Below are positions 1-64,000 of a stretch of DNA of 64,000 bases, piece after piece. This stretch comes from Acidobacteriota bacterium (lineage in GTDB: Bacteria > Acidobacteriota > Holophagae > Holophagales > Holophagaceae). The stretch is from the NCBI GenBank assembly GCA_014189895.1, contig BJFQ01000002.1:1-64000 (forward strand), written 5' to 3'. Numbering within the stretch: the stretch's first letter is position 1; each line of letters starts with the position of its first letter. The notes below the pieces were generated by a model. It was not told where the DNA came from, did no database searches, and was given only the letters and a program-made list of their open reading frames with translations. The translations under genes were made by a program, and so were the position numbers.

Positions 1-1242
1 TTCATTAGCTAGCAACATAAATTCTTCGATCATCTTATGAGCGTTGTGTCGATCATAGGGATTGGCTCGATTGACTTTACCGTTTTCATCAAAATGGAAC
101 TCGGTTTCTTCACTATCCAGATTCACGGCGCCACGAGCTAGTCTAAGGGCCTTCAATCCTTGAGCTAATTCGAGTCCCGTTTCCAGCATCTGACAAAGTT
201 CTGGTCCTAGTTCAGCTCGGAGAGCAGGTTGTTTATCAATGCAGGCATCACGAACATCGTTATAGGTTAATCGCTTCCTCGAATGGATAACTGATTCAGA
301 GAAAGATGTATGAGTGATGTCGAATTGAGGTGAAAGCGTAATCCAGGCCGTGAGTGTCAAACGATCGACCCCCTCGCGAAGACTACAGAGATCTCCACTG
401 AGGCGTTCGGGGATCATGGGGATACATTCGTCAGGAAAATAAACAGAAGTCCCACGAAGTCGTGATTCTTGATCGAGGGGTCCTCCTTCTTTTACATAAA
501 AACTCACGTCTGCGATATGAACGCCGAGTAACCAACCTCCCCCTTGGCTTTCAGGTAGCGCCTCAAGAGAGATGGCATCGTCAAAATCTTTAGCTGTCGG
601 AGGATCGATCGTGCAGGTTAGGTGGTGACGAAGGTCTTCACGATCTTTCAGCCATTCGGAGGGAACCGAAGTGGGGAAAATCGCTAATTCATGCATGACT
701 GCAGGAGGGAACACTTGTCGAATGCCGAACATCTCCGCCGTGAGTCGATTTTCCACTCGAAGATCACCTTTTTTGCCTAAGCGTGCGACCACTTTGCCTT
801 GAAGTTGAGCCGAACCTTTTTCTCGGAGTAGTTCGACACTCACCCAATCTCCGTCCTCCGCCAAATCTGAAGGAGGAACAGTAACCATCGGGCCAATACG
901 CTGCTCAAGGGGAAGGACACGCCAACCCCAAGGTTGTTTTTGAAGGGTTCCTGCGACAGATTGAGTACCAAACTTAATGACTTTGACGATTCTAGCTTTG
1001 GCACGACCGTTCCGGTCTTCACCTGTGATCTCGGCTAAGACATGATCACCGTGCAGTGCTTCATGTCGAGTTCCCCACTCCACTAAAACATCTGATCCCT
1101 TCGAGGAGGTTCCGGCGGGTCTTAGAAATCCAGAGAAACCTACCCCATCGGGATGACCTATATACCTCGCTTCGAAAGTTTCTAGAAACCTCAGCCCACT
1201 CTTAGATGCAGTAGGAGTTGATCGCGCAGATTTAGGACTCAC
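1..1242 (-). CDS. rnr: RNase R / RNase II-family 3'-5' exoribonuclease, C-terminally cut by window edge
   Basis: The frame is open from a GTG at 1242 to base 1 (414 codons), so the C-terminus lies outside the window. An in-frame TAA sits 18 bases upstream of the GTG, which limits the start. Residues about 25-75 resemble an RNase R cold-shock domain (GHPDGVGFSGFL). The RNB domain opens with IDPPTAKDFDDAIS, giving the metal-binding Asp residues D213, D219, D221 and D222, followed by HIADVSFYV and FPDECIPMIPERLS. The enzyme degrades structured RNA processively from the 3' end in the cytoplasm. It follows the hexapeptide acyltransferase gene on the same strand after 24 bases, so the two may be cotranscribed. 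RNase II is an alternative, but the N-terminal cold-shock-like region favours RNase R. Confidence 0.9.
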   Translation of the reverse strand, partial: MSPKSARSTPTASKSGLRFLETFEARYIGHPDGVGFSGFLRPAGTSSKGSDVLVEWGTRHEALHGDHVLAEITGEDRNGRAKARIVKVIKFGTQSVAGTLQKQPWGWRVLPLEQRIGPMVTVPPSDLAEDGDWVSVELLREKGSAQLQGKVVARLGKKGDLRVENRLTAEMFGIRQVFPPAVMHELAIFPTSVPSEWLKDREDLRHHLTCTIDPPTAKDFDDAISLEALPESQGGGWLLGVHIADVSFYVKEGGPLDQESRLRGTSVYFPDECIPMIPERLSGDLCSLREGVDRLTLTAWITLSPQFDITHTSFSESVIHSRKRLTYNDVRDACIDKQPALRAELGPELCQMLETGLELAQGLKALRLARGAVNLDSEETEFHFDENGKVNRANPYDRHNAHKMIEEFMLLANE

Positions 1243-1266
1243 AAGATAGCCTATTGATTATGCATT

Positions 1267-2118
1267 TCAAGATGAAGGTCCTTCGAGGCCCCGAATACGT
1301 TGTTTGATTTTCAGCATATCGGACCGATCAATAGGTTGGGCAGGGACACCTCCCCAAGTTTCTTCAGCGGGCACGCGAGCGCCGGGTAAGAGGACCGAAT
1401 GAGGAAGAATCACAGCACCTTCTCCGATTTGAACATCTCCCATCACTAATGAACCAGCCCCCAGAGTGGCTCGATTATGAATTTTAATGGGAGCAATGAC
1501 CAAGTTACCTCCCCCTCCATAATGGGCAAAAATTCGAACGCTACCTCCTAAGGTGACATCATCTCCTAGTTCAATGAATGAAGGGTCACTAATATATTCA
1601 GTGTTGATGAAAGCATGCTTTCCGATTTTCATGCCCATTCCCTTGAGAAAAAGAATTCCAAATGGAGTTAGTGTGGCGAAGGGTAAAAAGGTAAAACGAA
1701 CGAGATAGAAAAGGCCGTTGTGAAGAAACCAAGGAACGGCATGGATCGTGTAGTAACCACCCTTGAAGCTTTTAAATCGCGTAGGCAAGATAAAATTAAG
1801 AATACAGACGGTCACCATGAGCGAAAGCCCAAAAACAAAGAACGCTAAGGCGTAGATAAAGCCCACCATGAACCAACCAAGCCAACTCAAAGTCATAAGA
1901 GGTGGGAAGATGGACAGCATCGTATGACCCGCCCAAAGGGCTGGAGCGAGGGCTGCTCCAAAAGCTAGTGAAGCCAGAATGTACATAAAAAGGACAGCGA
2001 TCAAATAGCTTGTACGTGCAAATCGCCTCAGTAGGGCTTCAAAGATATTAATGGGGGGAGGGTTTCTAGATTGGTCTTCTGCAAAGAGTTTTTTGGGTTT
2101 TGAGGTCGTGTCTTCCAT
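1267..2118 (-). CDS. Membrane protein with left-handed beta-helix (hexapeptide) acyltransferase domain
   Basis: The 283-residue protein has an N-terminal half with at least four hydrophobic segments (about 38-62, 66-85, 86-110, 130-155) and a C-terminal left-handed beta-helix from about 160 to 265. The helix is read from hexapeptide-type turns such as IGKHAFINTEYI, ELGDDVTLGGSV, IHNRATLGAGSLV and VQIGEGAVILPHSV, ending in the usual WGGVPAQPI. This fold normally transfers acetyl or other acyl groups from CoA donors. A similar membrane-plus-helix layout is known at the end of some peptide-synthetase proteins, but the substrate here is unknown. It lies upstream of the RNase R gene and divergent from the GT9 gene, so a role in envelope polymer modification is possible but only inferred. 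Confidence 0.7.
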   Translation of the reverse strand: MEDTTSKPKKLFAEDQSRNPPPINIFEALLRRFARTSYLIAVLFMYILASLAFGAALAPALWAGHTMLSIFPPLMTLSWLGWFMVGFIYALAFFVFGLSLMVTVCILNFILPTRFKSFKGGYYTIHAVPWFLHNGLFYLVRFTFLPFATLTPFGILFLKGMGMKIGKHAFINTEYISDPSFIELGDDVTLGGSVRIFAHYGGGGNLVIAPIKIHNRATLGAGSLVMGDVQIGEGAVILPHSVLLPGARVPAEETWGGVPAQPIDRSDMLKIKQRIRGLEGPSS

Positions 2119-2161
2119 GCCTTTAGACTAACCTTGTTTGCTATCGATACACTATATAGAT

Positions 2162-3136
2162 ATGCGCGTTGCCCTAATTAGACTCTCGGCCATTGGTGAT
2201 ATTTTAAGGTGCCTCCCGGCTTGGCAAAACCTTCATCAAGGTCTTCCACAAATAGAATTTTGCGCGGTCATTGAAGATCGTCATGAGTTCTTATTGAAAC
2301 CCTTTAAGTGGATCCATCCCGTCGTTCTAGAGAGGAAGAAAATCGCCAATCCTCTCAAAGCGATGCAGGAGTTCAGGGCAGTCGCAGAGCAAATCAAACA
2401 TTGCGATGTGTCCTTAGATTTTCATGGGGTATTCAAGTCAGCACTCATCCCATCTCTTGCCAGGATTCCCGATCGTTGGGGTGATGGAGTTCATAAAGAA
2501 GGGGCGCATTGGTTTCAAAACCATATTCTTCCTCCGAAAAGCCAGTCTCGCTATGAACAAGCGCTCGGTCTAGCGGAGGCTTTTGGTCGAACGCAGAAGG
2601 TTAATCATTTGGGTCAATTTAGATCTCTGCGGAAGGTTATTTTTGGTTCAGATGCTCCCGAAGTATCTTCTTCGCCCGAGAGAATCTTGCTGGTTCCTGG
2701 AGCATCACCTCGAGGTGCGCATAAACGATGGCCTCTGAATCATTGGTTGCATTTGGCCGATCAGTTAAAGAAAAAAAAGGATTTGGCTTGGTGCCTAGGC
2801 CCGACAGAAATTCATCTGCGCTCCTGGCTCACGCAAGTATCGGCGATTCCAGCACTTCCCCAACTTCCTTTTTGGGAGATGGCTGAGCAATTAATGAAAT
2901 ATGATCATGTGATTTCAGGTGACACCAGCATTCTTCATTTAGCCGTGGTTCTTGGAATACCCGTCACAGGTCTCTATGGTCCCTCCGATCCAGTCATCGC
3001 AGGTATTCCCCAGGTTTCCGGAAAAATCCTGAGTAACCAAGTTGATTGCTCGCCTTGCCGTGATCGTGGTTGTCAACGAGTGACCTGCCTAGAGAATCTA
3101 AAACCAAAACAGGTTTTAGAACTCCTCTCCCTCTAG
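2162..3136 (+). CDS. GT9-family glycosyltransferase (LPS heptosyltransferase-like)
   Basis: A 324-residue protein starting MRVALIRLSAIGDILRCLP, the Rossmann-like N-terminus of ADP-heptose:LPS heptosyltransferases. The second domain carries LLVPGASPRGAHKRWP (nucleotide-sugar binding), the GDTSILHLA motif and VTGLYGPSDP, followed by a Cys-rich tail (CSPCRDRGCQRVTC) common in the family. It would add heptose or a related sugar to the LPS inner core at the cytoplasmic face of the inner membrane, downstream of KdtA (encoded at 23310). I chose the ATG at 2162 over an upstream TTG at 2138 because family members begin at this Met. No clear Shine-Dalgarno site is visible. The stop codon overlaps that of cysS on the other strand (CTAG). 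Confidence 0.85.
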   Translation: MRVALIRLSAIGDILRCLPAWQNLHQGLPQIEFCAVIEDRHEFLLKPFKWIHPVVLERKKIANPLKAMQEFRAVAEQIKHCDVSLDFHGVFKSALIPSLARIPDRWGDGVHKEGAHWFQNHILPPKSQSRYEQALGLAEAFGRTQKVNHLGQFRSLRKVIFGSDAPEVSSSPERILLVPGASPRGAHKRWPLNHWLHLADQLKKKKDLAWCLGPTEIHLRSWLTQVSAIPALPQLPFWEMAEQLMKYDHVISGDTSILHLAVVLGIPVTGLYGPSDPVIAGIPQVSGKILSNQVDCSPCRDRGCQRVTCLENLKPKQVLELLSL

Positions 3137-4578
3137 CGTCTGAACCATTTGGATTGGCCGTCACGGGTGTCCTCTAGAGTAATTCCTAAGGACTGTATTT
3201 GATCTCGAATTTCGTCCGCACGCTTCCAGTCTTTATTCTTCTTGGCTTGGATTCGTTCCTGAACTAATACTTCAATCTCCTGGTCGGATTCACCTGAAGT
3301 GTTCGGCCAAGCTTCAAATATTTGATTGGCTTCATTTAAAAACAAAAGTACTTCTTGTCTTTCTTGTGAACTAAAAGGCACTCGATCATCTAAGGCGTTG
3401 AGATCCGAAATCATAGTGTAGAGAGCTGCTAAAGCCTCGGGTGTATTCAGATCATCCCTCAAAGCAGTCCAGAATTCATTCCGAGCGCGATCAATGCGGT
3501 CATGAGGACTCAAGGGACCTTCCCATGAAGCGATACTCAAAGGGACGGCTTCTTCCATACGACGTTTAAAATTCCTAATCCGTTCGGCGGCAGCCTTAGA
3601 GGCTCTGAGGCCCTCGAATGAGAAATTAAAGAGTTTACGGTAATGGTTGCTTTGGATCATGAATCTAAAATGAATTGGGTCAATACCCCGATCGACTAAG
3701 TCCTTCAGTGAATAGAAATTACCTAAGGACTTCGACATTTTTTCATTATCTACAAGCAGAAACTCCCCGTGGGTCCAATGCGTTACCCAGGGATGGCCGA
3801 GACAACCCTCGCTTTGGGCGATTTCGTTTTCATGATGGGGAAAAATGAGATCCACGCCTCCTGAGTGCAGATCGATATGCTCTCCTAGAACCTTGAGTCC
3901 CATGGCTGAGCATTCAATATGCCAACCGGGTCGCCCGGGTCCCCAAGGAGAATTCCAAAAGGGTTCGGCAGACTTAGCGGCCTTCCAAAGAACAAAGTCT
4001 CTCGCATGCTCCCGATCGTATTCATCATGATCTTCTGTTTCCGAAGTATTCGACCCTAGAGAGATCCTGGATAATTGCCCATAGGTTTTGAAATCTTTGA
4101 CGCGGAAGTAAACGGAACCTTCTCGAGGATAGGCAAGATCCTTTTGGATCAATTGGTCTATCATCGAAATCATTTCGGGGATATGGTCGGTCGCCTTGGG
4201 ATATACAGTGGCTGGAAGAATCTTAAGAGCCTCAAGGTCTTGGAAGAAAATATGGGAGAACTGATCTGTGAACTCACGCATTCTTAAAAGACGATCGGCA
4301 TTACTTGCGTCGGGCGCTAGACCCACTTGAGAATCGCGGATAATTTTATCTTCAACATCTGTAATATTCATGCAATGCGTGATCGAAAAGCCCGAGGAAC
4401 TTAAAACTCTTTTCAGAAGATCCTGAAACAAGAAAGTTCTTAAATTACCAATATGCGCAATGTTATAAACCGTTGGTCCACAAGAGTACATCCTAACTTT
4501 CCCCTCTTCGTAGGTTTTAATTGCCTCTACTTTGCGCGAGAGTGTATTAAACAGAGCGACAGACTGGGGAGAGGCCAT
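3133..4578 (-). CDS. cysS: Cysteinyl-tRNA synthetase
   Basis: Class I aminoacyl-tRNA synthetase of 481 residues, the normal length. The N-terminus holds CGPTVYNIAHIGN: C33 is the first zinc ligand, and HIGN is the HIGH-type signature that binds ATP. KMSKSLGN, the second ATP-binding signature, lies near residue 280. The zinc site is completed by the Cys of WHIECSAM and the His/Glu of FPHHENEIAQSE. The enzyme charges tRNA-Cys in the cytoplasm. Its gene follows the thioesterase gene by 15 bases on the same strand and ends in a four-base overlap with the GT9 gene on the opposite strand. Nothing is missing or unusual. Confidence 0.98.
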   Translation of the reverse strand: MASPQSVALFNTLSRKVEAIKTYEEGKVRMYSCGPTVYNIAHIGNLRTFLFQDLLKRVLSSSGFSITHCMNITDVEDKIIRDSQVGLAPDASNADRLLRMREFTDQFSHIFFQDLEALKILPATVYPKATDHIPEMISMIDQLIQKDLAYPREGSVYFRVKDFKTYGQLSRISLGSNTSETEDHDEYDREHARDFVLWKAAKSAEPFWNSPWGPGRPGWHIECSAMGLKVLGEHIDLHSGGVDLIFPHHENEIAQSEGCLGHPWVTHWTHGEFLLVDNEKMSKSLGNFYSLKDLVDRGIDPIHFRFMIQSNHYRKLFNFSFEGLRASKAAAERIRNFKRRMEEAVPLSIASWEGPLSPHDRIDRARNEFWTALRDDLNTPEALAALYTMISDLNALDDRVPFSSQERQEVLLFLNEANQIFEAWPNTSGESDQEIEVLVQERIQAKKNKDWKRADEIRDQIQSLGITLEDTRDGQSKWFRR

Positions 4579-4593
4579 GATTAATCGTATGGG

Positions 4594-5007
4594 CTAAGAG
4601 CCCTGATGGGGGGACTGAATTTGTTTCAGATAGTCCAGCCATTCTGAAGGCATGGATACGGTTTTTCCTGAAGTATCGGTGACTAAGTGCTCCGTATGAC
4701 CCGTCGCTATGAGCCTGTCTTCAACAAAGAGTTGATAGTGAAACGTAGCCCCCCGGGGGTGAACTTTAACTATGTTGGTTTCGACCTGAACCCGATCTCC
4801 ATAACGAGCCGACCCCCGGTAGATGACATCAACACCGATGACCACTAACCTTAAACCCTTTGATTCGAAATCTCGATAAGACCTACCACCATCTTTCATG
4901 AAATCTGTACGCGCTACCTCCATCCAATGGAGAAAGTTTGAATGATGCACAATTCCCATAGCATCCGTTTCCACATAACGAACATCGAGGGCAGTTCGAG
5001 AAGGCAT
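4594..5007 (-). CDS. YbgC/4-hydroxybenzoyl-CoA-type acyl-CoA thioesterase
   Basis: A single-hotdog protein of about 137 residues. The motif RYVETDAMGIVHHSNFLHWME matches the YbgC/4HBT family, in which the Asp of TDAMG is catalytic. It hydrolyses acyl-CoA thioesters in the cytoplasm; in proteobacteria YbgC belongs to the tol-pal cluster, but here the neighbour is cysS. I prefer the ATG at 5007, preceded by GGTG, over a TTG nine bases upstream. It probably forms a transcription unit with cysS. The substrate cannot be told from sequence. Confidence 0.85.
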   Translation of the reverse strand: MPSRTALDVRYVETDAMGIVHHSNFLHWMEVARTDFMKDGGRSYRDFESKGLRLVVIGVDVIYRGSARYGDRVQVETNIVKVHPRGATFHYQLFVEDRLIATGHTEHLVTDTSGKTVSMPSEWLDYLKQIQSPHQGS

Positions 5008-5041
5008 AAGCACCAAAGCATCGAGAAGTGGGAGTAATAGG

Positions 5042-5059
5042 GTAATATATAGATATTAC
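5042..5059. promoter_or_regulatory. Inverted repeat in the divergent control region of the thioesterase and thioredoxin-like genes
   Basis: GTAATAT and ATATTAC form perfect seven-base arms around a four-base centre (ATAG). The repeat lies between two divergent genes and directly before the AGGAG site (5061-5065) of the thioredoxin-like gene. It could be an operator, or simply overlapping AT-rich -10 elements. No regulator gene is adjacent. Confidence 0.35.
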
Positions 5060-5070
5060 TAGGAGACTTA

Positions 5071-5529
5071 GTGATTAAAGCTTTTGTATTTGTCCTGACT
5101 GTGCCCTTCAGTTTTGTTTATGGGCAAGATGTCAAATGGGAAACTAATCTTGAAAGTGCTTTGGCTCGGGCCAAGACTGAAAAGAAGATTGTATTTGTGG
5201 ATGTTTGGGCAGCTTGGTGTGGACCTTGCAAGCGCCTTCAGAAGGATGTCTTTCCATCTCCCCAAGCTAAAGCTGCGCTCACCCAAGTAGTCCCCTTAAG
5301 TCTCAAGACCCGCACTGAAGACAACAGTGAAACAGAGAGTGTTTGGGCCGAGAAAGCCTATAATATCGAAGCTTACCCTACGATGTTCTTCCTTGATCAA
5401 AATGGAAAACGTATCGGAGAACCCCATCTTGGATTTATGATGCCAGATGACTTCAGCGCTTGGGTATCAAAAATGGCCGATACATTTAAGAAGGATCCTG
5501 CTCGCTCTAAATCGCCTAAACGTTCATAA
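5071..5529 (+). CDS. Exported thioredoxin-fold protein with a WCGPC motif
   Basis: The 152-residue protein starts at GTG 5071 with AGGAG six bases upstream. Residues 1-18 are a short signal peptide (hydrophobic core FVFVLTVPFSFV, cleavage after VYG, mature protein starting with Gln). The thioredoxin fold contains WAAWCGPCKRL with C50 and C53, and a cis-Pro loop (AYPTMFFL). It is probably a periplasmic dithiol-disulfide reductase of the thioredoxin_7/DsbD-gamma-like type. Its C-terminus is basic (KDPARSKSPKRS). The gene stands alone and is followed by a strong terminator. The redox partner is not shown. Confidence 0.85.
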   Translation: MIKAFVFVLTVPFSFVYGQDVKWETNLESALARAKTEKKIVFVDVWAAWCGPCKRLQKDVFPSPQAKAALTQVVPLSLKTRTEDNSETESVWAEKAYNIEAYPTMFFLDQNGKRIGEPHLGFMMPDDFSAWVSKMADTFKKDPARSKSPKRS

Positions 5530-5557
5530 AAAAAGCCCACATCAGTGGGCTTTTTTT
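5528..5557. terminator. Bidirectional rho-independent terminator
   Basis: GCCCAC (5535-5540), loop ATCA and GTGGGC (5545-5550) make a perfect six-pair GC stem. Seven A residues precede it and seven T residues follow, so it can end transcription of the thioredoxin-like gene from the left and of rpsU from the right. It is the only unambiguous hairpin terminator I found in the window. Confidence 0.92.
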
Positions 5558-5572
5558 ATGACTAGATCAGAA

Positions 5573-5779
5573 CTAGCCCATAATGCGGCGTTCTTGAGCC
5601 AAGCGTTTGAGAGATTTCTTACGAGCAGCCAACATCTTGCGTTTTCTTTTAGCGGAAGGTTTTTCGAAATGTTGTCGCTTTTTGAGCTCGCTCAAAATAC
5701 CTGACTTCTCGCACTTTCGCTTGAAGCGTCTTAAGGCATTTTCAAAAGTTTCGTCTTCTTTAATTTTGATTAGCGGCAA
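5573..5779 (-). CDS. rpsU: 30S ribosomal protein S21
   Basis: A 68-residue basic protein: [18 protein letters not shown], then [17 protein letters not shown] and a Lys/Arg-rich C-terminus, all typical of bS21. It is a small-subunit protein that helps mRNA pairing near the anti-Shine-Dalgarno region. I chose the TTG at 5779 because bS21 proteins usually start Met-Pro-(Leu/Ile/Val), and because AAGGGGGGG lies six bases upstream. An ATG at 5797 would swallow this site and add six atypical residues (KGGIT region). The gene is downstream of the zinc-ribbon protein and lepA on the same strand and ends before the shared terminator. Confidence 0.93.
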
Positions 5780-5884
5780 TGTAATCCCCCCCTTCATGTT
5801 GAATTTGCTAGTGAACTTTGGGTTCCTGGCAGAACTATTAGTGTATCGTTCTGAGGCCTTGCTGCCAACCTGAGATCTTTGTTC

Positions 5885-6112
5885 CTAGAGTTTGGTACTG
5901 CAATTAAGGCAGACCAAGGCATCGGGAAGGTGGTTTTTGCCACAGAGGGGACAGCGCCGGCCTTTAGCGGTCATGCGCCGACGCAGTCTTAAATAGAGCA
6001 AGACCAATAAGATGACGAGGATGAGGTTCTTTTGAGCTGAAGATAACCAAGGAATCTGAGAGGGCGGTACAACCTCAGTCTCCGAGAGAGAAACTCCTGC
6101 CGGCTGTCCCAT
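5885..6112 (-). CDS. Small membrane-anchored zinc-ribbon protein
   Basis: About 75 residues: a polar N-terminus, one transmembrane helix (about residues 27-42, ILVILLVLLYLRL), a basic stretch (RLRRRM), then a zinc ribbon with two Cys pairs (CPLCGKNHLPDALVCLNC). The ATG at 6112 overlaps the lepA stop in TGATG, so translation is probably coupled to lepA; a GTG three bases earlier is the alternative. No named family comes to mind. The basic segment after the helix suggests that the ribbon faces the cytoplasm. Its fixed place between lepA and rpsU hints at a ribosome-related role, which is inference only. Confidence 0.7.
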   Translation of the reverse strand: MGQPAGVSLSETEVVPPSQIPWLSSAQKNLILVILLVLLYLRLRRRMTAKGRRCPLCGKNHLPDALVCLNCSTKL

Positions 6113-7917
6113 CACGAATCGACTTTCAGAATTGCCAAGAATGCTTCTTGGGGTATTTCAACTGAGCCAATAGATTTCATTCGCTTCTTTCCTTCTTTTT
6201 GCTTCTGGAGTAATTTTTTCTTTCGCGTAATGTCGCCTCCATAACACTTGGCTAAAACATCTTTTCGTCGAGCACGCACATTCGATCGGGCAACGATCTT
6301 GCCGCCAATAGCAGCTTGTATTGCTACGTCAAACATCTGCGTGGGAATGACTTCTTTCATCTTGGTAGTCAAACCATGCCCTAGCGTGACGCTCTTTGAG
6401 CGATGGACTAATACCGAGAGGGCATCGATCGGTTCGGAGTTGACCAAAATATCCATTTTGACTAAATCAGATTCTTGATAGTGCTTCAGGTGGTAGTCGA
6501 AACTAGCGTAGCCCTTCGAAATCGATTTAAGTTTGTCATAAAAATCAAGAACTACCTCGTTCAACGGTAGAAGATAGACCAACATGACACGATCCATGCT
6601 GACATATTCTAATTTTTGTTGAAGGCCGCGCCGTTCTTCACATAATTTCAAAAGTCCACCCACAAATTCTGTTTTAGTGATGATGGTAGCCTCGATCATC
6701 GGCTCTTCAATATGATGGATATATTGCAGGCCCGGTAATTTGGAGGGATTATCCACGATTTCTTTGTTCCCGTCGTTCAAATAAATCTCATAGCGAACAG
6801 AAGGGGCTGTTGTAATTAAGTCAAGGTCAAATTCTCGCTCTAAGCGTTCTTGGACAATTTCCATATGAAGTAGTCCAAGGAATCCACAGCGGAAGCCAAA
6901 GCCTAGAGCGGTACTTGTTTCAGGCTCGAAAGTGAAACTGCTGTCATTGAGGCGAAGTTTACCCATGGCGTCTCTTAGGTTTTCAAAATCATCGCTCGAG
7001 GTCGGGAAAATCCCTGCAAAGACAACCGGTTGGACATCCTTAAAGCCCTTCAGCATAAATGCCGCCGCTTTACGAGTGTGGGTAATCGTATCCCCCACTT
7101 TGACATCCTTGAGTTCCTTGATACCCGCCATCAAGTAGCCTACTTCTCCGACAGAAAGACGATCTACCTTGGTCATTTTAGGGTCGTAAATCCCAATTTC
7201 CTGAACATCATGATCAGATCCGTTACTCATGAAACGTATTTTGTCACCAGGGGTCAAAGTACCTTCGAAGACACGGATAAGACTGACGATGCCTCGGTAG
7301 GGGTCATAGTAGGAGTCAAAAACAAGTGCCTGGAGCGGAGCGGATGCATCACCTTTAGGAGGTGGAATGTGTTCAACGATGCTCTCCAAAACTTTTTCAC
7401 AGTTGAGGCCGGTTTTAGCACTTATTTCAACAGCATGAAGGGTGTCAACCAAGCCAATAACTGAATCAATTTGTTCTAAAACATGCACCGAATCAGCCGA
7501 GGGCAAATCAATTTTATTGAGGACAGGAAAAATTTCTAGACCATTGTCTAGAGCAAGGTAGGCATTGGCGAGTGTTTGTGCTTCAACCCCTTGGGTCGCA
7601 TCCACAACTAGAATAGCCCCCTCACATGCAGCAAGGCTTCGAGATACTTCATAGGTGAAATCGACATGGCCAGGGGTATCGATAAGATTGAGGGTATAAA
7701 TTTTGCCATCTTTATATTGATATTTCAGTGTGACGGCATGGGCTTTGATCGTAATCCCTCGCTCACGCTCAAGATCCATATCATCAAGAATCTGTGCTTG
7801 CATGTCCCTTGTAGCGACAGTTTTGGTAATTTCTAATAAACGATCAGCCAAAGTCGATTTGCCATGGTCAATGTGCGCAACAATTGAGAAATTTCTTATT
7901 AGCTGAGGGTCAATCAA
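6112..7917 (-). CDS. lepA: Elongation factor 4 (LepA) GTPase
   Basis: A 601-residue translational GTPase of normal length. G1 is [10 protein letters not shown], the switch I region has [10 protein letters not shown]3 is DTPGHVDF and G4 is NKIDLPSA. The LepA-specific C-terminal domain ends with [20 protein letters not shown]. It acts on ribosomes, binding after translocation, and is membrane-associated in some bacteria. The start is a TTG at 7917 (Ile-Asp-Pro follows, as in many LepA proteins) with TAGGA upstream. The stop codon overlaps the ATG of the zinc-ribbon gene, and rpsU follows, making a translation-linked unit. Confidence 0.98.
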
Positions 7918-7972
7918 GGCAGTTTCCTAACCCTTATTGTATCGGTGGAGATAGAGATTGAAATTATTAATA

Positions 7973-7999
7973 TTGACTCCGTGGGAACTTCGTTAAAGT
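7973..7999 (+). promoter_or_regulatory. Possible sigma70-type promoter before the NTF2-like gene
   Basis: TTGACT (7973-7978) is followed after 15 bases by TAAAGT (7994-7999), with AGGAGAG and the ATG at 8022 just beyond. The spacer is two bases short of ideal, so this is a weak call. Confidence 0.3.
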
Positions 8000-8021
8000 T
8001 AGTTGTTAATAGGAGAGAAAA

Positions 8022-8492
8022 ATGCGCTCTTTTTTTCTATCAATCCTTTACGTGGCTTTATTTGCCCAAAACCCTGACCAGGCCTTGGTTAACCAGAAAA
8101 TAGATGCTTGGCATCAAGCCGCCTCCCAGGCAGACGAAAAGGTCTATTTTGACCTCATTCATCCTTCAGGGATCTTCATGGGTACAGATGCGCACGAGCG
8201 ATGGACCAAAGAAGAATTTCTCGCCTATACTCGCCCGTTTTTTTCGAAAGGGAAAGGTTGGTCGTTTAAGTCGGTCCGTCGTTCAGTTTCTTTTTCCAAA
8301 GATGGTCAAACGGCTTGGTTCGACGAGGATCTGGATACTCCCAACTTGGGACCCGCTCGGGGGACTGGGGTGATGGTTCTAACCAATACCGAGTGGAAGA
8401 TCATTCACTATAATTTGACTGTCACGATCCCAAATCCACTGATGCCTATGATTAAAAATCATATTGAGCTCTTTTTTAAAAAAACGTCCTAA
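8022..8492 (+). CDS. Exported NTF2-like (SnoaL/DUF4440-type) protein
   Basis: The 156-residue protein starts at ATG 8022 behind AGGAGAG. A very short signal peptide (residues 1-15, ending LFA) is followed by Gln. The rest fits an NTF2-like cone fold: a long N-terminal helix (ALVNQKIDAWHQAASQAD), HPSGIFMGTDAHERWTKEEF and a C-terminal sheet (GTGVMVLTNTEWKIIHYNL). Such proteins bind or convert small molecules, or act as partner domains; none of these roles can be assigned here. It leads directly into the M28 peptidase gene (eight-base gap), so it is part of the secreted hydrolase block. Confidence 0.75.
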   Translation: MRSFFLSILYVALFAQNPDQALVNQKIDAWHQAASQADEKVYFDLIHPSGIFMGTDAHERWTKEEFLAYTRPFFSKGKGWSFKSVRRSVSFSKDGQTAWFDEDLDTPNLGPARGTGVMVLTNTEWKIIHYNLTVTIPNPLMPMIKNHIELFFKKTS

Positions 8493-8500
8493 GGATATTT

Positions 8501-9892
8501 ATGAATACTCGCGTTTTAGCCTCTCTCTTGATTGCCCATGCTCTCTGGTCGCAAACCCCTGAAATGGCCAAGGCTATCTACGAGAAAGCTTTAGCCTCAA
8601 ATGAGGCTTATCAAACACTGAATGCTTTGACTATGAACGTAGGCCACCGTATCAGCGGATCCGAAAACTTTACCAAAGCGATGGATTGGGGAGTCGCCAC
8701 ACTAAGGGCAAAAGGTTTTGTTAATGTACGTACGGAGAAAGTGATGGTGCCTCGTTGGGTCAGGGGTAAAGAATCTGCTCAGCTACTCTTACCTCGCCCC
8801 GTGAATCTCGCCATGTTGGGTTTAGGAATGAGCGTAGGAACCCCCAAGGAAGGCATTACTGCTGAAGTTATCGTAGTGGATACCTTCGAACATTTGTATA
8901 GATTAGGCCCACAGGTCAAAGGTAAGATCGTTCTCTTTGATGTCCCCTTTGAATCCTATGGAAAAACTGTTGCCTACCGATCGAATGGCCCTAGTCGAGC
9001 CGCCCAATATGGTGCTCTCGCTTGTCTCATTCGTTCGGTGGGATCGAGTAGCTTAAACACACCCCATACTGGGGCTTTGTCTTACGATGCGCAATGGCCC
9101 AAAATTCCTGCTGCAGCACTGAGTCTTGAGCATGCCACCTTGCTAAGGCGCATGTCAGAGTCAGGCCAGAAGGTAGTTGTTAAATTAAATATGGAAGCCG
9201 AACAATTGCCTGATGTTGAGGCAGGGAACGTGATTGGCGAAATTATAGGGTCCCAAAATCCTCAGGATATTATTGTTCTTTCGGGTCATCTAGATTCTTG
9301 GGATGTAGGACAAGGCGCGCAAGATGATGGTGTAGGTTGTATCATAGCCCTCGAGTCAGCGAGTTTGCTCAAGGAGATGAATATAGTCCCTGAGCGTACA
9401 ATTCGCGTCGTCTTGTTTGCCAACGAAGAAAATGGATTAGCAGGCGGTCGTGGCTATCGCGATCAATATAAAGCTTCGGTTAAAAATCATATTGCACTCG
9501 TTGAATCTGACTCAGGAAATGGCCGCATCAAGGGATTTACCCTTGATGCTCCTGGACGAGCGCCGAGGAGGCGGGGAGAAAATCCTTATAGCGATGGTGT
9601 TTCTATCACCGACTCAGCGCTTCTAGGGCGCTTTCAGGCGTTATCAAGGTTCCAAGCGACGAGCGATGCAACGATCTTTTCCTTAGGTGGTTCAGGCGCA
9701 GATGTATCACCGATGGTAGAAGCCGGAGCCGTTGGTATAGGTGCCAGTCATGATGTAGCACGTTATTTTGATGTACATCATACGGAAGCCGATACCTTCG
9801 ACAAAATTATTAAGGTAGATTTGCAGCATAATGTGGGTTCTGTTGCGATCTTAGCCTACACCTTGAGTTTTTCTTCAACCCGACTCCAGTAG
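8501..9892 (+). CDS. Secreted M28-family zinc peptidase with PA domain (carboxypeptidase Q-like)
   Basis: 463 residues: signal peptide 1-17 (ending LWS, then Gln), PA insert about 115-225, and an M28 catalytic domain. The dinuclear zinc ligands are visible: H263 and D265 in SGHLDSWD, the Asp pair at 275-276 (QDDG), the Glu pair in ANEENG (309-310), D337 in ESDSG, and the His pair in DVHHTEADTF near 435. It should remove amino acids or dipeptides from peptides in the periplasm or outside the cell. The animal-type glutaminyl cyclases share this fold, but the PA insert and complete two-metal site favour a peptidase. AAGGAT precedes the ATG. It follows the NTF2-like gene and precedes the DUF3445 gene by six bases. 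Confidence 0.92.
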   Translation: MNTRVLASLLIAHALWSQTPEMAKAIYEKALASNEAYQTLNALTMNVGHRISGSENFTKAMDWGVATLRAKGFVNVRTEKVMVPRWVRGKESAQLLLPRPVNLAMLGLGMSVGTPKEGITAEVIVVDTFEHLYRLGPQVKGKIVLFDVPFESYGKTVAYRSNGPSRAAQYGALACLIRSVGSSSLNTPHTGALSYDAQWPKIPAAALSLEHATLLRRMSESGQKVVVKLNMEAEQLPDVEAGNVIGEIIGSQNPQDIIVLSGHLDSWDVGQGAQDDGVGCIIALESASLLKEMNIVPERTIRVVLFANEENGLAGGRGYRDQYKASVKNHIALVESDSGNGRIKGFTLDAPGRAPRRRGENPYSDGVSITDSALLGRFQALSRFQATSDATIFSLGGSGADVSPMVEAGAVGIGASHDVARYFDVHHTEADTFDKIIKVDLQHNVGSVAILAYTLSFSSTRLQ

Positions 9893-9898
9893 GATCAA

Positions 9899-10639
9899 GT
9901 GGATTTTCCCTTCAAAATTCAAAACTATACGACGGCACCTCATATGGTGCCATACCAAGGCCCCCTATTTAATAAAAGTCCAGACCCCGAATACCTTGAT
10001 GCCAAAAAAAACCAATTAAATCTTTTCGGATCAGATCTCTTTGGAGAGACTCCTCTCGCGCAATCCTTGCATTTAGTAACCACAGCCTCTAAATACTTAG
10101 GGTTCGGTGCCCTAGAACATATTTGTGATTTGGCTCTCAAGATGGAAGAAGATATTGCTATTATGCACCGAGGTAGATTAGAGGCTATTTGTTTCTGTTT
10201 CCCGAGCAGTTGGGTACCGCGTGAGCGCCTTGGTCAAAGCCTAGCGCAAATCCACGCGCCAGTTGCCGACGGACAAGCGCTGGTTCGAGCCAGCGGTAAT
10301 TTGACCGAGCGCATGGCGAATCTTCAGCAGGGCCCCTATAAGCGATACGTTTGGACGTTATCCTCATCCAAAGACTTGAGCCAACATCCGGGGAAAGATA
10401 AACTCGTTAATCCCATATCCATCGAAGATCTTTTCTTCCGGCTAGAAACCCAAATTACGGCCCCTTTGGTTCACCAGGAGAGTAGTTTATTTTTGGTCAA
10501 AGTTGAGACAGTTCCGCTTGCTCAACTTTGGGTCGATTCTGAGAAAAGAGAATTTTTACTCAATGGGATCAATACCATGTCCGAGGAGGTCTTAAAGTAT
10601 AAAAATCTCCAAGGGATTAAAACAATAATCAATAAGTAA
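9899..10639 (+). CDS. DUF3445 family protein (heme-dependent oxidative N-demethylase-like)
   Basis: 246 residues, starting at GTG 9899. The central part FCFPSSWVPRERLGQSLAQI followed by HAPV is the hallmark of DUF3445, whose studied members are the alpha subunit of heme-dependent oxidative N-demethylase (dimethylamine oxidation). The C-terminal strand SLFLVKVETVPLAQL also fits. No signal peptide is visible, so the protein is cytoplasmic. The beta and gamma subunits of the dimethylamine enzyme are not nearby, so the substrate is open. It is the last gene of the 8022-10639 plus-strand unit. Confidence 0.7.
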   Translation: MDFPFKIQNYTTAPHMVPYQGPLFNKSPDPEYLDAKKNQLNLFGSDLFGETPLAQSLHLVTTASKYLGFGALEHICDLALKMEEDIAIMHRGRLEAICFCFPSSWVPRERLGQSLAQIHAPVADGQALVRASGNLTERMANLQQGPYKRYVWTLSSSKDLSQHPGKDKLVNPISIEDLFFRLETQITAPLVHQESSLFLVKVETVPLAQLWVDSEKREFLLNGINTMSEEVLKYKNLQGIKTIINK

Positions 10640-10653
10640 GACTTTGGGGGTCT

Positions 10654-11400
10654 CTAAGATTTTTTATCTAGAGTTGATCGCCCGCCATCCACGTGGAATA
10701 CTTGTCCGGTAATCCAACTCGATTGATCAGATAGTAAAAACTGAGCCAAGGAAGCTATTTCCCGAGGGTCTCCCAGTTTGGGGATCGGATGCAGCGAGGC
10801 AATAGCCTCCGCCATCTTAGGATTTTGGGTAAGCGGGAGGGCGAGGGGCGTTGAGGTGAGACTAGGTGCGATAACATTGATACGAATATGAGGGGCGAGT
10901 TCGGCAGCCAGTGAGCGAGCTAAGCCCTCCACGGATGCCTTGGCGGCACCGATAGAACTATGGTTTATGAATCCTCGTGTTGCAGCGATGGAACTAAATA
11001 AAATTATAGATCCTCGTCTTTCCTTGAGTGCAGCCGAAGATTCCTTGATAGCCAAGAACGCCCCCACTGTATTGAGTTCAAAACTACGAAGGAGGTCTTC
11101 TCGAGTAGTTCTCGAAAGAGGCTTTAAATCTAGAGATCCGATACAATAGGCTAAGCCATCCAGACCTTCTTGGCTGGCAACGGCGACAGCCTGTTTAATA
11201 GAATCAGGATTTAAGACATCGGCTACTAAGGTATGCTTTGCATCCACGGAACTCTGCAAGGCTTTCTCGGGCGTTTGTGTCGTGACGAATACACAATGAC
11301 CCTGCTGGGTCAGTTGATCCGTTAAGAACCCTCCAATTCCTCCGATACCTCCAAAGATAAGGTAATTTTTGGGATTGGAAGACATGTCTGATTGATTCAA
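10654..11400 (-). CDS. Short-chain dehydrogenase/reductase lacking the catalytic Tyr
   Basis: 248 residues with the nucleotide-binding turn FGGIGGIGGFL near the N-terminus and the structural NVIAPS motif. Ser137 and Lys154 of the SDR active site are present (LFSSIAATRGFINHSSIGAAK region), but position 150, where the Tyr of YxxxK belongs, is Ile. I recall a subfamily of SDRs with a similar SIAAAK-type motif, so this may be a stable variant. The start is uncertain: TTG 11400 directly after the upstream stop codon, or ATG 11385. It is the last gene behind the two M16 peptidase genes on the minus strand. Confidence 0.8.
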   Translation of the reverse strand: MNQSDMSSNPKNYLIFGGIGGIGGFLTDQLTQQGHCVFVTTQTPEKALQSSVDAKHTLVADVLNPDSIKQAVAVASQEGLDGLAYCIGSLDLKPLSRTTREDLLRSFELNTVGAFLAIKESSAALKERRGSIILFSSIAATRGFINHSSIGAAKASVEGLARSLAAELAPHIRINVIAPSLTSTPLALPLTQNPKMAEAIASLHPIPKLGDPREIASLAQFLLSDQSSWITGQVFHVDGGRSTLDKKS

Positions 11401-12924
11401 TTACTTAATAGGCTTCATGGTCATAGGGTCACGGAGGGACAAGGGGGTCACGGTCCAGTTAAACCCAAAGGAAGTGCCAACTTCACTCAACTTCCCAGGA
11501 TGATCCTTGACGTCTCCTTCTTCCATCTCTTTTGCATTGCCCACGACTAGAACCGAAGCTTTTTCGAGTTGCAGATATTTCTGAGCGACTCTGAGAATAT
11601 CTTCTCTTGTGACTTTGTTCACCCGGTCGCGAAGGGTCTCGAGCCAAGCATCGGGACGTTTGGCAAATTCGCCACTAGAAAAGGCACCTGCAATAGTTGA
11701 CTTATTAGCAAATTGTGCAGGGAAGCCGTCAATAATCGAGCCCTTAGCTACCCTTAACTCATCTGCAGAAACAAGGTTCGTCCGTATTTTTTGTATCTCA
11801 GCCAGGGCAAGTTTTGTCCCATAAGCTACGGTCCGTGTTTTGGTTTGAAACAAGGCTCTGAAGTCACCCGTGCGATCGACATAAACAGAACCGGTAAAGG
11901 TCGACCCTGCGCTGTAGGCCAATCCCTCATCTGAACGAATCTTTTTAACGAGACGAGAAGTGAAACCTCCTCCGCCTAAAATGCTATTCATGACAAGAAC
12001 AGATGGGTAATCTTCACTCAAAGCTGCAACCCCGGGAAGATTGATCGTGACCCGCACTTGGTTGACATCTCTATCGACAATAAAAATACCAGGTTTGCCA
12101 ATATAGGCGCCCGTAGGGACCTCGGGACTAATCGTAGCCGAGGGCGTCGATGTCAACTTACCGATAGTGTCGTTTAAAAGGCTTAACATTTGGGGTTTAT
12201 CAAATTTGCCTGAAACCGAAACGATCATGTTGGATGGATGAATTAGTTGAGCATGTGCTGCCTTAACATCCTCTAAGGTGATCGAGTCCATCGAGGCCTT
12301 GGTGGTATTTCGATTTCCGTAGTAATCTTCGCCTCGGAGAAGGAACCCTAATTGCTGGCGTTCAATCGAAGTGGTGTCATCATTGCGACGCTGCATCGCT
12401 TGAATACTATTTTTCTTGGAAAGTTCGAAGCGATCTTGGGCGAATCGGGGCTGAGTAAGCATCTCCATGAGTAGAGCCATACCTTCCTTAATATCTTTCG
12501 ATAGAACACTCATCGAGATTTGGCCCGAGGTGTCCCCCAAATTGCTATTAGCCTGAGCTGCCATAAATTCAAGTCGCTCATCTAATTGTGCTGGAGTGAA
12601 GGAGGCAGTTCCTCCAGTGCGAAGGAGGCCGCCCATGATTTGAGCCAAGCCTTCCTTGCCCTGAGGGTCTAAGTACCCGCCGCCTTTCAGGGTAATGTTG
12701 ATATTAATGATTGGTTGGCCGGTAGCATCTGGTACGAGGTAACAGCTCAATCCGTTGGCGAGTTTAATTCGAGCTTCTCGGACATTAGGGACTTTGAAAT
12801 CAATGGACTTAAACGAGAGCTTTTCAGGTCGATTGGGGATACTCGTTTTTTTGGTAGGGACTGAAGTAGTCGTTTGCGCAACGAGTGCAGCGGAAATCAG
12901 AGATAAAACAAAACGATTCAACAT
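11401..12924 (-). CDS. Exported M16-family protein without the zinc motif (non-catalytic partner)
   Basis: 507 residues: signal peptide 1-16 (ending LVA, then Gln), then two M16 domains. At the place of the inverted zinc motif HxxEH the sequence reads GLAQIMGGLLRTGG, so all three metal residues (His, Glu, His) are replaced by Gln, Gly and Gly. The C-terminal M16 half has the usual Gly-rich loop (GGGGFTSRLVKKIRSDEGLAY), which binds substrate in active heterodimers. It probably pairs with the active M16 subunit encoded just upstream, whose stop overlaps its start (TAATG). Periplasmic or outer-membrane-associated location is inferred from the signal peptide. Confidence 0.9.
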   Translation of the reverse strand: MLNRFVLSLISAALVAQTTTSVPTKKTSIPNRPEKLSFKSIDFKVPNVREARIKLANGLSCYLVPDATGQPIININITLKGGGYLDPQGKEGLAQIMGGLLRTGGTASFTPAQLDERLEFMAAQANSNLGDTSGQISMSVLSKDIKEGMALLMEMLTQPRFAQDRFELSKKNSIQAMQRRNDDTTSIERQQLGFLLRGEDYYGNRNTTKASMDSITLEDVKAAHAQLIHPSNMIVSVSGKFDKPQMLSLLNDTIGKLTSTPSATISPEVPTGAYIGKPGIFIVDRDVNQVRVTINLPGVAALSEDYPSVLVMNSILGGGGFTSRLVKKIRSDEGLAYSAGSTFTGSVYVDRTGDFRALFQTKTRTVAYGTKLALAEIQKIRTNLVSADELRVAKGSIIDGFPAQFANKSTIAGAFSSGEFAKRPDAWLETLRDRVNKVTREDILRVAQKYLQLEKASVLVVGNAKEMEEGDVKDHPGKLSEVGTSFGFNWTVTPLSLRDPMTMKPIK

Positions 12925-14675
12925 TACTTGTTCTCCTTCTTGCTAAGTTCTTGAATTTGAGCTTCAATTTTTTTACGTAAATAATCAATAGCTCCCTTCA
13001 TTTCGGGAGGGAGTTGAGCAGCTTGGGCTTCCATTTGCCCAAGAACCGTTTTTAATTGCCCAAGATCAGTGATCATCGATAGGCGACTCAGTTGGCTTGT
13101 AATCATGGCGCGAATTTGATCAGGGAAAGCAGCTAGCTCTGGATCTACTGGCTTGACGGAAGCCTTTCGATTGTAGATCGCAACATTACGATTCTCTTTA
13201 GTTAGATAGGTATTGGCTACTCGCTGAATATCTGCCATGGTTACTTTCTCGAATCTGGAAGGTGATTCGATAAATTCCTTGTAACCGGTAATAGCATCGG
13301 CCACGGCGAGCTGAACCATCAAGAAGTAATTGTTATCTAGGCGTCGGAAACTATCTGCCTGAACTTGATTCTTCACTTTTTGAAGTTCTTGTTCTGAAAT
13401 ACCCGTCGATTTGATTTTTTCGACTTCTTGATAGACGGCTTGTTCGACCTCTTCGGGCTTGTAGTCACCACTCACGGTGCCCTGGACGGTGAAAACTCCA
13501 CCATATTTTCTGCTGTCTCCACCGGCACGAAGATTCGTAGCTAATTTTTTGTCTAGTACAATGCTCTTGTAGAGGCGACCACTTCGTCCATTAAGCACGG
13601 ATGCTAATAAATCAAGCGCATACATGTCTTTATGGCCAAGGGCTACAGATTTCCATACGATTTCTACAGAAGGCGTAGTTTCGGCCTCGGCCACCATACG
13701 CTTTTCAGCAATCTGCTTGGGTTCCAAGGTGACGACTTCGGGAACACCTTTAGGATTACGAGGGATTCTTCCAAAATACTTTTCTAACATCGGAATAATT
13801 TCTGTATCTTTCACATCACCTACGAGGACAGCAGTTAGGTTGTTCGGAGCATAGTATGTGTTGAAAAAATCAAGAGCTTGCTCGCGAGTGATGCTAGCAA
13901 GATCGGACCCCCAACCCACCACTGGCCAATGATAGGGATGAGCCTCCCAGACGATAGATTCGAAAAGTTCACCGAACTTACCGGTAGGGGTACTTTCTGT
14001 TCTGAGGCGACGCTCTTCAAAGACGACATCTCTTTCTTTGTAGAATTCACGGAACACGGGATTTAAAAGGCGGTCGGATTCCATCCAAGCCCAAAGCTCT
14101 ATTTTATTTGAGGGAACCGTTTGGACGTAGCAGGTCACATCGCTATTGGTAAAAGCATTAAGACCTGTTCCGCCGGCTTGGGTATAAACCTTCGAGAACT
14201 CATCTTTGATCAATAAATCTTGCTGTTCTTTGACCAACTTCTCAAATTCATTCATCAACTTTTGGTGACGTTCCGAACGATTTTTTGGGTCTGTCATATC
14301 GGCGATTTCGCCACGGAGTTGTTTAGTCCTCAAGATAGAATCTTCTTGACGAATTTCATTTCTTAACTTGTCTTGTAAGTCATTGAGCTCGAGATCTCTT
14401 TTGATATCTTTTGTTCCGATTGTTTTAGATCCCTTAAACATCATGTGTTCAAAGAGGTGGGCTAAGCCAGTGATACCAGGTCGTTCATTGGCTGATCCAA
14501 CACGAGCGATCCAGCCTACAGCAACAGTTGGCTGATCATTACGCTCAACCACAAGAACTTTCATACCGTTAGAGAGGACATGCTCTTTAACGGGAAGATT
14601 TGCAGCGGACTGACTTACTAGAAGAGCAGAAGCAGTCACTAAAAGCGAAATCAGTTTCAAATGCAGGCGTCCCAT
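12924..14675 (-). CDS. Exported M16-family zinc metallopeptidase, catalytic subunit
   Basis: 583 residues. Signal peptide 1-21 (ending LLVS, then Gln). The inverted zinc motif HLFEH is intact (H73, E76, H77) in GITGLAHLFEHMMFKGS, and the downstream region RDVVFEERRLR should supply the third ligand. An insertion rich in charged residues (about 85-150, likely coiled coil) separates the motif from NAFTNSDVTCY; such inserts are common in bacterial M16B proteins. The C-terminal tail (about 545-583) is helical and charged. It degrades peptides, probably in the periplasm, with the inactive partner encoded next. The M14 peptidase gene lies 92 bases upstream. Confidence 0.93.
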   Translation of the reverse strand: MGRLHLKLISLLVTASALLVSQSAANLPVKEHVLSNGMKVLVVERNDQPTVAVGWIARVGSANERPGITGLAHLFEHMMFKGSKTIGTKDIKRDLELNDLQDKLRNEIRQEDSILRTKQLRGEIADMTDPKNRSERHQKLMNEFEKLVKEQQDLLIKDEFSKVYTQAGGTGLNAFTNSDVTCYVQTVPSNKIELWAWMESDRLLNPVFREFYKERDVVFEERRLRTESTPTGKFGELFESIVWEAHPYHWPVVGWGSDLASITREQALDFFNTYYAPNNLTAVLVGDVKDTEIIPMLEKYFGRIPRNPKGVPEVVTLEPKQIAEKRMVAEAETTPSVEIVWKSVALGHKDMYALDLLASVLNGRSGRLYKSIVLDKKLATNLRAGGDSRKYGGVFTVQGTVSGDYKPEEVEQAVYQEVEKIKSTGISEQELQKVKNQVQADSFRRLDNNYFLMVQLAVADAITGYKEFIESPSRFEKVTMADIQRVANTYLTKENRNVAIYNRKASVKPVDPELAAFPDQIRAMITSQLSRLSMITDLGQLKTVLGQMEAQAAQLPPEMKGAIDYLRKKIEAQIQELSKKENK

Positions 14676-14767
14676 AGGATCTCCATGAAGTCAGATAATC
14701 AGCCTATAACCAAGGCGATAAAGGCCTTCATTTTATTTTTTAATTGTGCGAATTCAAACTCGAATGG

Positions 14768-16384
14768 CTATTTCTGCCCGTTGGAATGACTTTCGCGCAA
14801 GAGATTTGATAAAGACTGCCCATTTTTAGGTGCAATTGCCAAGATGTCGACAGAGTTCATCATCCTCCAATAAACAAGACCATCAGGACTCCTTGGATCA
14901 ATCAAATAAAAAGCAAGACGTGCCTTGCCGTGAGTGAGTGGAACGTAGACAGCTGTCTGAAGTTTATCTTGCGACCAGGAGTTCTTTTCCTGCGTGCCTA
15001 ATGAAGGAACCCAATGCCCCTTGAGGCTCAAGGTCTTAATACCCTGAAAGGGGCGAGGACTTTCTTTGCGTTCATCCTCGATAAAAGACCAATGCTTGGC
15101 GGAGAGTTGTTTCTGAGAAACCCTTTCATAGGGTATACCATGTGCTGACAATCGTTTCTTAATATCCTCGAGACGATCGCTAGAAATGAGATACCCCTCA
15201 GGCAAGGAGACCCAATCAGTATATTGGTAGGACGTCAGAGCAGGAAGTTTGATCCTTTTTCTGGATCTTTCTCCGATCAATTTCCCTTGCTCATCTTTAA
15301 TAGGTTCGATCACATCGAATATAAAACGTTCACTGACTTTAAGAGATGCATTCAACGGTAATCGCGTGGGCAGTTCTCCTTGGGCCTTCGCAGTGATGAC
15401 TTTAATAGAGGAAGATTGTCGACTAATCGTCTTGAGGGATTCAAGAACGAAGGTTTTTGTTTCAAGAACCCGCTCTTCAAAACTTCGATAGACATACGCC
15501 TCACTCAAAATGGACAAGCGGCCTTGAAGAGAAGGGTAATTTGTTAAAAAGCGAGGTCGCCAATCAAACGTTTCCCAAGACTTTGGGTTTGAAGTTATTT
15601 TGGGGTCATCAGTACCCGTTGTTTTCAAAAGATCGGGACCCTCGGAACTGTAATTTCCATAATCAAAAACAGGGAAGCCTTTACGATCGAGTGTTTTTCG
15701 AATATCGAGTAGAAGTTTTTGATTTAAAGCCATGAGGGGGTCGAATCCGGGAGCCATAGCGGGAGCATAAGTGAGATAAAAGCCATGATAACTTCCGTTG
15801 GTTGTGTGTAAATCCATTACAACGTGAGGATCAAAATCCTTAAGCATAGATAAAAACCAGTGCGTATTCGTCGCTTCTGCTTTCATGAGATCTCGATTGA
15901 GATCGAGCCCCTGTGCATTCTCTCTAGTGCCAACACCACTCGCTGGATTGGGCTGATGAGTCCGATGCTTAGGGTCCAATAAGTCGGTACCCTCTGCGTT
16001 ATAACAAGGCATCACCACGAGATCAATGGACTCTCGAAGTTGTGGATGCTGTCCTTCAAGCCACTCCCTAATAAGCATCTGGGTAGCTTCTTTCCCTTCT
16101 ACTTCTCCAGCGTGAATATTCGCATTGATATAGACCCGGATAGGATTCTTTCGAGCCGCCTTGATGCGCCACGCCCTTAAGGGCTGACCCCTCTCGGTTT
16201 CAGTGGGAGCTCCTAGGGGTTGATATGGGTGAAGATCGGCGAAGACCCCCTGAAGGGAATCCATAAAGACTTTGACTTCGTTGACCGTCGAGGTCCTTTG
16301 ATATTTAGTCTGTTCAGGTATGGTTAAGAAGCCCTGACCGAATAGACATACATTGAGTCCAAAAATGAGGACAATGCGGCTCAT
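14768..16384 (-). CDS. Secreted M14-family zinc carboxypeptidase
   Basis: 538 residues; signal peptide 1-16 (ending LFG, then Gln). The zinc site is H91 and E94 in NANIHAGEVEG plus H193 in MDLHTTNG. LDLNRDLMK holds the Asn-Arg pair that binds the substrate carboxylate in the carboxypeptidase A fold. The region after about 330 is a large extra C-terminal part of unknown role. It should trim C-terminal residues from peptides outside the cytoplasm. Its ATG overlaps the stop of the upstream membrane-protein gene by four bases (ATGA), so the two are translationally coupled. Confidence 0.9.
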   Translation of the reverse strand: MSRIVLIFGLNVCLFGQGFLTIPEQTKYQRTSTVNEVKVFMDSLQGVFADLHPYQPLGAPTETERGQPLRAWRIKAARKNPIRVYINANIHAGEVEGKEATQMLIREWLEGQHPQLRESIDLVVMPCYNAEGTDLLDPKHRTHQPNPASGVGTRENAQGLDLNRDLMKAEATNTHWFLSMLKDFDPHVVMDLHTTNGSYHGFYLTYAPAMAPGFDPLMALNQKLLLDIRKTLDRKGFPVFDYGNYSSEGPDLLKTTGTDDPKITSNPKSWETFDWRPRFLTNYPSLQGRLSILSEAYVYRSFEERVLETKTFVLESLKTISRQSSSIKVITAKAQGELPTRLPLNASLKVSERFIFDVIEPIKDEQGKLIGERSRKRIKLPALTSYQYTDWVSLPEGYLISSDRLEDIKKRLSAHGIPYERVSQKQLSAKHWSFIEDERKESPRPFQGIKTLSLKGHWVPSLGTQEKNSWSQDKLQTAVYVPLTHGKARLAFYLIDPRSPDGLVYWRMMNSVDILAIAPKNGQSLSNLLRESHSNGQK

Positions 16385-16833
16385 TGCATTGATTGGATAG
16401 TCGTTGTTTCCTTAGGTTGGGTTTGACCGAAGATTTGTTGGTTTTCGATGATAAAACCAATCAAAGCAATCACGATGACACTCGATAAAGCTAGAGTGCG
16501 TTTCCCAATTGCCAAACCTCTACTTGCAGATTCTGAAAGACCTAAAACGACGAGTACAAAAAGAAGTTTATAGTGGAAATATTTATTCACAAAAGGATTC
16601 TCACCCATTTGCATATTTAAAACAAGAAGTAGCATGCCAACAATAAACGTAATACGAAGAGACCAGTTGACTAACGATTTCCAAAGGGCAGCTGAAAGAC
16701 CCTTATAAGCAGGATCGCTTTCTTCGAGACCCGAGATGATCAGGCAAGCCGCCCCACCACCTAACGCCGAGGCAAATAAAACAAGATGCACCCATTTCAT
16801 AACTGAAAGAAGGGTGATTGCTTGAAAATCCAT
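16381..16833 (-). CDS. Four-helix membrane protein, HemJ/CopD-like
   Basis: 150 residues with four predicted transmembrane segments (about 8-32, 52-75, 85-103, 112-130). His residues sit in helix 1 (MKWVHLVLF) and before helix 3 (KYFHYKLLFVLVVLGL). This pattern resembles the heme-binding His/Lys positions of the HemJ (UPF0093) and CopD families, but the resemblance is by eye and the protein is not clearly either. It is the first gene of the minus-strand peptidase unit and its stop overlaps the M14 start codon. Function unknown. Confidence 0.6.
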   Translation of the reverse strand: MDFQAITLLSVMKWVHLVLFASALGGGAACLIISGLEESDPAYKGLSAALWKSLVNWSLRITFIVGMLLLVLNMQMGENPFVNKYFHYKLLFVLVVLGLSESASRGLAIGKRTLALSSVIVIALIGFIIENQQIFGQTQPKETTTIQSMQ

Positions 16834-16875
16834 AACGAACTCCCTCTTATTTAGATTTCAGTTTAGCCTAATGAT

Positions 16876-17841
16876 ATGAATCCACTCAAGGTTGCCGTCA
16901 TTGGTGTCGGTCATTTAGGCCAACATCATGCTCGTATTGCCCACGAATCCTCCCGAGCTCATTTGATTGCAGTGGTAGACCCAGACGAAAAAAGAGGATC
17001 CCGCATAGCAGAGCAATTCCATACACGTTGGGTAGCAGAATGGTCTGAAATTGCTGATCAGGTGGATGCCATCCAGGTTGCTGCTCCAACCGTTCATCAC
17101 CATCAACTAGGAATGGAAGCAATCAAACTAGGGAAACACATCCTAATGGAAAAACCTTTGGCCTCCCAGCATGAAGAAGCGCAACTCCTTCATGCTGCCC
17201 ATGAACAGTCTTTAGGAATATCTCCTGCTGTCATTCGGGCTGTAGGCCATCTCGAGCGTTTCAATCCCGTGGTCCAAGCCCTGAGAGAAAGAAAATTTAC
17301 ACCACGTTTCTTGGAAACCGTGAGGGTCTCACCTTTTCCTATGCGTTCCACTGAAGTCGATGTTGTGATGGACGTCATGATCCATGACTTGGATTTGATT
17401 CGGGCCCTAGTAGGGAAGCCCATTAGAGATGTTGAGGCCTTTGGTATTCCCGTATTGACCCAACAAGCAGATTTAGTCAATGCCCGCATTAAGTTCGAGG
17501 GGGGAACCGTTGCTATTTTGACGGCAAGCCGCGTGGCACAAAAAAAAGAACGAACACTTCGTGTCTTTGGAAACCAGAGTTATGCCAAGTTAAACTTTGC
17601 TGATCAAACTATGGAACTCTTAAATTTAGTTAAAGGGACCAGTGGGTTCGAGATCAAAAATGAAAGCATATCCATCCAAGAGGGAGAACCTCTTAAAATT
17701 GAGATCGAAGAGTTTTATCGTGCTTGCTTGGGACTAGGGGGCGAATACGTCTCATGGAGTGAAGGCTTTGAAGCTATGAAAGTAGCTGACTTGGTTCAAA
17801 AAGCAGTTCAAAAAAGCCTGTCGGAGATTCAGGGCACGTGA
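16876..17841 (+). CDS. Gfo/Idh/MocA-family NAD(P)-dependent oxidoreductase
   Basis: 321 residues with the N-terminal Rossmann motif GVGHLGQHHARIAHES, the EKPLA motif (MEKPLASQHEEA) and the MIHDLDL segment of the second domain that carries the catalytic His/Asp. Members oxidise or reduce sugars and inositols. Related genes near lipid A biosynthesis genes in other diderms include GnnA (UDP-GlcNAc 3-dehydrogenase); that assignment is only a suggestion here because no lpx gene is adjacent. No Shine-Dalgarno site is visible before ATG 16876. The stop overlaps the next GTG start (GTGA). Confidence 0.85.
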   Translation: MNPLKVAVIGVGHLGQHHARIAHESSRAHLIAVVDPDEKRGSRIAEQFHTRWVAEWSEIADQVDAIQVAAPTVHHHQLGMEAIKLGKHILMEKPLASQHEEAQLLHAAHEQSLGISPAVIRAVGHLERFNPVVQALRERKFTPRFLETVRVSPFPMRSTEVDVVMDVMIHDLDLIRALVGKPIRDVEAFGIPVLTQQADLVNARIKFEGGTVAILTASRVAQKKERTLRVFGNQSYAKLNFADQTMELLNLVKGTSGFEIKNESISIQEGEPLKIEIEEFYRACLGLGGEYVSWSEGFEAMKVADLVQKAVQKSLSEIQGT

Positions 17842-18794
17842 GAAATTATGATTTGGCTTCTTTGGCTAAGCCCCTTGTCACTGCGCCTCTTGCTTTAACG
17901 TTTCTCAATCTAGACCAAGATTATTCTGCTTCTTTGGGCTTCGAGCACTCTGCTTATCATCTGACAGCCCGTGCCCTCTTGTCTCACTGCTCGGGTCTCC
18001 CGCCGTGGTTGCCTTTTAATGGCTCTGCCCTAAGAATACAGATTGAATCGAACATCCCTTGGGGTACCCACCCACTTCTCCGGAAGGCTACTGAAAATCT
18101 TGCTTGCTATAGCGATCTTAATTATCGATTATTGGCTGAGCAGATTTCCTTATCGGCAAAAGAAGACTACTTGTCTCTAAGTCAAAAAAATTCACCGCTA
18201 GTATTTTTTCCATGGCCCCAAGGATGCATTGAAATACCCCCGGGTCCCGATGTGGACGCTTGGAAATGCGTCGATCCGAGCCAAGCTATTCCGCCCTCTA
18301 GTCCTTCGCTACCTCATGACATTAATGCACGGGCAGGAATGGTAGGTCATGCAGGTTTTGCAGCTAACGCTCTTCAATTTAAGGAAGCCATTCATCAATG
18401 GATCGATGCAGAGTTCCCTAAGCGCATGGCTCAGACACCTGAACCTGGAGAGCATGGAAGTTTATGGGGCCTAGGTCTTCAGCAATTACGCCAAGGCCCA
18501 GGTTCCCTCGGTAGTTTGCTAACCGCGGTGCCATTGGGTGCTGTGGATCAACCTCTGGTAATTGAAGGAGACTCTCAAAATCTTTCCGAAGAGACAAGTC
18601 AGCACCACGAAGGCGAGATTAATTGGTGGGGCCATCTCGCTTTTACGGGACCAGCCCTCTTCTATCGGCCTGATGACCAAGCGTGTATCGCCATCCTGAC
18701 TCATCGACGCGGCCCCCAAGGCGAACTCCTATCTCAGTCTCAAATCCATGCTCGTCGTATAGAGTTGCTTGGTTCGGCGGTCAAATCTCTTTAG
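17838..18794 (+). CDS. Short beta-lactamase/class C-like serine hydrolase
   Basis: 318 residues beginning at GTG 17838 with VRNYDLASLAKPLVT. This is the SxxK motif (S8, K11) of the serine beta-lactamase/penicillin-binding fold, which normally comes after 40-60 residues of signal and first strands. YSDLNYRLLAEQI near residue 92 is the Tyr motif, and MVGHAGFAANALQF matches the loop GHAG found in EstB/class C relatives. The first beta strands are therefore absent, or a different start has been hidden by the four-base overlap with the Gfo/Idh gene; an in-frame upstream part would have to lie inside that gene. It could act on D-amino-acid peptides or esters in the cytoplasm. No signal peptide. Confidence 0.75.
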   Translation: MRNYDLASLAKPLVTAPLALTFLNLDQDYSASLGFEHSAYHLTARALLSHCSGLPPWLPFNGSALRIQIESNIPWGTHPLLRKATENLACYSDLNYRLLAEQISLSAKEDYLSLSQKNSPLVFFPWPQGCIEIPPGPDVDAWKCVDPSQAIPPSSPSLPHDINARAGMVGHAGFAANALQFKEAIHQWIDAEFPKRMAQTPEPGEHGSLWGLGLQQLRQGPGSLGSLLTAVPLGAVDQPLVIEGDSQNLSEETSQHHEGEINWWGHLAFTGPALFYRPDDQACIAILTHRRGPQGELLSQSQIHARRIELLGSAVKSL

Positions 18795-18804
18795 TCTATT
18801 AGGT

Positions 18805-20907
18805 ATGCTTCGTCGACTTGGTTTTGTCCTTCTCTGCACTTTCGCAGCCGCTCAAATTCCACTGGTGAGAGTCGGGCTTGATACCAGTCAGAATGAGTAC
18901 CTTTTTTCTTTCGAAGGAGGCGGAGTTATTCAATCTATTCAAGGAGTTCCCATTCGATCTTTTTCGAATGGCGAACGTTTTCGAATTTGGTGGGACAACG
19001 AATCTCCTGGAAAATCTATTGATGAATATCGGATCCAAGTCAAAGGCCCCCTGAGTGTTTCCGACGCTGATCAGTTGATTGCACAATTAAAAACGCAAGG
19101 ATTTGATGCAGATAAAGTTGCGGTCGTAGATAGTGATTTCTTTAGAGTTCTTTCCGGACGCTTTCCTGCCTTTAAAAAAGCTGAAATAGATTTTGATAAA
19201 TTAAAAACCCTAGGCTATGAAGAACTTTGGATTAGTAATGAAAGAAATATGGATCTTCCTAAGCCAGGTAAGGGTCTGTATCTCGTAACGGATCATTATG
19301 AACGCATACCCTTACCGATCCAGGGGGTTAGCCTCAAAGCCACAGGACTGACAACCCAAGTTCTGGGCAAGGGAAAGTACCGTGGCCGAATCGAGCTGCT
19401 ACCTCACAATTCCGGCCGCTTATCTGTTATTAATATCGTTGATTTAGAAACTTACTTGAGGGGGGTTGTCCCTAGAGAAATGGGCCCCTCTGAATTTCCT
19501 GACCTCGAAGCCCTAAAAGCCCAAGCTGTTGCCGCAAGAACCTACGGTCTCGCAAATCTAGGCAAGCGCACCAATGAGGGATTCGATCTTAACGACACGA
19601 TTGCGGATCAGGTCTATGGGGGCTTTGAAGCGGAACAGCAAATGACTGACCGCGCAGTAGAAGAAACGCGAGGCATAATAGCTTCGTATGAGGGGAAGCC
19701 CATCCAGGCTCTTTTTATGGCGAATGCAGGTGGATCAACCATAGATGTACGGGAAGTGTTTGGGGGGGAAGCACCTTATTTGAAGGGTGTCAGTACTTAT
19801 TCAACCGATGCACCCATACTGATGTTCGCTTCCGCAAGTCACTATTCCGAAATACTCCCTTCGATGTTGACCGAAGCTCAATTCAAGTTACTAATCAGCG
19901 GATTACTTCCTCCCGAGTCCCTTTCAAAAGAAAAACTTAACTCAGCGGTGACATCCTCCGATGCTCAATTGCTCCTTAGTAAAATCCGATCCAGATTTAA
20001 TTTGGATTTAGAAGTTACCGCTCAAGAGGACTTCACGATTTTGAGCGTCGCTCGAAAGTTAGGTTTTGATCGACTGATTGTTGGGCAGGACCGCCTTAGT
20101 GATGCGAGCTATATGTTTGGTTCCCTCGTTGATCCTAAAGATATGCCGCTTGCGTACTTTTTGCTCCGAAGGAATCTCGCCTCCTATGAAGACCTAACCC
20201 TCACTAAAAATCCAGATTGGAAGACGTACATCAATTGGATCTACCTCTTTTGGAACGAATTAGAGCCACTTCAGATTCAAGAAGGGACTCTTTTGAGAAC
20301 AGGTGAAGTCAGAAAGAAGAAAGAAGAGCCTAAAAATATCAACCTCGACAAAGATACTGTATTCGCTATTGAAATTCCGGGCGGTTATTATCAATTAGTA
20401 TCAAGTCTATCCATTCCCGCGGGAGATCGATTGCGCTGGATCGCGAACGATCAAGGACGTGTAATGTTCGCGGTTCACCGAAAGGATCCTGACGGGGTTT
20501 CTTCTGAAAGATTTCATCCTGCCGCTCATTGGAAGCAGGAATATACCGAATCCGAACTCCTTGCGCTTGTCGGTCGCCGAGTCCCCTTAAAAGGTATCCA
20601 TTCGATTGAGCTCAAACATAACCCGCAGGGTCGCGTGGTTCAAATGACGATTCGGGATGAAAATAAAACCCCTTATAGTTTCACCGGCATGAGAATTAGA
20701 AATTTATTAAGCCTGAAAGATAATGTCTTCAGTTTGGTTAGTACCGGTAAAGGCGCTCAACGACGTTGGGTGTTCTATGGTCGGGGTTGGGGTCACGGAG
20801 TAGGCCTATCCCAAACAGGAGCGTATGGCATGGCCATCGAAGGAAAAAAATTCGATCAAATACTTAAATACTTCTACACCAACATCCAATTGACCACCCT
20901 TTACTAA
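18805..20907 (+). CDS. Exported SPOR-SpoIID fusion protein (peptidoglycan glycan-strand enzyme)
   Basis: 700 residues from ATG 18805. Signal peptide 1-16 (ending AAA, then Gln). Residues about 74-145 resemble a SPOR domain (YRIQVKGPLSVSDADQL, GFDA, FFRVLSGRFPAFKKAE, KTLGY). The SpoIID/LytB domain follows: GRIELLPHNSGRL, YLRGVVPREMGPSEF with the likely catalytic E225, and LKAQAVAARTYGLAN. A long insert (about 335-640) separates this from the C-terminal GRGWGHGVGLSQTGAYGMA. SpoIID cleaves glycan strands freed of peptides, and SPOR domains bind such strands. It probably acts in the periplasm during wall remodelling or division. The start is ten bases after the preceding stop; tRNA-Arg follows on the other strand. 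Confidence 0.88.
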   Translation: MLRRLGFVLLCTFAAAQIPLVRVGLDTSQNEYLFSFEGGGVIQSIQGVPIRSFSNGERFRIWWDNESPGKSIDEYRIQVKGPLSVSDADQLIAQLKTQGFDADKVAVVDSDFFRVLSGRFPAFKKAEIDFDKLKTLGYEELWISNERNMDLPKPGKGLYLVTDHYERIPLPIQGVSLKATGLTTQVLGKGKYRGRIELLPHNSGRLSVINIVDLETYLRGVVPREMGPSEFPDLEALKAQAVAARTYGLANLGKRTNEGFDLNDTIADQVYGGFEAEQQMTDRAVEETRGIIASYEGKPIQALFMANAGGSTIDVREVFGGEAPYLKGVSTYSTDAPILMFASASHYSEILPSMLTEAQFKLLISGLLPPESLSKEKLNSAVTSSDAQLLLSKIRSRFNLDLEVTAQEDFTILSVARKLGFDRLIVGQDRLSDASYMFGSLVDPKDMPLAYFLLRRNLASYEDLTLTKNPDWKTYINWIYLFWNELEPLQIQEGTLLRTGEVRKKKEEPKNINLDKDTVFAIEIPGGYYQLVSSLSIPAGDRLRWIANDQGRVMFAVHRKDPDGVSSERFHPAAHWKQEYTESELLALVGRRVPLKGIHSIELKHNPQGRVVQMTIRDENKTPYSFTGMRIRNLLSLKDNVFSLVSTGKGAQRRWVFYGRGWGHGVGLSQTGAYGMAIEGKKFDQILKYFYTNIQLTTLY

Positions 20908-20921
20908 AGTCTTCTCTGCGA

Positions 20922-20998
20922 TGGTGGCCCCGAGAGGAATTGAACCTCCAACCTACGCGTTAGGAGTGCGTTGCTCTATCCAGTTGAGCTACGGGACC
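20922..20998 (-). tRNA. tRNA-Arg (anticodon CCT)
   Basis: On the minus strand the 7-base acceptor arms GGTCCCG and CGGGGCC pair (one G-T wobble). The D stem is GCTC/GAGC, the anticodon loop is CTCCTAA giving CCT, and the T loop is TTCAATT. The 3' CCA is encoded. It reads AGG. The closing pair of the anticodon stem is an A-C mismatch (stem ACGCA/CGCGT). The gene lies convergent to the SpoIID gene. Confidence 0.95.
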
Positions 20999-21013
20999 CA
21001 TTATCCTTTTATG

Positions 21014-21019
21014 ATTATA
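21014..21019 (-). promoter_or_regulatory. -10 element of the tRNA-Arg(CCT) promoter
   Basis: Perfect TATAAT on the minus strand, 15 bases before the tRNA 5' end. The expected -35 position is poor (TCTGAA). It overlaps the leader of the lipocalin gene, whose AGGAGG lies at 21021-21026 on the other strand. Confidence 0.35.
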
Positions 21020-21031
21020 TAGGAGGCCCTG

Positions 21032-21571
21032 ATGAGTTCAGAGCGTATTGCGATGAGTCTATTGATGTCGTTAGGCATATGTTGTTCAAAGCCCGAAAGT
21101 ATGGCGGTCGTTCAGAAGGTCGATATATCTAAAATGGAAGGTTCGTGGATTGAAATCGCCCGCATGCCTATCTTGGCCCAGAAAACTTCAGAATATGGAT
21201 GGCAAGATCATTATCAAATTCAACCCGATGGAACCATTCTTGTGACGGGTTCCTATCGAAAAGATTCACCCCAAGGTCCCTGGAAGCATGTCAGTGCCAA
21301 AGCTCATATTCCGGATCCCACGGTACCTGCAAAATGGAGCGTCCAATTTATTTGGCCTTTTACAGCGCATCAATGGATCGTTGATCTAGATCCGAACTAT
21401 GAATGGGTCTTCTTTGGTCACCCCAACCGAAAATGGCTTTGGATTATGTCACGCACAGGATCAATGGATCCTAATGTGCTCGAGTCTCTCATCGCAAAGG
21501 CAAAGACCCTGGGGTATGACACCTCCCAAATTATCTTTGATGCCCCTTGGAGCGAAATCGCTCCTCGTTAG
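21032..21571 (+). CDS. Bacterial lipocalin (Blc-like), possible lipoprotein
   Basis: 179 residues; ATG 21032 lies five bases after a perfect AGGAGG. The lipocalin signature GSWIEIARMP (GxW type) is followed by strands typical of Blc: HYQIQPDGTILVTGSY, then YEWVFFGHPNRKWLWIMSRT. The N-terminus is hydrophobic with Cys-Cys (MSLLMSLGICCSKPE), but the lipobox is not canonical because Ile or Cys would occupy position -1. Blc proteins sit in the outer membrane and bind fatty acids or lysophospholipids. Its stop codon overlaps that of the ABC-F gene on the other strand. Confidence 0.85.
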   Translation: MSSERIAMSLLMSLGICCSKPESMAVVQKVDISKMEGSWIEIARMPILAQKTSEYGWQDHYQIQPDGTILVTGSYRKDSPQGPWKHVSAKAHIPDPTVPAKWSVQFIWPFTAHQWIVDLDPNYEWVFFGHPNRKWLWIMSRTGSMDPNVLESLIAKAKTLGYDTSQIIFDAPWSEIAPR

Positions 21572-23184
21572 GCCTGCTTTGTATATTTGAGATACTCGGC
21601 ATAACTTCCGTTAAAGTCTTCAATGCCCTTATCCGTAAAATGCCAAGTTCGCGTAGCCACTTCGTCGATTAAATCTTCATCGTGAGTGACTAAGAGGAGG
21701 GTTCCTGGGTATTTTTGAAGGGCCATGTTGAGCGCAATGACGGATTCGAGATCTAAGTGATTGGTCGGTTCGTCCAAGACGAGAACATTCGGCTTTTGTA
21801 GCATTAATTTACAGAACATCAATCGACAAGCTTCACCACCGCTCAGGACATCCGTTTTTTTAGTGCCCTCTTCTCCACTAAATAGCATCTGGCCTAAGAC
21901 GCCGCGAATATCTTCAATCGTGGCTTCAGGTCTAAACTGCCAGAGCCAATCGATCATAGAGACGCCCTTAGGAATACTCTCTCTAAAGTCTTGTGCAAAG
22001 TATCCAATCGAGGTTTCATGTCCCCACTTCACCTTGCCGGCATCGAGTTTCAAACCTTTTTCGGTGACACTGGGACCGTTCGCAAGAAGTGCGTTCAGAA
22101 GGCTACTTTTACCTGAGGCATTTCGGCCCATGAGGACAATGTGCTCTCCTCGTTGGACCATGCCTGTAAAACCTTTGATAACATCGAGATGACCATCGGG
22201 AGTTTTATAGCCTTTTTTAACTCCTTCAAATTCAATCGCATATTTACCACCGGGCTTCTCGGTATCAAATTTAATATAGGGTCGTTGAATATTCGAACGA
22301 GCTAATTCATTCGGCTGAAGACGTTCAACTTCTTTGCGGCGACTATTAACTTGGGAAGAACGGGTACCGGCAGCAAAACGAGAGATGAATTCATTCAATT
22401 GAGCCACTTTCTTTTCTTTTTGGGCGTTCTCTGACTCAATGCGAGATCTGATTTGAGTCTTTTGGATCACCATATCGTCATAGCCACCCGTATATTGAAT
22501 GATGGTTTGATAATCGATATCAGAAATATGTGTACAGATGTTGTTTAGAAAGTACCGATCATGGGAAATGACGATGACGGTCCCTTTAAAGTTATTAAGA
22601 AAGTTCTCAAGCCAGTGGATAGATTGTAAATCGAGATAATTGGTAGGTTCATCGAGTAAGAGAGCCTGGGGACTTCCGAAAAGTGACTGCGCGAGAAGCA
22701 CGCGTACTTTTTGTCCACCCTGAAGTTCACTCATTTTGCGATGATGCAGTTGCTCTGGAATATCTAAGCCATCGAGAAGGATCGAGGCATCACTTTCAGC
22801 GGTGTAGCCATCTTCTTCAGCGACCACGCCTTCTAATTCAGCGACGCGAATACCTTCTTGATCGGTCATATCGGGTTTTGCATAAAGAGCATCTCGCTCT
22901 TGAAGGGCCGCCCATAGATTACGATTTCCCATAATGACGGTATCGATGACACGGAAATTATCGAAGGCAAATTGATCTTGACTGAGGATACCTATTTTTT
23001 TGGGTCGTTGAATGTTACCAATCTGGGGCTCTAACTCTCCCGACATAATTTTCATGAAGGTACTTTTCCCAGATCCATTAGGTCCCGTGAGCCCATAACG
23101 ACGAGCAGGGCTGAACATGGTATTCACATTCTCGAATAGGACTCGAGATCCATACCTCATGGTGACATTTTGTGTCGCGATCAA
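21568..23184 (-). CDS. ABC-F family ATPase, YbiT-like
   Basis: About 538 residues with two ABC domains and no membrane part. The first domain has GPNGSGKSTFMK, a QGGQK signature variant and LLDEPTNYLD; the second has GRNASGKSSLLN, LSGGEA and VLDEPTNHLD. The linker between them (about 230-310) is basic. QDQFAFDNFRVIDTVIMG and the overall layout match E. coli YbiT. ABC-F proteins bind the ribosomal E site and affect translation or antibiotic resistance. I set the start at TTG 23184 (reading Ile-Ala-Thr-Gln next) because GGAG lies eight bases upstream and YbiT proteins start there; an extended frame runs to 23214. Confidence 0.9.
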   Translation of the reverse strand: MIATQNVTMRYGSRVLFENVNTMFSPARRYGLTGPNGSGKSTFMKIMSGELEPQIGNIQRPKKIGILSQDQFAFDNFRVIDTVIMGNRNLWAALQERDALYAKPDMTDQEGIRVAELEGVVAEEDGYTAESDASILLDGLDIPEQLHHRKMSELQGGQKVRVLLAQSLFGSPQALLLDEPTNYLDLQSIHWLENFLNNFKGTVIVISHDRYFLNNICTHISDIDYQTIIQYTGGYDDMVIQKTQIRSRIESENAQKEKKVAQLNEFISRFAAGTRSSQVNSRRKEVERLQPNELARSNIQRPYIKFDTEKPGGKYAIEFEGVKKGYKTPDGHLDVIKGFTGMVQRGEHIVLMGRNASGKSSLLNALLANGPSVTEKGLKLDAGKVKWGHETSIGYFAQDFRESIPKGVSMIDWLWQFRPEATIEDIRGVLGQMLFSGEEGTKKTDVLSGGEACRLMFCKLMLQKPNVLVLDEPTNHLDLESVIALNMALQKYPGTLLLVTHDEDLIDEVATRTWHFTDKGIEDFNGSYAEYLKYTKQA

Positions 23185-23309
23185 TGCAATCTCCGCAATC
23201 CTTAATCTTATCAAAGGAAGCCCTAACTAACCCCATTTAAGTCTTGATCTACTGCCTCGAGGGCCATTCTTGATTCACAATATTAACCAACGTGTGCGAA
23301 GGTTAAAGA

Positions 23310-24548
23310 ATGAATTTTTTTCAATCTGTCTATCGGTTGCTTTCCCACCTGGTGGGTGCTGTTACCGGAGTCTTCAGCTTTTGCCTGACAAAGCCTTTCG
23401 CAGAGCGCCGAAAGGCCGCACCCCCTCAGCATTTACCCCCACATCAATGGATCTGGATTCAGGCCGTTAGCCTCGGAGAACTCCTTTTAGTTCCTCCTTT
23501 AGTTAAAAGAATGCTGGAGAAAAATGTTCACATTCATATCACGACGAGTACGGCTGCGGGCCGTGACCTCTTAGAAACCTTATTAAAAACGACCTTAAAG
23601 CACGATCTCATCTCGGGTAGCTTTTTCCCGCTCGACCTAGTGTCCTCCTTAAAACCATGGATCAAAGCAAAACCTAAGTCTGTGATCTTGATGGAAACAG
23701 AACTGTGGCCCAATTTGATTCGTCTGTGTAAAAAGAATCAGATTCCTATTGGTATTGTCAATGGGCGCCTCACGCCTAAGTCTACTCAATGGATCCAAGG
23801 CTTAACCATGAGTAGTCTTTCTCAAATTGATTTTGTGATCGCCCGGGATCAAGATAGCAAGGCTCTTTTTCAGAGCCTTGGAGCGCCTGAAGTCCATTAT
23901 GGAGGCAACCTGAAAGCGTCCAACATCCAAGCGGAGCCCCTGTCTAAACCTTGGCAAGACTTGGCGCTGCTTTGGGGCACTCATCCTATTTGGGTGATGG
24001 GGAATACGCTCGACGGCGAAGAAACATTATTGCTGAATCTGTGGAAAAAGCGCAAGGAGGTTCAACCCAATCTGAAATGCATACTCGCTCCTCGACAACC
24101 AAATCGATTCGATGAAGTTGAAGCGCTTCTCAGAACTTATCACTTCACTTATACGCGGGCATCAATGTGGATCAAGAATACTCAAATTGCTCCTCAAGAC
24201 CTTTTGCTACTGGATACTGTTGGTGATCTGGCCAATCTGTATCAAGTAGGTGAGCTTGCTTTTGTTGGAGGAGGATGGTCGGGAAGAGGAGGACATAATC
24301 CACTCGAACCTCTTCGATATGGTGTACGCACCATTATGGGTCCTCACTTCGATAATTTTAAAGACCTCGTGGTCCCACTCTTGGGTACAGAGTCCCTTTG
24401 GACCTTACCAGCCGAGCAATTACAGGCCCAGTTAGATAGTCTCTCAGCCCCTCCTTTAAAGGATTTCGACCCTGCCTTACAGACAGCCCTTAAAGAGTTC
24501 GGAAAGGCCTTGGATCAGACATGGCAGTCGCTCGAGCCGCGCATTTAG
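23310..24548 (+). CDS. waaA: 3-deoxy-D-manno-octulosonic acid (Kdo) transferase
   Basis: 412 residues, the usual length. An N-terminal hydrophobic anchor precedes the GT30 domain with IQAVSLGELLLVPPLV (the family's ASxGE motif; the Glu is catalytic), TTSTAAGRDL, FFPLDL, METELWPNLI and VNGRLTP. The C-terminal domain has GNTLDGEE, APRQPNRFDEV, GGGWSGRGGHNPLEP and IMGPHFDNF. It attaches Kdo to lipid IVA at the inner membrane, so the cell makes Kdo-containing LPS. AAGG lies upstream of ATG 23310. It works before the GT9 enzyme encoded at 2162. Confidence 0.96.
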   Translation: MNFFQSVYRLLSHLVGAVTGVFSFCLTKPFAERRKAAPPQHLPPHQWIWIQAVSLGELLLVPPLVKRMLEKNVHIHITTSTAAGRDLLETLLKTTLKHDLISGSFFPLDLVSSLKPWIKAKPKSVILMETELWPNLIRLCKKNQIPIGIVNGRLTPKSTQWIQGLTMSSLSQIDFVIARDQDSKALFQSLGAPEVHYGGNLKASNIQAEPLSKPWQDLALLWGTHPIWVMGNTLDGEETLLLNLWKKRKEVQPNLKCILAPRQPNRFDEVEALLRTYHFTYTRASMWIKNTQIAPQDLLLLDTVGDLANLYQVGELAFVGGGWSGRGGHNPLEPLRYGVRTIMGPHFDNFKDLVVPLLGTESLWTLPAEQLQAQLDSLSAPPLKDFDPALQTALKEFGKALDQTWQSLEPRI

Positions 24549-24568
24549 ATTTTAAAAAAAAGAGAAGA

Positions 24569-24889
24569 CTAAGCTACGTCGGTAATAAGAGATTTGATTT
24601 TATCTTTCGTAGACGCCCCACTCATTTTATTGACCATCTTCCCATCTTTGAAAACTACTAGGGTAGGGATACTCATGACCCCAAAGTCACCGGCTGTTTT
24701 TTGATGTTGGTCAATGTCAATTTTAACAATTCTAAATCCCTCAGGAAGTTCTGCCGCAATTTCTTCAAGAATAGGGCCAATCATCTTGCAAGGTCCACAC
24801 CAAGGAGCCCAAAAATCAACTAGGGTAATTCCTTTTTCAATCGTGGAGGCAAATTCTGCATCACCAATGTGTGCGACGTTCTGTGACAT
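24569..24889 (-). CDS. trxA: Thioredoxin
   Basis: 106 residues, full-length thioredoxin 1 type. The active site is FWAPWCGPCKMIGPIL (C31 and C34), with the cis-Pro loop SIPTLVVFKDG. It is cytoplasmic with no signal sequence. It reduces protein disulfides, for example in ribonucleotide reductase and methionine sulfoxide reductases. The gene lies 73 bases downstream of the RibB-type gene and converges on waaA with a 20-base gap. Confidence 0.97.
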   Translation of the reverse strand: MSQNVAHIGDAEFASTIEKGITLVDFWAPWCGPCKMIGPILEEIAAELPEGFRIVKIDIDQHQKTAGDFGVMSIPTLVVFKDGKMVNKMSGASTKDKIKSLITDVA

Positions 24890-24962
24890 ACAAACTCCAA
24901 AGAATACATAAAAATGAATCCCTAGTGTACCTTAAATCGGGAGTCCGTTTAGCGCGTGAAAA

Positions 24963-26054
24963 CTATTTAAAAATCTCAACACGCGTAATCGATAATCCAA
25001 ATCCCTTGAGTCCACTATATTTAGTCTCTTTTCGTGCGAGTAGCCTCATATTGGAGATGCCTAAGTGGCGAAGGATTTGAGCTCCCACCCCGATATCTTT
25101 ATCATTCATGGAGGTAGGCGGAACCAGGGTTTCCTCGATCACACCTTGTGTCTTGGCGTGGCGGCGCAAGTAAACTAACACCCCCGCACCTTCTTTTTGG
25201 AGATGGTCCATCGCGAGACCAAATGAATTACCCAAGGATCCCCCATTGAATAAGTCATCAGGAATCGTTTCAAGATGAACTCGGACGAGAGGCTCTGGAG
25301 TTTTAGAAAGGTCACCTAACACCATCGCGAGATGTTTTCCTCCGTCTAGAAGGCTTTCGAAATGGTGAATCTGGAGTGTGCCCCAGTAGGTTTCTTTGGT
25401 TTCAATTTTTAAATATTTCACTAGAGGTTCTTTGGATAATCGGTAAGCGACCAAGTCTGCGACGGTCACCATAAGTAAATGATGTTTTTGACAGAAGGCA
25501 ATTAAGTCAGGAAGACGCGCCATCGTTCCATCCGCATTCATAATTTCGCAAATCACTCCACTGGGATGACATCCTGCGAGCCGAGCTAAGTCTACGCTCG
25601 CCTCCGTCTGGCCGGTCCGCATGAGGACTCCGCCGGGTTTAGCTCGGAGAGGAAACATGTGGCCAGGTTTTACGAAATCATAAGCCTTCGACTGAGGGTT
25701 GATGAGTGTTTGAATGGTTCTCGATCTATCAGCGGCACTAATACCCGTCGTCGTTCCACTTCGGGCTTCGACCGAAATACAAAAAGCTGTTTCGAAAGGA
25801 CTACTATTATCTTTGACCATCAGAGGTATCTGAAGTTTGTCGAGCAGAGAGCCTTCGAGAGCTACACAAATGAGACCCCGGCCATACGTAGCCATAAAAT
25901 TAATCGCCTCAGGGGTCACGCTCTCCGCCGCTAAGGTTAAATCCCCTTCATTCTCTCGATGCTCGTCATCTACGACAACGACCATCTCCCCCCTTTTGAT
26001 TCTTTGGAGAGCTTCTTCGATACTAGAGAATGGTACGGAGGAGGATTCAAACAT
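24963..26054 (-). CDS. ribB: 3,4-dihydroxy-2-butanone 4-phosphate synthase fused to a degenerate GTP cyclohydrolase II domain (RibBX type)
   Basis: 363 residues. Residues 1-207 form a complete RibB domain: [20 protein letters not shown] (metal and substrate acids), [24 protein letters not shown] and [16 protein letters not shown]. Residues about 213-363 align with GTP cyclohydrolase II, but the zinc cysteines are lost: the motif that should read HSECLTGD...CDCG reads HLETIPDD...SLGNSFG (Thr263, Asn276, Phe278). The RQEGRGIGL loop is [11 protein letters not shown]. The C-terminal half should therefore not hydrolyse GTP. RibB makes the four-carbon unit of riboflavin; a separate RibA must exist elsewhere. 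The gene starts two bases after scpA. Confidence 0.92.
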
Positions 26055-26056
26055 AT

Positions 26057-26854
26057 TTATGCTGCTTTGACCCGAATCTCACCAAAGGCTTCGCTTTGTA
26101 CGATGGAAACCTTGTTAGTTCTCGCTAATTCAAGGAGGGCCACGAAGGTGAGGACGATTTCTTCTCGCGAAGCCACATCAAAGAACAGCCCCATGAGAGT
26201 TTTCCAAGACCCGTCTTGAAGCATATCGAGTAATTCTCCAATTCTTTCTTCTACCGTTTTAGGTTGGGTTTGGATTTCAACAGGAGGCGGGGGAATTAAT
26301 CGACTGAGGGCATCTCGATAATTTGCAAGGATATCAAATAAGGTGGCCTTGATTGGTTCTTCTTCGATGTGTGCAAATTCCTGAAGATCAGCTTGTGGAA
26401 TCATGGGCGTCGTATTCCAATTGGTTTTTAGCGTCTGCAAATGTTCCGTTGCCTCTTTGACTTGTTGGTATTCCAAAAGTTTTTGGACAAGTTTCTTACG
26501 GGGATCTGCATCTTCTTCACCGGGAAGAGGAGGCAGCATCATTTTTGACTTAATCTGAATGAGGTGGGCCGCCATTGCAATGTATTCAGCGGCAATATCG
26601 AGGTTCAATTCCTCCATCAATCTCAGGTATTCCATATATTGCTGGGTAATCTGGGCCATGGGTAAATCGAGAATATTAAGTTTCTGATCCTTGATCAGAA
26701 AGAGTAAAAGATCTAAGGGTCCCTCAAACCCCTGAATCCTAACAGAATCCAGTTCTGTAAACCGACTCTCAAAGCCCTCAGGTATTTTAAAGGAGCCTGG
26801 CTCTAAATGACGCTCGATTTCAGAAGACGATGGGGTATTTTCAAATTCTGACAT
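26057..26854 (-). CDS. scpA: Segregation and condensation protein A
   Basis: 265 residues. The N-terminal helical domain contains [20 protein letters not shown] followed by ITQQYMEYL, the ScpA signature that binds the SMC neck. The middle has [21 protein letters not shown] and the C-terminal winged helix ends with [14 protein letters not shown]. ScpA is the kleisin that closes the SMC-ScpAB ring for chromosome condensation. ScpB and SMC are not in the window. The gene is followed within two bases by the RibB-type gene. An N-terminal extension of about 40 residues precedes the family core. Confidence 0.95.
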
Positions 26855-26880
26855 GGAGATATTCTAACGTAGGCCTTTGC

Positions 26881-26908
26881 ATTCTAAGGCTAGAATGAAT
26901 CATCTCAA
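26881..26908 (-). promoter_or_regulatory. Candidate sigma70 promoter for scpA-ribB, inside a small palindrome
   Basis: On the minus strand TTGAGA (26908-26903) and TAGAAT (26886-26881) are 16 bases apart, 27 bases before the scpA start. The -10 is one arm of a palindrome ATTCTA-AGGC-TAGAAT (26881-26896), so the facing TAGAAT could serve lipA, although I see no -35 for it. Confidence 0.45.
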
Positions 26909-26930
26909 GCCTTGATTTTAGGGAGAAGAT

Positions 26931-27824
26931 TTGACGCGCCCCCCTGTGTTGCCAGGTCCACGACCTGAGTGGTTAAAAATAAAGGTCCCTGCGCCTGAAG
27001 CCGTCAATGAGGTGATGGGGCTGATCCGCTCTAAAGCCCTCGTGACCGTTTGTGAAGAAGCCCGCTGCCCCAACCTAAATGAATGCTGGGGAGTACATCG
27101 AACTGCAACTTTTATGTTGATGGGGGATGTCTGCACTAGACATTGCAGCTTTTGTTCCGTAGGAAAGGGCCAACCCGGTGCTTTAGACCCCGAGGAGCCT
27201 CAACGATTAGCCGAAGCCGTCGCCGCCCTACAGCTCAAGTTTGCCGTGGTTACCAGTGTCAATCGTGATGACCTAGCTAATGGGGGAGCTGAGCATTTTC
27301 AACAGACGATTCAATGGATCAGAACCCTCAACCCTACCTGTGGAATTGAAGTACTCATCCCTGATTTTCAAGGATCCTTGAGGGCGCTGAGTATCGTTCT
27401 AGATGCGCACCCCGATGTACTGAACCATAATGTTGAAACCATCCCGGGATTATATAAACGAGTTCGACCTGATGCAGACTATCAACAATCCATGGAATTA
27501 CTAAGGCGAGCGCATGAATATCGTCTTGAAAACAGTCTATCTATGAAAACCAAAAGCGGAATCATGTTGGGACTCGGTGAAACGCCTGAACAAATTCTAA
27601 ATCTCATGGAAGATTGGCATCGAGCGGGAGTCGATATTATTACGCTAGGACAATATCTACCACCTACACCGAATCACCTTCCGTTAGAGCGCTATGTAGA
27701 GCCAAGTGAATTTGATATCTACCGACAACACGGAGAATCCATGGGTTTTTCGAGGGTCGAGTCAGGCCCCTTAGTACGCAGCAGTTATCACGCCAAAGAG
27801 AGTTTTGACTCTCCGAGAATTTAA
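26931..27824 (+). CDS. lipA: Lipoyl synthase
   Basis: 297 residues of a radical SAM enzyme. The auxiliary cluster cysteines are in CEEARCPNLNECW and the SAM-cluster motif is CTRHCSFCSVG (CxxxCxxC). VVTSVNRDDLANGGA and NHNVETIP are family motifs, and the C-terminal RSSYHA contains the Ser that ligates the auxiliary cluster. It inserts sulfur into octanoyl groups on E2 subunits and GcvH. The start is TTG 26931 with AGGGAGAAG just upstream. The stop overlaps that of queE (TTAA). LipB is not nearby. Confidence 0.97.
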   Translation: MTRPPVLPGPRPEWLKIKVPAPEAVNEVMGLIRSKALVTVCEEARCPNLNECWGVHRTATFMLMGDVCTRHCSFCSVGKGQPGALDPEEPQRLAEAVAALQLKFAVVTSVNRDDLANGGAEHFQQTIQWIRTLNPTCGIEVLIPDFQGSLRALSIVLDAHPDVLNHNVETIPGLYKRVRPDADYQQSMELLRRAHEYRLENSLSMKTKSGIMLGLGETPEQILNLMEDWHRAGVDIITLGQYLPPTPNHLPLERYVEPSEFDIYRQHGESMGFSRVESGPLVRSSYHAKESFDSPRI

Positions 27825-28489
27825 ACTCCCGTTCGATCAGATCCCCAAATCACTTTATGAAGTTGGGTTTGAAAACGAACAGGTAATTTGTCTTGAATGA
27901 TTTTCTCTGCAAGCCACTGAGGGTCCAAGGATCCCCAAGCAGGAGAGAAGAGGATGATCTGTCGGTCTAAAATCTTTCGATCGAGACACCATGCTCTAGC
28001 CCAGTCGTAGTCAGATTCATTGACGAGAACAAATTTCAGTTCGTCTCGGCCGGGCACTAGGTAATTTAGATTGGTTTCGAGCCACTGATCTACCTCTCCG
28101 CTCCCCGGTGTTTTACGATCGACTATTTTAATGACCTCCGTGGGCACCACGGAAAGATCGTGGCTCCCCGCCGTCTCAATAGCCACTTCGTAATGGATAT
28201 CCAAGAGTTGACGAAGAAGTTCCGCCGCATGAGGATGTGCTAAGGGTTCGCCTCCCGTAAGTTCCACAAACGGAGCATTAATCTCTGTCTTAGGTGTTCC
28301 AATCTGCTTGACGACTTCATTTAATATCTCATCGAGTTCTTTCATCTGACCTTCGTAAAAAGCGTATTCGGTATCGCAGTAAATGCAACGGAGGGGACAC
28401 CCAGTTAGTCGAATGAAACAACAGATACGTCCCGCACGTGTCCCTTCGCCCTGGAGACTCGTAAAAATCTCATTAACCTTAAATTTCAT
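27821..28489 (-). CDS. queE: 7-carboxy-7-deazaguanine synthase
   Basis: 222 residues. The N-terminus reads EIFTSLQGEGTRAGRICCFI, then LTGCPLRCIYCDTEYAF with the CxxxCxxC cluster of a radical SAM enzyme, and VELTGGEPLAHP. It makes CDG from 6-carboxytetrahydropterin in queuosine synthesis. QueG, the last-step reductase, is encoded at 56177, so the tRNA queuosine pathway appears to be present; QueC, QueD, QueF and Tgt are not in the window. The gene converges on lipA with a four-base stop overlap. Confidence 0.95.
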   Translation of the reverse strand: MKFKVNEIFTSLQGEGTRAGRICCFIRLTGCPLRCIYCDTEYAFYEGQMKELDEILNEVVKQIGTPKTEINAPFVELTGGEPLAHPHAAELLRQLLDIHYEVAIETAGSHDLSVVPTEVIKIVDRKTPGSGEVDQWLETNLNYLVPGRDELKFVLVNESDYDWARAWCLDRKILDRQIILFSPAWGSLDPQWLAEKIIQDKLPVRFQTQLHKVIWGSDRTGV

Positions 28490-28538
28490 GGGCTATTCCT
28501 AAGAAGTCCTTTATAGACTGCCATAACTTAGCTTCCTC

Positions 28539-28567
28539 TTGTCATAGAGACCTAATTCATAGATTAT
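28539..28567 (+). promoter_or_regulatory. Candidate promoter of the CocE-type hydrolase gene
   Basis: TTGTCA (28539-28544) and GATTAT (28562-28567) are separated by 17 bases and lie 28 bases before the chosen ATG, in the only space between the divergent queE and hydrolase genes. Confidence 0.4.
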
Positions 28568-28594
28568 GGAGTTCATTAATGTGTGGAGTTTCTT

Positions 28595-30460
28595 ATGAGT
28601 ATCCGTCGATGGTTTTTTGCAAGCTTAGCGGTCCTATCTTTGACCGCTCAAAATGCCGCCCCTTCTGTATTCGAGGTTCAGGATCGCTATACGAAACTTG
28701 AACAATACATCAACATGCGCGATGGAGTAAAACTATTTACTTCTATTTATTTACCCAAAGATACGTCAGTGAACCATCCGATTCTTTTCCAAAGAACGCC
28801 TTACAGCGTGGCTCCTTATGGACCGGATGCCTTTAGACCAAGCGTAGGACCTAGTCACTCCTTTGACGGTGAAGATTATATTTATGTTTATCAAGATGTC
28901 CGAGGCCGCTGGAAAAGTGAAGGCGTTTTTGTGGACATGAATCCTGTCAAATTAAAGAAAGGACCAAAAGATACGGATGAGACGACGGATACCTACGACA
29001 CCATCGATTGGCTAATTAAAAATATCCCGCACAATAATGGACGCTTAGGTATGTGGGGCATTAGTTGGCCGGGTCATATGGTGGCTCAAGGGATGATTAG
29101 CCACCACCCAGCACTGAAAGCAGTATCGCCCCAGGCTCCCATGATTGATCTTTGGGAAGGTGATGACGCTTATCACTTAGGCGCTTTTCAACTCGCAGCT
29201 AATTTTGGGTTTTTCACACGCTTCGGTGGATATCGACCCGAACCTATTTCCGTGGCACCCAAGCCGATATTGATAGATAATCCAGATGGCTACGACTACT
29301 ACCTAAGGAAGTCCAACCTCACTAATCTAAGTAAGGTTTTGGGAAAGCAAGCAATTTATTGGGATGCTTATATTGGTCACGATACATTCGATGCTTATTG
29401 GCAGGCTCGTAACCTGAGATCTCACTTCGTAAACATTGAACCCGCCGTTCTAACTGTGGGAGGGTGGTTTGATGCAGAAGATCTTTTTGGACCTCTCGCA
29501 ACTTTTAAAACTATTAATCAACAAAGTCCTAACACTAATAATCGTCTCGTGATGGGTCCTTGGACCCACGGCTTGTGGGCGAGGGGAGATGGATCACGCG
29601 TGGGTAATGCAGTATTTGATGCCAACACCAGCCTCTATTTTCAAAAAGAGATTGAGTTGCCCTTCTTTAATCACTTTCTGAAAGATAAAGGGACCATGAG
29701 TCTAGCTAAAGCTACCGTCTTTGAAACGGGAGCGAATCGGTGGCATTCAATGGATGCCTGGCCCCCCAAAGAAGGAGTCAATTCAGCGATTTATTTCCAA
29801 ACCAAAGGCTCCTTGACCTTCGCGCCTCCCAAATCACCCACGGTAAATGGTTTTACTGAATGGATTTCTGATCCCGAAAAGCCTGTTCCGTACACGATGG
29901 ACATCACGTTCGGATATACACGAACTTATATGACTGAAGACCAACGCTTTGCTTCGAGTCGTCCGGATGTAATAGTCTTTGAGACGGAGCCTCTCGAAAA
30001 TGATTTAACCATTGCAGGACCTCTGAAAGTATTTCTATACGCTAGCACCAGCGGTACCGACAGCGATTTCACCGTTAAGGTGATTGATGTATTCCCCAAT
30101 GACGCTCCGACCCCTCCCGATAGTCCTAAAAATTGGAATGCAGGCGGATATCAAATGTTAGTGCGAGGCGATACGCTCAGAGGCAAATATCGCAATAGCT
30201 TCAGCAAGCCCGAGCCTTTTGTCCCCAATAAGGTCACCGAAGTCCCCTTTACACTCCCAGATATCTTTCATACCTTTAAAAAAGGTCACCGACTCATGGT
30301 CCATGTCCAATCATCATGGTTCCCTATTGTGGATCGTAATCCTCAAGTATTCATGACGATCAAAGATGCTAAGCCTGAGGACTTCAAGAGGGCCACTCAG
30401 CGTATTTTTCATTCTCCGCAATACTTAAGTCGTATTGAATTTATAGAAATTAAGCGCTAA
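28595..30460 (+). CDS. Secreted CocE/NonD-family hydrolase (X-Pro dipeptidyl-peptidase S15-like)
   Basis: 621 residues from ATG 28595, which has GGAG eight bases upstream; an in-frame ATG at 28583 is less likely. Signal peptide 1-18 (ending LTA, then Gln). An alpha/beta-hydrolase domain carries the nucleophile elbow MWGISWPGHM, and the catalytic Asp and His are likely in GGWFDAEDLFG and MGPWTHGLWA. The C-terminal jelly-roll domain (X-Pro_dipeptid C-terminal type) begins near residue 435 and ends SPQYLSRIEFIEI. Family members cleave X-Pro peptides, cocaine-like esters or beta-lactam side chains. Given the other secreted peptidases, a peptide substrate is likely. Confidence 0.9.
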   Translation: MSIRRWFFASLAVLSLTAQNAAPSVFEVQDRYTKLEQYINMRDGVKLFTSIYLPKDTSVNHPILFQRTPYSVAPYGPDAFRPSVGPSHSFDGEDYIYVYQDVRGRWKSEGVFVDMNPVKLKKGPKDTDETTDTYDTIDWLIKNIPHNNGRLGMWGISWPGHMVAQGMISHHPALKAVSPQAPMIDLWEGDDAYHLGAFQLAANFGFFTRFGGYRPEPISVAPKPILIDNPDGYDYYLRKSNLTNLSKVLGKQAIYWDAYIGHDTFDAYWQARNLRSHFVNIEPAVLTVGGWFDAEDLFGPLATFKTINQQSPNTNNRLVMGPWTHGLWARGDGSRVGNAVFDANTSLYFQKEIELPFFNHFLKDKGTMSLAKATVFETGANRWHSMDAWPPKEGVNSAIYFQTKGSLTFAPPKSPTVNGFTEWISDPEKPVPYTMDITFGYTRTYMTEDQRFASSRPDVIVFETEPLENDLTIAGPLKVFLYASTSGTDSDFTVKVIDVFPNDAPTPPDSPKNWNAGGYQMLVRGDTLRGKYRNSFSKPEPFVPNKVTEVPFTLPDIFHTFKKGHRLMVHVQSSWFPIVDRNPQVFMTIKDAKPEDFKRATQRIFHSPQYLSRIEFIEIKR

Positions 30461-30519
30461 ACTATTTTGAATTATCCTAGTGTTCATCGAAAATAAAATC
30501 TTTTTTTGAAAGAAATTCT

Positions 30520-30633
30520 ATGGAAATTTTAAAAAACTTCTCAAAGAAAAAATATGCTCCTGAATTAACAGTTGGAATTTTTACTTTCATCTTCTTTCTA
30601 GTGAAAGACTTAATCAATATCTTTTTTCGTTAG
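30520..30633 (+). CDS. Possible single-helix membrane microprotein
   Basis: A 37-codon frame fills the otherwise empty 200-base gap between two convergent genes. It reads MEILKNFSKKKYAPELT followed by one hydrophobic helix (VGIFTFIFFLVKDLINIFF) and a final Arg. The charge pattern (basic N-terminus before the helix) is sensible for a membrane protein. The ribosome site is weak (GAAAG), and low GC alone can produce such a frame, so this is tentative. Confidence 0.3.
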   Translation: MEILKNFSKKKYAPELTVGIFTFIFFLVKDLINIFFR

Positions 30634-30661
30634 TTCTTCCTATTTATGAAACATGTCCTCT

Positions 30662-31300
30662 TCACTTCCCCCTGATTTCTTTCATCAAGGAAGAGAAGGG
30701 GTGGGGAGGTGTGTGTAAATGCTGGGGTTGCGGCTCGCCTTCTTTAATAATGGTTCCCAGAACGTGCCCATGGATGCTTTGTTGATCACCGACTAGGGCA
30801 CGGAAACCTTGAATGAAATTAGTGAGCCCCGCCTTAGCTGCAGAATAAGGGAGACGTTTTTTGAAAGGGTTCTCAATTGCATGGTCTAAAAAGTAATGAA
30901 GAGAAGCTGCAGGGTGAAGGAAAGGTAAGACAGATTGGGAACAGAGCATAGGAAAGATCAAATTGGTCTTAAACGTTTTTTCTAAGTCACCTGTATTCCA
31001 AGTACCCAGGGTTTGTTCGTCGAAAGTGCTACTTAAGAAACAAACGCCATTGATCTTTAGGTCAGATCCCAAAGTCCAATCCAAATCATGTTTGATTTTC
31101 GAAGAGATGTCTCGATCCTGAGCATCCCAAGTTAGGGTCTGCCGGATCGCTGAAAGACTGCGATGCCAAGATTCATCTTTCCAAGACTTAGAGCTTGTCA
31201 AAATAAGTTCATGATCTCGTGCAAGATCTTCACCGATCCAGCGGCCAAGTCGCATGCGCCCACCAATGATCAACCAGAGTGGCTTCTGATTCAAAGCCAT
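30662..31300 (-). CDS. SDR-family reductase, FolM/pteridine-reductase-like
   Basis: 212 residues. The N-terminal motif LIIGGRMRLGRWIGEDLA resembles the GGxxRxG nucleotide-binding turn of pteridine reductases and FolM. The catalytic Tyr and Lys are present in PYSAAKAGLTNFI. It is shorter than typical SDRs (about 240-250), mainly because of a short C-terminus. ATG 31300 has GAGGA nine bases upstream, formed by the end of maeB; the gap to the maeB stop is two bases, so they are cotranscribed. The substrate is unknown; pterin reduction is a guess from the motif. Confidence 0.75.
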   Translation of the reverse strand: MALNQKPLWLIIGGRMRLGRWIGEDLARDHELILTSSKSWKDESWHRSLSAIRQTLTWDAQDRDISSKIKHDLDWTLGSDLKINGVCFLSSTFDEQTLGTWNTGDLEKTFKTNLIFPMLCSQSVLPFLHPAASLHYFLDHAIENPFKKRLPYSAAKAGLTNFIQGFRALVGDQQSIHGHVLGTIIKEGEPQPQHLHTPPHPFSSLMKEIRGK

Positions 31301-31302
31301 CT

Positions 31303-33561
31303 TTAATTTCCTCTATCTTGGGCTTCTACAACGGTGATAGCGGCCATATGGATGACATCGTTCAGTGATGAATCTTGCTGAAGAACATTAACGGGACGGG
31401 CCATGCCGCAGGTAATGGGACCCATAATTTCCGCCTTGGCTAATCGTTGAATCAGTTTGTAACTAATATTGGCGCTCGCCAAATTCGGGAAAATAAGAAT
31501 ATTGGCTCCTCCTTGAAGCGCCGACCAAGGAAAATTTTCGGCTAAGAGGCGTTTCGATAGGGCGGTATCGGCTTGTACTTCACCATCGCATTTAATATCG
31601 GGCCTCTTTTCGTGGATCTTCTTAACTGCGTCACGGATAATTTCAATATCAGGGTTATTCACGGTTCCAAAATTCGAATAGGATAGCAGGTCGACCTTAG
31701 GCTCAATACCAAATCTGTTGAGGGCTAGGTCAGCGGTCATAATCGCTGTGTCACATAATTGATCAGCTGTGGGTTGAATGGTCATGGTGGTATCAGCTAA
31801 GAATAAAACGCGATCTTTCATGATCGTTATATAGACACCGGCCACTCTGCCTAGGCCTTCGCGAGCACCAATGACCTCAAGGCAGGGCTTAATGGTTTCA
31901 GGATAGGTTGTTTTTAAACCTGAAAGGAGGCCTTCGGCTTGACTCATGCGACACAAGAGAGATCCAAAAACAAGGGGACGCATGACTTGTCGTTTGGCTT
32001 CTTCCCAGCCCACACCTTTATGTTTTCTCAGTTCAAGATAGAGTTCCGTTGCTGCATTCTTCATCTCTGAGTGTTCTGGGTCGATGATCTCAATACCTGG
32101 TAGATCGAGTCCTAATTCACTAATTTTATTTCGAATCAGATCAGAAGAGCCAATCAGGATGGGTTTACAGATGCCCTCTTCGATCAGGTTCTCGCATGCT
32201 TGAAGAATTAAGGGATGATCCCCTTCTGGGAAGACAATTCGTTTCGGATCAAGCTTGGCTCGATTGATGACAGACCTGATGAGATCTTTGCTTCGGCCCT
32301 GTAAGTCTTCAAGATGCTCACGATAACGATCAAAATCATGAATAGGATTTCGAGCTACGCCTGAATCCATCGCAGCCTTGGCCACGGCGGGCGCTACCCA
32401 TAAGAGGACGCGCGTATCGAAAGGTTTAGGAATGATGTATTCCGGCCCAAAAGAGAATTTCTGGCCTCCATAGGCCCGACTGACTGAATCAGGGACTTCT
32501 TCTCGAGCAAGCGCGGCTAAAGCTTTCGCCGCGGCAAGTTTCATCTCTTCATTAATTTCTTTAGCATGGACATCCAAGGCGCCTCGGAAAATAAAAGGAA
32601 AACCTAGAACATTATTAACTTGATTAGGATAATCACTCCGCCCGGTCGCCATAATAAGGTCCGGTCGTGCAGATTTGGCAATCGGATAATCGATTTCAGG
32701 ATCGGGATTAGCAAGGGCAAAAACAATAGGATTGGGCGCCATGGATTTTACCATGTCGACCGTGAGCACACCCTTAGCGCTGCAGCCTACGAAGACGTCC
32801 GCACCATCAATGACTTGAGCGAGGCTCCTTAAATTTGACTTTTTAGCAAAATTCGATTTATAAGGATTCATTCCGTCGTGACGATCGACATAGACTAATC
32901 CTTTGGTATCGCAGAGCCACAAGTTTTCTAGTCGAACCCCGGTTGAGACCATCATGTTGGCACAGGCAATTGCACTAGCGCCAGCGCCACTAAAGACCAC
33001 TTTAATTTTAGAGATATCTTTTTGGGCAATTTCGAGGGCATTGAATAGGGCAGCCGTCGAAATGATCGCTGTTCCGTGTTGATCATCATGCATGATGGGG
33101 ATGTTCATAGTTTTTCGAAGTTTTTCTTCAATCTCAAAACATTCTGGAGCTTTAAGATCCTCGAGATTAATCCCCCCGAAAGTGGGCTCAAGAGCTTTGA
33201 CAATCTGAACAAACTTTTCAGGATCTTCTTCGTCGATTTCAATATCAAAAACGTCAATATCGGCAAAACGCTTAAAGAGAACGCCTTTACCTTCCATGAC
33301 CGGCTTGCTTGCAAGGGCACCAATATTACCAAGACCTAAGACGGCTGTTCCGTTGCTGATCACTCCCACGAGATTACCCTTGGCAGTGTATTGGTAGACA
33401 TCGTCTGGGTTCTGGGCAATTTCTAGACAAGGCTCTGCAACTCCGGGGGAGTATGCGAGGCTTAAGTCGCGGGATGTACTCGTGGGTTTCGAAGGAATGA
33501 CCTCGATTTTTCCTTTGCGCCCCTTTGAATGGTAGTCCAAGGCTTCCTGTCGTCTAACCAA
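31303..33561 (-). CDS. maeB: NADP-dependent malic enzyme with phosphotransacetylase-like C-terminal domain
   Basis: 752 residues, normal for MaeB. The malic domain (1 to about 420) has [40 protein letters not shown] and the nucleotide fold [15 protein letters not shown]. The C-terminal PTA-like domain (about 430-752) begins [13 protein letters not shown] and usually regulates through acetyl-CoA rather than catalysing transfer. It decarboxylates malate to pyruvate and makes NADPH. The start is TTG 33561 with GGAG eight bases upstream. The SDR gene follows directly. Confidence 0.96.
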
Positions 33562-33638
33562 TGAATATCTCCAATCCCCAAAAGAACTTTTATCGTTCTT
33601 CTAGGATAACATCCGCAATTAGTCAGTCTTCATAAGCC

Positions 33639-34730
33639 CTAATTCGCATTGCCATCTAGGGCAAGCCCTTTAAAGATTCTTGAAGGAGTGCCTGGGATAA
33701 CTAGAGTCTTAAACGTGCTTCCGGATTGGGGAGCCATCCATATCGTAACGGCGTTATTGCCGAGAGAAGAAGCGCTCGAGAGAGCAAGTAACCAAGCCTT
33801 GTTCCCTCCATGCGCTAGTACACGAATTTGTCTTTGTGAAGTAGCATCCCCAAGAGTAAATTTAGGAACTTGATTGAAGCCCAGACCAAAAGCTCCCGTA
33901 TCAAAGGCCAGAACTGGTGGTCGTGTAGAAATTTGGTTTCCATCTTGGAGATGAAGACCTACAAAAAGAACATTGTTAGCGGTATCCACAGCTAAGGACC
34001 CATAGGTCCCTAGCTGTGTTAAAGATCCAATAATTTGATTGGCATTCTGAAAGCCCGAGGCAGCGCCTTTTCTTATACGGGGCCCAATCACGGTATCTGT
34101 TCCGATCAAGACGCTTGAGCCATTATCAGCATAGGTGAAGACTGTTCCATTGTCGGCCGCAACGGATCGTCCTCCCGTATCGTTAGTGACTTGCAAGACA
34201 TTCAGAGGGATTGTTTCGTTTTGTAACCGAGATCCGGCATTCGTAATAATCCAAATGCGGCAAAGATTGTCGCCATTTTCAGCTACGTATAAGGTATGGG
34301 TAACGGAATCGATAGAGGCTTGGGAGAATTTAGAATTCTGGGCTCTCTGACTGGGGTCTAAAGTGAATGATGTGACGTCGGTACTATTAATCGATCCAGT
34401 TTGTTCTCGAATGCGATTGATCCGAACGACGGTTCCCGATTCAGAGAGCAAGAAAAGTTGGTCAGTTTGCGTGTCTAACGTCATCCCACCCCATGCCAAA
34501 TTAGTGACTTGAGATAAATTCACATTAGTCAGGACCTTCGAAGGAATAGGAACGCTCGGGGCGCCATAGAGCGAACTCAAATCGCTATAGGCTAGAATCT
34601 GATTTGAAGCACTATCGAAGAGATATAGTGCTGTTTGGAGGGTTTGACCCGAAGAGACATCATCCCGAATACATCCGATGAAACAGAGAGGCAGTCCCAA
34701 GAGGATATTTAAAAATCTAGAAGGCTTCAT
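33639..34730 (-). CDS. Lipoprotein with beta-propeller-like repeats, function unknown
   Basis: 363 residues. The N-terminus is a lipoprotein signal peptide ending LCFIGC, with Cys20 as the acylation site. The rest consists of repeating strand-turn units with recurrent ALYLFDSASNQILAY, LYVAENGDN and VLFVGLHLQDG segments, typical of beta-propeller proteins (SMP-30/YncE-like by shape). No catalytic motif is apparent. It is presumably anchored in the inner or outer membrane facing the periplasm. The gene is divergent from the four-helix membrane protein gene. Confidence 0.75.
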   Translation of the reverse strand: MKPSRFLNILLGLPLCFIGCIRDDVSSGQTLQTALYLFDSASNQILAYSDLSSLYGAPSVPIPSKVLTNVNLSQVTNLAWGGMTLDTQTDQLFLLSESGTVVRINRIREQTGSINSTDVTSFTLDPSQRAQNSKFSQASIDSVTHTLYVAENGDNLCRIWIITNAGSRLQNETIPLNVLQVTNDTGGRSVAADNGTVFTYADNGSSVLIGTDTVIGPRIRKGAASGFQNANQIIGSLTQLGTYGSLAVDTANNVLFVGLHLQDGNQISTRPPVLAFDTGAFGLGFNQVPKFTLGDATSQRQIRVLAHGGNKAWLLALSSASSLGNNAVTIWMAPQSGSTFKTLVIPGTPSRIFKGLALDGNAN

Positions 34731-34769
34731 ATGTCAAAATATTAACACTCAAGACATAGAGAAAGGCAC

Positions 34770-35213
34770 ATGAAGACTTCAACTAATCTTATATCTCGAT
34801 TCCGTATTGCGCGTATGATAGGCCTTGTTGCTTGCGTTGCCTGGCCTCTCATTTTGATGTTGTTGATCATGACAGAGAAGGTTGTTCCTGGAAATTTTAT
34901 CCCTGAGGGTCTCGTTAAGGAATTCAGCTATACACTCACAGGCCTAACGCTGGCAGGTACGTTTTTTGTCAATTACCGATCGGGAAAAGTTCTTTCACGT
35001 TTCAAAGATCAACCAAATGAAAAAAAACCCCACATCGTTTTTCGAGAATCCCTGCTTTATATCCTAGTGATCCAAATGACAACTTGGTATGGATTAATGT
35101 ACTGGCTCATCGCGGGTTGGAGCGCCTCTCGTCATGTAGGCACTTTCATTATGCTGACCCCTATTTGTTTTTTTCTCTTCATCCCAAGGCTTTCTCAATG
35201 GGAATCCGACTAG
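34770..35213 (+). CDS. Four-helix membrane protein of unknown function
   Basis: 147 residues with hydrophobic segments at about 15-35, 50-67, 92-112 and 118-140. The N-terminus and the loop after helix 2 (RSGKVLSRFKDQPNEKKPH) are basic, so the N-terminus should face the cytoplasm. AAAGG lies upstream of ATG 34770. I recognise no family. The gene is alone, divergent from the lipoprotein gene and convergent with uvrC. Confidence 0.65.
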   Translation: MKTSTNLISRFRIARMIGLVACVAWPLILMLLIMTEKVVPGNFIPEGLVKEFSYTLTGLTLAGTFFVNYRSGKVLSRFKDQPNEKKPHIVFRESLLYILVIQMTTWYGLMYWLIAGWSASRHVGTFIMLTPICFFLFIPRLSQWESD

Positions 35214-35229
35214 AAGACATAAAAGATGG

Positions 35230-37038
35230 CTAGGACTTTTGCCACTCCTGGATAGATTGACTCAGTCGTGATCCTACTAGGGTTTCAATCTCTTTGGGTG
35301 AAGCATGGCGAACCTGCTTGACTGATCCAAAATGCTCTATGAGTTTCTGGACAGTTTTATCTCCCACCCCCTTGATCGAGGCAAGTTCGTTTTTAAAAGT
35401 ACGTTTCGAACGCAAGGATCGATGATATGTTACGGCGAAACGATGGGCCTCATCTCTTACCCGCTGCAGGAGATGAAGAACAGGACTAGTTCGGGGGATG
35501 CGAAGCGGGGCTGGAAGAAAAGGCCGATAGATCAGTTCTTCTTTTTTAGCGATGGAAGCGCACTCGAGATGAGAAAGGCCTAATTGCTCAAGGGACTCAA
35601 GGGCTGCGTTGAGTTGTCCTAACCCACCATCAATCAAGACGAGATCGGGGAAATCTGAACCCTCCTCTTTGAGGCGACGATAACGTCGTGTCACGGCTTC
35701 TTTCATTTGAGCAAAATCGTCATTCTTATCGATACTCATCTTGAAGCGACGATAGTTTGACTTGTCGGGTTTGCCGTCAAGAAATGACACAAGACTTGCT
35801 ACGACTTCTTGCCCTTGGCTATGGCTGATATCGAAACACTCAATACGATGGGGAATGCGAACCAAACTGAGCATCTTTTGGAGACCCTCGAGAGTGGCAA
35901 GCGTGAGTTGTGCAGGTTCAAATTTTTTCTCAAGAGCTAATTTGGCATTCTCTTGAGCCATACATAGCAATTCAACTTTATTCCCCTGCTGAGGAACTAA
36001 AATTCGGGGTCTCGAAGTCCGTTCTCCCATTAGCCATTGCAAAAGAATGTCTTCATGATCGGGTTTCATTTCCAGGATCAGGCGGTCTGGGCAAATTTCC
36101 TTAGAATAAATTCCTTGTATAACCTCTGCCCAAATGGCAGGAGTCATGACTTCGGTATTTTCCAAAAGATATTCGTGACGAGCAATAATATTTCCCCCGC
36201 GGATAAGGAGTCGATGGATACAGGCTTTGTCATCGAGTAAGGCTGACCCAAAAATATCTGTTTCAACAAGATCCGAGCTAGAAGCTTTTTGTTTGGAGAA
36301 CCATGAGTCTAATTGATTGAGGGCATCCCGATGATGAGCCGCTTGCTCAAAGGCTTGAACCTCCGAAGCCTTCCACATGGCTGCTTCGAGCCGCTTTTTC
36401 AGCTCATCGCTCTTTCCCTCAAGGAAAAGCTTGGCCCCCTTGGTTTGCTCTTGGTAACTCGTTTCATCAACTTTTCCGATACAAGGCGCGGTGCATCGAT
36501 GGAGTTGATACTTAAGACAGGCACGCCCTCTCTTGCCGTCAATTTCAATATCACAGTCTCGAATCTGGAAAAATCGATAGACTAGCTCGGCTGTTCGATA
36601 TGCTGCGCTAGAAGGGAAGAATGGGCCGAAATAGTAAGCTTTATCCTTCAGGATTTTTCGAGTTACATAAACTTTAGGGAAGGGTTCACGTGTGAGTTTA
36701 ATGTAAGGGTAACTTTTGTCATCTTTAAGAAGAATGTTGAAGGGAGGTCGATATTTTTTGATGAGGTTGTTTTCTAAAACAAGGGCTTCGAGCTCACTAG
36801 AGCAAAGGAGAAACTCAATATCCCAAATCCTGGAGACCAATCGCTTAGTTTTAGAATCTAGTTGTTTATTAGAGAAGTAGCTTTTTACTCTTTTTTTGAT
36901 GCACTTAGCCTTACCAATGTAGAGAAGATTATTTTCTTGATCTCGATATAGGTAACAGCCAGGTCCCTGGGGGAGATCATGGAGTTTCCTATTCAGGCTA
37001 GGTGACTTATGGAGTTGAGATCGAATGGGAATGGCCAT
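35230..37038 (-). CDS. uvrC: Excinuclease ABC subunit C
   Basis: 602 residues, full length. The GIY-YIG nuclease domain is at the N-terminus (PGCYLYRDQENNLLYIGKA), followed by the Cys-rich segment (ACLKYQLHRCTAPCIG), the UVR motif near residue 205, and the RNase H-like endonuclease half with IECFDISHSQGQ and VLIDGGLGQL. Tandem HhH motifs are at the C-terminus (LASIKGVGDKTVQKLIEHFG). It makes both incisions in nucleotide excision repair with UvrAB. Its ATG overlaps the stop of the upstream DUF1648-type gene (TGATG). Confidence 0.97.
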   Translation of the reverse strand: MAIPIRSQLHKSPSLNRKLHDLPQGPGCYLYRDQENNLLYIGKAKCIKKRVKSYFSNKQLDSKTKRLVSRIWDIEFLLCSSELEALVLENNLIKKYRPPFNILLKDDKSYPYIKLTREPFPKVYVTRKILKDKAYYFGPFFPSSAAYRTAELVYRFFQIRDCDIEIDGKRGRACLKYQLHRCTAPCIGKVDETSYQEQTKGAKLFLEGKSDELKKRLEAAMWKASEVQAFEQAAHHRDALNQLDSWFSKQKASSSDLVETDIFGSALLDDKACIHRLLIRGGNIIARHEYLLENTEVMTPAIWAEVIQGIYSKEICPDRLILEMKPDHEDILLQWLMGERTSRPRILVPQQGNKVELLCMAQENAKLALEKKFEPAQLTLATLEGLQKMLSLVRIPHRIECFDISHSQGQEVVASLVSFLDGKPDKSNYRRFKMSIDKNDDFAQMKEAVTRRYRRLKEEGSDFPDLVLIDGGLGQLNAALESLEQLGLSHLECASIAKKEELIYRPFLPAPLRIPRTSPVLHLLQRVRDEAHRFAVTYHRSLRSKRTFKNELASIKGVGDKTVQKLIEHFGSVKQVRHASPKEIETLVGSRLSQSIQEWQKS

Positions 37039-37751
37039 CAGTTAATGGATCTTTGACTGACCAAAAGGATGATCAGAAAAGGGGCAAAAAGTAATAGCAT
37101 CAACCAAGCATAAGCTTTTTTATGGGCAAAGTTCAGTGTTAAACCCATTCCCCCTATCCGGTGTACCCACACCGAGGGGTCGCGTGGATTGTTGTAGATC
37201 AATCCGAATCGATAATGATCTCGATATTCTGTGGGAATCATTTTGTTTGCCTTGTAGAGGATTAAAAATATGGCCATAAAGATAAAGCCCGAAACCACAA
37301 AGAAAAACTTTGGAATAGAAAAGTCATAAAAAATGGGCAAAAGAGTTGTGCCAGATAACATCATTGCGATACCCAAAGGAATAACTCCACGCATTTTTTC
37401 ACCTATGGTCACTCGTATATCTTTTTGCCAAGAAAGTTCATGCGGACTTCTCAAAAAAGATACCCCCGTCATGAAGAGCCAAAGCAGAGAAGGAAGACCC
37501 AGTAAAAGCCATCCTAAATGTTCCCGAGAAGTCCACCCATCTGTAATTCCATGGATATTGAAATGAGTTGGAACCCGAAGAGGCAAGAATGACCTGTATT
37601 GAAAATAAATGAACCCAACGAGCGTCAAGAAACATGCTAAAGACCCATCCCAAACCGTCCATCTAGATTGGACCGGTGAATGGGAATCTTGGTTTTGCTT
37701 ACTGGAAGTCGATATCATATTGAATGTCACTAAATTAAATTGTAGACACAT
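37038..37751 (-). CDS. DUF1648-type integral membrane protein
   Basis: 237 residues, perhaps 226 if translation starts at ATG 37718 (MISTSS). The first helix (about 36-52) is followed by VPTHFNIHGITDGW, the DUF1648 signature (P-H-N-G-D-W spacing). Three more hydrophobic segments follow (about 78-95, 122-165, 213-232). DUF1648 occurs in SdpI-like immunity proteins and many uncharacterised membrane proteins. Neither candidate start has a clear ribosome site. The gene is translationally coupled to uvrC and divergent from the MBL hydrolase gene, whose GTG lies 13 bases away. Confidence 0.75.
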   Translation of the reverse strand: MCLQFNLVTFNMISTSSKQNQDSHSPVQSRWTVWDGSLACFLTLVGFIYFQYRSFLPLRVPTHFNIHGITDGWTSREHLGWLLLGLPSLLWLFMTGVSFLRSPHELSWQKDIRVTIGEKMRGVIPLGIAMMLSGTTLLPIFYDFSIPKFFFVVSGFIFMAIFLILYKANKMIPTEYRDHYRFGLIYNNPRDPSVWVHRIGGMGLTLNFAHKKAYAWLMLLLFAPFLIILLVSQRSIN

Positions 37752-37764
37752 CAGGAGTGTGTAC

Positions 37765-38388
37765 GTGTTGAAACTTAAGACCTTTCAGGTGGGAGACCTT
37801 CAATGCAATTGTAGTTTAGTCTGGAATGAAGCTACCCACCAGGGACTCATAGTGGACCCCGGAGGAGAATCCGATCGCATCAAAGAGGAAGTTAGTGCTT
37901 TGAAAATCAAGATAACGGCCTTACTTCATACGCATGCACATTTTGATCACGTTGGAGCAACAAAGTCATTGCAAGAATATTACGATTGTCCAGCGTATCT
38001 TCACCGAGATGATGATTTCTTAATCGAAAATCTAGATCGCCAAACAGCTTTTTTTGGACTTCCTACGATTGATGCTCCCGAAATGACTCAACTCGAAGAG
38101 TCCGATAAGTTTCTTGGAGTAAATACCCTCCATACCCCAGGACACACCCCTGGATCTTGTTGTTTTCTTGGCGATTTCCAGCAAGGAAAAGTTCTTTTAG
38201 CGGGAGATACTCTTTTTCATCGCGCCGTAGGTCGAACAGATACGCCTGGTGGATCTAAAGAGCAAATCAAAGAAAGTATTTTAAAAAAGATTTATCCCTG
38301 CCACCCCGATACTTTAGTGATTCCAGGCCATGGCTCATTCACGACTATCGGAGAGGAGCGAGAATACAATCTATTCGTGAGACAATAA
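37765..38388 (+). CDS. Glyoxalase II-like metallo-beta-lactamase-fold hydrolase
   Basis: 207 residues from GTG 37765 (AGGAG seven bases upstream); an in-frame extension to 37609 would lie inside the divergent gene and is rejected. The metal motif is LLHTHAHFDHVG (HxHxDH), with further ligands in TPGHTPGS, LLAGDTLFHRAVGRTD and IPGHG. This pattern matches YcbL/glyoxalase II-type thioester hydrolases. It is probably cytoplasmic and hydrolyses S-acyl glutathione-like or related thioesters; the exact substrate is unknown. It opens a 16-kb run of plus-strand genes. Confidence 0.88.
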   Translation: MLKLKTFQVGDLQCNCSLVWNEATHQGLIVDPGGESDRIKEEVSALKIKITALLHTHAHFDHVGATKSLQEYYDCPAYLHRDDDFLIENLDRQTAFFGLPTIDAPEMTQLEESDKFLGVNTLHTPGHTPGSCCFLGDFQQGKVLLAGDTLFHRAVGRTDTPGGSKEQIKESILKKIYPCHPDTLVIPGHGSFTTIGEEREYNLFVRQ

Positions 38389-38406
38389 CCTTGAGGAGTC
38401 ATCAAG

Positions 38407-39180
38407 ATGATTGAATTATTATTTGGGACAAGCCCCCTTTTGATTTTTTTAGGGTTTTATCTTTTCACATGCATCAGTATTGTTAACGAGTATGAGCGTA
38501 GTGTCATCTTCAGGCTTGGACGCTTGATTGGAATTAAAGGCCCCGGCCTCATTTTTGTTTTTAGACCCTTCGACCGGCAAGTCAAGATCTCGCTAAGGTC
38601 TATCGTCCTTAACGTCCCAAGCCAGGACATTATTACGAAAGATAATGTAACCCTCAAAGTAAGTGCAGTTGTCTACTACAAGGTCGTCAACCCAAGTTTA
38701 GCCGTGACGGGCGTCGAAGATTTTGATTATGCGACAAGCCAGAAAGCACAGACTACTCTCCGTTCTATTTTGGGGGAAGTCTCACTTGACCAGATACTGA
38801 GTGACCGAGAAGCCCTCAATAGGCGTCTGCGAGAAATCATCGATCTTGCAACTGAACCTTGGGGCATTGAGGTGACAAGCGTTGAGCTCAAGTCAGTAGA
38901 TCTTCCCGAGCAAATTCAAAGAGCGATGGGCAAGCAAGCAGAAGCGGAACGAGAGAAACGGTCAAAGATCATTAACGCTGAAGGGGAGTTAGCTGCCGCT
39001 CAACAGCTTTTGGAAGCGGCTAACATGATCAGTCAAAATCCAGCTGCAATTCAGATGCGGTATCTACAAACTCTTTCCGATATTGCTGTTGAAAAAAATA
39101 GCACCATTGTCTTCCCTTTGCCGATGGATCTACTGAAGGCTTTGGAAAAATATGCCAATAGTGATAACCCTAAATCATAA
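38407..39180 (+). CDS. Slipin-type SPFH/band 7 membrane protein
   Basis: 257 residues. One N-terminal hydrophobic hairpin (about 8-26) is followed by the SPFH domain: NEYERSVIFRLGRLIGIKGPG, SLRSIVLNVPSQDIITKDNV and VYYKVVNPSLAV. A coiled coil rich in Glu/Ala follows (AMGKQAEAEREKRSKIINAE). Slipins oligomerise on the inner membrane and organise microdomains or regulate membrane proteases. The usual partner NfeD gene is not adjacent. AGGAG precedes ATG 38407. Confidence 0.93.
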   Translation: MIELLFGTSPLLIFLGFYLFTCISIVNEYERSVIFRLGRLIGIKGPGLIFVFRPFDRQVKISLRSIVLNVPSQDIITKDNVTLKVSAVVYYKVVNPSLAVTGVEDFDYATSQKAQTTLRSILGEVSLDQILSDREALNRRLREIIDLATEPWGIEVTSVELKSVDLPEQIQRAMGKQAEAEREKRSKIINAEGELAAAQQLLEAANMISQNPAAIQMRYLQTLSDIAVEKNSTIVFPLPMDLLKALEKYANSDNPKS

Positions 39181-39206
39181 TCAGGTAACCATTCAAGCTT
39201 AAATGT

Positions 39207-40061
39207 ATGCACATAGGACCCTGGGACATCCAAATCGTAAGCGGCGGTCAATTCGCTCTTGATGGAGGAGCGATGTTCGGCACCGTTCCTAAGGTAGTTT
39301 GGTCCAAGGTTTATCCAGCGGATCAAGATAATCAAATCCTGATGGCCACTAACTGCCTCTTGGTTCGAGGGTTTCTGAATGGCAAACAAGAAAATATCCT
39401 TATTGACAACGGTAATGGAGATAAAGAGGACGATGCTTTTATGTCTCGGTTTAAATTTGAAGGTCGAGGGGTTTTGGATCGCGAACTTGCTCGCTTTGAT
39501 CTGACTCCGAAAGATATTACCTGTTGCATTCTTACGCATTTACATTTCGATCATGCGGGAGGCAGTACGCGCTTTGATGCGCATGGAAATCTCGTGCCAA
39601 GTTTTCCCAATGCTCGCTACATCGTTCAAAAAAAAGACCTAGAAGATGCCAAAGATCCTCATATAAGAGTCCGTGCAAGTTATCTTCCTAAAAATTGGGA
39701 ATGCCTCGAGGCGCTAGGTCTTCTTGAAACGGTCGATGGGGATCATGAAATCTTCCCAGGCATTCATGTGCGATTAGCTCCGGGGCATATCGAAGCTCTT
39801 CAGAATGTAGTAATCGAAGGTGGAGGAAAAAAACTTCTTTACTTAGCTGATTTGATTCCCACTTCAAGACATATTCAGCCCGCATGGATTATGGGATACG
39901 ACTTGGATGTGGTTACTTGTGTTGACGAAAAAATCAAAGTACTCAATGAAGTCTGTAACTCTGGTACCGTCCTCGTGTTCGAGCATGACCCCGATGTTCC
40001 CGCGGGCACCGTTTCTCAAGATGCAAAAGGAAAATATATTGTTACGCCAGTAGCTGTTTAG
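39207..40061 (+). CDS. Metallo-beta-lactamase-fold hydrolase
   Basis: 284 residues. The metal-binding motif is LTHLHFDHAGGSTRFD (HxHxDH), with ligands likely in APGHIEALQNVVIEG and LLYLADLIPTSRHIQP. The long DGGAMFGTVPKVVWSK N-terminus and the VFEHDPDVPAG C-terminus resemble the AttM/lactonase-like and quorum-quenching branch of the superfamily, but general MBL is the safe call. No signal peptide. It lies between the slipin and ExbD genes; no functional link to them is evident. Confidence 0.87.
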   Translation: MHIGPWDIQIVSGGQFALDGGAMFGTVPKVVWSKVYPADQDNQILMATNCLLVRGFLNGKQENILIDNGNGDKEDDAFMSRFKFEGRGVLDRELARFDLTPKDITCCILTHLHFDHAGGSTRFDAHGNLVPSFPNARYIVQKKDLEDAKDPHIRVRASYLPKNWECLEALGLLETVDGDHEIFPGIHVRLAPGHIEALQNVVIEGGGKKLLYLADLIPTSRHIQPAWIMGYDLDVVTCVDEKIKVLNEVCNSGTVLVFEHDPDVPAGTVSQDAKGKYIVTPVAV

Positions 40062-40069
40062 GAGCCTTT

Positions 40070-40498
40070 GTGGCCTTTAGTCCTTACAATCGACAAAAAG
40101 AAATGGCCGAAATCAATATGACCCCCCTTATTGATGTCATGCTCGTTTTGCTGATTATCTTTATGGTCACCGCCCCTTTGCTGACAAGTGGGTTAGACAT
40201 AAATCTCCCTCGAACTCAGACGGGCAAGAGCTTAGATAGCCAAGCTTTATCCATTGCGATTACTTCCGAAGGTTTCATCGAACTCGAGCATGCACGAATG
40301 TCTTTCGAGAGCCTCAAAAAAGAGCTCGTCAGACAGTCGCAAATATCATCGAATCGACCAATCCTTATTCGCGCCGACAAACAGCTGAACTATGGACGCG
40401 TCATTGAGGTTGTCGATGCCGTTCGAGAAGCGGGTTTTTCTCAAGTCGGCTTTGTCACAGAAGGCGCTCCTGTGGAAGCACCACCTCCTAAGAAATAA
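40070..40498 (+). CDS. ExbD/TolR-family biopolymer transport protein
   Basis: 142 residues, start GTG 40070 behind AGGAG. EINMTPLIDVMLVLLIIFMV is the single transmembrane helix with the conserved Asp (LIDVMLVL) that carries protons in the ExbB-ExbD or TolQ-TolR motor. A periplasmic domain with NRPILIRADKQLNYGRVIEV and a Pro-rich tail follows. It uses proton flow to energise TonB or TolA. The usual ExbB/TolQ gene is not upstream, where an MBL hydrolase gene lies instead; a TonB-like gene follows. Confidence 0.93.
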   Translation: MAFSPYNRQKEMAEINMTPLIDVMLVLLIIFMVTAPLLTSGLDINLPRTQTGKSLDSQALSIAITSEGFIELEHARMSFESLKKELVRQSQISSNRPILIRADKQLNYGRVIEVVDAVREAGFSQVGFVTEGAPVEAPPPKK

Positions 40499-40514
40499 GT
40501 CCGACTTAAAGAGC

Positions 40515-41276
40515 ATGACCATGCCACCATCTTTCCTTCAAAGCCTTGCCCTTCATGGTCTGATCTTAGGTGCTTTAATTTTCCCCCAAAAGAATGCTTC
40601 GAAGAAACAGGTCCCAACGAAGGTAACGTGGATTAATTTGGCTGCTAGCGGGTTGAGCGGGGGAGTTGAAGCCAATGAGTTAGGTAAAAATCCCCAACGC
40701 ATCCGCTTGAAGCAACAGGTCGCGGCCCGCAATGAGGAAAAATCCATCGCTGCCACCCCGCCTGATCGCCTTGGAATAAAATCAAAAGGCCTCATTGCCA
40801 AGGGAACCAACTTAGATGAGCGGTCTATAGGGGTAGCCCCGAGCGCACCTAAGTCAACCGATCCTTCAGAAGCTAAGATGCAAGGTGCAGTTGGTAAAGG
40901 AAATAGTGGGGGAATCGGAAATGGGACCCCCATGCCAGGTCTTCGCGCTTCTTCTGGTATCAGCGGGGGGCAGGGAGTTCTATCCGCAACTGATACCGAA
41001 TTTCCTTACACCTACTATCTGCAGCAGGTTCAGAATAAAATTACAGCCAATTGGTCCAAGTCAGGAGGCCAAGGTCGGGTTGCCGTTTACTTCAGAATTA
41101 AAAAAGATGGCAGTATTGATTTCGATCGACTGCAGGTTGAAAGTCCCAGCGGAAATCGTTTTTTTGACGAAAGTGCGCGACTTGCGATAATGAGATCGGG
41201 ATCGTTTCCCCCTCTACCGCAAGGATATCTTGCCGATACGCTAGGTATCCATTTTTGGTTCGTAGCCGTAAACTAG
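40515..41276 (+). CDS. TonB/TolA-like envelope protein with C-terminal TonB domain
   Basis: 253 residues from ATG 40515 (16 bases after the ExbD stop). One N-terminal anchor helix (FLQSLALHGLILGALIF), then a low-complexity Gly/Ala/Pro/Ser-rich spacer (about 45-160), and a TonB C-terminal domain: YYLQQVQNKITANWSK, VAVYFRIKKDGSIDFDRLQV, GNRFFDESARLAI. It spans the periplasm and couples the ExbD-type motor to outer-membrane partners. TonB and TolA cannot be told apart; the TolA-like helical middle domain is absent. Confidence 0.85.
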   Translation: MTMPPSFLQSLALHGLILGALIFPQKNASKKQVPTKVTWINLAASGLSGGVEANELGKNPQRIRLKQQVAARNEEKSIAATPPDRLGIKSKGLIAKGTNLDERSIGVAPSAPKSTDPSEAKMQGAVGKGNSGGIGNGTPMPGLRASSGISGGQGVLSATDTEFPYTYYLQQVQNKITANWSKSGGQGRVAVYFRIKKDGSIDFDRLQVESPSGNRFFDESARLAIMRSGSFPPLPQGYLADTLGIHFWFVAVN

Positions 41277-41348
41277 ACACTCGCCAAAACCAGTGATACT
41301 TGATCATTAAGGGTGGGTGAAATCACTCCAAGAGGATAGAATAGGGGT

Positions 41349-43070
41349 ATGAAAGTAATTGTTGCCAAGACTGCAGGTTTTTGCTGGGGTGTGAAGCGGG
41401 CAATGGATGCTGTTCTTGAGGCATCTGTCCACAGTGGCAGCCATAAAGTGCAAACACTCGGACCCCTTATTCATAATCCTCAAGCTCTAGCCCTTATTGA
41501 GAACAGGGGTGTTTCGGTGGTTACGGAACCCGAGCATGTCCAAGGTGGCACGGTTGTAATTCGAGCCCATGGAATCCCAATCCAATCTCTACGTGGTCTT
41601 AAAGAAAGGCAAAATCAAGGCGAACTTAATATCGTGAACGCCACTTGCCCAGAGGTGGCCAAAGTCCACAATAAAATTAAAAAATGGAGCCCTAAAGGTT
41701 ACTTCACTATAATTCTCGGTTCCAAGGGCCATCCGGAGTCGATTGCCCATAGAAGTTTCGCTGAAAATGGTTCAATAATCCTTTCGACAATGGATGAAGC
41801 CAGACAGTTGACGTCCAAAGAACTTTCTAAGTGCTTGATTGTTGCTCAAACTACCTATACGGTTAAGGATTTTCAAGAGATCTCTTCTTTTATTGAAAGC
41901 CAAGCGACCGATTGTATTGTCGAGAATACCATTTGCGAAGATACCTGGATGAGGCAAGATGAGGCTGAATCGTTAAGTAAAAGGGTTGATTATGTCATTG
42001 TCGTGGGCGGAAGAGAGTCAAGTAACACCAAACACCTTGCAGAGTTGGCTCAACGCTATGGAAAGCCAGTTCAATATGTTGAAACAGCACAAGAGATAGA
42101 TCTATCTCAATTTTCAGGCTCTGAAACGGTTGGCATCTTAGCGGGTGCCTCAACTCCCACATGGCTCGTCGATGAGGTGGTAGATTATCTCGAAGAAACA
42201 AATGATTCCCTTAGTAAATTGGTCAAAAAATTAAGTCGGGCTTTTTTAACCCCGCTTATTTGGAGCACCTCGGTTGCCTCTGCGAGTCTCGGAGCTTCCC
42301 AAATTTTGAATTACCCCAACGACTTTTTTATTGCTTCATCGGTTGGTTTTTTTATTTTTTCAATGTACCTATCTGCTCCCTACCTCGAGCCCCTAGGTCT
42401 TGGTGTGAAGGGACCAGCCAATGCCAAATTCTTAGAAATAAATCGCTATTTGTTATTGAATGTCAGCATGATATCGGCCCTCATTTCTCTAATACTTTCG
42501 AGGCAAGTAGGTCCAAGCTATTTTCTATGCACCCTTCTTGCCTTTGCCATCAGTCTTGGATATCGAATCGGACTAAATACTCCTCAAACTAAGAGTTTGA
42601 GCTTGCGATCGATCCCGGGTAGTAAAGATTTGTTCGTTCCTCTATCTATCGCTTTCCTCATGATCACCGCACCTGATTTTGAAAACGTAAGAACTCAGGA
42701 TGTACAACACTATCTTATTTTCTTGATCATATTCACTCTAGCGCTTGCTCGAACCTTTATCTATGACTTAAGAGACATGCAGAAAGACCAGGTTTTAGGC
42801 AAGGAGACACTCCCTATTGCTCTCGGGAAAACAAGATCTCTATGGTCCATAAGTCTTCTAATCACTTTTTGCATTTTCGCTGTTGGCTTGTCTTCCGATC
42901 AAGAGGTAAACCCTGTAGATTTGTGGAATCGAATTATTTTGATTACAGCTTTGGGTTACCCCGTTTTCTATTGGTGGTTTTATCATCATCGTTTTTCGGC
43001 GGGCAAGCCTCTTCTAGATGTTCGTCCTGAGTTCAGTTTTTTCTTAGTTGGTCTCTTAGCCATTCTTTAA
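41349..43070 (+). CDS. ispH: IspH (HMBPP reductase) fused to a UbiA-like membrane domain
   Basis: 573 residues. Residues 1 to about 283 are a complete IspH: 4Fe-4S ligands C12, C100 and C196, the substrate residues H42, H74, H128 and E130, and the VAQTTYT and NTICEDTW motifs. It makes IPP and DMAPP from HMBPP, the last MEP step. Residues about 295-573 contain seven or eight hydrophobic helices, with RTFIYDLRDMQKDQVLGKET and LPIALGK matching the second Asp motif of UbiA prenyltransferases (D473, D476, D480). The first UbiA motif (NDxxD) is not present; the corresponding segment is SMYLSAPYLEPLG. Fusions of IspH to such domains exist in other bacteria. The resB gene follows after 17 bases. Confidence 0.92.
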   Translation: MKVIVAKTAGFCWGVKRAMDAVLEASVHSGSHKVQTLGPLIHNPQALALIENRGVSVVTEPEHVQGGTVVIRAHGIPIQSLRGLKERQNQGELNIVNATCPEVAKVHNKIKKWSPKGYFTIILGSKGHPESIAHRSFAENGSIILSTMDEARQLTSKELSKCLIVAQTTYTVKDFQEISSFIESQATDCIVENTICEDTWMRQDEAESLSKRVDYVIVVGGRESSNTKHLAELAQRYGKPVQYVETAQEIDLSQFSGSETVGILAGASTPTWLVDEVVDYLEETNDSLSKLVKKLSRAFLTPLIWSTSVASASLGASQILNYPNDFFIASSVGFFIFSMYLSAPYLEPLGLGVKGPANAKFLEINRYLLLNVSMISALISLILSRQVGPSYFLCTLLAFAISLGYRIGLNTPQTKSLSLRSIPGSKDLFVPLSIAFLMITAPDFENVRTQDVQHYLIFLIIFTLALARTFIYDLRDMQKDQVLGKETLPIALGKTRSLWSISLLITFCIFAVGLSSDQEVNPVDLWNRIILITALGYPVFYWWFYHHRFSAGKPLLDVRPEFSFFLVGLLAIL

Positions 43071-43087
43071 TTTAATGCGAGGTACAT

Positions 43088-45124
43088 TTGATCCTAAGTA
43101 AATTAAAGTCTCTGTGGAATCAAAGGCCCTTTCATGAAAATATTTTCAAACAAATTCTTGCCCTCAAAATATGGGTTTGTTTTTGGATTGTTTTCCAGCA
43201 TCTTTCTATAAGCCTAGGGTGGAATGACATTCAGCAAATCTCCGGCTTCCTAGCCGTTCTTATTATCATTTCTGGCCTTTTGATTGGATTGGCACCTTCT
43301 TGGGCTTACCGGCTATTCACAAGTGTCCCCTTCGCGATTGCCCAATTGGTCTTCATGGCTGCTTCCGTGGCTCTCGGAACTCTCATTCTGCAAGAATTGA
43401 AATTCTCTGAGTACCTAGATATCTATGGCTCGGTATGGTGGGGTGACTTGCCCCTTGTTTTGGTTCGATATGCTTTTGCCTATGACTTATATCGATCTTT
43501 ATGGTTTCTCTCGCTCCTAGCCCTCTTATCCGCAAGTACGTTATCTGTTGCGTGGAAACGTCGGCCCTACACGCTCCCAAGGGGGGGCTTTCTCCTAGTC
43601 CATTTGGCTACTTCAGTTATTTTGCTTGGTGGGCTCATGGGTAAGTTTGGATTTGTAAGAGCCTTCAATGAACTTCATCAAAATCAGCCGGTCACAGTTT
43701 TCTGGAAGGTCAAGGGGCCCGACCCTAATAGTTGGAAAAATCCATTCTCACTTCCTTTTTCAGTAAGACTTGATCAATTTGAAGTTATCAAACACGATCC
43801 TGAATATCGTCTTTATGCTTTCACGCAACCTGACGGCAAGGGGGGGTTCGAAGATAATCCAAAATCCTATGATGCTGAAGCAGGCTTCAAAACAAGACTC
43901 CCGCTCACTTGGAAACGACTCGAAATCTTACAGGCACTCCCCGATGGGCTTAATCGAAGTACTTGGTTTAATGATGTTACTGCTCCAGAAAACCCGGTCT
44001 TACAAGTTATGTTGGGCACTGGCACGCCCAATCCACTCTTGGGCTTTCTAGTCGCCCAAGATCTGAGAACCCAGAGATTTAATGATCCCCAAGGAAGGTT
44101 CTCTCTCTTGTTCAATGAGGAATTTAAACCTAGAGACCTAAGTCGTTTCAAGAGGAGTGAACCCAAAAGCCATCTTGTTCAGCTCACATTCGCAGGTAAA
44201 ACTTTCGATAAGGAGTTTAAAAAAGGTAGCATATGGGATTTTCCTGTTTTCAAACTTAAAATGGTGCGTCTCTTCAATGATTTTCCGTTTAAGAATGATC
44301 CCAATGGGCGACCTGTAAAGGTAGAAACAGTTCCTCCGGAACTGCGTGGGAACTGGGCTGAGTTAGAGTTGATCACTAATGATGGGCAGCAGGCCAAAAT
44401 TCTTTTAAGTGCACGTAATCCTGAATTCTCAAAAAGTCTGAATGCCGGAAATCTACCTCCAGGACTTAGTCTTCAATATCAAATTTCGGGCGAAGAGTCT
44501 TTTTCGAATTTTGTTGTCTTCTCGAAAAATGATATGAAGATTCGTTCGATTGAGAACGGGCGGATTCTTAAAGAAAGCCCCCTGGTACTCGATCGCCCCT
44601 TTATTTTTAAGAATGGATTCTCTGCGACACCCTTATCTCTTTTATTGAACGCACGGGTCGATGGAAAATACATTCCGAACCCTCAAGCCCGCCCTATTTT
44701 AGAGAGAAACCCCGCTGTACAAGTCACTTTGTCGGATCCACGCACAGGTAAAGCGGAAACAGTTTGGCTTGATGGCAGAGAAGCAAAGCCCACGACGTTC
44801 TTCGACAAAAAAATTGGTCTTATCTACCGGCTGAAGGATCAAGAGGCAAGAGATTTCCGATCTAAAATCACCCTTTTGGATACTTCAGGAAAAATATTAG
44901 CCCAAAAACAAATCTCAGTTAACGACCCTCTGGTGTACGAGGGATTATGGTTTTATCAAAGCAACTACAATCCCGAAGATCCTACGGTGAGTGGAATTAT
45001 GGTTGTTTACGAGCCTGGCTTGTGGGTGACCTACTTCGGGTTTGCCATGATCGTTATCGGAACTATATGGATGTTTTATCTAAAACCCATCTTTTTAAAA
45101 AGGTCAGGGAGGCTGACAAAATGA
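43088..45124 (+). CDS. resB: ResB-like cytochrome c biogenesis protein
   Basis: 678 residues from TTG 43088 (GAGG just upstream). Three hydrophobic N-terminal helices (about 25-45, 53-70, 80-102) and one at 165-185 (GGFLLVHLATSVILLGGLMG region) are followed by a large periplasmic domain (about 200-645) and a last helix near 650-668. This layout and the LVHLATSVILL motif fit ResB/Ccs1, which with CcsA delivers and attaches heme to apocytochrome c (system II). The stop overlaps the ccsA start (ATGA). Confidence 0.88.
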   Translation: MILSKLKSLWNQRPFHENIFKQILALKIWVCFWIVFQHLSISLGWNDIQQISGFLAVLIIISGLLIGLAPSWAYRLFTSVPFAIAQLVFMAASVALGTLILQELKFSEYLDIYGSVWWGDLPLVLVRYAFAYDLYRSLWFLSLLALLSASTLSVAWKRRPYTLPRGGFLLVHLATSVILLGGLMGKFGFVRAFNELHQNQPVTVFWKVKGPDPNSWKNPFSLPFSVRLDQFEVIKHDPEYRLYAFTQPDGKGGFEDNPKSYDAEAGFKTRLPLTWKRLEILQALPDGLNRSTWFNDVTAPENPVLQVMLGTGTPNPLLGFLVAQDLRTQRFNDPQGRFSLLFNEEFKPRDLSRFKRSEPKSHLVQLTFAGKTFDKEFKKGSIWDFPVFKLKMVRLFNDFPFKNDPNGRPVKVETVPPELRGNWAELELITNDGQQAKILLSARNPEFSKSLNAGNLPPGLSLQYQISGEESFSNFVVFSKNDMKIRSIENGRILKESPLVLDRPFIFKNGFSATPLSLLLNARVDGKYIPNPQARPILERNPAVQVTLSDPRTGKAETVWLDGREAKPTTFFDKKIGLIYRLKDQEARDFRSKITLLDTSGKILAQKQISVNDPLVYEGLWFYQSNYNPEDPTVSGIMVVYEPGLWVTYFGFAMIVIGTIWMFYLKPIFLKRSGRLTK

Positions 45125-46035
45125 TGAATTTATACTTCAACTTTGCTAAAGCAGAAACGGGATTTCAAATCATGCTGATTGCCTATCTAGGAGCCTGCAT
45201 TTGTTATGCCTTCAGTATTCTCAGGTCTCGTTATGAAGCGACAATTTACCAAATTGCCCGATTTCTTTTCCTTTTAGGTTGGTCCCTTAACGTCTATATC
45301 CTTGTTGAAAGGGGCATCATAGCTGGTCGACCGCCTTTCAAGACTTTCTACGAGAGTCTTATCTATTTCAGTTTCTTATTCGGACTATTGGCACTATCCA
45401 TTGAATGGTTCAAGAAGGTAAAGTTATTGGGTTTTCTTTCACTAGTTATTATTCTTTCGGCAGAACTATTCGCATTATTAAAACAAGACATCGACATTGT
45501 TACTGTCCCACCCGCATTGAATAGTGGTTGGTTTCTTCCACATGTCACCATCTACTTCTCAGGCTATTCCAGTGTCACAGTTGCTTTCGTCCTAAGTATC
45601 CTGGCTTTAATTCGAACTGGAACTATTAATTTAGATAAAGATTCCTTTTGGGCTCGAGCTCTAGGACGCCAAGAAGTCAATTTTGAAGAACTGCATCGGG
45701 ATTGGGTTCGTATTGGTTACCTCTTCCTTCTAGGAGGCTTAATTACCGGAGGCTTGTGGGCCAAATTTGCATGGTCTGATTACTGGGCTTGGGATCCAAA
45801 GGAAAATTGGGGTCTTATCTCCTGGCTAATCTATGGGGTTGTACTACATATGCACCACACTTCCTTTCTGAAAGGGCGGGCAGTCCTGAAGGTGAGTGCG
45901 GCATCGTGGTTGCTCATTTTATTCACTTATTTTGGTATGTCATATCTGCCTACCAAAAGCCAAAGCATGCACATCTATACCGAACCGCTTCCACCCGAAA
46001 AGGACGTTAAAGGCGTGAATCGCGAGATGTACTAA
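45121..46035 (+). CDS. ccsA: Cytochrome c assembly protein CcsA/ResC
   Basis: 304 residues from ATG 45121, coupled to resB by an ATGA overlap. About eight hydrophobic helices. The heme-handling motif is AKFAWSDYWAWDPKENWGLI, followed by YGVVLHMHHTSF; the Trp-rich WWD-type segment and flanking His residues bind heme at the periplasmic side. YFGMSYLPTKSQSMHIY is the C-terminal family segment. With ResB it forms the system II synthetase, so the cell makes c-type cytochromes. Confidence 0.94.
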   Translation: MMNLYFNFAKAETGFQIMLIAYLGACICYAFSILRSRYEATIYQIARFLFLLGWSLNVYILVERGIIAGRPPFKTFYESLIYFSFLFGLLALSIEWFKKVKLLGFLSLVIILSAELFALLKQDIDIVTVPPALNSGWFLPHVTIYFSGYSSVTVAFVLSILALIRTGTINLDKDSFWARALGRQEVNFEELHRDWVRIGYLFLLGGLITGGLWAKFAWSDYWAWDPKENWGLISWLIYGVVLHMHHTSFLKGRAVLKVSAASWLLILFTYFGMSYLPTKSQSMHIYTEPLPPEKDVKGVNREMY

Positions 46036-46063
46036 TCTAAACTGAAAGGAAGGGTGCTAGGCG

Positions 46064-46870
46064 ATGAATCTTAGAAAGTGTCTGCTACTCATCTTTTCTT
46101 TTTCATTCTTGCCTGCGCAACAAGAGGTCCCGTTAGGCCTAAACCTCCCAACAACTTCGTATCTTAAAGAGGGCTGGGGGTTGGTATTTACCCACCGCTT
46201 TGCGGAGTCCGTAGTCGGCAATAGCCAAAACCTTTTTGGTCTTGATGGTTATGCTTCCTCAGGATTTGGTTTTTGGGGCTCTATACCTGGTATTCCCGAA
46301 TTAAATTATGGGATTTATCGAACTAGCGATCAAAAAACAATGGTCTTAACCGTGCAGGGAGTCATTTATACCGAAAAAGTCTTGCGATCTTCCCTTCGAA
46401 TTGAACGTTTTGACGAAAGTGTGAAAGATAATTCATCGACCATTAGCGTCTATGAGGGCATTTCTGGAGCGATCTACCAACTACCAACTGAGTATTTCTC
46501 GGGTCCATGGACTTTAGGTATTACTCCGACGTATATAACCCAAACGAGTACTGGTAATTCGGTTTTTAATCTTCCCTTGTCAATGAAATATCAATTATCA
46601 AATACGCAAAGTTTAATCGTAGAGTTTTATCCTATCCCAAGCTCCGTCAGAGACTACCGGGTTCCAGTAAGCTCTTCGGTACAACGCTCTCTGAGACCCG
46701 GATTCTCTTTTGGGTACCAGTTCCAAACCTTTGGACACCGTTTTACCCTTATAGGCACGAATACCCAAGGAACGACAGCTCACCAAGTAATTTCTGGAGA
46801 CTATCAAGGCATAGGGGCGAGAGCCAGCAGCGATTGGGGCTTGGCCTTCAATATTGTTCGTCTCTTCTAG
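46064..46870 (+). CDS. DUF5777-like outer-membrane beta-barrel protein
   Basis: 268 residues. Signal peptide 1-18 (ending LPA, then Gln). The mature part alternates hydrophobic and polar residues in strand-length units, with FTHRFAESVVG, NLFGLDGYASSGFGFWGSI and a C-terminal WGLAFNIVRLF ending in Phe, as in outer-membrane barrels. The HRF and GLD motifs match DUF5777 as I remember it. These barrels accompany c-type cytochrome and YceI-like proteins in some genomes; here the neighbours upstream are resB and ccsA, which fits. Function unknown. Confidence 0.65.
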   Translation: MNLRKCLLLIFSFSFLPAQQEVPLGLNLPTTSYLKEGWGLVFTHRFAESVVGNSQNLFGLDGYASSGFGFWGSIPGIPELNYGIYRTSDQKTMVLTVQGVIYTEKVLRSSLRIERFDESVKDNSSTISVYEGISGAIYQLPTEYFSGPWTLGITPTYITQTSTGNSVFNLPLSMKYQLSNTQSLIVEFYPIPSSVRDYRVPVSSSVQRSLRPGFSFGYQFQTFGHRFTLIGTNTQGTTAHQVISGDYQGIGARASSDWGLAFNIVRLF

Positions 46871-46885
46871 TGAGCTTTTAATTTT

Positions 46886-47734
46886 ATGCAAAATCAACCT
46901 ACCAAATGGATCGTGATCACGGGATGTTCCACGGGTCTCGGCCGATCTTTGGTTGGAGCTATGCGTAGACAGGGATGGGGTGTGGTTGCTACAGCCAGAA
47001 AATTAGAGACTTTATCTAATCTACCCAATGAACAAGGTATTTTCAAGGTAGCCTTGGATGTTCTCAGTGACGATTCTGTTCGTCTTGCTGTACAACAGTG
47101 TCAGCACTTAAGAATCGTGGGTCTCATCAATAATGCAGGTTATGGTCAAGTGGGTCCTCTTGAATATATAACTACCCAAGAACTTAGAAACCAGATGGAG
47201 ACCAACGTGATCGGACTTCATCGTGTGACCAATTATTTTCTACCGCTTATACGAAAATATGCGCTGCCCGGAGAAGGCCGGGTCGTTCATGTTGCGTCGA
47301 TGCTCGGGAGAGTTACTATCCCTATGGGAGGAGCCTACTCGGCTAGCAAGTATGCGGTTGTTTCCTTGGGCGAAGCCCTCAGAATGGAAATCGCACCTGA
47401 TATTAAAGTCATACTGGTTGAGCCCGGGGCGGTGAGAACCGAATTAAGGGAGACTGCCACTAAAATATGGGGAGATCTTCCTCAGCGGATTGAGGGTACA
47501 AGATTCAAGCCCATTCTTCATCGCTATCTATCACTAGGTAAAGACGCAAGTCAGCGTTGGGCAAGAGATCCTGATCGTTCGGCCGATAAAATTGCACGCG
47601 CCATCAATCAGCCATCTCCACCTAGGAGAGTTTTGATAGGTCCAGATGCCTACATCGTTTTGATAATAAAGAAATTGATTCCCATGTCGTGGTATGAAGC
47701 AATCGCCAGAAAAATCTATGGTTTAACGCGCTAA
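46886..47734 (+). CDS. Short-chain dehydrogenase/reductase
   Basis: 282 residues. Nucleotide-binding TGCSTGLGRSLVGAM, NNAGYG, catalytic Ser-Tyr-Lys in VHVASMLG and AYSASKYAVVSLGEALRMEI, and the VEPGAV motif are all intact. This is the classical SDR type that includes many lipid and steroid-like substrates. No signal peptide. It sits between the barrel-protein gene and polA (ten-base gap) in the long plus-strand run. The substrate is unknown. Confidence 0.88.
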   Translation: MQNQPTKWIVITGCSTGLGRSLVGAMRRQGWGVVATARKLETLSNLPNEQGIFKVALDVLSDDSVRLAVQQCQHLRIVGLINNAGYGQVGPLEYITTQELRNQMETNVIGLHRVTNYFLPLIRKYALPGEGRVVHVASMLGRVTIPMGGAYSASKYAVVSLGEALRMEIAPDIKVILVEPGAVRTELRETATKIWGDLPQRIEGTRFKPILHRYLSLGKDASQRWARDPDRSADKIARAINQPSPPRRVLIGPDAYIVLIIKKLIPMSWYEAIARKIYGLTR

Positions 47735-47743
47735 GGTCCTCTT

Positions 47744-50554
47744 ATGTCAAATCCAAAAACTTCAAAAGTCTTTCTTATTGATACCTTTGCCTTCATTTTT
47801 AGAGCTTATTTTGCCAATAAGAATCTTAAAAATGGGGCTGCTTTTACTTTTTCGAAGATTCTTCTGCAGATTGTGAAAACTTATCAGCCTGAGTACATTG
47901 CCTGCGTCTTTGATACGCCCACTCCAACTTTCAGGCATAAGTTGTCAGTGGCCTATAAAGCTAATCGGGATGAAATGCCGGAAGATCTTGTACCTCAAAT
48001 TCCAATGATTCGCGAGATTATACAAAGCCTCTCGATCCCCATCGTCCAGTTAGAAGGTTTTGAGGCAGACGATGTACTCGCCACGCTCGCAGAGATGAGC
48101 AGTAGAGCTCACTTACAGTCCGTCATCGTGAGCCCGGATAAAGATCTCCTTCAATTAGTACGTAATGACGATATTCAGGTTCTAAATATACGAGATGGGG
48201 AAATTTGGTACGACCGCGAGGGTGTGCGTGAGCGAATGGGTGTTTACCCTGAGCAGATCGTAGACTTTTTAACAATCGTTGGAGATGCCTCGGACAATAT
48301 TAAAGGAGTCCCTGGAATTGGAGAGAAGGGAGCCGCACAATTACTTGAAAAGTATGGAACTCTCGACAATATTATTGAACATGCGGCAGAACTAAAACCT
48401 CGTCAACAAACCGGCCTTGAAGAATCATCTTTATGGAGACCTCTGTCGAAACAATTGGTAACAGTTGTGAGAGATCTAAGCCTTACAATTGGGATTCAAG
48501 ATTTGTATTTTGGTGGCTATGATCACTCAAAAGCGCGGACAACATTTCTTGACTTAGGATTTCATTCACTCGCAAAAGAGTTCACGTCTAGTCATGAAAC
48601 TCCAGTAAATTCGGTCCCGAGAAAGTATGATCAGGTCAGGACCTTAGACCAATTGAAAATGATTGCCAATATGTGTCGCGAAGCGGGATATTTTGCTTTT
48701 GATACTGAGACAACTAGCATCGACGCGACCCGAGGGCATCTCGTGGGTCTCTCATTAGCTTGGCAAGATCATCATGGTGTATACATACCCTTAGCTCATC
48801 TCAAATCTGCAAACATTGACCAAGAAGGAGCCTTACCGGGGCTAATGCCAGAGTCAGGTCTCTCCGATAACGATCTAGATCTTAAGGGAGAGGCTAGTCT
48901 TTATTTTGAAAAAATTCATTGTTACCTTGACAAAGATAATCTTCCTTTTTCTAAGGTTCGAGAAGTGCTAGCCCCCCTATTTTCGGATCCTAATATTAAA
49001 AAGTGCGGACAGAACCTCAAATATGATTTGCAGGTTCTTGAAAGACACGGTTTTTGTATCGAAGGTATCGATGATGACAGCATGCTTCTCTCGTATATTC
49101 TCGAATCCGATCTTCGACACAATCTCGATGATCTCTCGGTTCGACATTTGAATGTAAAGCCAATTAGTTTTGAAGAAATCACCGGCAAAGGCCGCACTCA
49201 GAAAAGGTTTGATGAAGTGCGGATCGAAATAGCTACTCAGTATGCTGCTGAAGATTCAGATTTGGCTAGACGCCTCTGTCTCTCGTTAAAAAAGCGCATA
49301 ACAAACCCTAACCAAATGAGAATCTATCAGGATATTGATCTTCCTTTATTAAGAGTCCTTTCTGATATTGAAAAAACAGGAATCTCTCTCGATCGTCAGG
49401 TTCTTAAAAGCCTTAGTGATCAATTTACTCACGAAAGAAATCTTTGTGAAGCAAGAGCCATCAAGATTGCCGGCGAAACTTTCAATTTAAATTCGCCTTC
49501 ACAGCTAGGAAAAATTCTATTTGAAAAACTGAAACTTCCCGTTATCCGATACACCGGTAAGTCGAAGTCACCTAGTACTGACGAGGACTCTCTTTCGGAG
49601 TTAGCCGAAAATCACAATGCAGATATTGCCAAGGTACTTCTCCGGCATCGAGAACTCCAAAAAATGCTGGGGACCTATATTGATGCACTCCCCGAAATGA
49701 TTAATCCGCTAACCGACAGAGTTCATACTCGACTCCATCAAGCAGCCGTCGCCAGTGGTCGATTGGCGAGTTCAGATCCTAATTTACAGAACATTCCGGT
49801 CAGGACCGACGAAGGCAAATCTATTCGTAAAGCCTTCATCCCTAAAGCTGGCTGGTATCTTATGGACGCGGATTATTCCCAGATTGAACTGAGAGTTGTC
49901 GCAGCTCTGGCTAAAGATCCCGTTCTTCTTGGTGCATTTCAGCGCGGTGAAGATATTCACCGAAGAACGGCGAGTGAAGTGATGGGTGTACCTATCGATG
50001 AAGTATCTGTCGAAGAGCGATCTAAAGCAAAGGCAGTTAACTTCGGACTTCTTTATGGCCAAGGTGCTTTTGCTTTAGCAGGTTCCTTGGGTATTACTCA
50101 TAAGGAAGCCAAAGAATTTATTGACCGATATTTTGAACGCATGCCTAAAGTTGCCGAATGGATCGAGCAGACCAAAATGCTCGCCGAGAAAGAAGGCCAG
50201 GCCGTTACCTACTGGGGTCGAATCCGGAGAATTCCCGATCTAGAAAGTGCCAATGGCAATATTAGAGCAACGGGATTGAGAGTAGCTGTCAATACGGTTG
50301 TTCAGGGCACTGCAGCCGACATTATGAGACGTGCAATGGTCAAACTTCACGATGGGTTGAGATCAGGGAGGTACTCAGCCAAAATATTACTTCAAGTTCA
50401 TGATGAATTACTCTTGGAGGCGCCCCCTGAAGAATATGACGAAGTTGCGAATCTCTTGAAGCGTTCTATGGAGCAAGCGGATGATATTCAAAGCCTTGGA
50501 GTCCCCCTTGTGGCTGAGGTGAGAAAAGGCGCTAATTGGTTAGAATGTAAGTAG
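47744..50554 (+). CDS. polA: DNA polymerase I
   Basis: 936 residues with all three domains. The 5'-3' exonuclease (1 to about 290) has FDTPTPTFRH, EADDVLATLA and GDASDNIKGVPGIGEKGA. The 3'-5' proofreading domain is active by motif: FDTETTSID, CGQNLKYDLQVL and YAAEDSDLARRL keep the Asp/Glu ligands. The polymerase core has DYSQIELRV, KAVNFGLLYGQG and QVHDELLLEAP. An extra charged loop (about residues 350-390, near SDNDLDLKGEAS) lies in the exonuclease domain. It fills gaps after repair and removes RNA primers. Confidence 0.98.
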   Translation: MSNPKTSKVFLIDTFAFIFRAYFANKNLKNGAAFTFSKILLQIVKTYQPEYIACVFDTPTPTFRHKLSVAYKANRDEMPEDLVPQIPMIREIIQSLSIPIVQLEGFEADDVLATLAEMSSRAHLQSVIVSPDKDLLQLVRNDDIQVLNIRDGEIWYDREGVRERMGVYPEQIVDFLTIVGDASDNIKGVPGIGEKGAAQLLEKYGTLDNIIEHAAELKPRQQTGLEESSLWRPLSKQLVTVVRDLSLTIGIQDLYFGGYDHSKARTTFLDLGFHSLAKEFTSSHETPVNSVPRKYDQVRTLDQLKMIANMCREAGYFAFDTETTSIDATRGHLVGLSLAWQDHHGVYIPLAHLKSANIDQEGALPGLMPESGLSDNDLDLKGEASLYFEKIHCYLDKDNLPFSKVREVLAPLFSDPNIKKCGQNLKYDLQVLERHGFCIEGIDDDSMLLSYILESDLRHNLDDLSVRHLNVKPISFEEITGKGRTQKRFDEVRIEIATQYAAEDSDLARRLCLSLKKRITNPNQMRIYQDIDLPLLRVLSDIEKTGISLDRQVLKSLSDQFTHERNLCEARAIKIAGETFNLNSPSQLGKILFEKLKLPVIRYTGKSKSPSTDEDSLSELAENHNADIAKVLLRHRELQKMLGTYIDALPEMINPLTDRVHTRLHQAAVASGRLASSDPNLQNIPVRTDEGKSIRKAFIPKAGWYLMDADYSQIELRVVAALAKDPVLLGAFQRGEDIHRRTASEVMGVPIDEVSVEERSKAKAVNFGLLYGQGAFALAGSLGITHKEAKEFIDRYFERMPKVAEWIEQTKMLAEKEGQAVTYWGRIRRIPDLESANGNIRATGLRVAVNTVVQGTAADIMRRAMVKLHDGLRSGRYSAKILLQVHDELLLEAPPEEYDEVANLLKRSMEQADDIQSLGVPLVAEVRKGANWLECK

Positions 50555-50585
50555 GCAAAGCTCATAGTTTACAGAGGACCTTCAG

Positions 50586-51899
50586 ATGCGCATCCTTTTA
50601 GTCGGCTCAGGTGGTCGCGAATATGCCATAGCCCAAAAACTCTATCAAGAGAACTCAGATAGTGACTTGTACTTCCTGCCTGGCTCCGATAGCATGCAGC
50701 AATTTGGAAAATGTGTCGATTTGAATCCTCTTGAAGTGGATCTCGTTGCGGATTGGGCCACAAAGGAGAAAATAGACCTGGTGATCATTGGCCCAGAAGG
50801 CCCATTGGTCGCAGGATTGGCTAATAGATGCTCCGATCAAGGTCTCAAGGTCTTTGGGCACGATCAATCCACAAGCCTTTTAGAGGGCAGCAAGTCTTTT
50901 GCCAAGAACTTCATGAAAAAATATCAAATTCCTACAGCAGTCTCTTACGATATTTCTGAGTGGAGCGCCGGTGAATCGGTGATCGCCCGTTGGCCTCATC
51001 CGTTACCCATTGTACTTAAGGCAGATGGACTAGCTGGTGGTAAAGGAGTTGTCATTGCTGCCTCAAAGGAAGAAGCGCTCGAGACGCTCCGTTCATTTCT
51101 TGATGGTAAATTCGGAGAGGCTAGCCGAAAAATTATCCTCGAAGAATATCTAAATGGGATCGAATTATCCCAGCATTTGTTGGTAGACGTTACACCCGAT
51201 CATCGAAACTACTGTTTGTTTCCAGCTTGTCAAGATCACAAAAAGTTGAAGCCAGAAGATAAGGGCCCCAACACCGGAGGCATGGGTGCCTTTGCACCCA
51301 TTCCTTTCTTGACCAATGAGGATATGGAAGTCATGAAACGCATGGTGATTGACCCCACCTTAAAGGGCTTGCAGTCCGAAGGCCTTGTTGGCAGAGGAGT
51401 TCTGTTTCTTGGTGTTATGTGGACATCTTCGGGCCCAAAACTTTTAGAGTACAACTGCCGGTTTGGTGACCCAGAAACTCAGGTCATGATGGCGATGATG
51501 AGCGAACCTTTACTCCCCCTTCTGCTCCAAGTGGCCGAACAGTGCCTTTATAAGAGAATGGTAGAAGTTCATCCGGGCACCTATCTCGCCTATGTTCTAG
51601 CCTCTTCCGGATACCCGGATAAGCCAGCCCTAGCCATTGAGATTCCGAATCTAACACTAGGCGATTCAAGGATTATCCATGCAGGAACAATATCCCGGGA
51701 TCATCGATGGTTCGCCAATGGTGGCCGAGTTCTCAATATGGTAGTCTCCGGAGAGAATCTTGAGCGAGCCCAGGAAAAAGGGAAAGAGATTATCGCCCAA
51801 GTGGCCTGGGCTGGAATGCAGCATCGACCTGATATTGGAGAAAAAGCTTTGAGGCATCATCAATCAGGTAAAACTTTATATGACTCTTGGTCTTCTTAA
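50586..51899 (+). CDS. purD: Phosphoribosylamine-glycine ligase
   Basis: 437 residues, normal length. The N-terminus reads RILLVGSGGREYAIAQKL, then IIGPEGPLVAGLA, the ATP-grasp region KADGLAGGKGVVIA, NTGGMGAFAPIP and the metal-binding YNCRFGDPETQVMM. It makes GAR from phosphoribosylamine and glycine in purine synthesis. AGGA lies upstream of ATG 50586. No other pur genes are near; it stands between polA and the penicillin-acylase gene. Confidence 0.97.
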   Translation: MRILLVGSGGREYAIAQKLYQENSDSDLYFLPGSDSMQQFGKCVDLNPLEVDLVADWATKEKIDLVIIGPEGPLVAGLANRCSDQGLKVFGHDQSTSLLEGSKSFAKNFMKKYQIPTAVSYDISEWSAGESVIARWPHPLPIVLKADGLAGGKGVVIAASKEEALETLRSFLDGKFGEASRKIILEEYLNGIELSQHLLVDVTPDHRNYCLFPACQDHKKLKPEDKGPNTGGMGAFAPIPFLTNEDMEVMKRMVIDPTLKGLQSEGLVGRGVLFLGVMWTSSGPKLLEYNCRFGDPETQVMMAMMSEPLLPLLLQVAEQCLYKRMVEVHPGTYLAYVLASSGYPDKPALAIEIPNLTLGDSRIIHAGTISRDHRWFANGGRVLNMVVSGENLERAQEKGKEIIAQVAWAGMQHRPDIGEKALRHHQSGKTLYDSWSS

Positions 51900-51912
51900 A
51901 GGGTTTATCTGA

Positions 51913-54192
51913 ATGAATTTCAAAATTAAGACTACGATTCTGATAATCCTCGGGGTATCGATAATTTTACTCACGGGCTGGTGGCATATCCTTATTCAGT
52001 CCGAGATACCAGATACGTTCGAAATAGGCCAGATATCTCATCCAGCAAAAATCATGATCGATGAGCGGGGAATACCCACAATCCAGGCAGAAAATTTATC
52101 GGACGCCTTTAAGATTCAAGGTTATCTCATGGCTTCGGAGAGGCTATTTCAAATGGAGATCACTCGAAGAGCAGCTAGAGGTACGTTATCTGAAATACTA
52201 GGTCCAGCAACGCTTCCCAGTGACCGTTGGCATCGGATCTTAGGGTTTACTCAGGTAGCCGCAAGGGCTTGGCAGGGACTTGATGTAGAGCAACAAGATG
52301 CCCTAAGGGATTTTTCTTGGGGGGTGAATCGTTTTATTCAGATGCATGAAAAATCTTCGTGGTGGACGAAGAGCATAGGCATTGAATTCGAAGTACTTCA
52401 AGTTAAACCCCAGCCTTGGACTCCCGAGGACTCTCTCGCCTGTTTATTGCTCATGACTGAATCTCAGTCGAATTCATGGAAAAACGATTTGCGCAATGAA
52501 TCACTCCAGGTTCTTAGTCAGCCCGAAAGAAAATTTCTTTCTCCTGTGTTCACATCTGCAGATCAATTGCTTATTCCTGATAAAGAAACTGACCTAAATG
52601 ATCCCCTTCTTTTATTTAAATTAGGCACTCTTAAGGGTACAAAGGCTTCCGGGTCTCTACTCGATCCATCTAACCTAAATGACCTCTCGGGTATTGACCC
52701 ACCTCTGTTTGGTTCCAATTCTTGGGTCATATCACCCAAGAAAAGTAAAAATGGGCATGTGCTTCTTGCGAATGATCCTCATATGGATATTCAAAGTCCA
52801 GGATATTGGTTCCCAATTCGGTTTGAAATCAAGAGTCCTAAAGCGATGGTCATTCAGGGGGTAGCCTTACCTTTTGTTCCTGGTATTCTGCTTGGCCAGA
52901 ATCAGTATTTAGCCTGGGGGTTCACCAATTTGTCTGCTGATCAGCAAGATCTTTTTCGTGAGCCAACAGTTCGCGAGCGCACCGAGGTGATTAAAATTAG
53001 GAACCTTCCTCCGGAAAGCGTAAGTGTTTACGAGGGTAGCCATGGACCCCAGGTTCGCCCCGGCTATTCATTGGCTTGGGCCGCCCTCGATCCTAAATTG
53101 ATGAGTTTGCCTATGGGTAAAATCATGACAGCAACTAATTGGGATGAATTCAATAAGGCTTTCGATTCCTATCGCGGACCTTGTATGAACGTAACTTATG
53201 GTGATGTGCAAGGCAATATTGGATGGCGAGCAGCTGGATTAATACCTCTCCGTCCGAGAGGTTTCGATGGAACACGGCCGATCCGGGGCGACTTAGATTG
53301 GAAAGGTTATCTCGCTCAAAATGCAATGCCTAAAATATATAATCCCGAGAGTGGATGGATCACAACAGCGAACCAAAGAGTAGTTGGTAATTCTAGCTCT
53401 GTTTATATCTCTTCACGTTGGGCAAGTCCTGCAAGGGCTCAGCGCATCAACCAATTAATTGGGCAACGCAAAGAATTAGATTTAGCTGACATGAACGAAA
53501 TCCAGTTGGATACAGTCTCTATTCCCCATCGTGATCTCATGAAACTCTTTACACCTTTTATGTCAGCTGAAATGAGACGTTCATTCACTTCTTGGGACGG
53601 AACCTCTTATCAAGATAGTGAATTATTCACTCAGGCGGAAATTATTCGAATCAATTATCGGGACGCACTTTATAACAAAATCCTAATGGGCACGGGATTT
53701 ACAGGATCCACTCTAGACGTTACGAATAATGATGCTCCTTTGATTGAGTCGATGCTGGCTTCACAGGAAGAGTGGTCAAAGGCAGGTCTTGGCGATAAGA
53801 GTATGTTCCTCAGGGAAGTTTTAAGAGTCTCCTATCGGCAGATTGTAGAAAATCCTATAAAAAAATGGGGAGATTACAACCTATCCCGACCTCAGCATCC
53901 CCTAGCCCAAGGGAGCTTTGTTTTTAAGTCGATTTTTGGAGTTAAAGGAGAAGCACAGAGTGGTAATTATCGGGCGGTGCGGGCCAATCAACCTCAATAT
54001 GGTCAGAGCATGCGATTCTTAGCGGACGTAAACGATCTGAGCGCTTCGACCATGGTCCTACCCTTGGGAATAAGTGGACATGTCTTAAGTCCTTATCGTA
54101 CCAATATGCGCCGAGACTGGATTCAAGGAGATCTTGAACTACAAAAAACCAAATTCTCTAGACCCGCTCAAAAAACTATTGAAGTACGCTAA
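51913..54192 (+). CDS. Penicillin acylase-family Ntn hydrolase (S45)
   Basis: 759 residues. One N-terminal hydrophobic anchor (about 7-24) with no clear cleavage site, so it is membrane-tethered or exported. The alpha-chain region has ERGIPTIQAENLSDAFKIQG. Autoprocessing should occur before Ser268 in LFGSNSWVI, which becomes the N-terminal nucleophile. LANDPHMDIQSPGYWFPI and ANQRVVGN match the beta chain. Such enzymes cleave amide bonds of penicillin G, acyl-homoserine lactones or acylated peptides; the substrate cannot be read from sequence. The stop overlaps that of speA. Confidence 0.93.
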   Translation: MNFKIKTTILIILGVSIILLTGWWHILIQSEIPDTFEIGQISHPAKIMIDERGIPTIQAENLSDAFKIQGYLMASERLFQMEITRRAARGTLSEILGPATLPSDRWHRILGFTQVAARAWQGLDVEQQDALRDFSWGVNRFIQMHEKSSWWTKSIGIEFEVLQVKPQPWTPEDSLACLLLMTESQSNSWKNDLRNESLQVLSQPERKFLSPVFTSADQLLIPDKETDLNDPLLLFKLGTLKGTKASGSLLDPSNLNDLSGIDPPLFGSNSWVISPKKSKNGHVLLANDPHMDIQSPGYWFPIRFEIKSPKAMVIQGVALPFVPGILLGQNQYLAWGFTNLSADQQDLFREPTVRERTEVIKIRNLPPESVSVYEGSHGPQVRPGYSLAWAALDPKLMSLPMGKIMTATNWDEFNKAFDSYRGPCMNVTYGDVQGNIGWRAAGLIPLRPRGFDGTRPIRGDLDWKGYLAQNAMPKIYNPESGWITTANQRVVGNSSSVYISSRWASPARAQRINQLIGQRKELDLADMNEIQLDTVSIPHRDLMKLFTPFMSAEMRRSFTSWDGTSYQDSELFTQAEIIRINYRDALYNKILMGTGFTGSTLDVTNNDAPLIESMLASQEEWSKAGLGDKSMFLREVLRVSYRQIVENPIKKWGDYNLSRPQHPLAQGSFVFKSIFGVKGEAQSGNYRAVRANQPQYGQSMRFLADVNDLSASTMVLPLGISGHVLSPYRTNMRRDWIQGDLELQKTKFSRPAQKTIEVR

Positions 54193-56087
54193 TCTTCTTC
54201 GGTACTTAAATAAGTATGAGACCCACGGTGTTTAATGATCAGTGAGTGCAGGTCTTCCGAAGCATCAACTTTTGTTTTAATCTTGCGTCCATTGATAGAA
54301 ATCCGCCCCATGCTTTCCGGGTTGAAATGAACACTACGTAGCATGTCATCGATAGTTTCGGCTGGAATCACTTTGTCGATTCGGAAGTTATCCTCGTCTT
54401 CAGCAATTAGAAATGCTTCACTGGGAGCCCCGAAGAGATTATGCCTCATTCCCAAAATATCTTGGTATGCGCCAGTTAAGAAAATACCAATGAAATAGGG
54501 CTCATCCGAAGGCTCGTGAAGAGCAATCTCATCTCGGACATCCTTAAGGTCAACGAACTTTTCCACTGTTCCATCGCTATCGCAGGTGATATCGCATAGC
54601 GTGGCACTCAGCGTAGGTTTCTCCTTCAGGCGATGGATTGGGGCTACTGGGAATAATTGTTCGATCGCCCAATGATCAGGTATAGTCTGAAAAATACTGA
54701 AATTCGCAATAAACTTATCCGCTAGACTTTTATTTAAATCTCTGAATTCTTCAGGAATATATTTGATCGACTTATGGGTCAAAATCTTGGATAGCTTTCT
54801 CAAGATCTCCCAGAATAGAGTTTCCCCTTTAGATCGATCCTCTAGAGAAAGATAGCCAAGATTGAACAAACTATTAATTTCATCTTTTGAGGCTACGGCA
54901 TCACTATACATCTCTGAATAATTTTTAGGCCCGATGTTATCGCGAATGTAGGACAAGTCTTTGATGATCTGAATTTCTTTACCAGAAACTTCGACGCTGT
55001 ATTTCGAGTGCGTTGTATCAATGAGCCCGATCACATCCACAATCACGACTTCGTGATAGGCCGTTAAAGCCCGACCGCTTTCAGTGAGCAGTTTAGGAAC
55101 GGGCACGTCTTCCATTTTGCAAATATCCTTGGTGTTGTAAACAACGTCTGAAGCATACTGCTCTAGGGTATAGTTCATGCTCGAAGTGAAAGTAGTTTTC
55201 GAGCCGTCATAGTCTACGGCAAGCCCACCTCCGACATTCATGTATTCAATCGGAACATCCATCTTTCGCAATTTGGCATAGATTCTTGTAGCCTCTTTGA
55301 CGGCAATTTTTACTTTACGGATATCAGTAATTTGAGAGCCAATATGAAAATGAAGTTCAATGATGCTATCTAGCATTTTCTTCTTTCTCAGGATATCGAC
55401 AGCTTCGAGAATCTCTCGTGTGGTCAAGCCGAACTTAGCGTGGTCGCCGGCACTTGTTTCCCACTTGCCCGACCCCTGGGCATTTAATTTAGCCCTTAAG
55501 CCAATTAGCGGTTTGACCTTGAGCGATTTGGCAATTTTGAGAATCATCTGAAGTTCAGACATCTTTTCGACGGTAATGACAATACGTCGCCCAGCTTTTC
55601 GCGCCAAGAGCGCCATCTTAATAAAACCTTCGTCTTTGTAACCGTTGCATAGAATAAGCGAATCAGGATGTAGATTAATAGACAAAGCAAGAATCAATTC
55701 AGGCTTACTTCCGCATTCCAGTCCCAGTTTGTAATCGTTACCTACCTTGACTATTTCCTGAACTACTTCTTTGATTTGATTCGTTTTGACTGGATAGATA
55801 CAGTTGTAATCGCCATTGTAATTAAATTCAGCAATAGCCTTTTCAAAAGCCCCGTCGATCTCTTTGATTCTTCCCTCCAGTATTTGGGGAAACCTAAGCG
55901 TCACGGGCGTTTGAACCCCAAGTTTCTTAAGCCGGAGCACAGCCTCATAAAGATCAATCGTGATTGACTCATCTCGAGTCGGCATAGCGACAATTCGACC
56001 CTTAGCATTCGTACCAAAATAGCCATCCCCCCATTCATCAATGGCGTAGAGTTTGGCTGAATCCTGAACTGTCCATTTGAGAGGCAT
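54189..56087 (-). CDS. speA: Biosynthetic arginine decarboxylase
   Basis: 632 residues, normal for the PLP-dependent SpeA family. The N-terminus has YAIDEWGDGYFGTNAKGRI; the PLP Lys lies in YPVKTNQIKEVV; HFHIGSQITDIRKV and NVGGGLAVDYDGSKT are the barrel motifs, and ESGRALTAYHEV and the CDSDG motif complete the active site at the dimer interface. It converts arginine to agmatine for polyamine synthesis. AAGGA lies just before ATG 56087. No speB-type agmatinase is in the window. Confidence 0.97.
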   Translation of the reverse strand: MPLKWTVQDSAKLYAIDEWGDGYFGTNAKGRIVAMPTRDESITIDLYEAVLRLKKLGVQTPVTLRFPQILEGRIKEIDGAFEKAIAEFNYNGDYNCIYPVKTNQIKEVVQEIVKVGNDYKLGLECGSKPELILALSINLHPDSLILCNGYKDEGFIKMALLARKAGRRIVITVEKMSELQMILKIAKSLKVKPLIGLRAKLNAQGSGKWETSAGDHAKFGLTTREILEAVDILRKKKMLDSIIELHFHIGSQITDIRKVKIAVKEATRIYAKLRKMDVPIEYMNVGGGLAVDYDGSKTTFTSSMNYTLEQYASDVVYNTKDICKMEDVPVPKLLTESGRALTAYHEVVIVDVIGLIDTTHSKYSVEVSGKEIQIIKDLSYIRDNIGPKNYSEMYSDAVASKDEINSLFNLGYLSLEDRSKGETLFWEILRKLSKILTHKSIKYIPEEFRDLNKSLADKFIANFSIFQTIPDHWAIEQLFPVAPIHRLKEKPTLSATLCDITCDSDGTVEKFVDLKDVRDEIALHEPSDEPYFIGIFLTGAYQDILGMRHNLFGAPSEAFLIAEDEDNFRIDKVIPAETIDDMLRSVHFNPESMGRISINGRKIKTKVDASEDLHSLIIKHRGSHTYLSTEED

Positions 56088-56176
56088 AGCGTCCTTGATT
56101 TTGAAAAGAGGTGAATCTGATTTATAAGGAAAAAACGGAAAATAATAAAGCAGAATTTTTACTTTTTTTTAGCAAA

Positions 56177-57118
56177 CTAGCTTTCGGGGTCCGGTAGGAG
56201 GCCCGCGCGCCTTAGGGTCGACAACCAATGCCGCCTACTCACCCTGCGAAGGGCTGATTTTCGGTTGAGTTTCCGCCATTGAGAAGAGGAGAAGGGGAGT
56301 TGCGACCTGGGAACACTGTGGACTGAGTTTGGCCCGCCCCAAACCTCGACATCTCCCCATAGTGGCCTTCGGTTCCATGGGCAAACCTCCTGGCAGATAT
56401 CGCATCCTGCGATCCAACCCGTCTCTCGAATAGCCTTAGCAACGATCGGAGGGGCCTCCCGCTCTGTTTCAATCGTATAAGTTGTCATACAAAGATTGGG
56501 ATTAAGTTCAAACGGGGCAAGAGCCCCCGTTGGGCAAGCATCCAGGCATGCCGAGCAAGTTCCACACTGTTCGAGAGGGAAAGGGTCATCTAGAGGCAAT
56601 TCAATGCTTAATAGGAGAACCCCTAAAAAACCCCAACTACCGTCTTGCTCGGCAATAAGTAAGGTATTTTTACCCTGCCACCCAATTCCAGCCCTTTGAG
56701 CAAGCTGCCGCTCCAGAAGGGGGGCGGTGTCAACGCAAGCCTTGCCTTCGATTATTGGGTCAAATTCATGGATGGCTTCCAAGATTCGATTGAGCTTTTT
56801 TTTAATAATCCAATGGTAATCGTCGCCCCAAAGATACCGCGAAGCTTTGTGGGTCCCCGATTCACCTGGAATTCGATCGGGGCGGGCGTAAGGATAAAAG
56901 ACGACTAAGGCCGTCCTGGAAGAAGCCTCTAGGCTTTTGGGGGAGAGGAGCTTAATGGGATCAAGATAGGGTAGGTGTCGGTGATAATCTTTTTCAAACC
57001 AACGATCCAACCTATCGGATTCAGACTGAAAGGGATCTAAGCTCGCTACACCTGCCCGACCAAAGCCTTCCTCTAGGGCTAGGTTGATAATCTTTTTTTT
57101 AAGGTCTTCAGGGTGCAT
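56177..57118 (-). CDS. queG: Epoxyqueuosine reductase
   Basis: 313 residues from ATG 57118 (a TTG three bases earlier is possible). Two 4Fe-4S clusters are in CGTCSACLDACPTGAL and CDICQEVCPWNR. The cobalamin-binding N-terminal part has CVDTAPLLERQLAQRAGIGW and GKNTLL. It reduces epoxyqueuosine to queuosine in tRNA. At 313 residues it is shorter than the E. coli enzyme (about 379) and lacks the C-terminal HEAT-like extension; many bacteria have this short form. Functionally linked with queE at 27821. Confidence 0.95.
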   Translation of the reverse strand: MHPEDLKKKIINLALEEGFGRAGVASLDPFQSESDRLDRWFEKDYHRHLPYLDPIKLLSPKSLEASSRTALVVFYPYARPDRIPGESGTHKASRYLWGDDYHWIIKKKLNRILEAIHEFDPIIEGKACVDTAPLLERQLAQRAGIGWQGKNTLLIAEQDGSWGFLGVLLLSIELPLDDPFPLEQCGTCSACLDACPTGALAPFELNPNLCMTTYTIETEREAPPIVAKAIRETGWIAGCDICQEVCPWNRRPLWGDVEVWGGPNSVHSVPRSQLPFSSSQWRKLNRKSALRRVSRRHWLSTLRRAGLLPDPES

Positions 57119-57210
57119 CAAGATGCTTTCTTTGCGAACTCTCGATAATAGTCGATTCTGGGTATAGTGATTTTGTCTTCCTTTGGATAGCCTAGGTAAA
57201 TGGACATCCT

Positions 57211-57849
57211 ATGAGAATGACCCCATCTAACTATCTTAGTTTGGCAAGGATCTTACTTGTGCCCGTATTAGTGGTGGTTTTGCTTACACGCATAGAGCAT
57301 TACCACATTATTGGAGTCCTTGTCTTTTGGATTGCTGCAATCACGGATGGCCTAGATGGTTATCTAGCTCGTCGTTGGAGGCAAGTAACCAAGCTAGGGG
57401 CATTGCTTGACCCCCTGGCTGACAAGATGCTGATTACGGGTGCACTTGTATCTTTAATTGAATTGCAACATGATGGACACAGCCTCGCCCCTGCGTGGAT
57501 GGTTTTTATCATTTTGATTAGGGAGTTTGCTATTACTGGATTAAGATCCATTGCGGCTGGAGACGGTGTGATCATTAGTGCCGGGACCCTTGGAAAATGG
57601 AAAGTCGGTCTTCAAATTACCGCTATTTCGCTACTCATTTTGGGTCCCAAATTAGATCAGTGGTTTTACGAGTGGACAGACCTAAGGGTATTTCAATATT
57701 TCATTACTCTCCGCTACCCCTTTGCATTTTTCTTAGGGATGGGAACTCTTATTTTATGGATTTCTCTTCTAGTAGCACTTTGGAGCGGCTACCGGTACCT
57801 CTCAACTTATTGGAACCATCTTCAATCAACAGGAGACTTTAAAAAATGA
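57211..57849 (+). CDS. pgsA: CDP-diacylglycerol-glycerol-3-phosphate 3-phosphatidyltransferase
   Basis: 212 residues. The CDP-alcohol phosphotransferase motif is complete: DGLDGYLARRWRQVTKLGAL followed by LDPLADK (DxxDGxxARxxxxxxxxGxxxDxxxD). Several transmembrane helices and FIILIREFAITGLRSIA fit PgsA. It makes phosphatidylglycerol phosphate at the inner membrane. The start is ATG 57211 or the in-frame ATG six bases later. The stop overlaps the ATG of the DUF502 gene (ATGA), starting a coupled trio. Confidence 0.95.
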   Translation: MRMTPSNYLSLARILLVPVLVVVLLTRIEHYHIIGVLVFWIAAITDGLDGYLARRWRQVTKLGALLDPLADKMLITGALVSLIELQHDGHSLAPAWMVFIILIREFAITGLRSIAAGDGVIISAGTLGKWKVGLQITAISLLILGPKLDQWFYEWTDLRVFQYFITLRYPFAFFLGMGTLILWISLLVALWSGYRYLSTYWNHLQSTGDFKK

Positions 57850-58457
57850 TTAAGCGCTATCTATGGACAGGCCTATTTACGATATTGCCCCTTCTAATCA
57901 CTTTTCTGATCTTGAAATTAGTCATCGGTTGGTTGATTTCACTTTACCTCGGGCCTCTCTCGGGATTGCTGAGTACATTCGGCTACAAAAACCCTTCCGA
58001 TATAGAACTTTTCATTTATTCTGTTGTAGGAACTTTTTTGGTTCTCCTCATTTTTGGAGCTTTAGTTGGTAATTCCATTGGTCGACAACTTTTGAAGTGG
58101 ATTGAGGAGCTGATCCTTAAAATTCCAATTCTAAAAAGTATCTATAGTTCTATCAGCCACCTGACATCAGCGATCCAAAATCCTAATAAAGCTAGTTTTA
58201 ATGAAGTCGTAATGGTTGAGTTTCCAAACGAAGGAAGTCAAACGCTTGGCTTTATTGCCCATAAAGATTGCTCTTGGATTAGCCCAGAAGGGACCGAATG
58301 GTATTCGGTTTTTGTACCTACATCGCCGAATCCTAGTAATGGATATGTCTTAATGTTGCCTAAGGCAAAAATCAAGCCAACGTCGATTCCTCCTGACGAG
58401 GCGTTTACTTGGGTTCTAAGTGGCGGAGTTATTACCCCCAAGGGATCTCGTCGATGA
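57846..58457 (+). CDS. DUF502 family membrane protein
   Basis: 203 residues with two hydrophobic regions near the N-terminus (about 7-33 and 55-78), then a soluble domain. KRYLWTGLFTILPLLITFLI, LLKWIEELILKIPILKSIYS and FVPTSPNPSNGYVLMLPK are family landmarks. DUF502 proteins are widespread and uncharacterised; related plant proteins affect vesicle traffic. It is translationally coupled on both sides (ATGA overlaps with pgsA and with the next SDR), so a role tied to membrane lipids is possible but unproven. Confidence 0.9.
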   Translation: MIKRYLWTGLFTILPLLITFLILKLVIGWLISLYLGPLSGLLSTFGYKNPSDIELFIYSVVGTFLVLLIFGALVGNSIGRQLLKWIEELILKIPILKSIYSSISHLTSAIQNPNKASFNEVVMVEFPNEGSQTLGFIAHKDCSWISPEGTEWYSVFVPTSPNPSNGYVLMLPKAKIKPTSIPPDEAFTWVLSGGVITPKGSRR

Positions 58458-59194
58458 CTAGTCAGCCTTTTGAGGGTAGACAGATTCTAATCACTGGAGC
58501 TGGGAGTGGAATAGGAAGAGCTACGGCCCGCAAACTGTATTCCTTGGGGGCAAAATTAATATTAGTTGGGCGTCGCTTAGATAAACTCAAAGAAACCTTG
58601 CCGAAGGCTCAAGCAGTTAGCTTAGATCATAGCGATGAAAGCGCAGTGATGAAATTCGCAAAGCAGTGCGGACCGCTGGATGGCCTCTTTCTTAACGCAG
58701 GATCTTATGAAAGCGGGAATGTAGAGAAGGGTGACCCAGCGATCTTTCGCCGTATGATTAAAGAGAATTTAGTAGGCCCTTGGAATATGACCCACTATTT
58801 AGGTTCACATTTGACCGAGGGGTCCAGCGTTGTCCTCACGGGCTCTAATTTGGGCATTCGAGCAATTCCTTTGAGCGCGGGCTATGGTGTTGCCAAGGCG
58901 GGAGTTCACATGTTGGCACAATATCTCTCTCAGGAATGGGGATCTAGGCAAATCCGAGTCAATGCGATTGCCCCAGGTCCAGTAGCGACAGATATGCTTC
59001 TCGACCGGATCAAAGAAGCCCTTGAGCCAGAGCAGAGGCTGAATGATCTAAAAAAAGTCAATCCGCTCAATCGCATTGGGCAAGCAGAAGAGATTGCCTC
59101 GCTGGTTGTTTACCTTCTAGGACCCGAGAGTCAGTGGCTTTCAGGCGCAGTTATTCCTTTTGATGGTGGAGCAGGGGCTGTTCACCCTAATTAA
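58454..59194 (+). CDS. Short-chain dehydrogenase/reductase (glucose/ketoreductase type)
   Basis: 246 residues from ATG 58454, coupled to the DUF502 gene by an ATGA overlap. TGAGSGIGRATARKL binds the cofactor; LNAGSY takes the place of NNAG; Ser, Tyr and Lys of the active site are in VLTGSNLGIRAIPLSAGYGV and AKAGVHML; VNAIAPGPVATDM and a C-terminal GAVIPFDGGAGA complete it. Position -1 of the usual SSxxG strand is TGS, a common variant. Substrate unknown. The stop overlaps that of the convergent MFS gene. Confidence 0.88.
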   Translation: MTSQPFEGRQILITGAGSGIGRATARKLYSLGAKLILVGRRLDKLKETLPKAQAVSLDHSDESAVMKFAKQCGPLDGLFLNAGSYESGNVEKGDPAIFRRMIKENLVGPWNMTHYLGSHLTEGSSVVLTGSNLGIRAIPLSAGYGVAKAGVHMLAQYLSQEWGSRQIRVNAIAPGPVATDMLLDRIKEALEPEQRLNDLKKVNPLNRIGQAEEIASLVVYLLGPESQWLSGAVIPFDGGAGAVHPN

Positions 59195-60411
59195 TCCTCT
59201 AGGAACTCTAGAGATCGGCTATGGGTTTCTTGCATTCCATAGATAGATAGAAACCCTATGGTAAATACAACAACTCCGATTAGCAGGGCCGAAGTTAAGT
59301 TTCCAATACGGTGATTCAGGAAGAGGAATACAATCGACATGGGACTTACGGACCACCGAACAAAATTAGGGACTGAAGTAGTTACCGTCGATCGAAGATT
59401 CGTGCCGAAATGCTCACTTGCAGTGGTTACAAAAACGGCCCAATAGCCCAAGGCAATCCCGAAGATGAAGGCCAAAAGATAGAACTGTGATGCGTTGAGT
59501 CCTGGAGTTGTAAGAAAGACGAGAGAGCAAACAGCACTAAGGGAGACGAAGAAAAAGAGAATTTTTTTACGACTCTCTAGGATCTGACTAAGAAATCCAC
59601 TTAGTAAATCACCAATAACTAGTCCTGCATAGCATGACGCAATAGCGTTACCCGCTTGAATTGCATCGGTATAGCGGAGAGAGATGGCAAACTCAGGAGA
59701 GTAGAACATCAAGATTCCAACTCCATACCAAAGAGGAATTCCAACTCCCACGCACCGAGCAAAACGCAGAAATCGCTCTCGGGTTTTGAAAAGAGAAAGA
59801 AAATCCCCCTGAGGAATATCTTTACGTTGGACTTCTTTGAATAGTATGCTTTCGCCCACCCCGACTCTCAGCAGTAAAAGGGCTAGTCCTAAAATACCCC
59901 CCGTAAGATATGCGTGGTTCCAAGATAGATGTTGGCCGGCTAGATTAGCAACGACAGCCCCACTGACACCCACGGAAGCTACGATAGTAGTTCCATACCC
60001 TCGAATATCAGAAGGAAGCGATTCTCCGACAAGTGTTATAGCAGCCCCTAATTCACCCGCTAGGCCAAATCCAGCAATTAACCGGCAGATGGCATATTGA
60101 GGAACAGTGGTAACGAAAGCATTGGCAATATTAGCGATTGAATAAACGGCAATCGATCCAAACAGGACGGAGAGCCGCCCTTTCTTATCGCCAAGAATTC
60201 CCCAAAAGATACCCCCAATGACGAGTCCCCATACCTGCATATTTTGGAGAAATATGCCCACAGGAAGTGTTTCCTCGAGGGGAATCCCAATACCGATTAG
60301 GCTTTGCTGTCGGACAATTCCAAAAAGCAGCAAATCAAAAATATCAACAAAATAACCTAAAGCTGCTACTAGAACAGTCAAAGTGCATGCTCGACGGATA
60401 TTATTTAACAT
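59191..60411 (-). CDS. Major facilitator superfamily transporter (metabolite:H+ symporter-like)
   Basis: 406 residues with about twelve hydrophobic helices. The conserved loop after helix 2 is GILGDKKGRLSVLFGS (GxxxDxxGR type), and the RLIAGFGLAGELGAAITLVGE segment of helix 4 is typical of the ProP/ShiA/AAHS metabolite symporters. It likely imports a carboxylate, amino acid derivative or sugar-like compound; the substrate is not predictable. It starts eight bases after the acyl-CoA dehydrogenase stop, so the two are cotranscribed, suggesting uptake linked to acyl-CoA catabolism. Confidence 0.88.
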   Translation of the reverse strand: MLNNIRRACTLTVLVAALGYFVDIFDLLLFGIVRQQSLIGIGIPLEETLPVGIFLQNMQVWGLVIGGIFWGILGDKKGRLSVLFGSIAVYSIANIANAFVTTVPQYAICRLIAGFGLAGELGAAITLVGESLPSDIRGYGTTIVASVGVSGAVVANLAGQHLSWNHAYLTGGILGLALLLLRVGVGESILFKEVQRKDIPQGDFLSLFKTRERFLRFARCVGVGIPLWYGVGILMFYSPEFAISLRYTDAIQAGNAIASCYAGLVIGDLLSGFLSQILESRKKILFFFVSLSAVCSLVFLTTPGLNASQFYLLAFIFGIALGYWAVFVTTASEHFGTNLRSTVTTSVPNFVRWSVSPMSIVFLFLNHRIGNLTSALLIGVVVFTIGFLSIYGMQETHSRSLEFLED

Positions 60412-60419
60412 AAATCGGT

Positions 60420-62318
60420 TTAAGGCCTTCCAAATTCCATAAATTCGATCTCTTTGTCGAGGGTTACGCCATGCTCCATAAATTTATATTCTCCCTCTAG
60501 AATTGCTCGAGACAATTTAACCTTTTGAATATCGTCATTGGAATCAAGATCGTTAAATTTGCTTTGTATGCGACGAAGCATCTTACGAGCGAAGAGATCG
60601 GCTAACCTTGTTTTCGCTTTCGCATCACTTTTATTCAATTTCAGTTGATCATTAGCGTGAATAATCGCTGCAGAAAGAGCAAAAAGATCTGCGCCAATAT
60701 CGACAGCTCGGAAAAGAGTTGCCTGTTTCTTTTCCAGCTTGGGGCCGTTCAAAACCATCTGGTGAAAGATAGACCTACTAAGCCTCCGGGCAAACCTCTC
60801 AGATTTCCTGAGGTGCTGACCGAGCGAGCCATAGGAGTGGTATTTAAAAAAGGTCGATAATCCCCACCAACGGGAAGGGTACCACCAGGCATAGAATTTG
60901 ATCACTTTGGGGATCGCTTTGATTCTAGTGCCCCAACTGCTTTTCGGATTCACTAAATCCCAAGCCTTCGACAAATGCTTATCGAGAGCTTCGCGGGCAA
61001 TAAAAAGATGCATGATCTCTGAACTACCTTCAAAAATTAAATTAATTCTAAAATCCCTCAGCATGCGCTCAATACCAACACCTGCTTCGCCTCGGTTAAT
61101 TAAGCTATCGGCAGTTTCAAACCCTCGCCCACCCCTGATCTGAAGGGTTGTATCCACCATTTTCCAGCCTTCTTCGGTAGTCCATAATTTGGCAACTGCA
61201 GCCTCAAGGCGAATATCCCGAGTTCCTTCGTCAGCCATGCGATTGCAAAGATAGGCCATGGACTCAATAGCAAAAGAAGTGGTCGTGATATCGGAAATCA
61301 TGTGAGCGACGGCTTCGTGCTTGCCGATAACGTTGCCCCACTGATATCTTTTCGCTCCCCAAGCACGAACAATTTGAGTAAGGCGCCTGCCTCCACCCAC
61401 TACCCCATTAGGGATCGAGAGGCGACCCGTATTGAGAGTCACGAGAGCTAATTTAAGACCCTTACCTTCTTTCCAAAGGAGGTTGTCTTTAGGGATACGC
61501 ACATTAGTGAAACGTATGACTCCATTTTCAAGGGCGCGCATGCCCATAAAATGGCATCGAGTCACGACCTCAACTCCCTGCCAACCTCTTTCTACAATCA
61601 CAGCCGATATTTTCTTGGTGTCTTCGTGGCGAGCCATCACAACATAGAGCCCCGCGATAGTCCCATTGGTGCACCAGAGCTTCTCCCCGTTGAGAATGAA
61701 GTCTCCTTCGGGTGTTCGACTGAGCGTTGTGCTTAAATTGGCGGGATCTGAACCGACCTCTCCTTCCGTGAGAGCAAAAGCCGTAATCATTCCTCGGGCT
61801 ACTTGAGGTAAATATTTTTCTTTTTGAGCGTCAGTTCCAAAATGCATCAAGGGGTTAGGGATCCCAATACTTTGATGTGCTGACAGCAAAGCCAACACAT
61901 TTGAATCTTGTGATCCAAGTAATTCCATAATTTTTCCGTACTCAGATAATGTAAATCCTAAGCCTCCATATTTTTTGGGTATTTTCATTCCCATGGCACC
62001 CATCTCGGCCAGTTTTGTGATTACTTCAGGAGGATACTGGCCTTCGCGGTCAATTCGATTGGAGTCCACTTCGGTTTCAAGAAATATCTTCATCTGGGCA
62101 TAAAACTTGTCGAAATCTTCACTGAAAGGCTTAGCGGGAGGCACAGAACTTAGAATCTTTATATCAAAAGAGCCCCCAAATATTTCTTTAATGAAACTTT
62201 CAGAAGTCCAAGCATCTTGTCTAGCGTCCTCGGCCACCTGTCTTGATTCTTCTTCGGACAATCTCTTACCGGTGTTTCCGTTTATATCAATAGCCTTGTT
62301 TTGATAGCTTGTTGCCAT
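60420..62318 (-). CDS. Acyl-CoA dehydrogenase with C-terminal extension
   Basis: 632 residues from ATG 62318, nine bases behind GAGGAG; a TTG six bases upstream is possible. The acyl-CoA dehydrogenase core (about 75-465) has AFALTEGEVGSDPANLSTTL (FAD/substrate contact), KLWCTNGTIAG, QIRGGRGFET and MLRDFRINLIFEGSSEIMHL; the Glu of the latter motif is the likely catalytic base. An extra helical C-terminal domain (about 470-632) is found in the large VLCAD-like bacterial enzymes. It oxidises acyl-CoA in beta-oxidation. An N-terminal segment of about 60 residues precedes the core. Confidence 0.93.
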   Translation of the reverse strand: MATSYQNKAIDINGNTGKRLSEEESRQVAEDARQDAWTSESFIKEIFGGSFDIKILSSVPPAKPFSEDFDKFYAQMKIFLETEVDSNRIDREGQYPPEVITKLAEMGAMGMKIPKKYGGLGFTLSEYGKIMELLGSQDSNVLALLSAHQSIGIPNPLMHFGTDAQKEKYLPQVARGMITAFALTEGEVGSDPANLSTTLSRTPEGDFILNGEKLWCTNGTIAGLYVVMARHEDTKKISAVIVERGWQGVEVVTRCHFMGMRALENGVIRFTNVRIPKDNLLWKEGKGLKLALVTLNTGRLSIPNGVVGGGRRLTQIVRAWGAKRYQWGNVIGKHEAVAHMISDITTTSFAIESMAYLCNRMADEGTRDIRLEAAVAKLWTTEEGWKMVDTTLQIRGGRGFETADSLINRGEAGVGIERMLRDFRINLIFEGSSEIMHLFIAREALDKHLSKAWDLVNPKSSWGTRIKAIPKVIKFYAWWYPSRWWGLSTFFKYHSYGSLGQHLRKSERFARRLSRSIFHQMVLNGPKLEKKQATLFRAVDIGADLFALSAAIIHANDQLKLNKSDAKAKTRLADLFARKMLRRIQSKFNDLDSNDDIQKVKLSRAILEGEYKFMEHGVTLDKEIEFMEFGRP

Positions 62319-62379
62319 TGTCAACTTCTCCTCGATTCTATATTCTACTTGAATTACGGTAAGAGGCTAGGTCGCTGTT

Positions 62380-62407
62380 CTAATAACTAGATAAAGGGAA
62401 TAAACAA
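62380..62407 (-). promoter_or_regulatory. Possible acyl-CoA dehydrogenase promoter
   Basis: On the minus strand TTGTTT (62407-62402) and TATTAG (62385-62380) are 16 bases apart, about 60 bases before the acyl-CoA dehydrogenase start. Each hexamer matches the consensus at four positions. Confidence 0.35.
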
Positions 62408-62743
62408 TATTTTTATGGGGTAATTATCTATCACCTTGCGGTCCCCCCCCTTTATCTTCGTTCCAAGATAGATCTCTCCAGAAATGTCCCTGGGATCAAA
62501 CTCATTCAATAATCAATCTGTGTCTGAAGTAGTTCAATTTTATGCTCTCTATCGCGAATTCCTTCCCTGCATAAATGTGGAAGATCTATGGTGTTTACAA
62601 GTTGACCAAAAGGTTTAATGGATCTTCGATTGCTTGCGGGACCCATTTTTTGGCACCCGGCTATTTTAAGCAAAAATCACATAACTGTCGTGACTCGAGT
62701 TGAAACTAAGTTACCTCTTGGTAGTTTTAATCGATCATTCCAT

Positions 62744-62771
62744 TTGACGATCTCATAACATAGGTTAAAAT
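62744..62771 (+). promoter_or_regulatory. Promoter of tRNA-Arg(ACG)
   Basis: TTGACG (62744-62749) and TAAAAT (62766-62771) are 16 bases apart, and the predicted start site lies only a few bases before the tRNA 5' end at 62782. Both hexamers match the sigma70 consensus at five of six positions. Confidence 0.65.
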
Positions 62772-62781
62772 CAGTGTTTCG

Positions 62782-62858
62782 GCACCCGTAGCTCAGCTGG
62801 ATAGAGCATCAGACTACGAATCTGGAGGTCGGGAGTTCGAATCTCTCCGGGTGCACCA
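62782..62858 (+). tRNA. tRNA-Arg (anticodon ACG)
   Basis: The acceptor arms GCACCCG and CGGGTGC pair perfectly. The D stem is GCTC/GAGC, the anticodon loop CTACGAA gives ACG (A34 would be converted to inosine by TadA and read CGN codons), and the T loop is TTCGAAT. The CCA end is encoded. A phage-type exonuclease gene ends eight bases beyond the 3' end. Confidence 0.97.
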
Positions 62859-62865
62859 TTTGAGC

Positions 62866-63453
62866 CTAGGGCTCAATTCTTTTACAAACATTTTCGAACC
62901 AAAAGTATCTGCATTTTTCAAGCATTTGATTCTCGAGAATAGGATCTCGAAACAGTTCGTACTGTCGATATTCTTCATTCTGAAGAAGTACAGCTAGATC
63001 CCACTGGGTCAATTCGGTCAGGGCCATGTACCAACGGCATTGCCACATGTATTCCTCGGGTATAAAAATCTCAGCATTATTGGCGGAGCTCCAATATCGC
63101 TTATTCGACCCCGTCTTAATTTCAAGACCCTTGATCCATTCCCCTTTTTCATTGACCACAATGCCATCAGGGTTTCCAATAATCCACGATTCCTTTGGAT
63201 GGATCAAGTGGCCTACTTGAGCCACGGTGATTTTGTTCTTTTCTGAATACATTCCGATGATGCGTGGCTCCGCCTCAATACCATGGAGCATAGCCGGATT
63301 CATAACGGATGGGGTACTTAAGCCCAACTTATCCCTATAGACATCTAATGCCTTGCCCCATTTAGATCTACCTAAGATCTTAGCGACATCAGTCCCTGTA
63401 ATACCCTGGCGTCGAAGCTCTAGCCATTCTTCTCGGGTCTGAGTGTTTGCCAT
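62866..63453 (-). CDS. YqaJ-type viral recombinase / lambda exonuclease-like nuclease
   Basis: 195 residues. REEWLELRRQGITGTDVAKI followed by LG is the YqaJ opening (tRxxGIgaSdia type). The PD-(D/E)XK nuclease core reads HGIEAEP, then NPDGIV and LEIKTGS (catalytic Asp, Glu and Lys), and YMWQCRWYMALT follows as in lambda exonuclease relatives. Such enzymes degrade one strand of double-stranded DNA and work with a single-strand annealing protein in phage recombination. No RecT/Bet-like gene is visible nearby. AAGGA abuts the ATG, an unusually tight ribosome site. The gene lies between tRNA-Arg and moeA. Confidence 0.88.
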   Translation of the reverse strand: MANTQTREEWLELRRQGITGTDVAKILGRSKWGKALDVYRDKLGLSTPSVMNPAMLHGIEAEPRIIGMYSEKNKITVAQVGHLIHPKESWIIGNPDGIVVNEKGEWIKGLEIKTGSNKRYWSSANNAEIFIPEEYMWQCRWYMALTELTQWDLAVLLQNEEYRQYELFRDPILENQMLEKCRYFWFENVCKRIEP

Positions 63454-63481
63454 TCCTTAAGAATAACGAATAGGATGTGAA

Positions 63482-64000
63482 TTAAAGAATATTTTGATAG
63501 TAGACAGTGTCACCTTTCTTTTTAGGGGATGCGATTCGGATTACTACATCAGCTTGAGCTAAAGCCACAAGGTCCGAGGAATCTCGACTTTTGACGGGGT
63601 GCAAAAGGCTGTCAATTCGAAAGGCAGGAACAACCCATTCCTTGTTTCCGCTATGATCAAGGTCACTTCCAAGAATGCCTTGCACCCAGACAGTAGCCGG
63701 AGTCATCCCTCTGAGGGCTGCCAAGAGAGGAGGGAGAAATATTAAAGAAGTGACGTAGGTTGAAACAGCATTTCCTGGAAGTCCAAGAATGATCTTGTTG
63801 TTGATCGTTGCGGCAAGCATGGGCATCCCAGGCTTGAGGTTTAGTTTATGAAAGATAATTTGTGCTCCGATCTCCCTTAAGACACGAGGAAGGTAATCTT
63901 TATCCCCTGCAGAGACACCTCCGGTGGTGATGAGAATATCGAATGACTGAGTGTTGATAAAGTGCTCTATCTCGAAAGGGTTGTCTCTCAAAATTGGCCC
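63482..64000 (-). CDS. moeA: Molybdopterin molybdotransferase MoeA, N-terminus outside the window
   Basis: The frame stays open to the window edge (Gly-Pro-Ile-Leu before RDNPFEIEHF), so the first part of the protein is missing. The visible 173 residues contain ITTGGVSAGDKDYLPRVL (the MPT-binding TTGGVS motif), NLKPGMPMLAATI, ILGLPGNAVSTYVTSLIF and the C-terminal domain IV. MoeA inserts molybdate into MPT-AMP to make molybdenum cofactor, so the genome should encode molybdoenzymes. The yqaJ-type gene follows after 28 bases on the same strand. Confidence 0.95.
   Translation of the reverse strand, partial: GPILRDNPFEIEHFINTQSFDILITTGGVSAGDKDYLPRVLREIGAQIIFHKLNLKPGMPMLAATINNKIILGLPGNAVSTYVTSLIFLPPLLAALRGMTPATVWVQGILGSDLDHSGNKEWVVPAFRIDSLLHPVKSRDSSDLVALAQADVVIRIASPKKKGDTVYYQNIL

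Follow-up and report, generated by a model that had tools for sequence, protein, structure and literature searches.

An IspH-UbiA fusion in Holophagaceae with a conserved second and an eroded first prenyltransferase motif

Results

The only IspH found in a Holophagaceae genome is the N-terminal half of a single protein, whose C-terminal half is a UbiA-fold membrane domain with the second aspartate motif of prenyltransferases and a reduced first one. The architecture itself has already been published; the novelty lies in the metal site, half of which has been degraded differently in each lineage. With moderate confidence, we read the protein as a membrane-tethered IspH whose UbiA domain would bind prenyl diphosphate and whose transferase activity would be weak, altered or absent.

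The fused gene and its IspH half

The gene (41349..43070, + strand) is an open frame of 573 codons plus stop, without internal stops, in the window, by which we mean the whole stretch of 64,000 nucleotides that was analysed. The IspH (LytB) domain (PF02401) occupies residues 1–285 (41349..42203, +); the Pfam LYTB match covers residues 3–282 with 275.8 bits, and the TIGR00216 ispH model scores 254 bits, above its cut-off of 187.85. The membrane domain (PF01040), with nine predicted transmembrane helices, follows at residues 287–573 (42207..43067, +), and here the Pfam match spans residues 370–553 with 45.6 bits (cut-off 34.2). The frame is uninterrupted in more than 80 fused relatives, which rules out an error of sequencing or assembly as the source of the fusion, and the original prediction of an unbroken IspH-membrane fusion holds; three seemingly short fused frames are contig ends that begin within IspH. 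A complete IspH followed by a UbiA-family domain in one frame is also the architecture of the class described by Rao et al. (2015).

The IspH half is complete, as had been predicted from C12, C100 and C196. These three cluster cysteines lie at the expected positions and are invariant in a 33-row alignment of fused relatives, and the active-site His, Glu, Thr, Ser and Asn residues are all kept (H42, H74, H128, E130, T169, S224, N226 and S268, invariant in 50 rows). The host assembly (1.17 Mb) is 97% complete, and since no IspH other than the fused one was found in it, the fused IspH likely reduces HMBPP to IPP and DMAPP.

Fold and second motif of the UbiA domain

An AlphaFold model of residues 289–573 has nine helices (pLDDT 89, pTM 0.89), and Foldseek places it with AfUbiA (4tq3, probability 1.00, TM about 0.6), the closest structures being AfUbiA with GPP or DMAPP. 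Together with the match of PF01040 to 35/35 members of a profile built on the UbiA half (A1), this identifies the nine-helix intramembrane prenyltransferase fold of the UbiA superfamily. In a model of the full chain (pLDDT 86) the first transmembrane helix directly follows the final IspH helix; IspH would lie on the cytosolic side of the membrane.

The second motif, DxxxD, is formed by D476 and D480 within DLRDMQKDQVLGKETLPIALGK (residues 473–494, 42765..42830, +), and D473, D476 and D480 are all where the original prediction had put them. Among 138 fused UbiA domains, a partly redundant set, position 476 holds Asp in 133 and position 480 in 136, and K426, Y405 and G484 are invariant; K426 belongs to a conserved IPGSKD loop (residues 422–427, 42612..42629, +). 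Conservation peaks in loops L4-5 and Hx6-7, which in UBIAD1 cap the active site together with L2-3 (PMC9314443). The mean conservation of the three cap segments is reached by one of 288 circular shifts, namely the unshifted position itself; among these segments, conservation is lowest in L2-3, which holds the first motif. The motif-2 side resembles that of digeranylgeranylglyceryl phosphate and chlorophyll synthases.

Three fused domains (L113, L114 and L115) have N..D in the first motif and lack one or both Asp of the second, which is the opposite of the erosion in the window's gene.

Reduction of the first motif

The canonical NDxxDxxxD maps to A343, P344, E347 and L351 (residues 343–351, APYLEPLGL, 42375..42401, +), and a profile-profile alignment to canonical UbiA proteins pairs A343 with the Asn and E347 with the second Asp (probability 98, E 9e-13). 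One acidic residue, E347, is thus left of the first motif. Of the two DxxxD sites reported for the Rao set only D476-D480 is present; two such sites are a reported trait of that set and not a strict definition, because the third Asp is missing from the fused relatives of the present set as well. Asp occurs in none of the 138 fused sequences at either the first (344) or the third (351) Asp position. At the Asn position the same sequences carry N (52), S (36), T (32) or A (14), and at the second Asp position D (111), N (8), E (7), R (6), S (5) or L (1).

How much should be made of an incomplete first motif? UBIAD1 is an active enzyme with N102TYYDFSKG, lacking the first and third Asp, and its N102S variant, at the aligned Asn, has reduced affinity for GGPP and blunted activity (PMC9314443). 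The MqnP of our own genome carries NRLIDQEID. Taken together, these two motifs imply that the first Asp is dispensable, and since UBIAD1 departs from the full motif, a missing NDxxDxxxD alone does not exclude activity. From the alignments, the first motif is better read as a family-wide N..D state close to that of UBIAD1, from which the window's genus has moved one step further, and its erosion as independent between lineages (N to A, S or T; D to E, N, S, R or L). Mapped on a tree, the Asn requires five or more changes, and the acidic residue at the second position three or more. The original prediction was therefore right that NDxxD is absent, but this is better described as further erosion than as a unique loss, as E347 is acidic and the reduction to N..D is shared by the family.

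It had also been asked whether other fusions replace the first motif consistently. They do not: lineages carry A/E, A/N, N/S, N/R or N/L at the Asn and second Asp. This inconsistency argues against one new chemistry, the second of the two options originally offered for the domain; the first, binding rather than transfer, is still a live one.

In a clade of eight rows around L128–L137, the second Asp of the first motif is Arg, Leu or Asn.

Distribution and selection

All 31 relatives of good quality match the fused protein. Wherever a Holophagaceae genome has a match, Geothrix included, the protein is fused, as it is in a second family of the same class (f2); in a third family (f3) IspH is unfused and distant only (26–31% identity). 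Searches with A1 also recovered fused copies in two more Acidobacteriota families (f9 and f20) and in two further phylum-level groups, whose records are labelled Nitrospinota, Nitrospinia or Nitrospirae. No stand-alone close relative of the fused UbiA domain was found among the genomes searched. Two candidates, L116 and L149, were rejected as distant UbiA proteins (51–54 bits; L149 has NKWTDTDED), and the other weak matches of the A1 searches are ordinary UbiA-type proteins.

One Holophagaceae genome (G010) carries a second, divergent IspH-UbiA paralogue (L200, G010:C1:713000-726000) beside its ordinary copy. The paralogue has 517 amino acids, is 38–42% identical, ends in a shorter C-terminus and has Arg at the K426 position.

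The UbiA domain changes far faster than IspH (about 33% versus 75% identity). For the UbiA half, NG86 gives a dN/dS of 0.11–0.13 in moderately diverged pairs (Geothrix; L027/L030) and of 0.21 for a pair from the window's genus, compared with 0.03–0.09 for the IspH half; a near-identical pair yields 0.02 for both halves. These values are rough, as dS exceeds 1 for L027/L030 and within the window's genus. The UbiA half is under purifying selection and is not decaying, and it is less conserved than IspH and MqnP. At equal IspH divergence, the UbiA half of the window's genus is 33% identical to other Holophagaceae, as opposed to 50%. MqnP of this genus shows a drop too (about 50% versus 68%), and a genus-specific relaxation of the UbiA half was rejected for this reason, catalytic MqnP dropping similarly in the same genomes.

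Genomic context

Besides the fused protein, the genome encodes two members of the UbiA family, one MqnP-like (G000:C3:43250-43993; PF01040 184.9 bits, TIGR01475 above cut-off) and one ChlG-like. Since a separate MqnP-like transferase is present, menaquinone does not need the fused domain. The ChlG-like protein (G000:C5:49431-50159, L002), in a genome that also carries MqnP, has NSSFDQDDGD.

Downstream of the fusion lie the two genes named in the original prediction. A resB-like gene (43088..45124, +; PF05140, 82.7 bits) starts 17 nt past the fusion stop and is probably co-transcribed with it. It is followed by a ccsA-like cytochrome c assembly gene (44947..46035, +; PF01578, 113.4 bits), whose true start is probably further downstream because the first bases of the frame overlap resB. 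This order is found in the window's genus and at a few other Holophagaceae loci, together a minority of the loci in the family. Most Geothrix loci have an SDR gene and polA downstream and no resB nearby, and in other lineages parA-parB, a methyltransferase or other genes adjoin the fusion. As the neighbourhood is not conserved in most Geothrix or outside Holophagaceae, the suggested link to heme or quinone modification through resB-ccsA is unsupported. We found no operon partner common to the lineages inspected (parA-parB, a BchU/CrtF-like methyltransferase, an AP_endonuc_2 TIM barrel, SDR and others) and no acceptor-pathway gene conserved beside the fusion across the loci compared.

Elsewhere in the window, 39207–40061 encodes a relative of YtnP-like quorum-quenching lactonases (NF047919, 198 bits, below the cut-off of 425). 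At one Nitrospinaceae locus (L080:9-5815), the fusion is preceded by genes whose translations, read by eye, resemble those of tetrahydromethanopterin-type C1 metabolism.

Discussion

Our preferred reading is that the IspH made from the fused gene, the only one of the cell, would be anchored in the membrane and fixed at its inner face by the C-terminal UbiA-fold domain. A prenyl-diphosphate site would be kept on the motif-2 side (D476, D480, K426 and Y405). Because the motif-1 side is eroded (A343, E347), transfer is probably weak, altered or absent in this lineage. The domain would then mainly bind or sense prenyl diphosphate, holding IspH where its products are used, possibly with a regulatory role. 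Selection does not preserve a complete metal site of two motifs, since losses in the first motif vary and L113–L115 lose Asp of the second. One could also argue against a tethered binder: E347, as an acidic residue, could bind Mg2+, UBIAD1 is an active enzyme that lacks the first and third Asp too, and the conservation of the cap loops fits an active enzyme equally well.

An active prenyl transferase with a reduced first motif (Glu for Asp), similar to UBIAD1, ranks close behind; it is possible, and somewhat less probable than a tethered binder. Here the fusion would channel precursors, as Rao et al. proposed. D476, D480, K426, G484 and T487 are kept, many relatives have N..D as in NTYYDFSKG of UBIAD1, the domain is under purifying selection and its motif-2 side is like that of two known synthases. 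IspH makes C5 units and UbiA enzymes mostly take longer chains, so that direct channelling would require a further enzyme. No conserved acceptor-pathway gene lies alongside, and several lineages retain the fusion despite having lost either half of the metal site. In a further reading, the domain would be a membrane anchor only and its cavity residues relics. L113–L115 and the clade around L128–L137 keep fold and fusion without key motif residues, and the domain diverges much faster than IspH, as an anchor might; the conserved residues, however, sit in cap loops and not in helices, and the invariance of K426, Y405 and G484 and near-invariance of D480 also speak against relics, which makes this reading unlikely. 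It is hardly credible that the domain acts in heme or cytochrome c maturation, to which the adjacent and recurrent resB-ccsA would point, given the different neighbours in most Geothrix and in other lineages.

A special form of the tethered binder is a sensor, in which the motif-2 half-site would bind a long-chain prenyl diphosphate and feed back on the attached IspH, transfer having been lost in several lineages independently. Drawn by analogy with UBIAD1 and HMGCR, this is speculative and we consider it improbable, slightly less so than a pure anchor. If true, the fusion would be, in bacteria and within one protein, what UBIAD1 and HMGCR are as a pair. Little is known about how the MEP pathway is coupled to the demand for membrane isoprenoids, and IspH, besides being a target for drugs, catalyses an essential step. 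In Geothrix, which can be cultured, the strict fusion with its half-eroded site makes it possible to ask directly whether the last enzyme of the MEP pathway can be tethered, or fed back on, by a prenyltransferase fold.

Comparison with known systems

The MqnP-type transferase of the same genome shares the UbiA superfamily and the DxxxD of motif 2 with the fused domain; it differs in standing alone, in its NRLIDQEID and in its score of 184.9 bits to PF01040. AfUbiA, ApUbiA and DGGGP synthase (4tq3, 4od5, 6m31) have the same nine-helix fold and motif 2, but are stand-alone proteins, and AfUbiA and ApUbiA carry NDxxDxxxD (PMC7839719). UBIAD1, alone or with HMGCR, resembles our protein in its UbiA fold (Foldseek 8djk_B), in a reduced first motif and in its coupling to an enzyme that is key to the early isoprenoid pathway, sensing of GGPP being a feature of UBIAD1 (PMC9314443). 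In contrast to the fusion, UBIAD1 and HMGCR are separate animal proteins of the mevalonate pathway with degradation-based regulation (PMC9314443), and UBIAD1 retains the Asn and Asp that are missing from the window's protein.

The nearest system is the set of 47 IspH-UbiA proteins, mainly from Desulfobacterales, of Rao et al. (2015), the only report besides a paper citing it that a literature search with the term IspH-UbiA returned. The authors noted two DxxxD sites, named the UbiA part PT_UbiA_5, proposed that it localises IspH and uses the products of IspH, and attempted to express a full-length Desulfobacterales fusion, which failed (PMC4746011). Compared by published description, those proteins share with ours the fusion, domain order, size and a separate quinone transferase elsewhere in the genome; they differ in their mainly Desulfobacterales origin and in being said to keep two DxxxD. 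The present set comes from Acidobacteriota and Nitrospinota-labelled relatives and has a reduced first site, and it shows that the fusion, reported from Desulfobacterales, occurs in other phyla as well.
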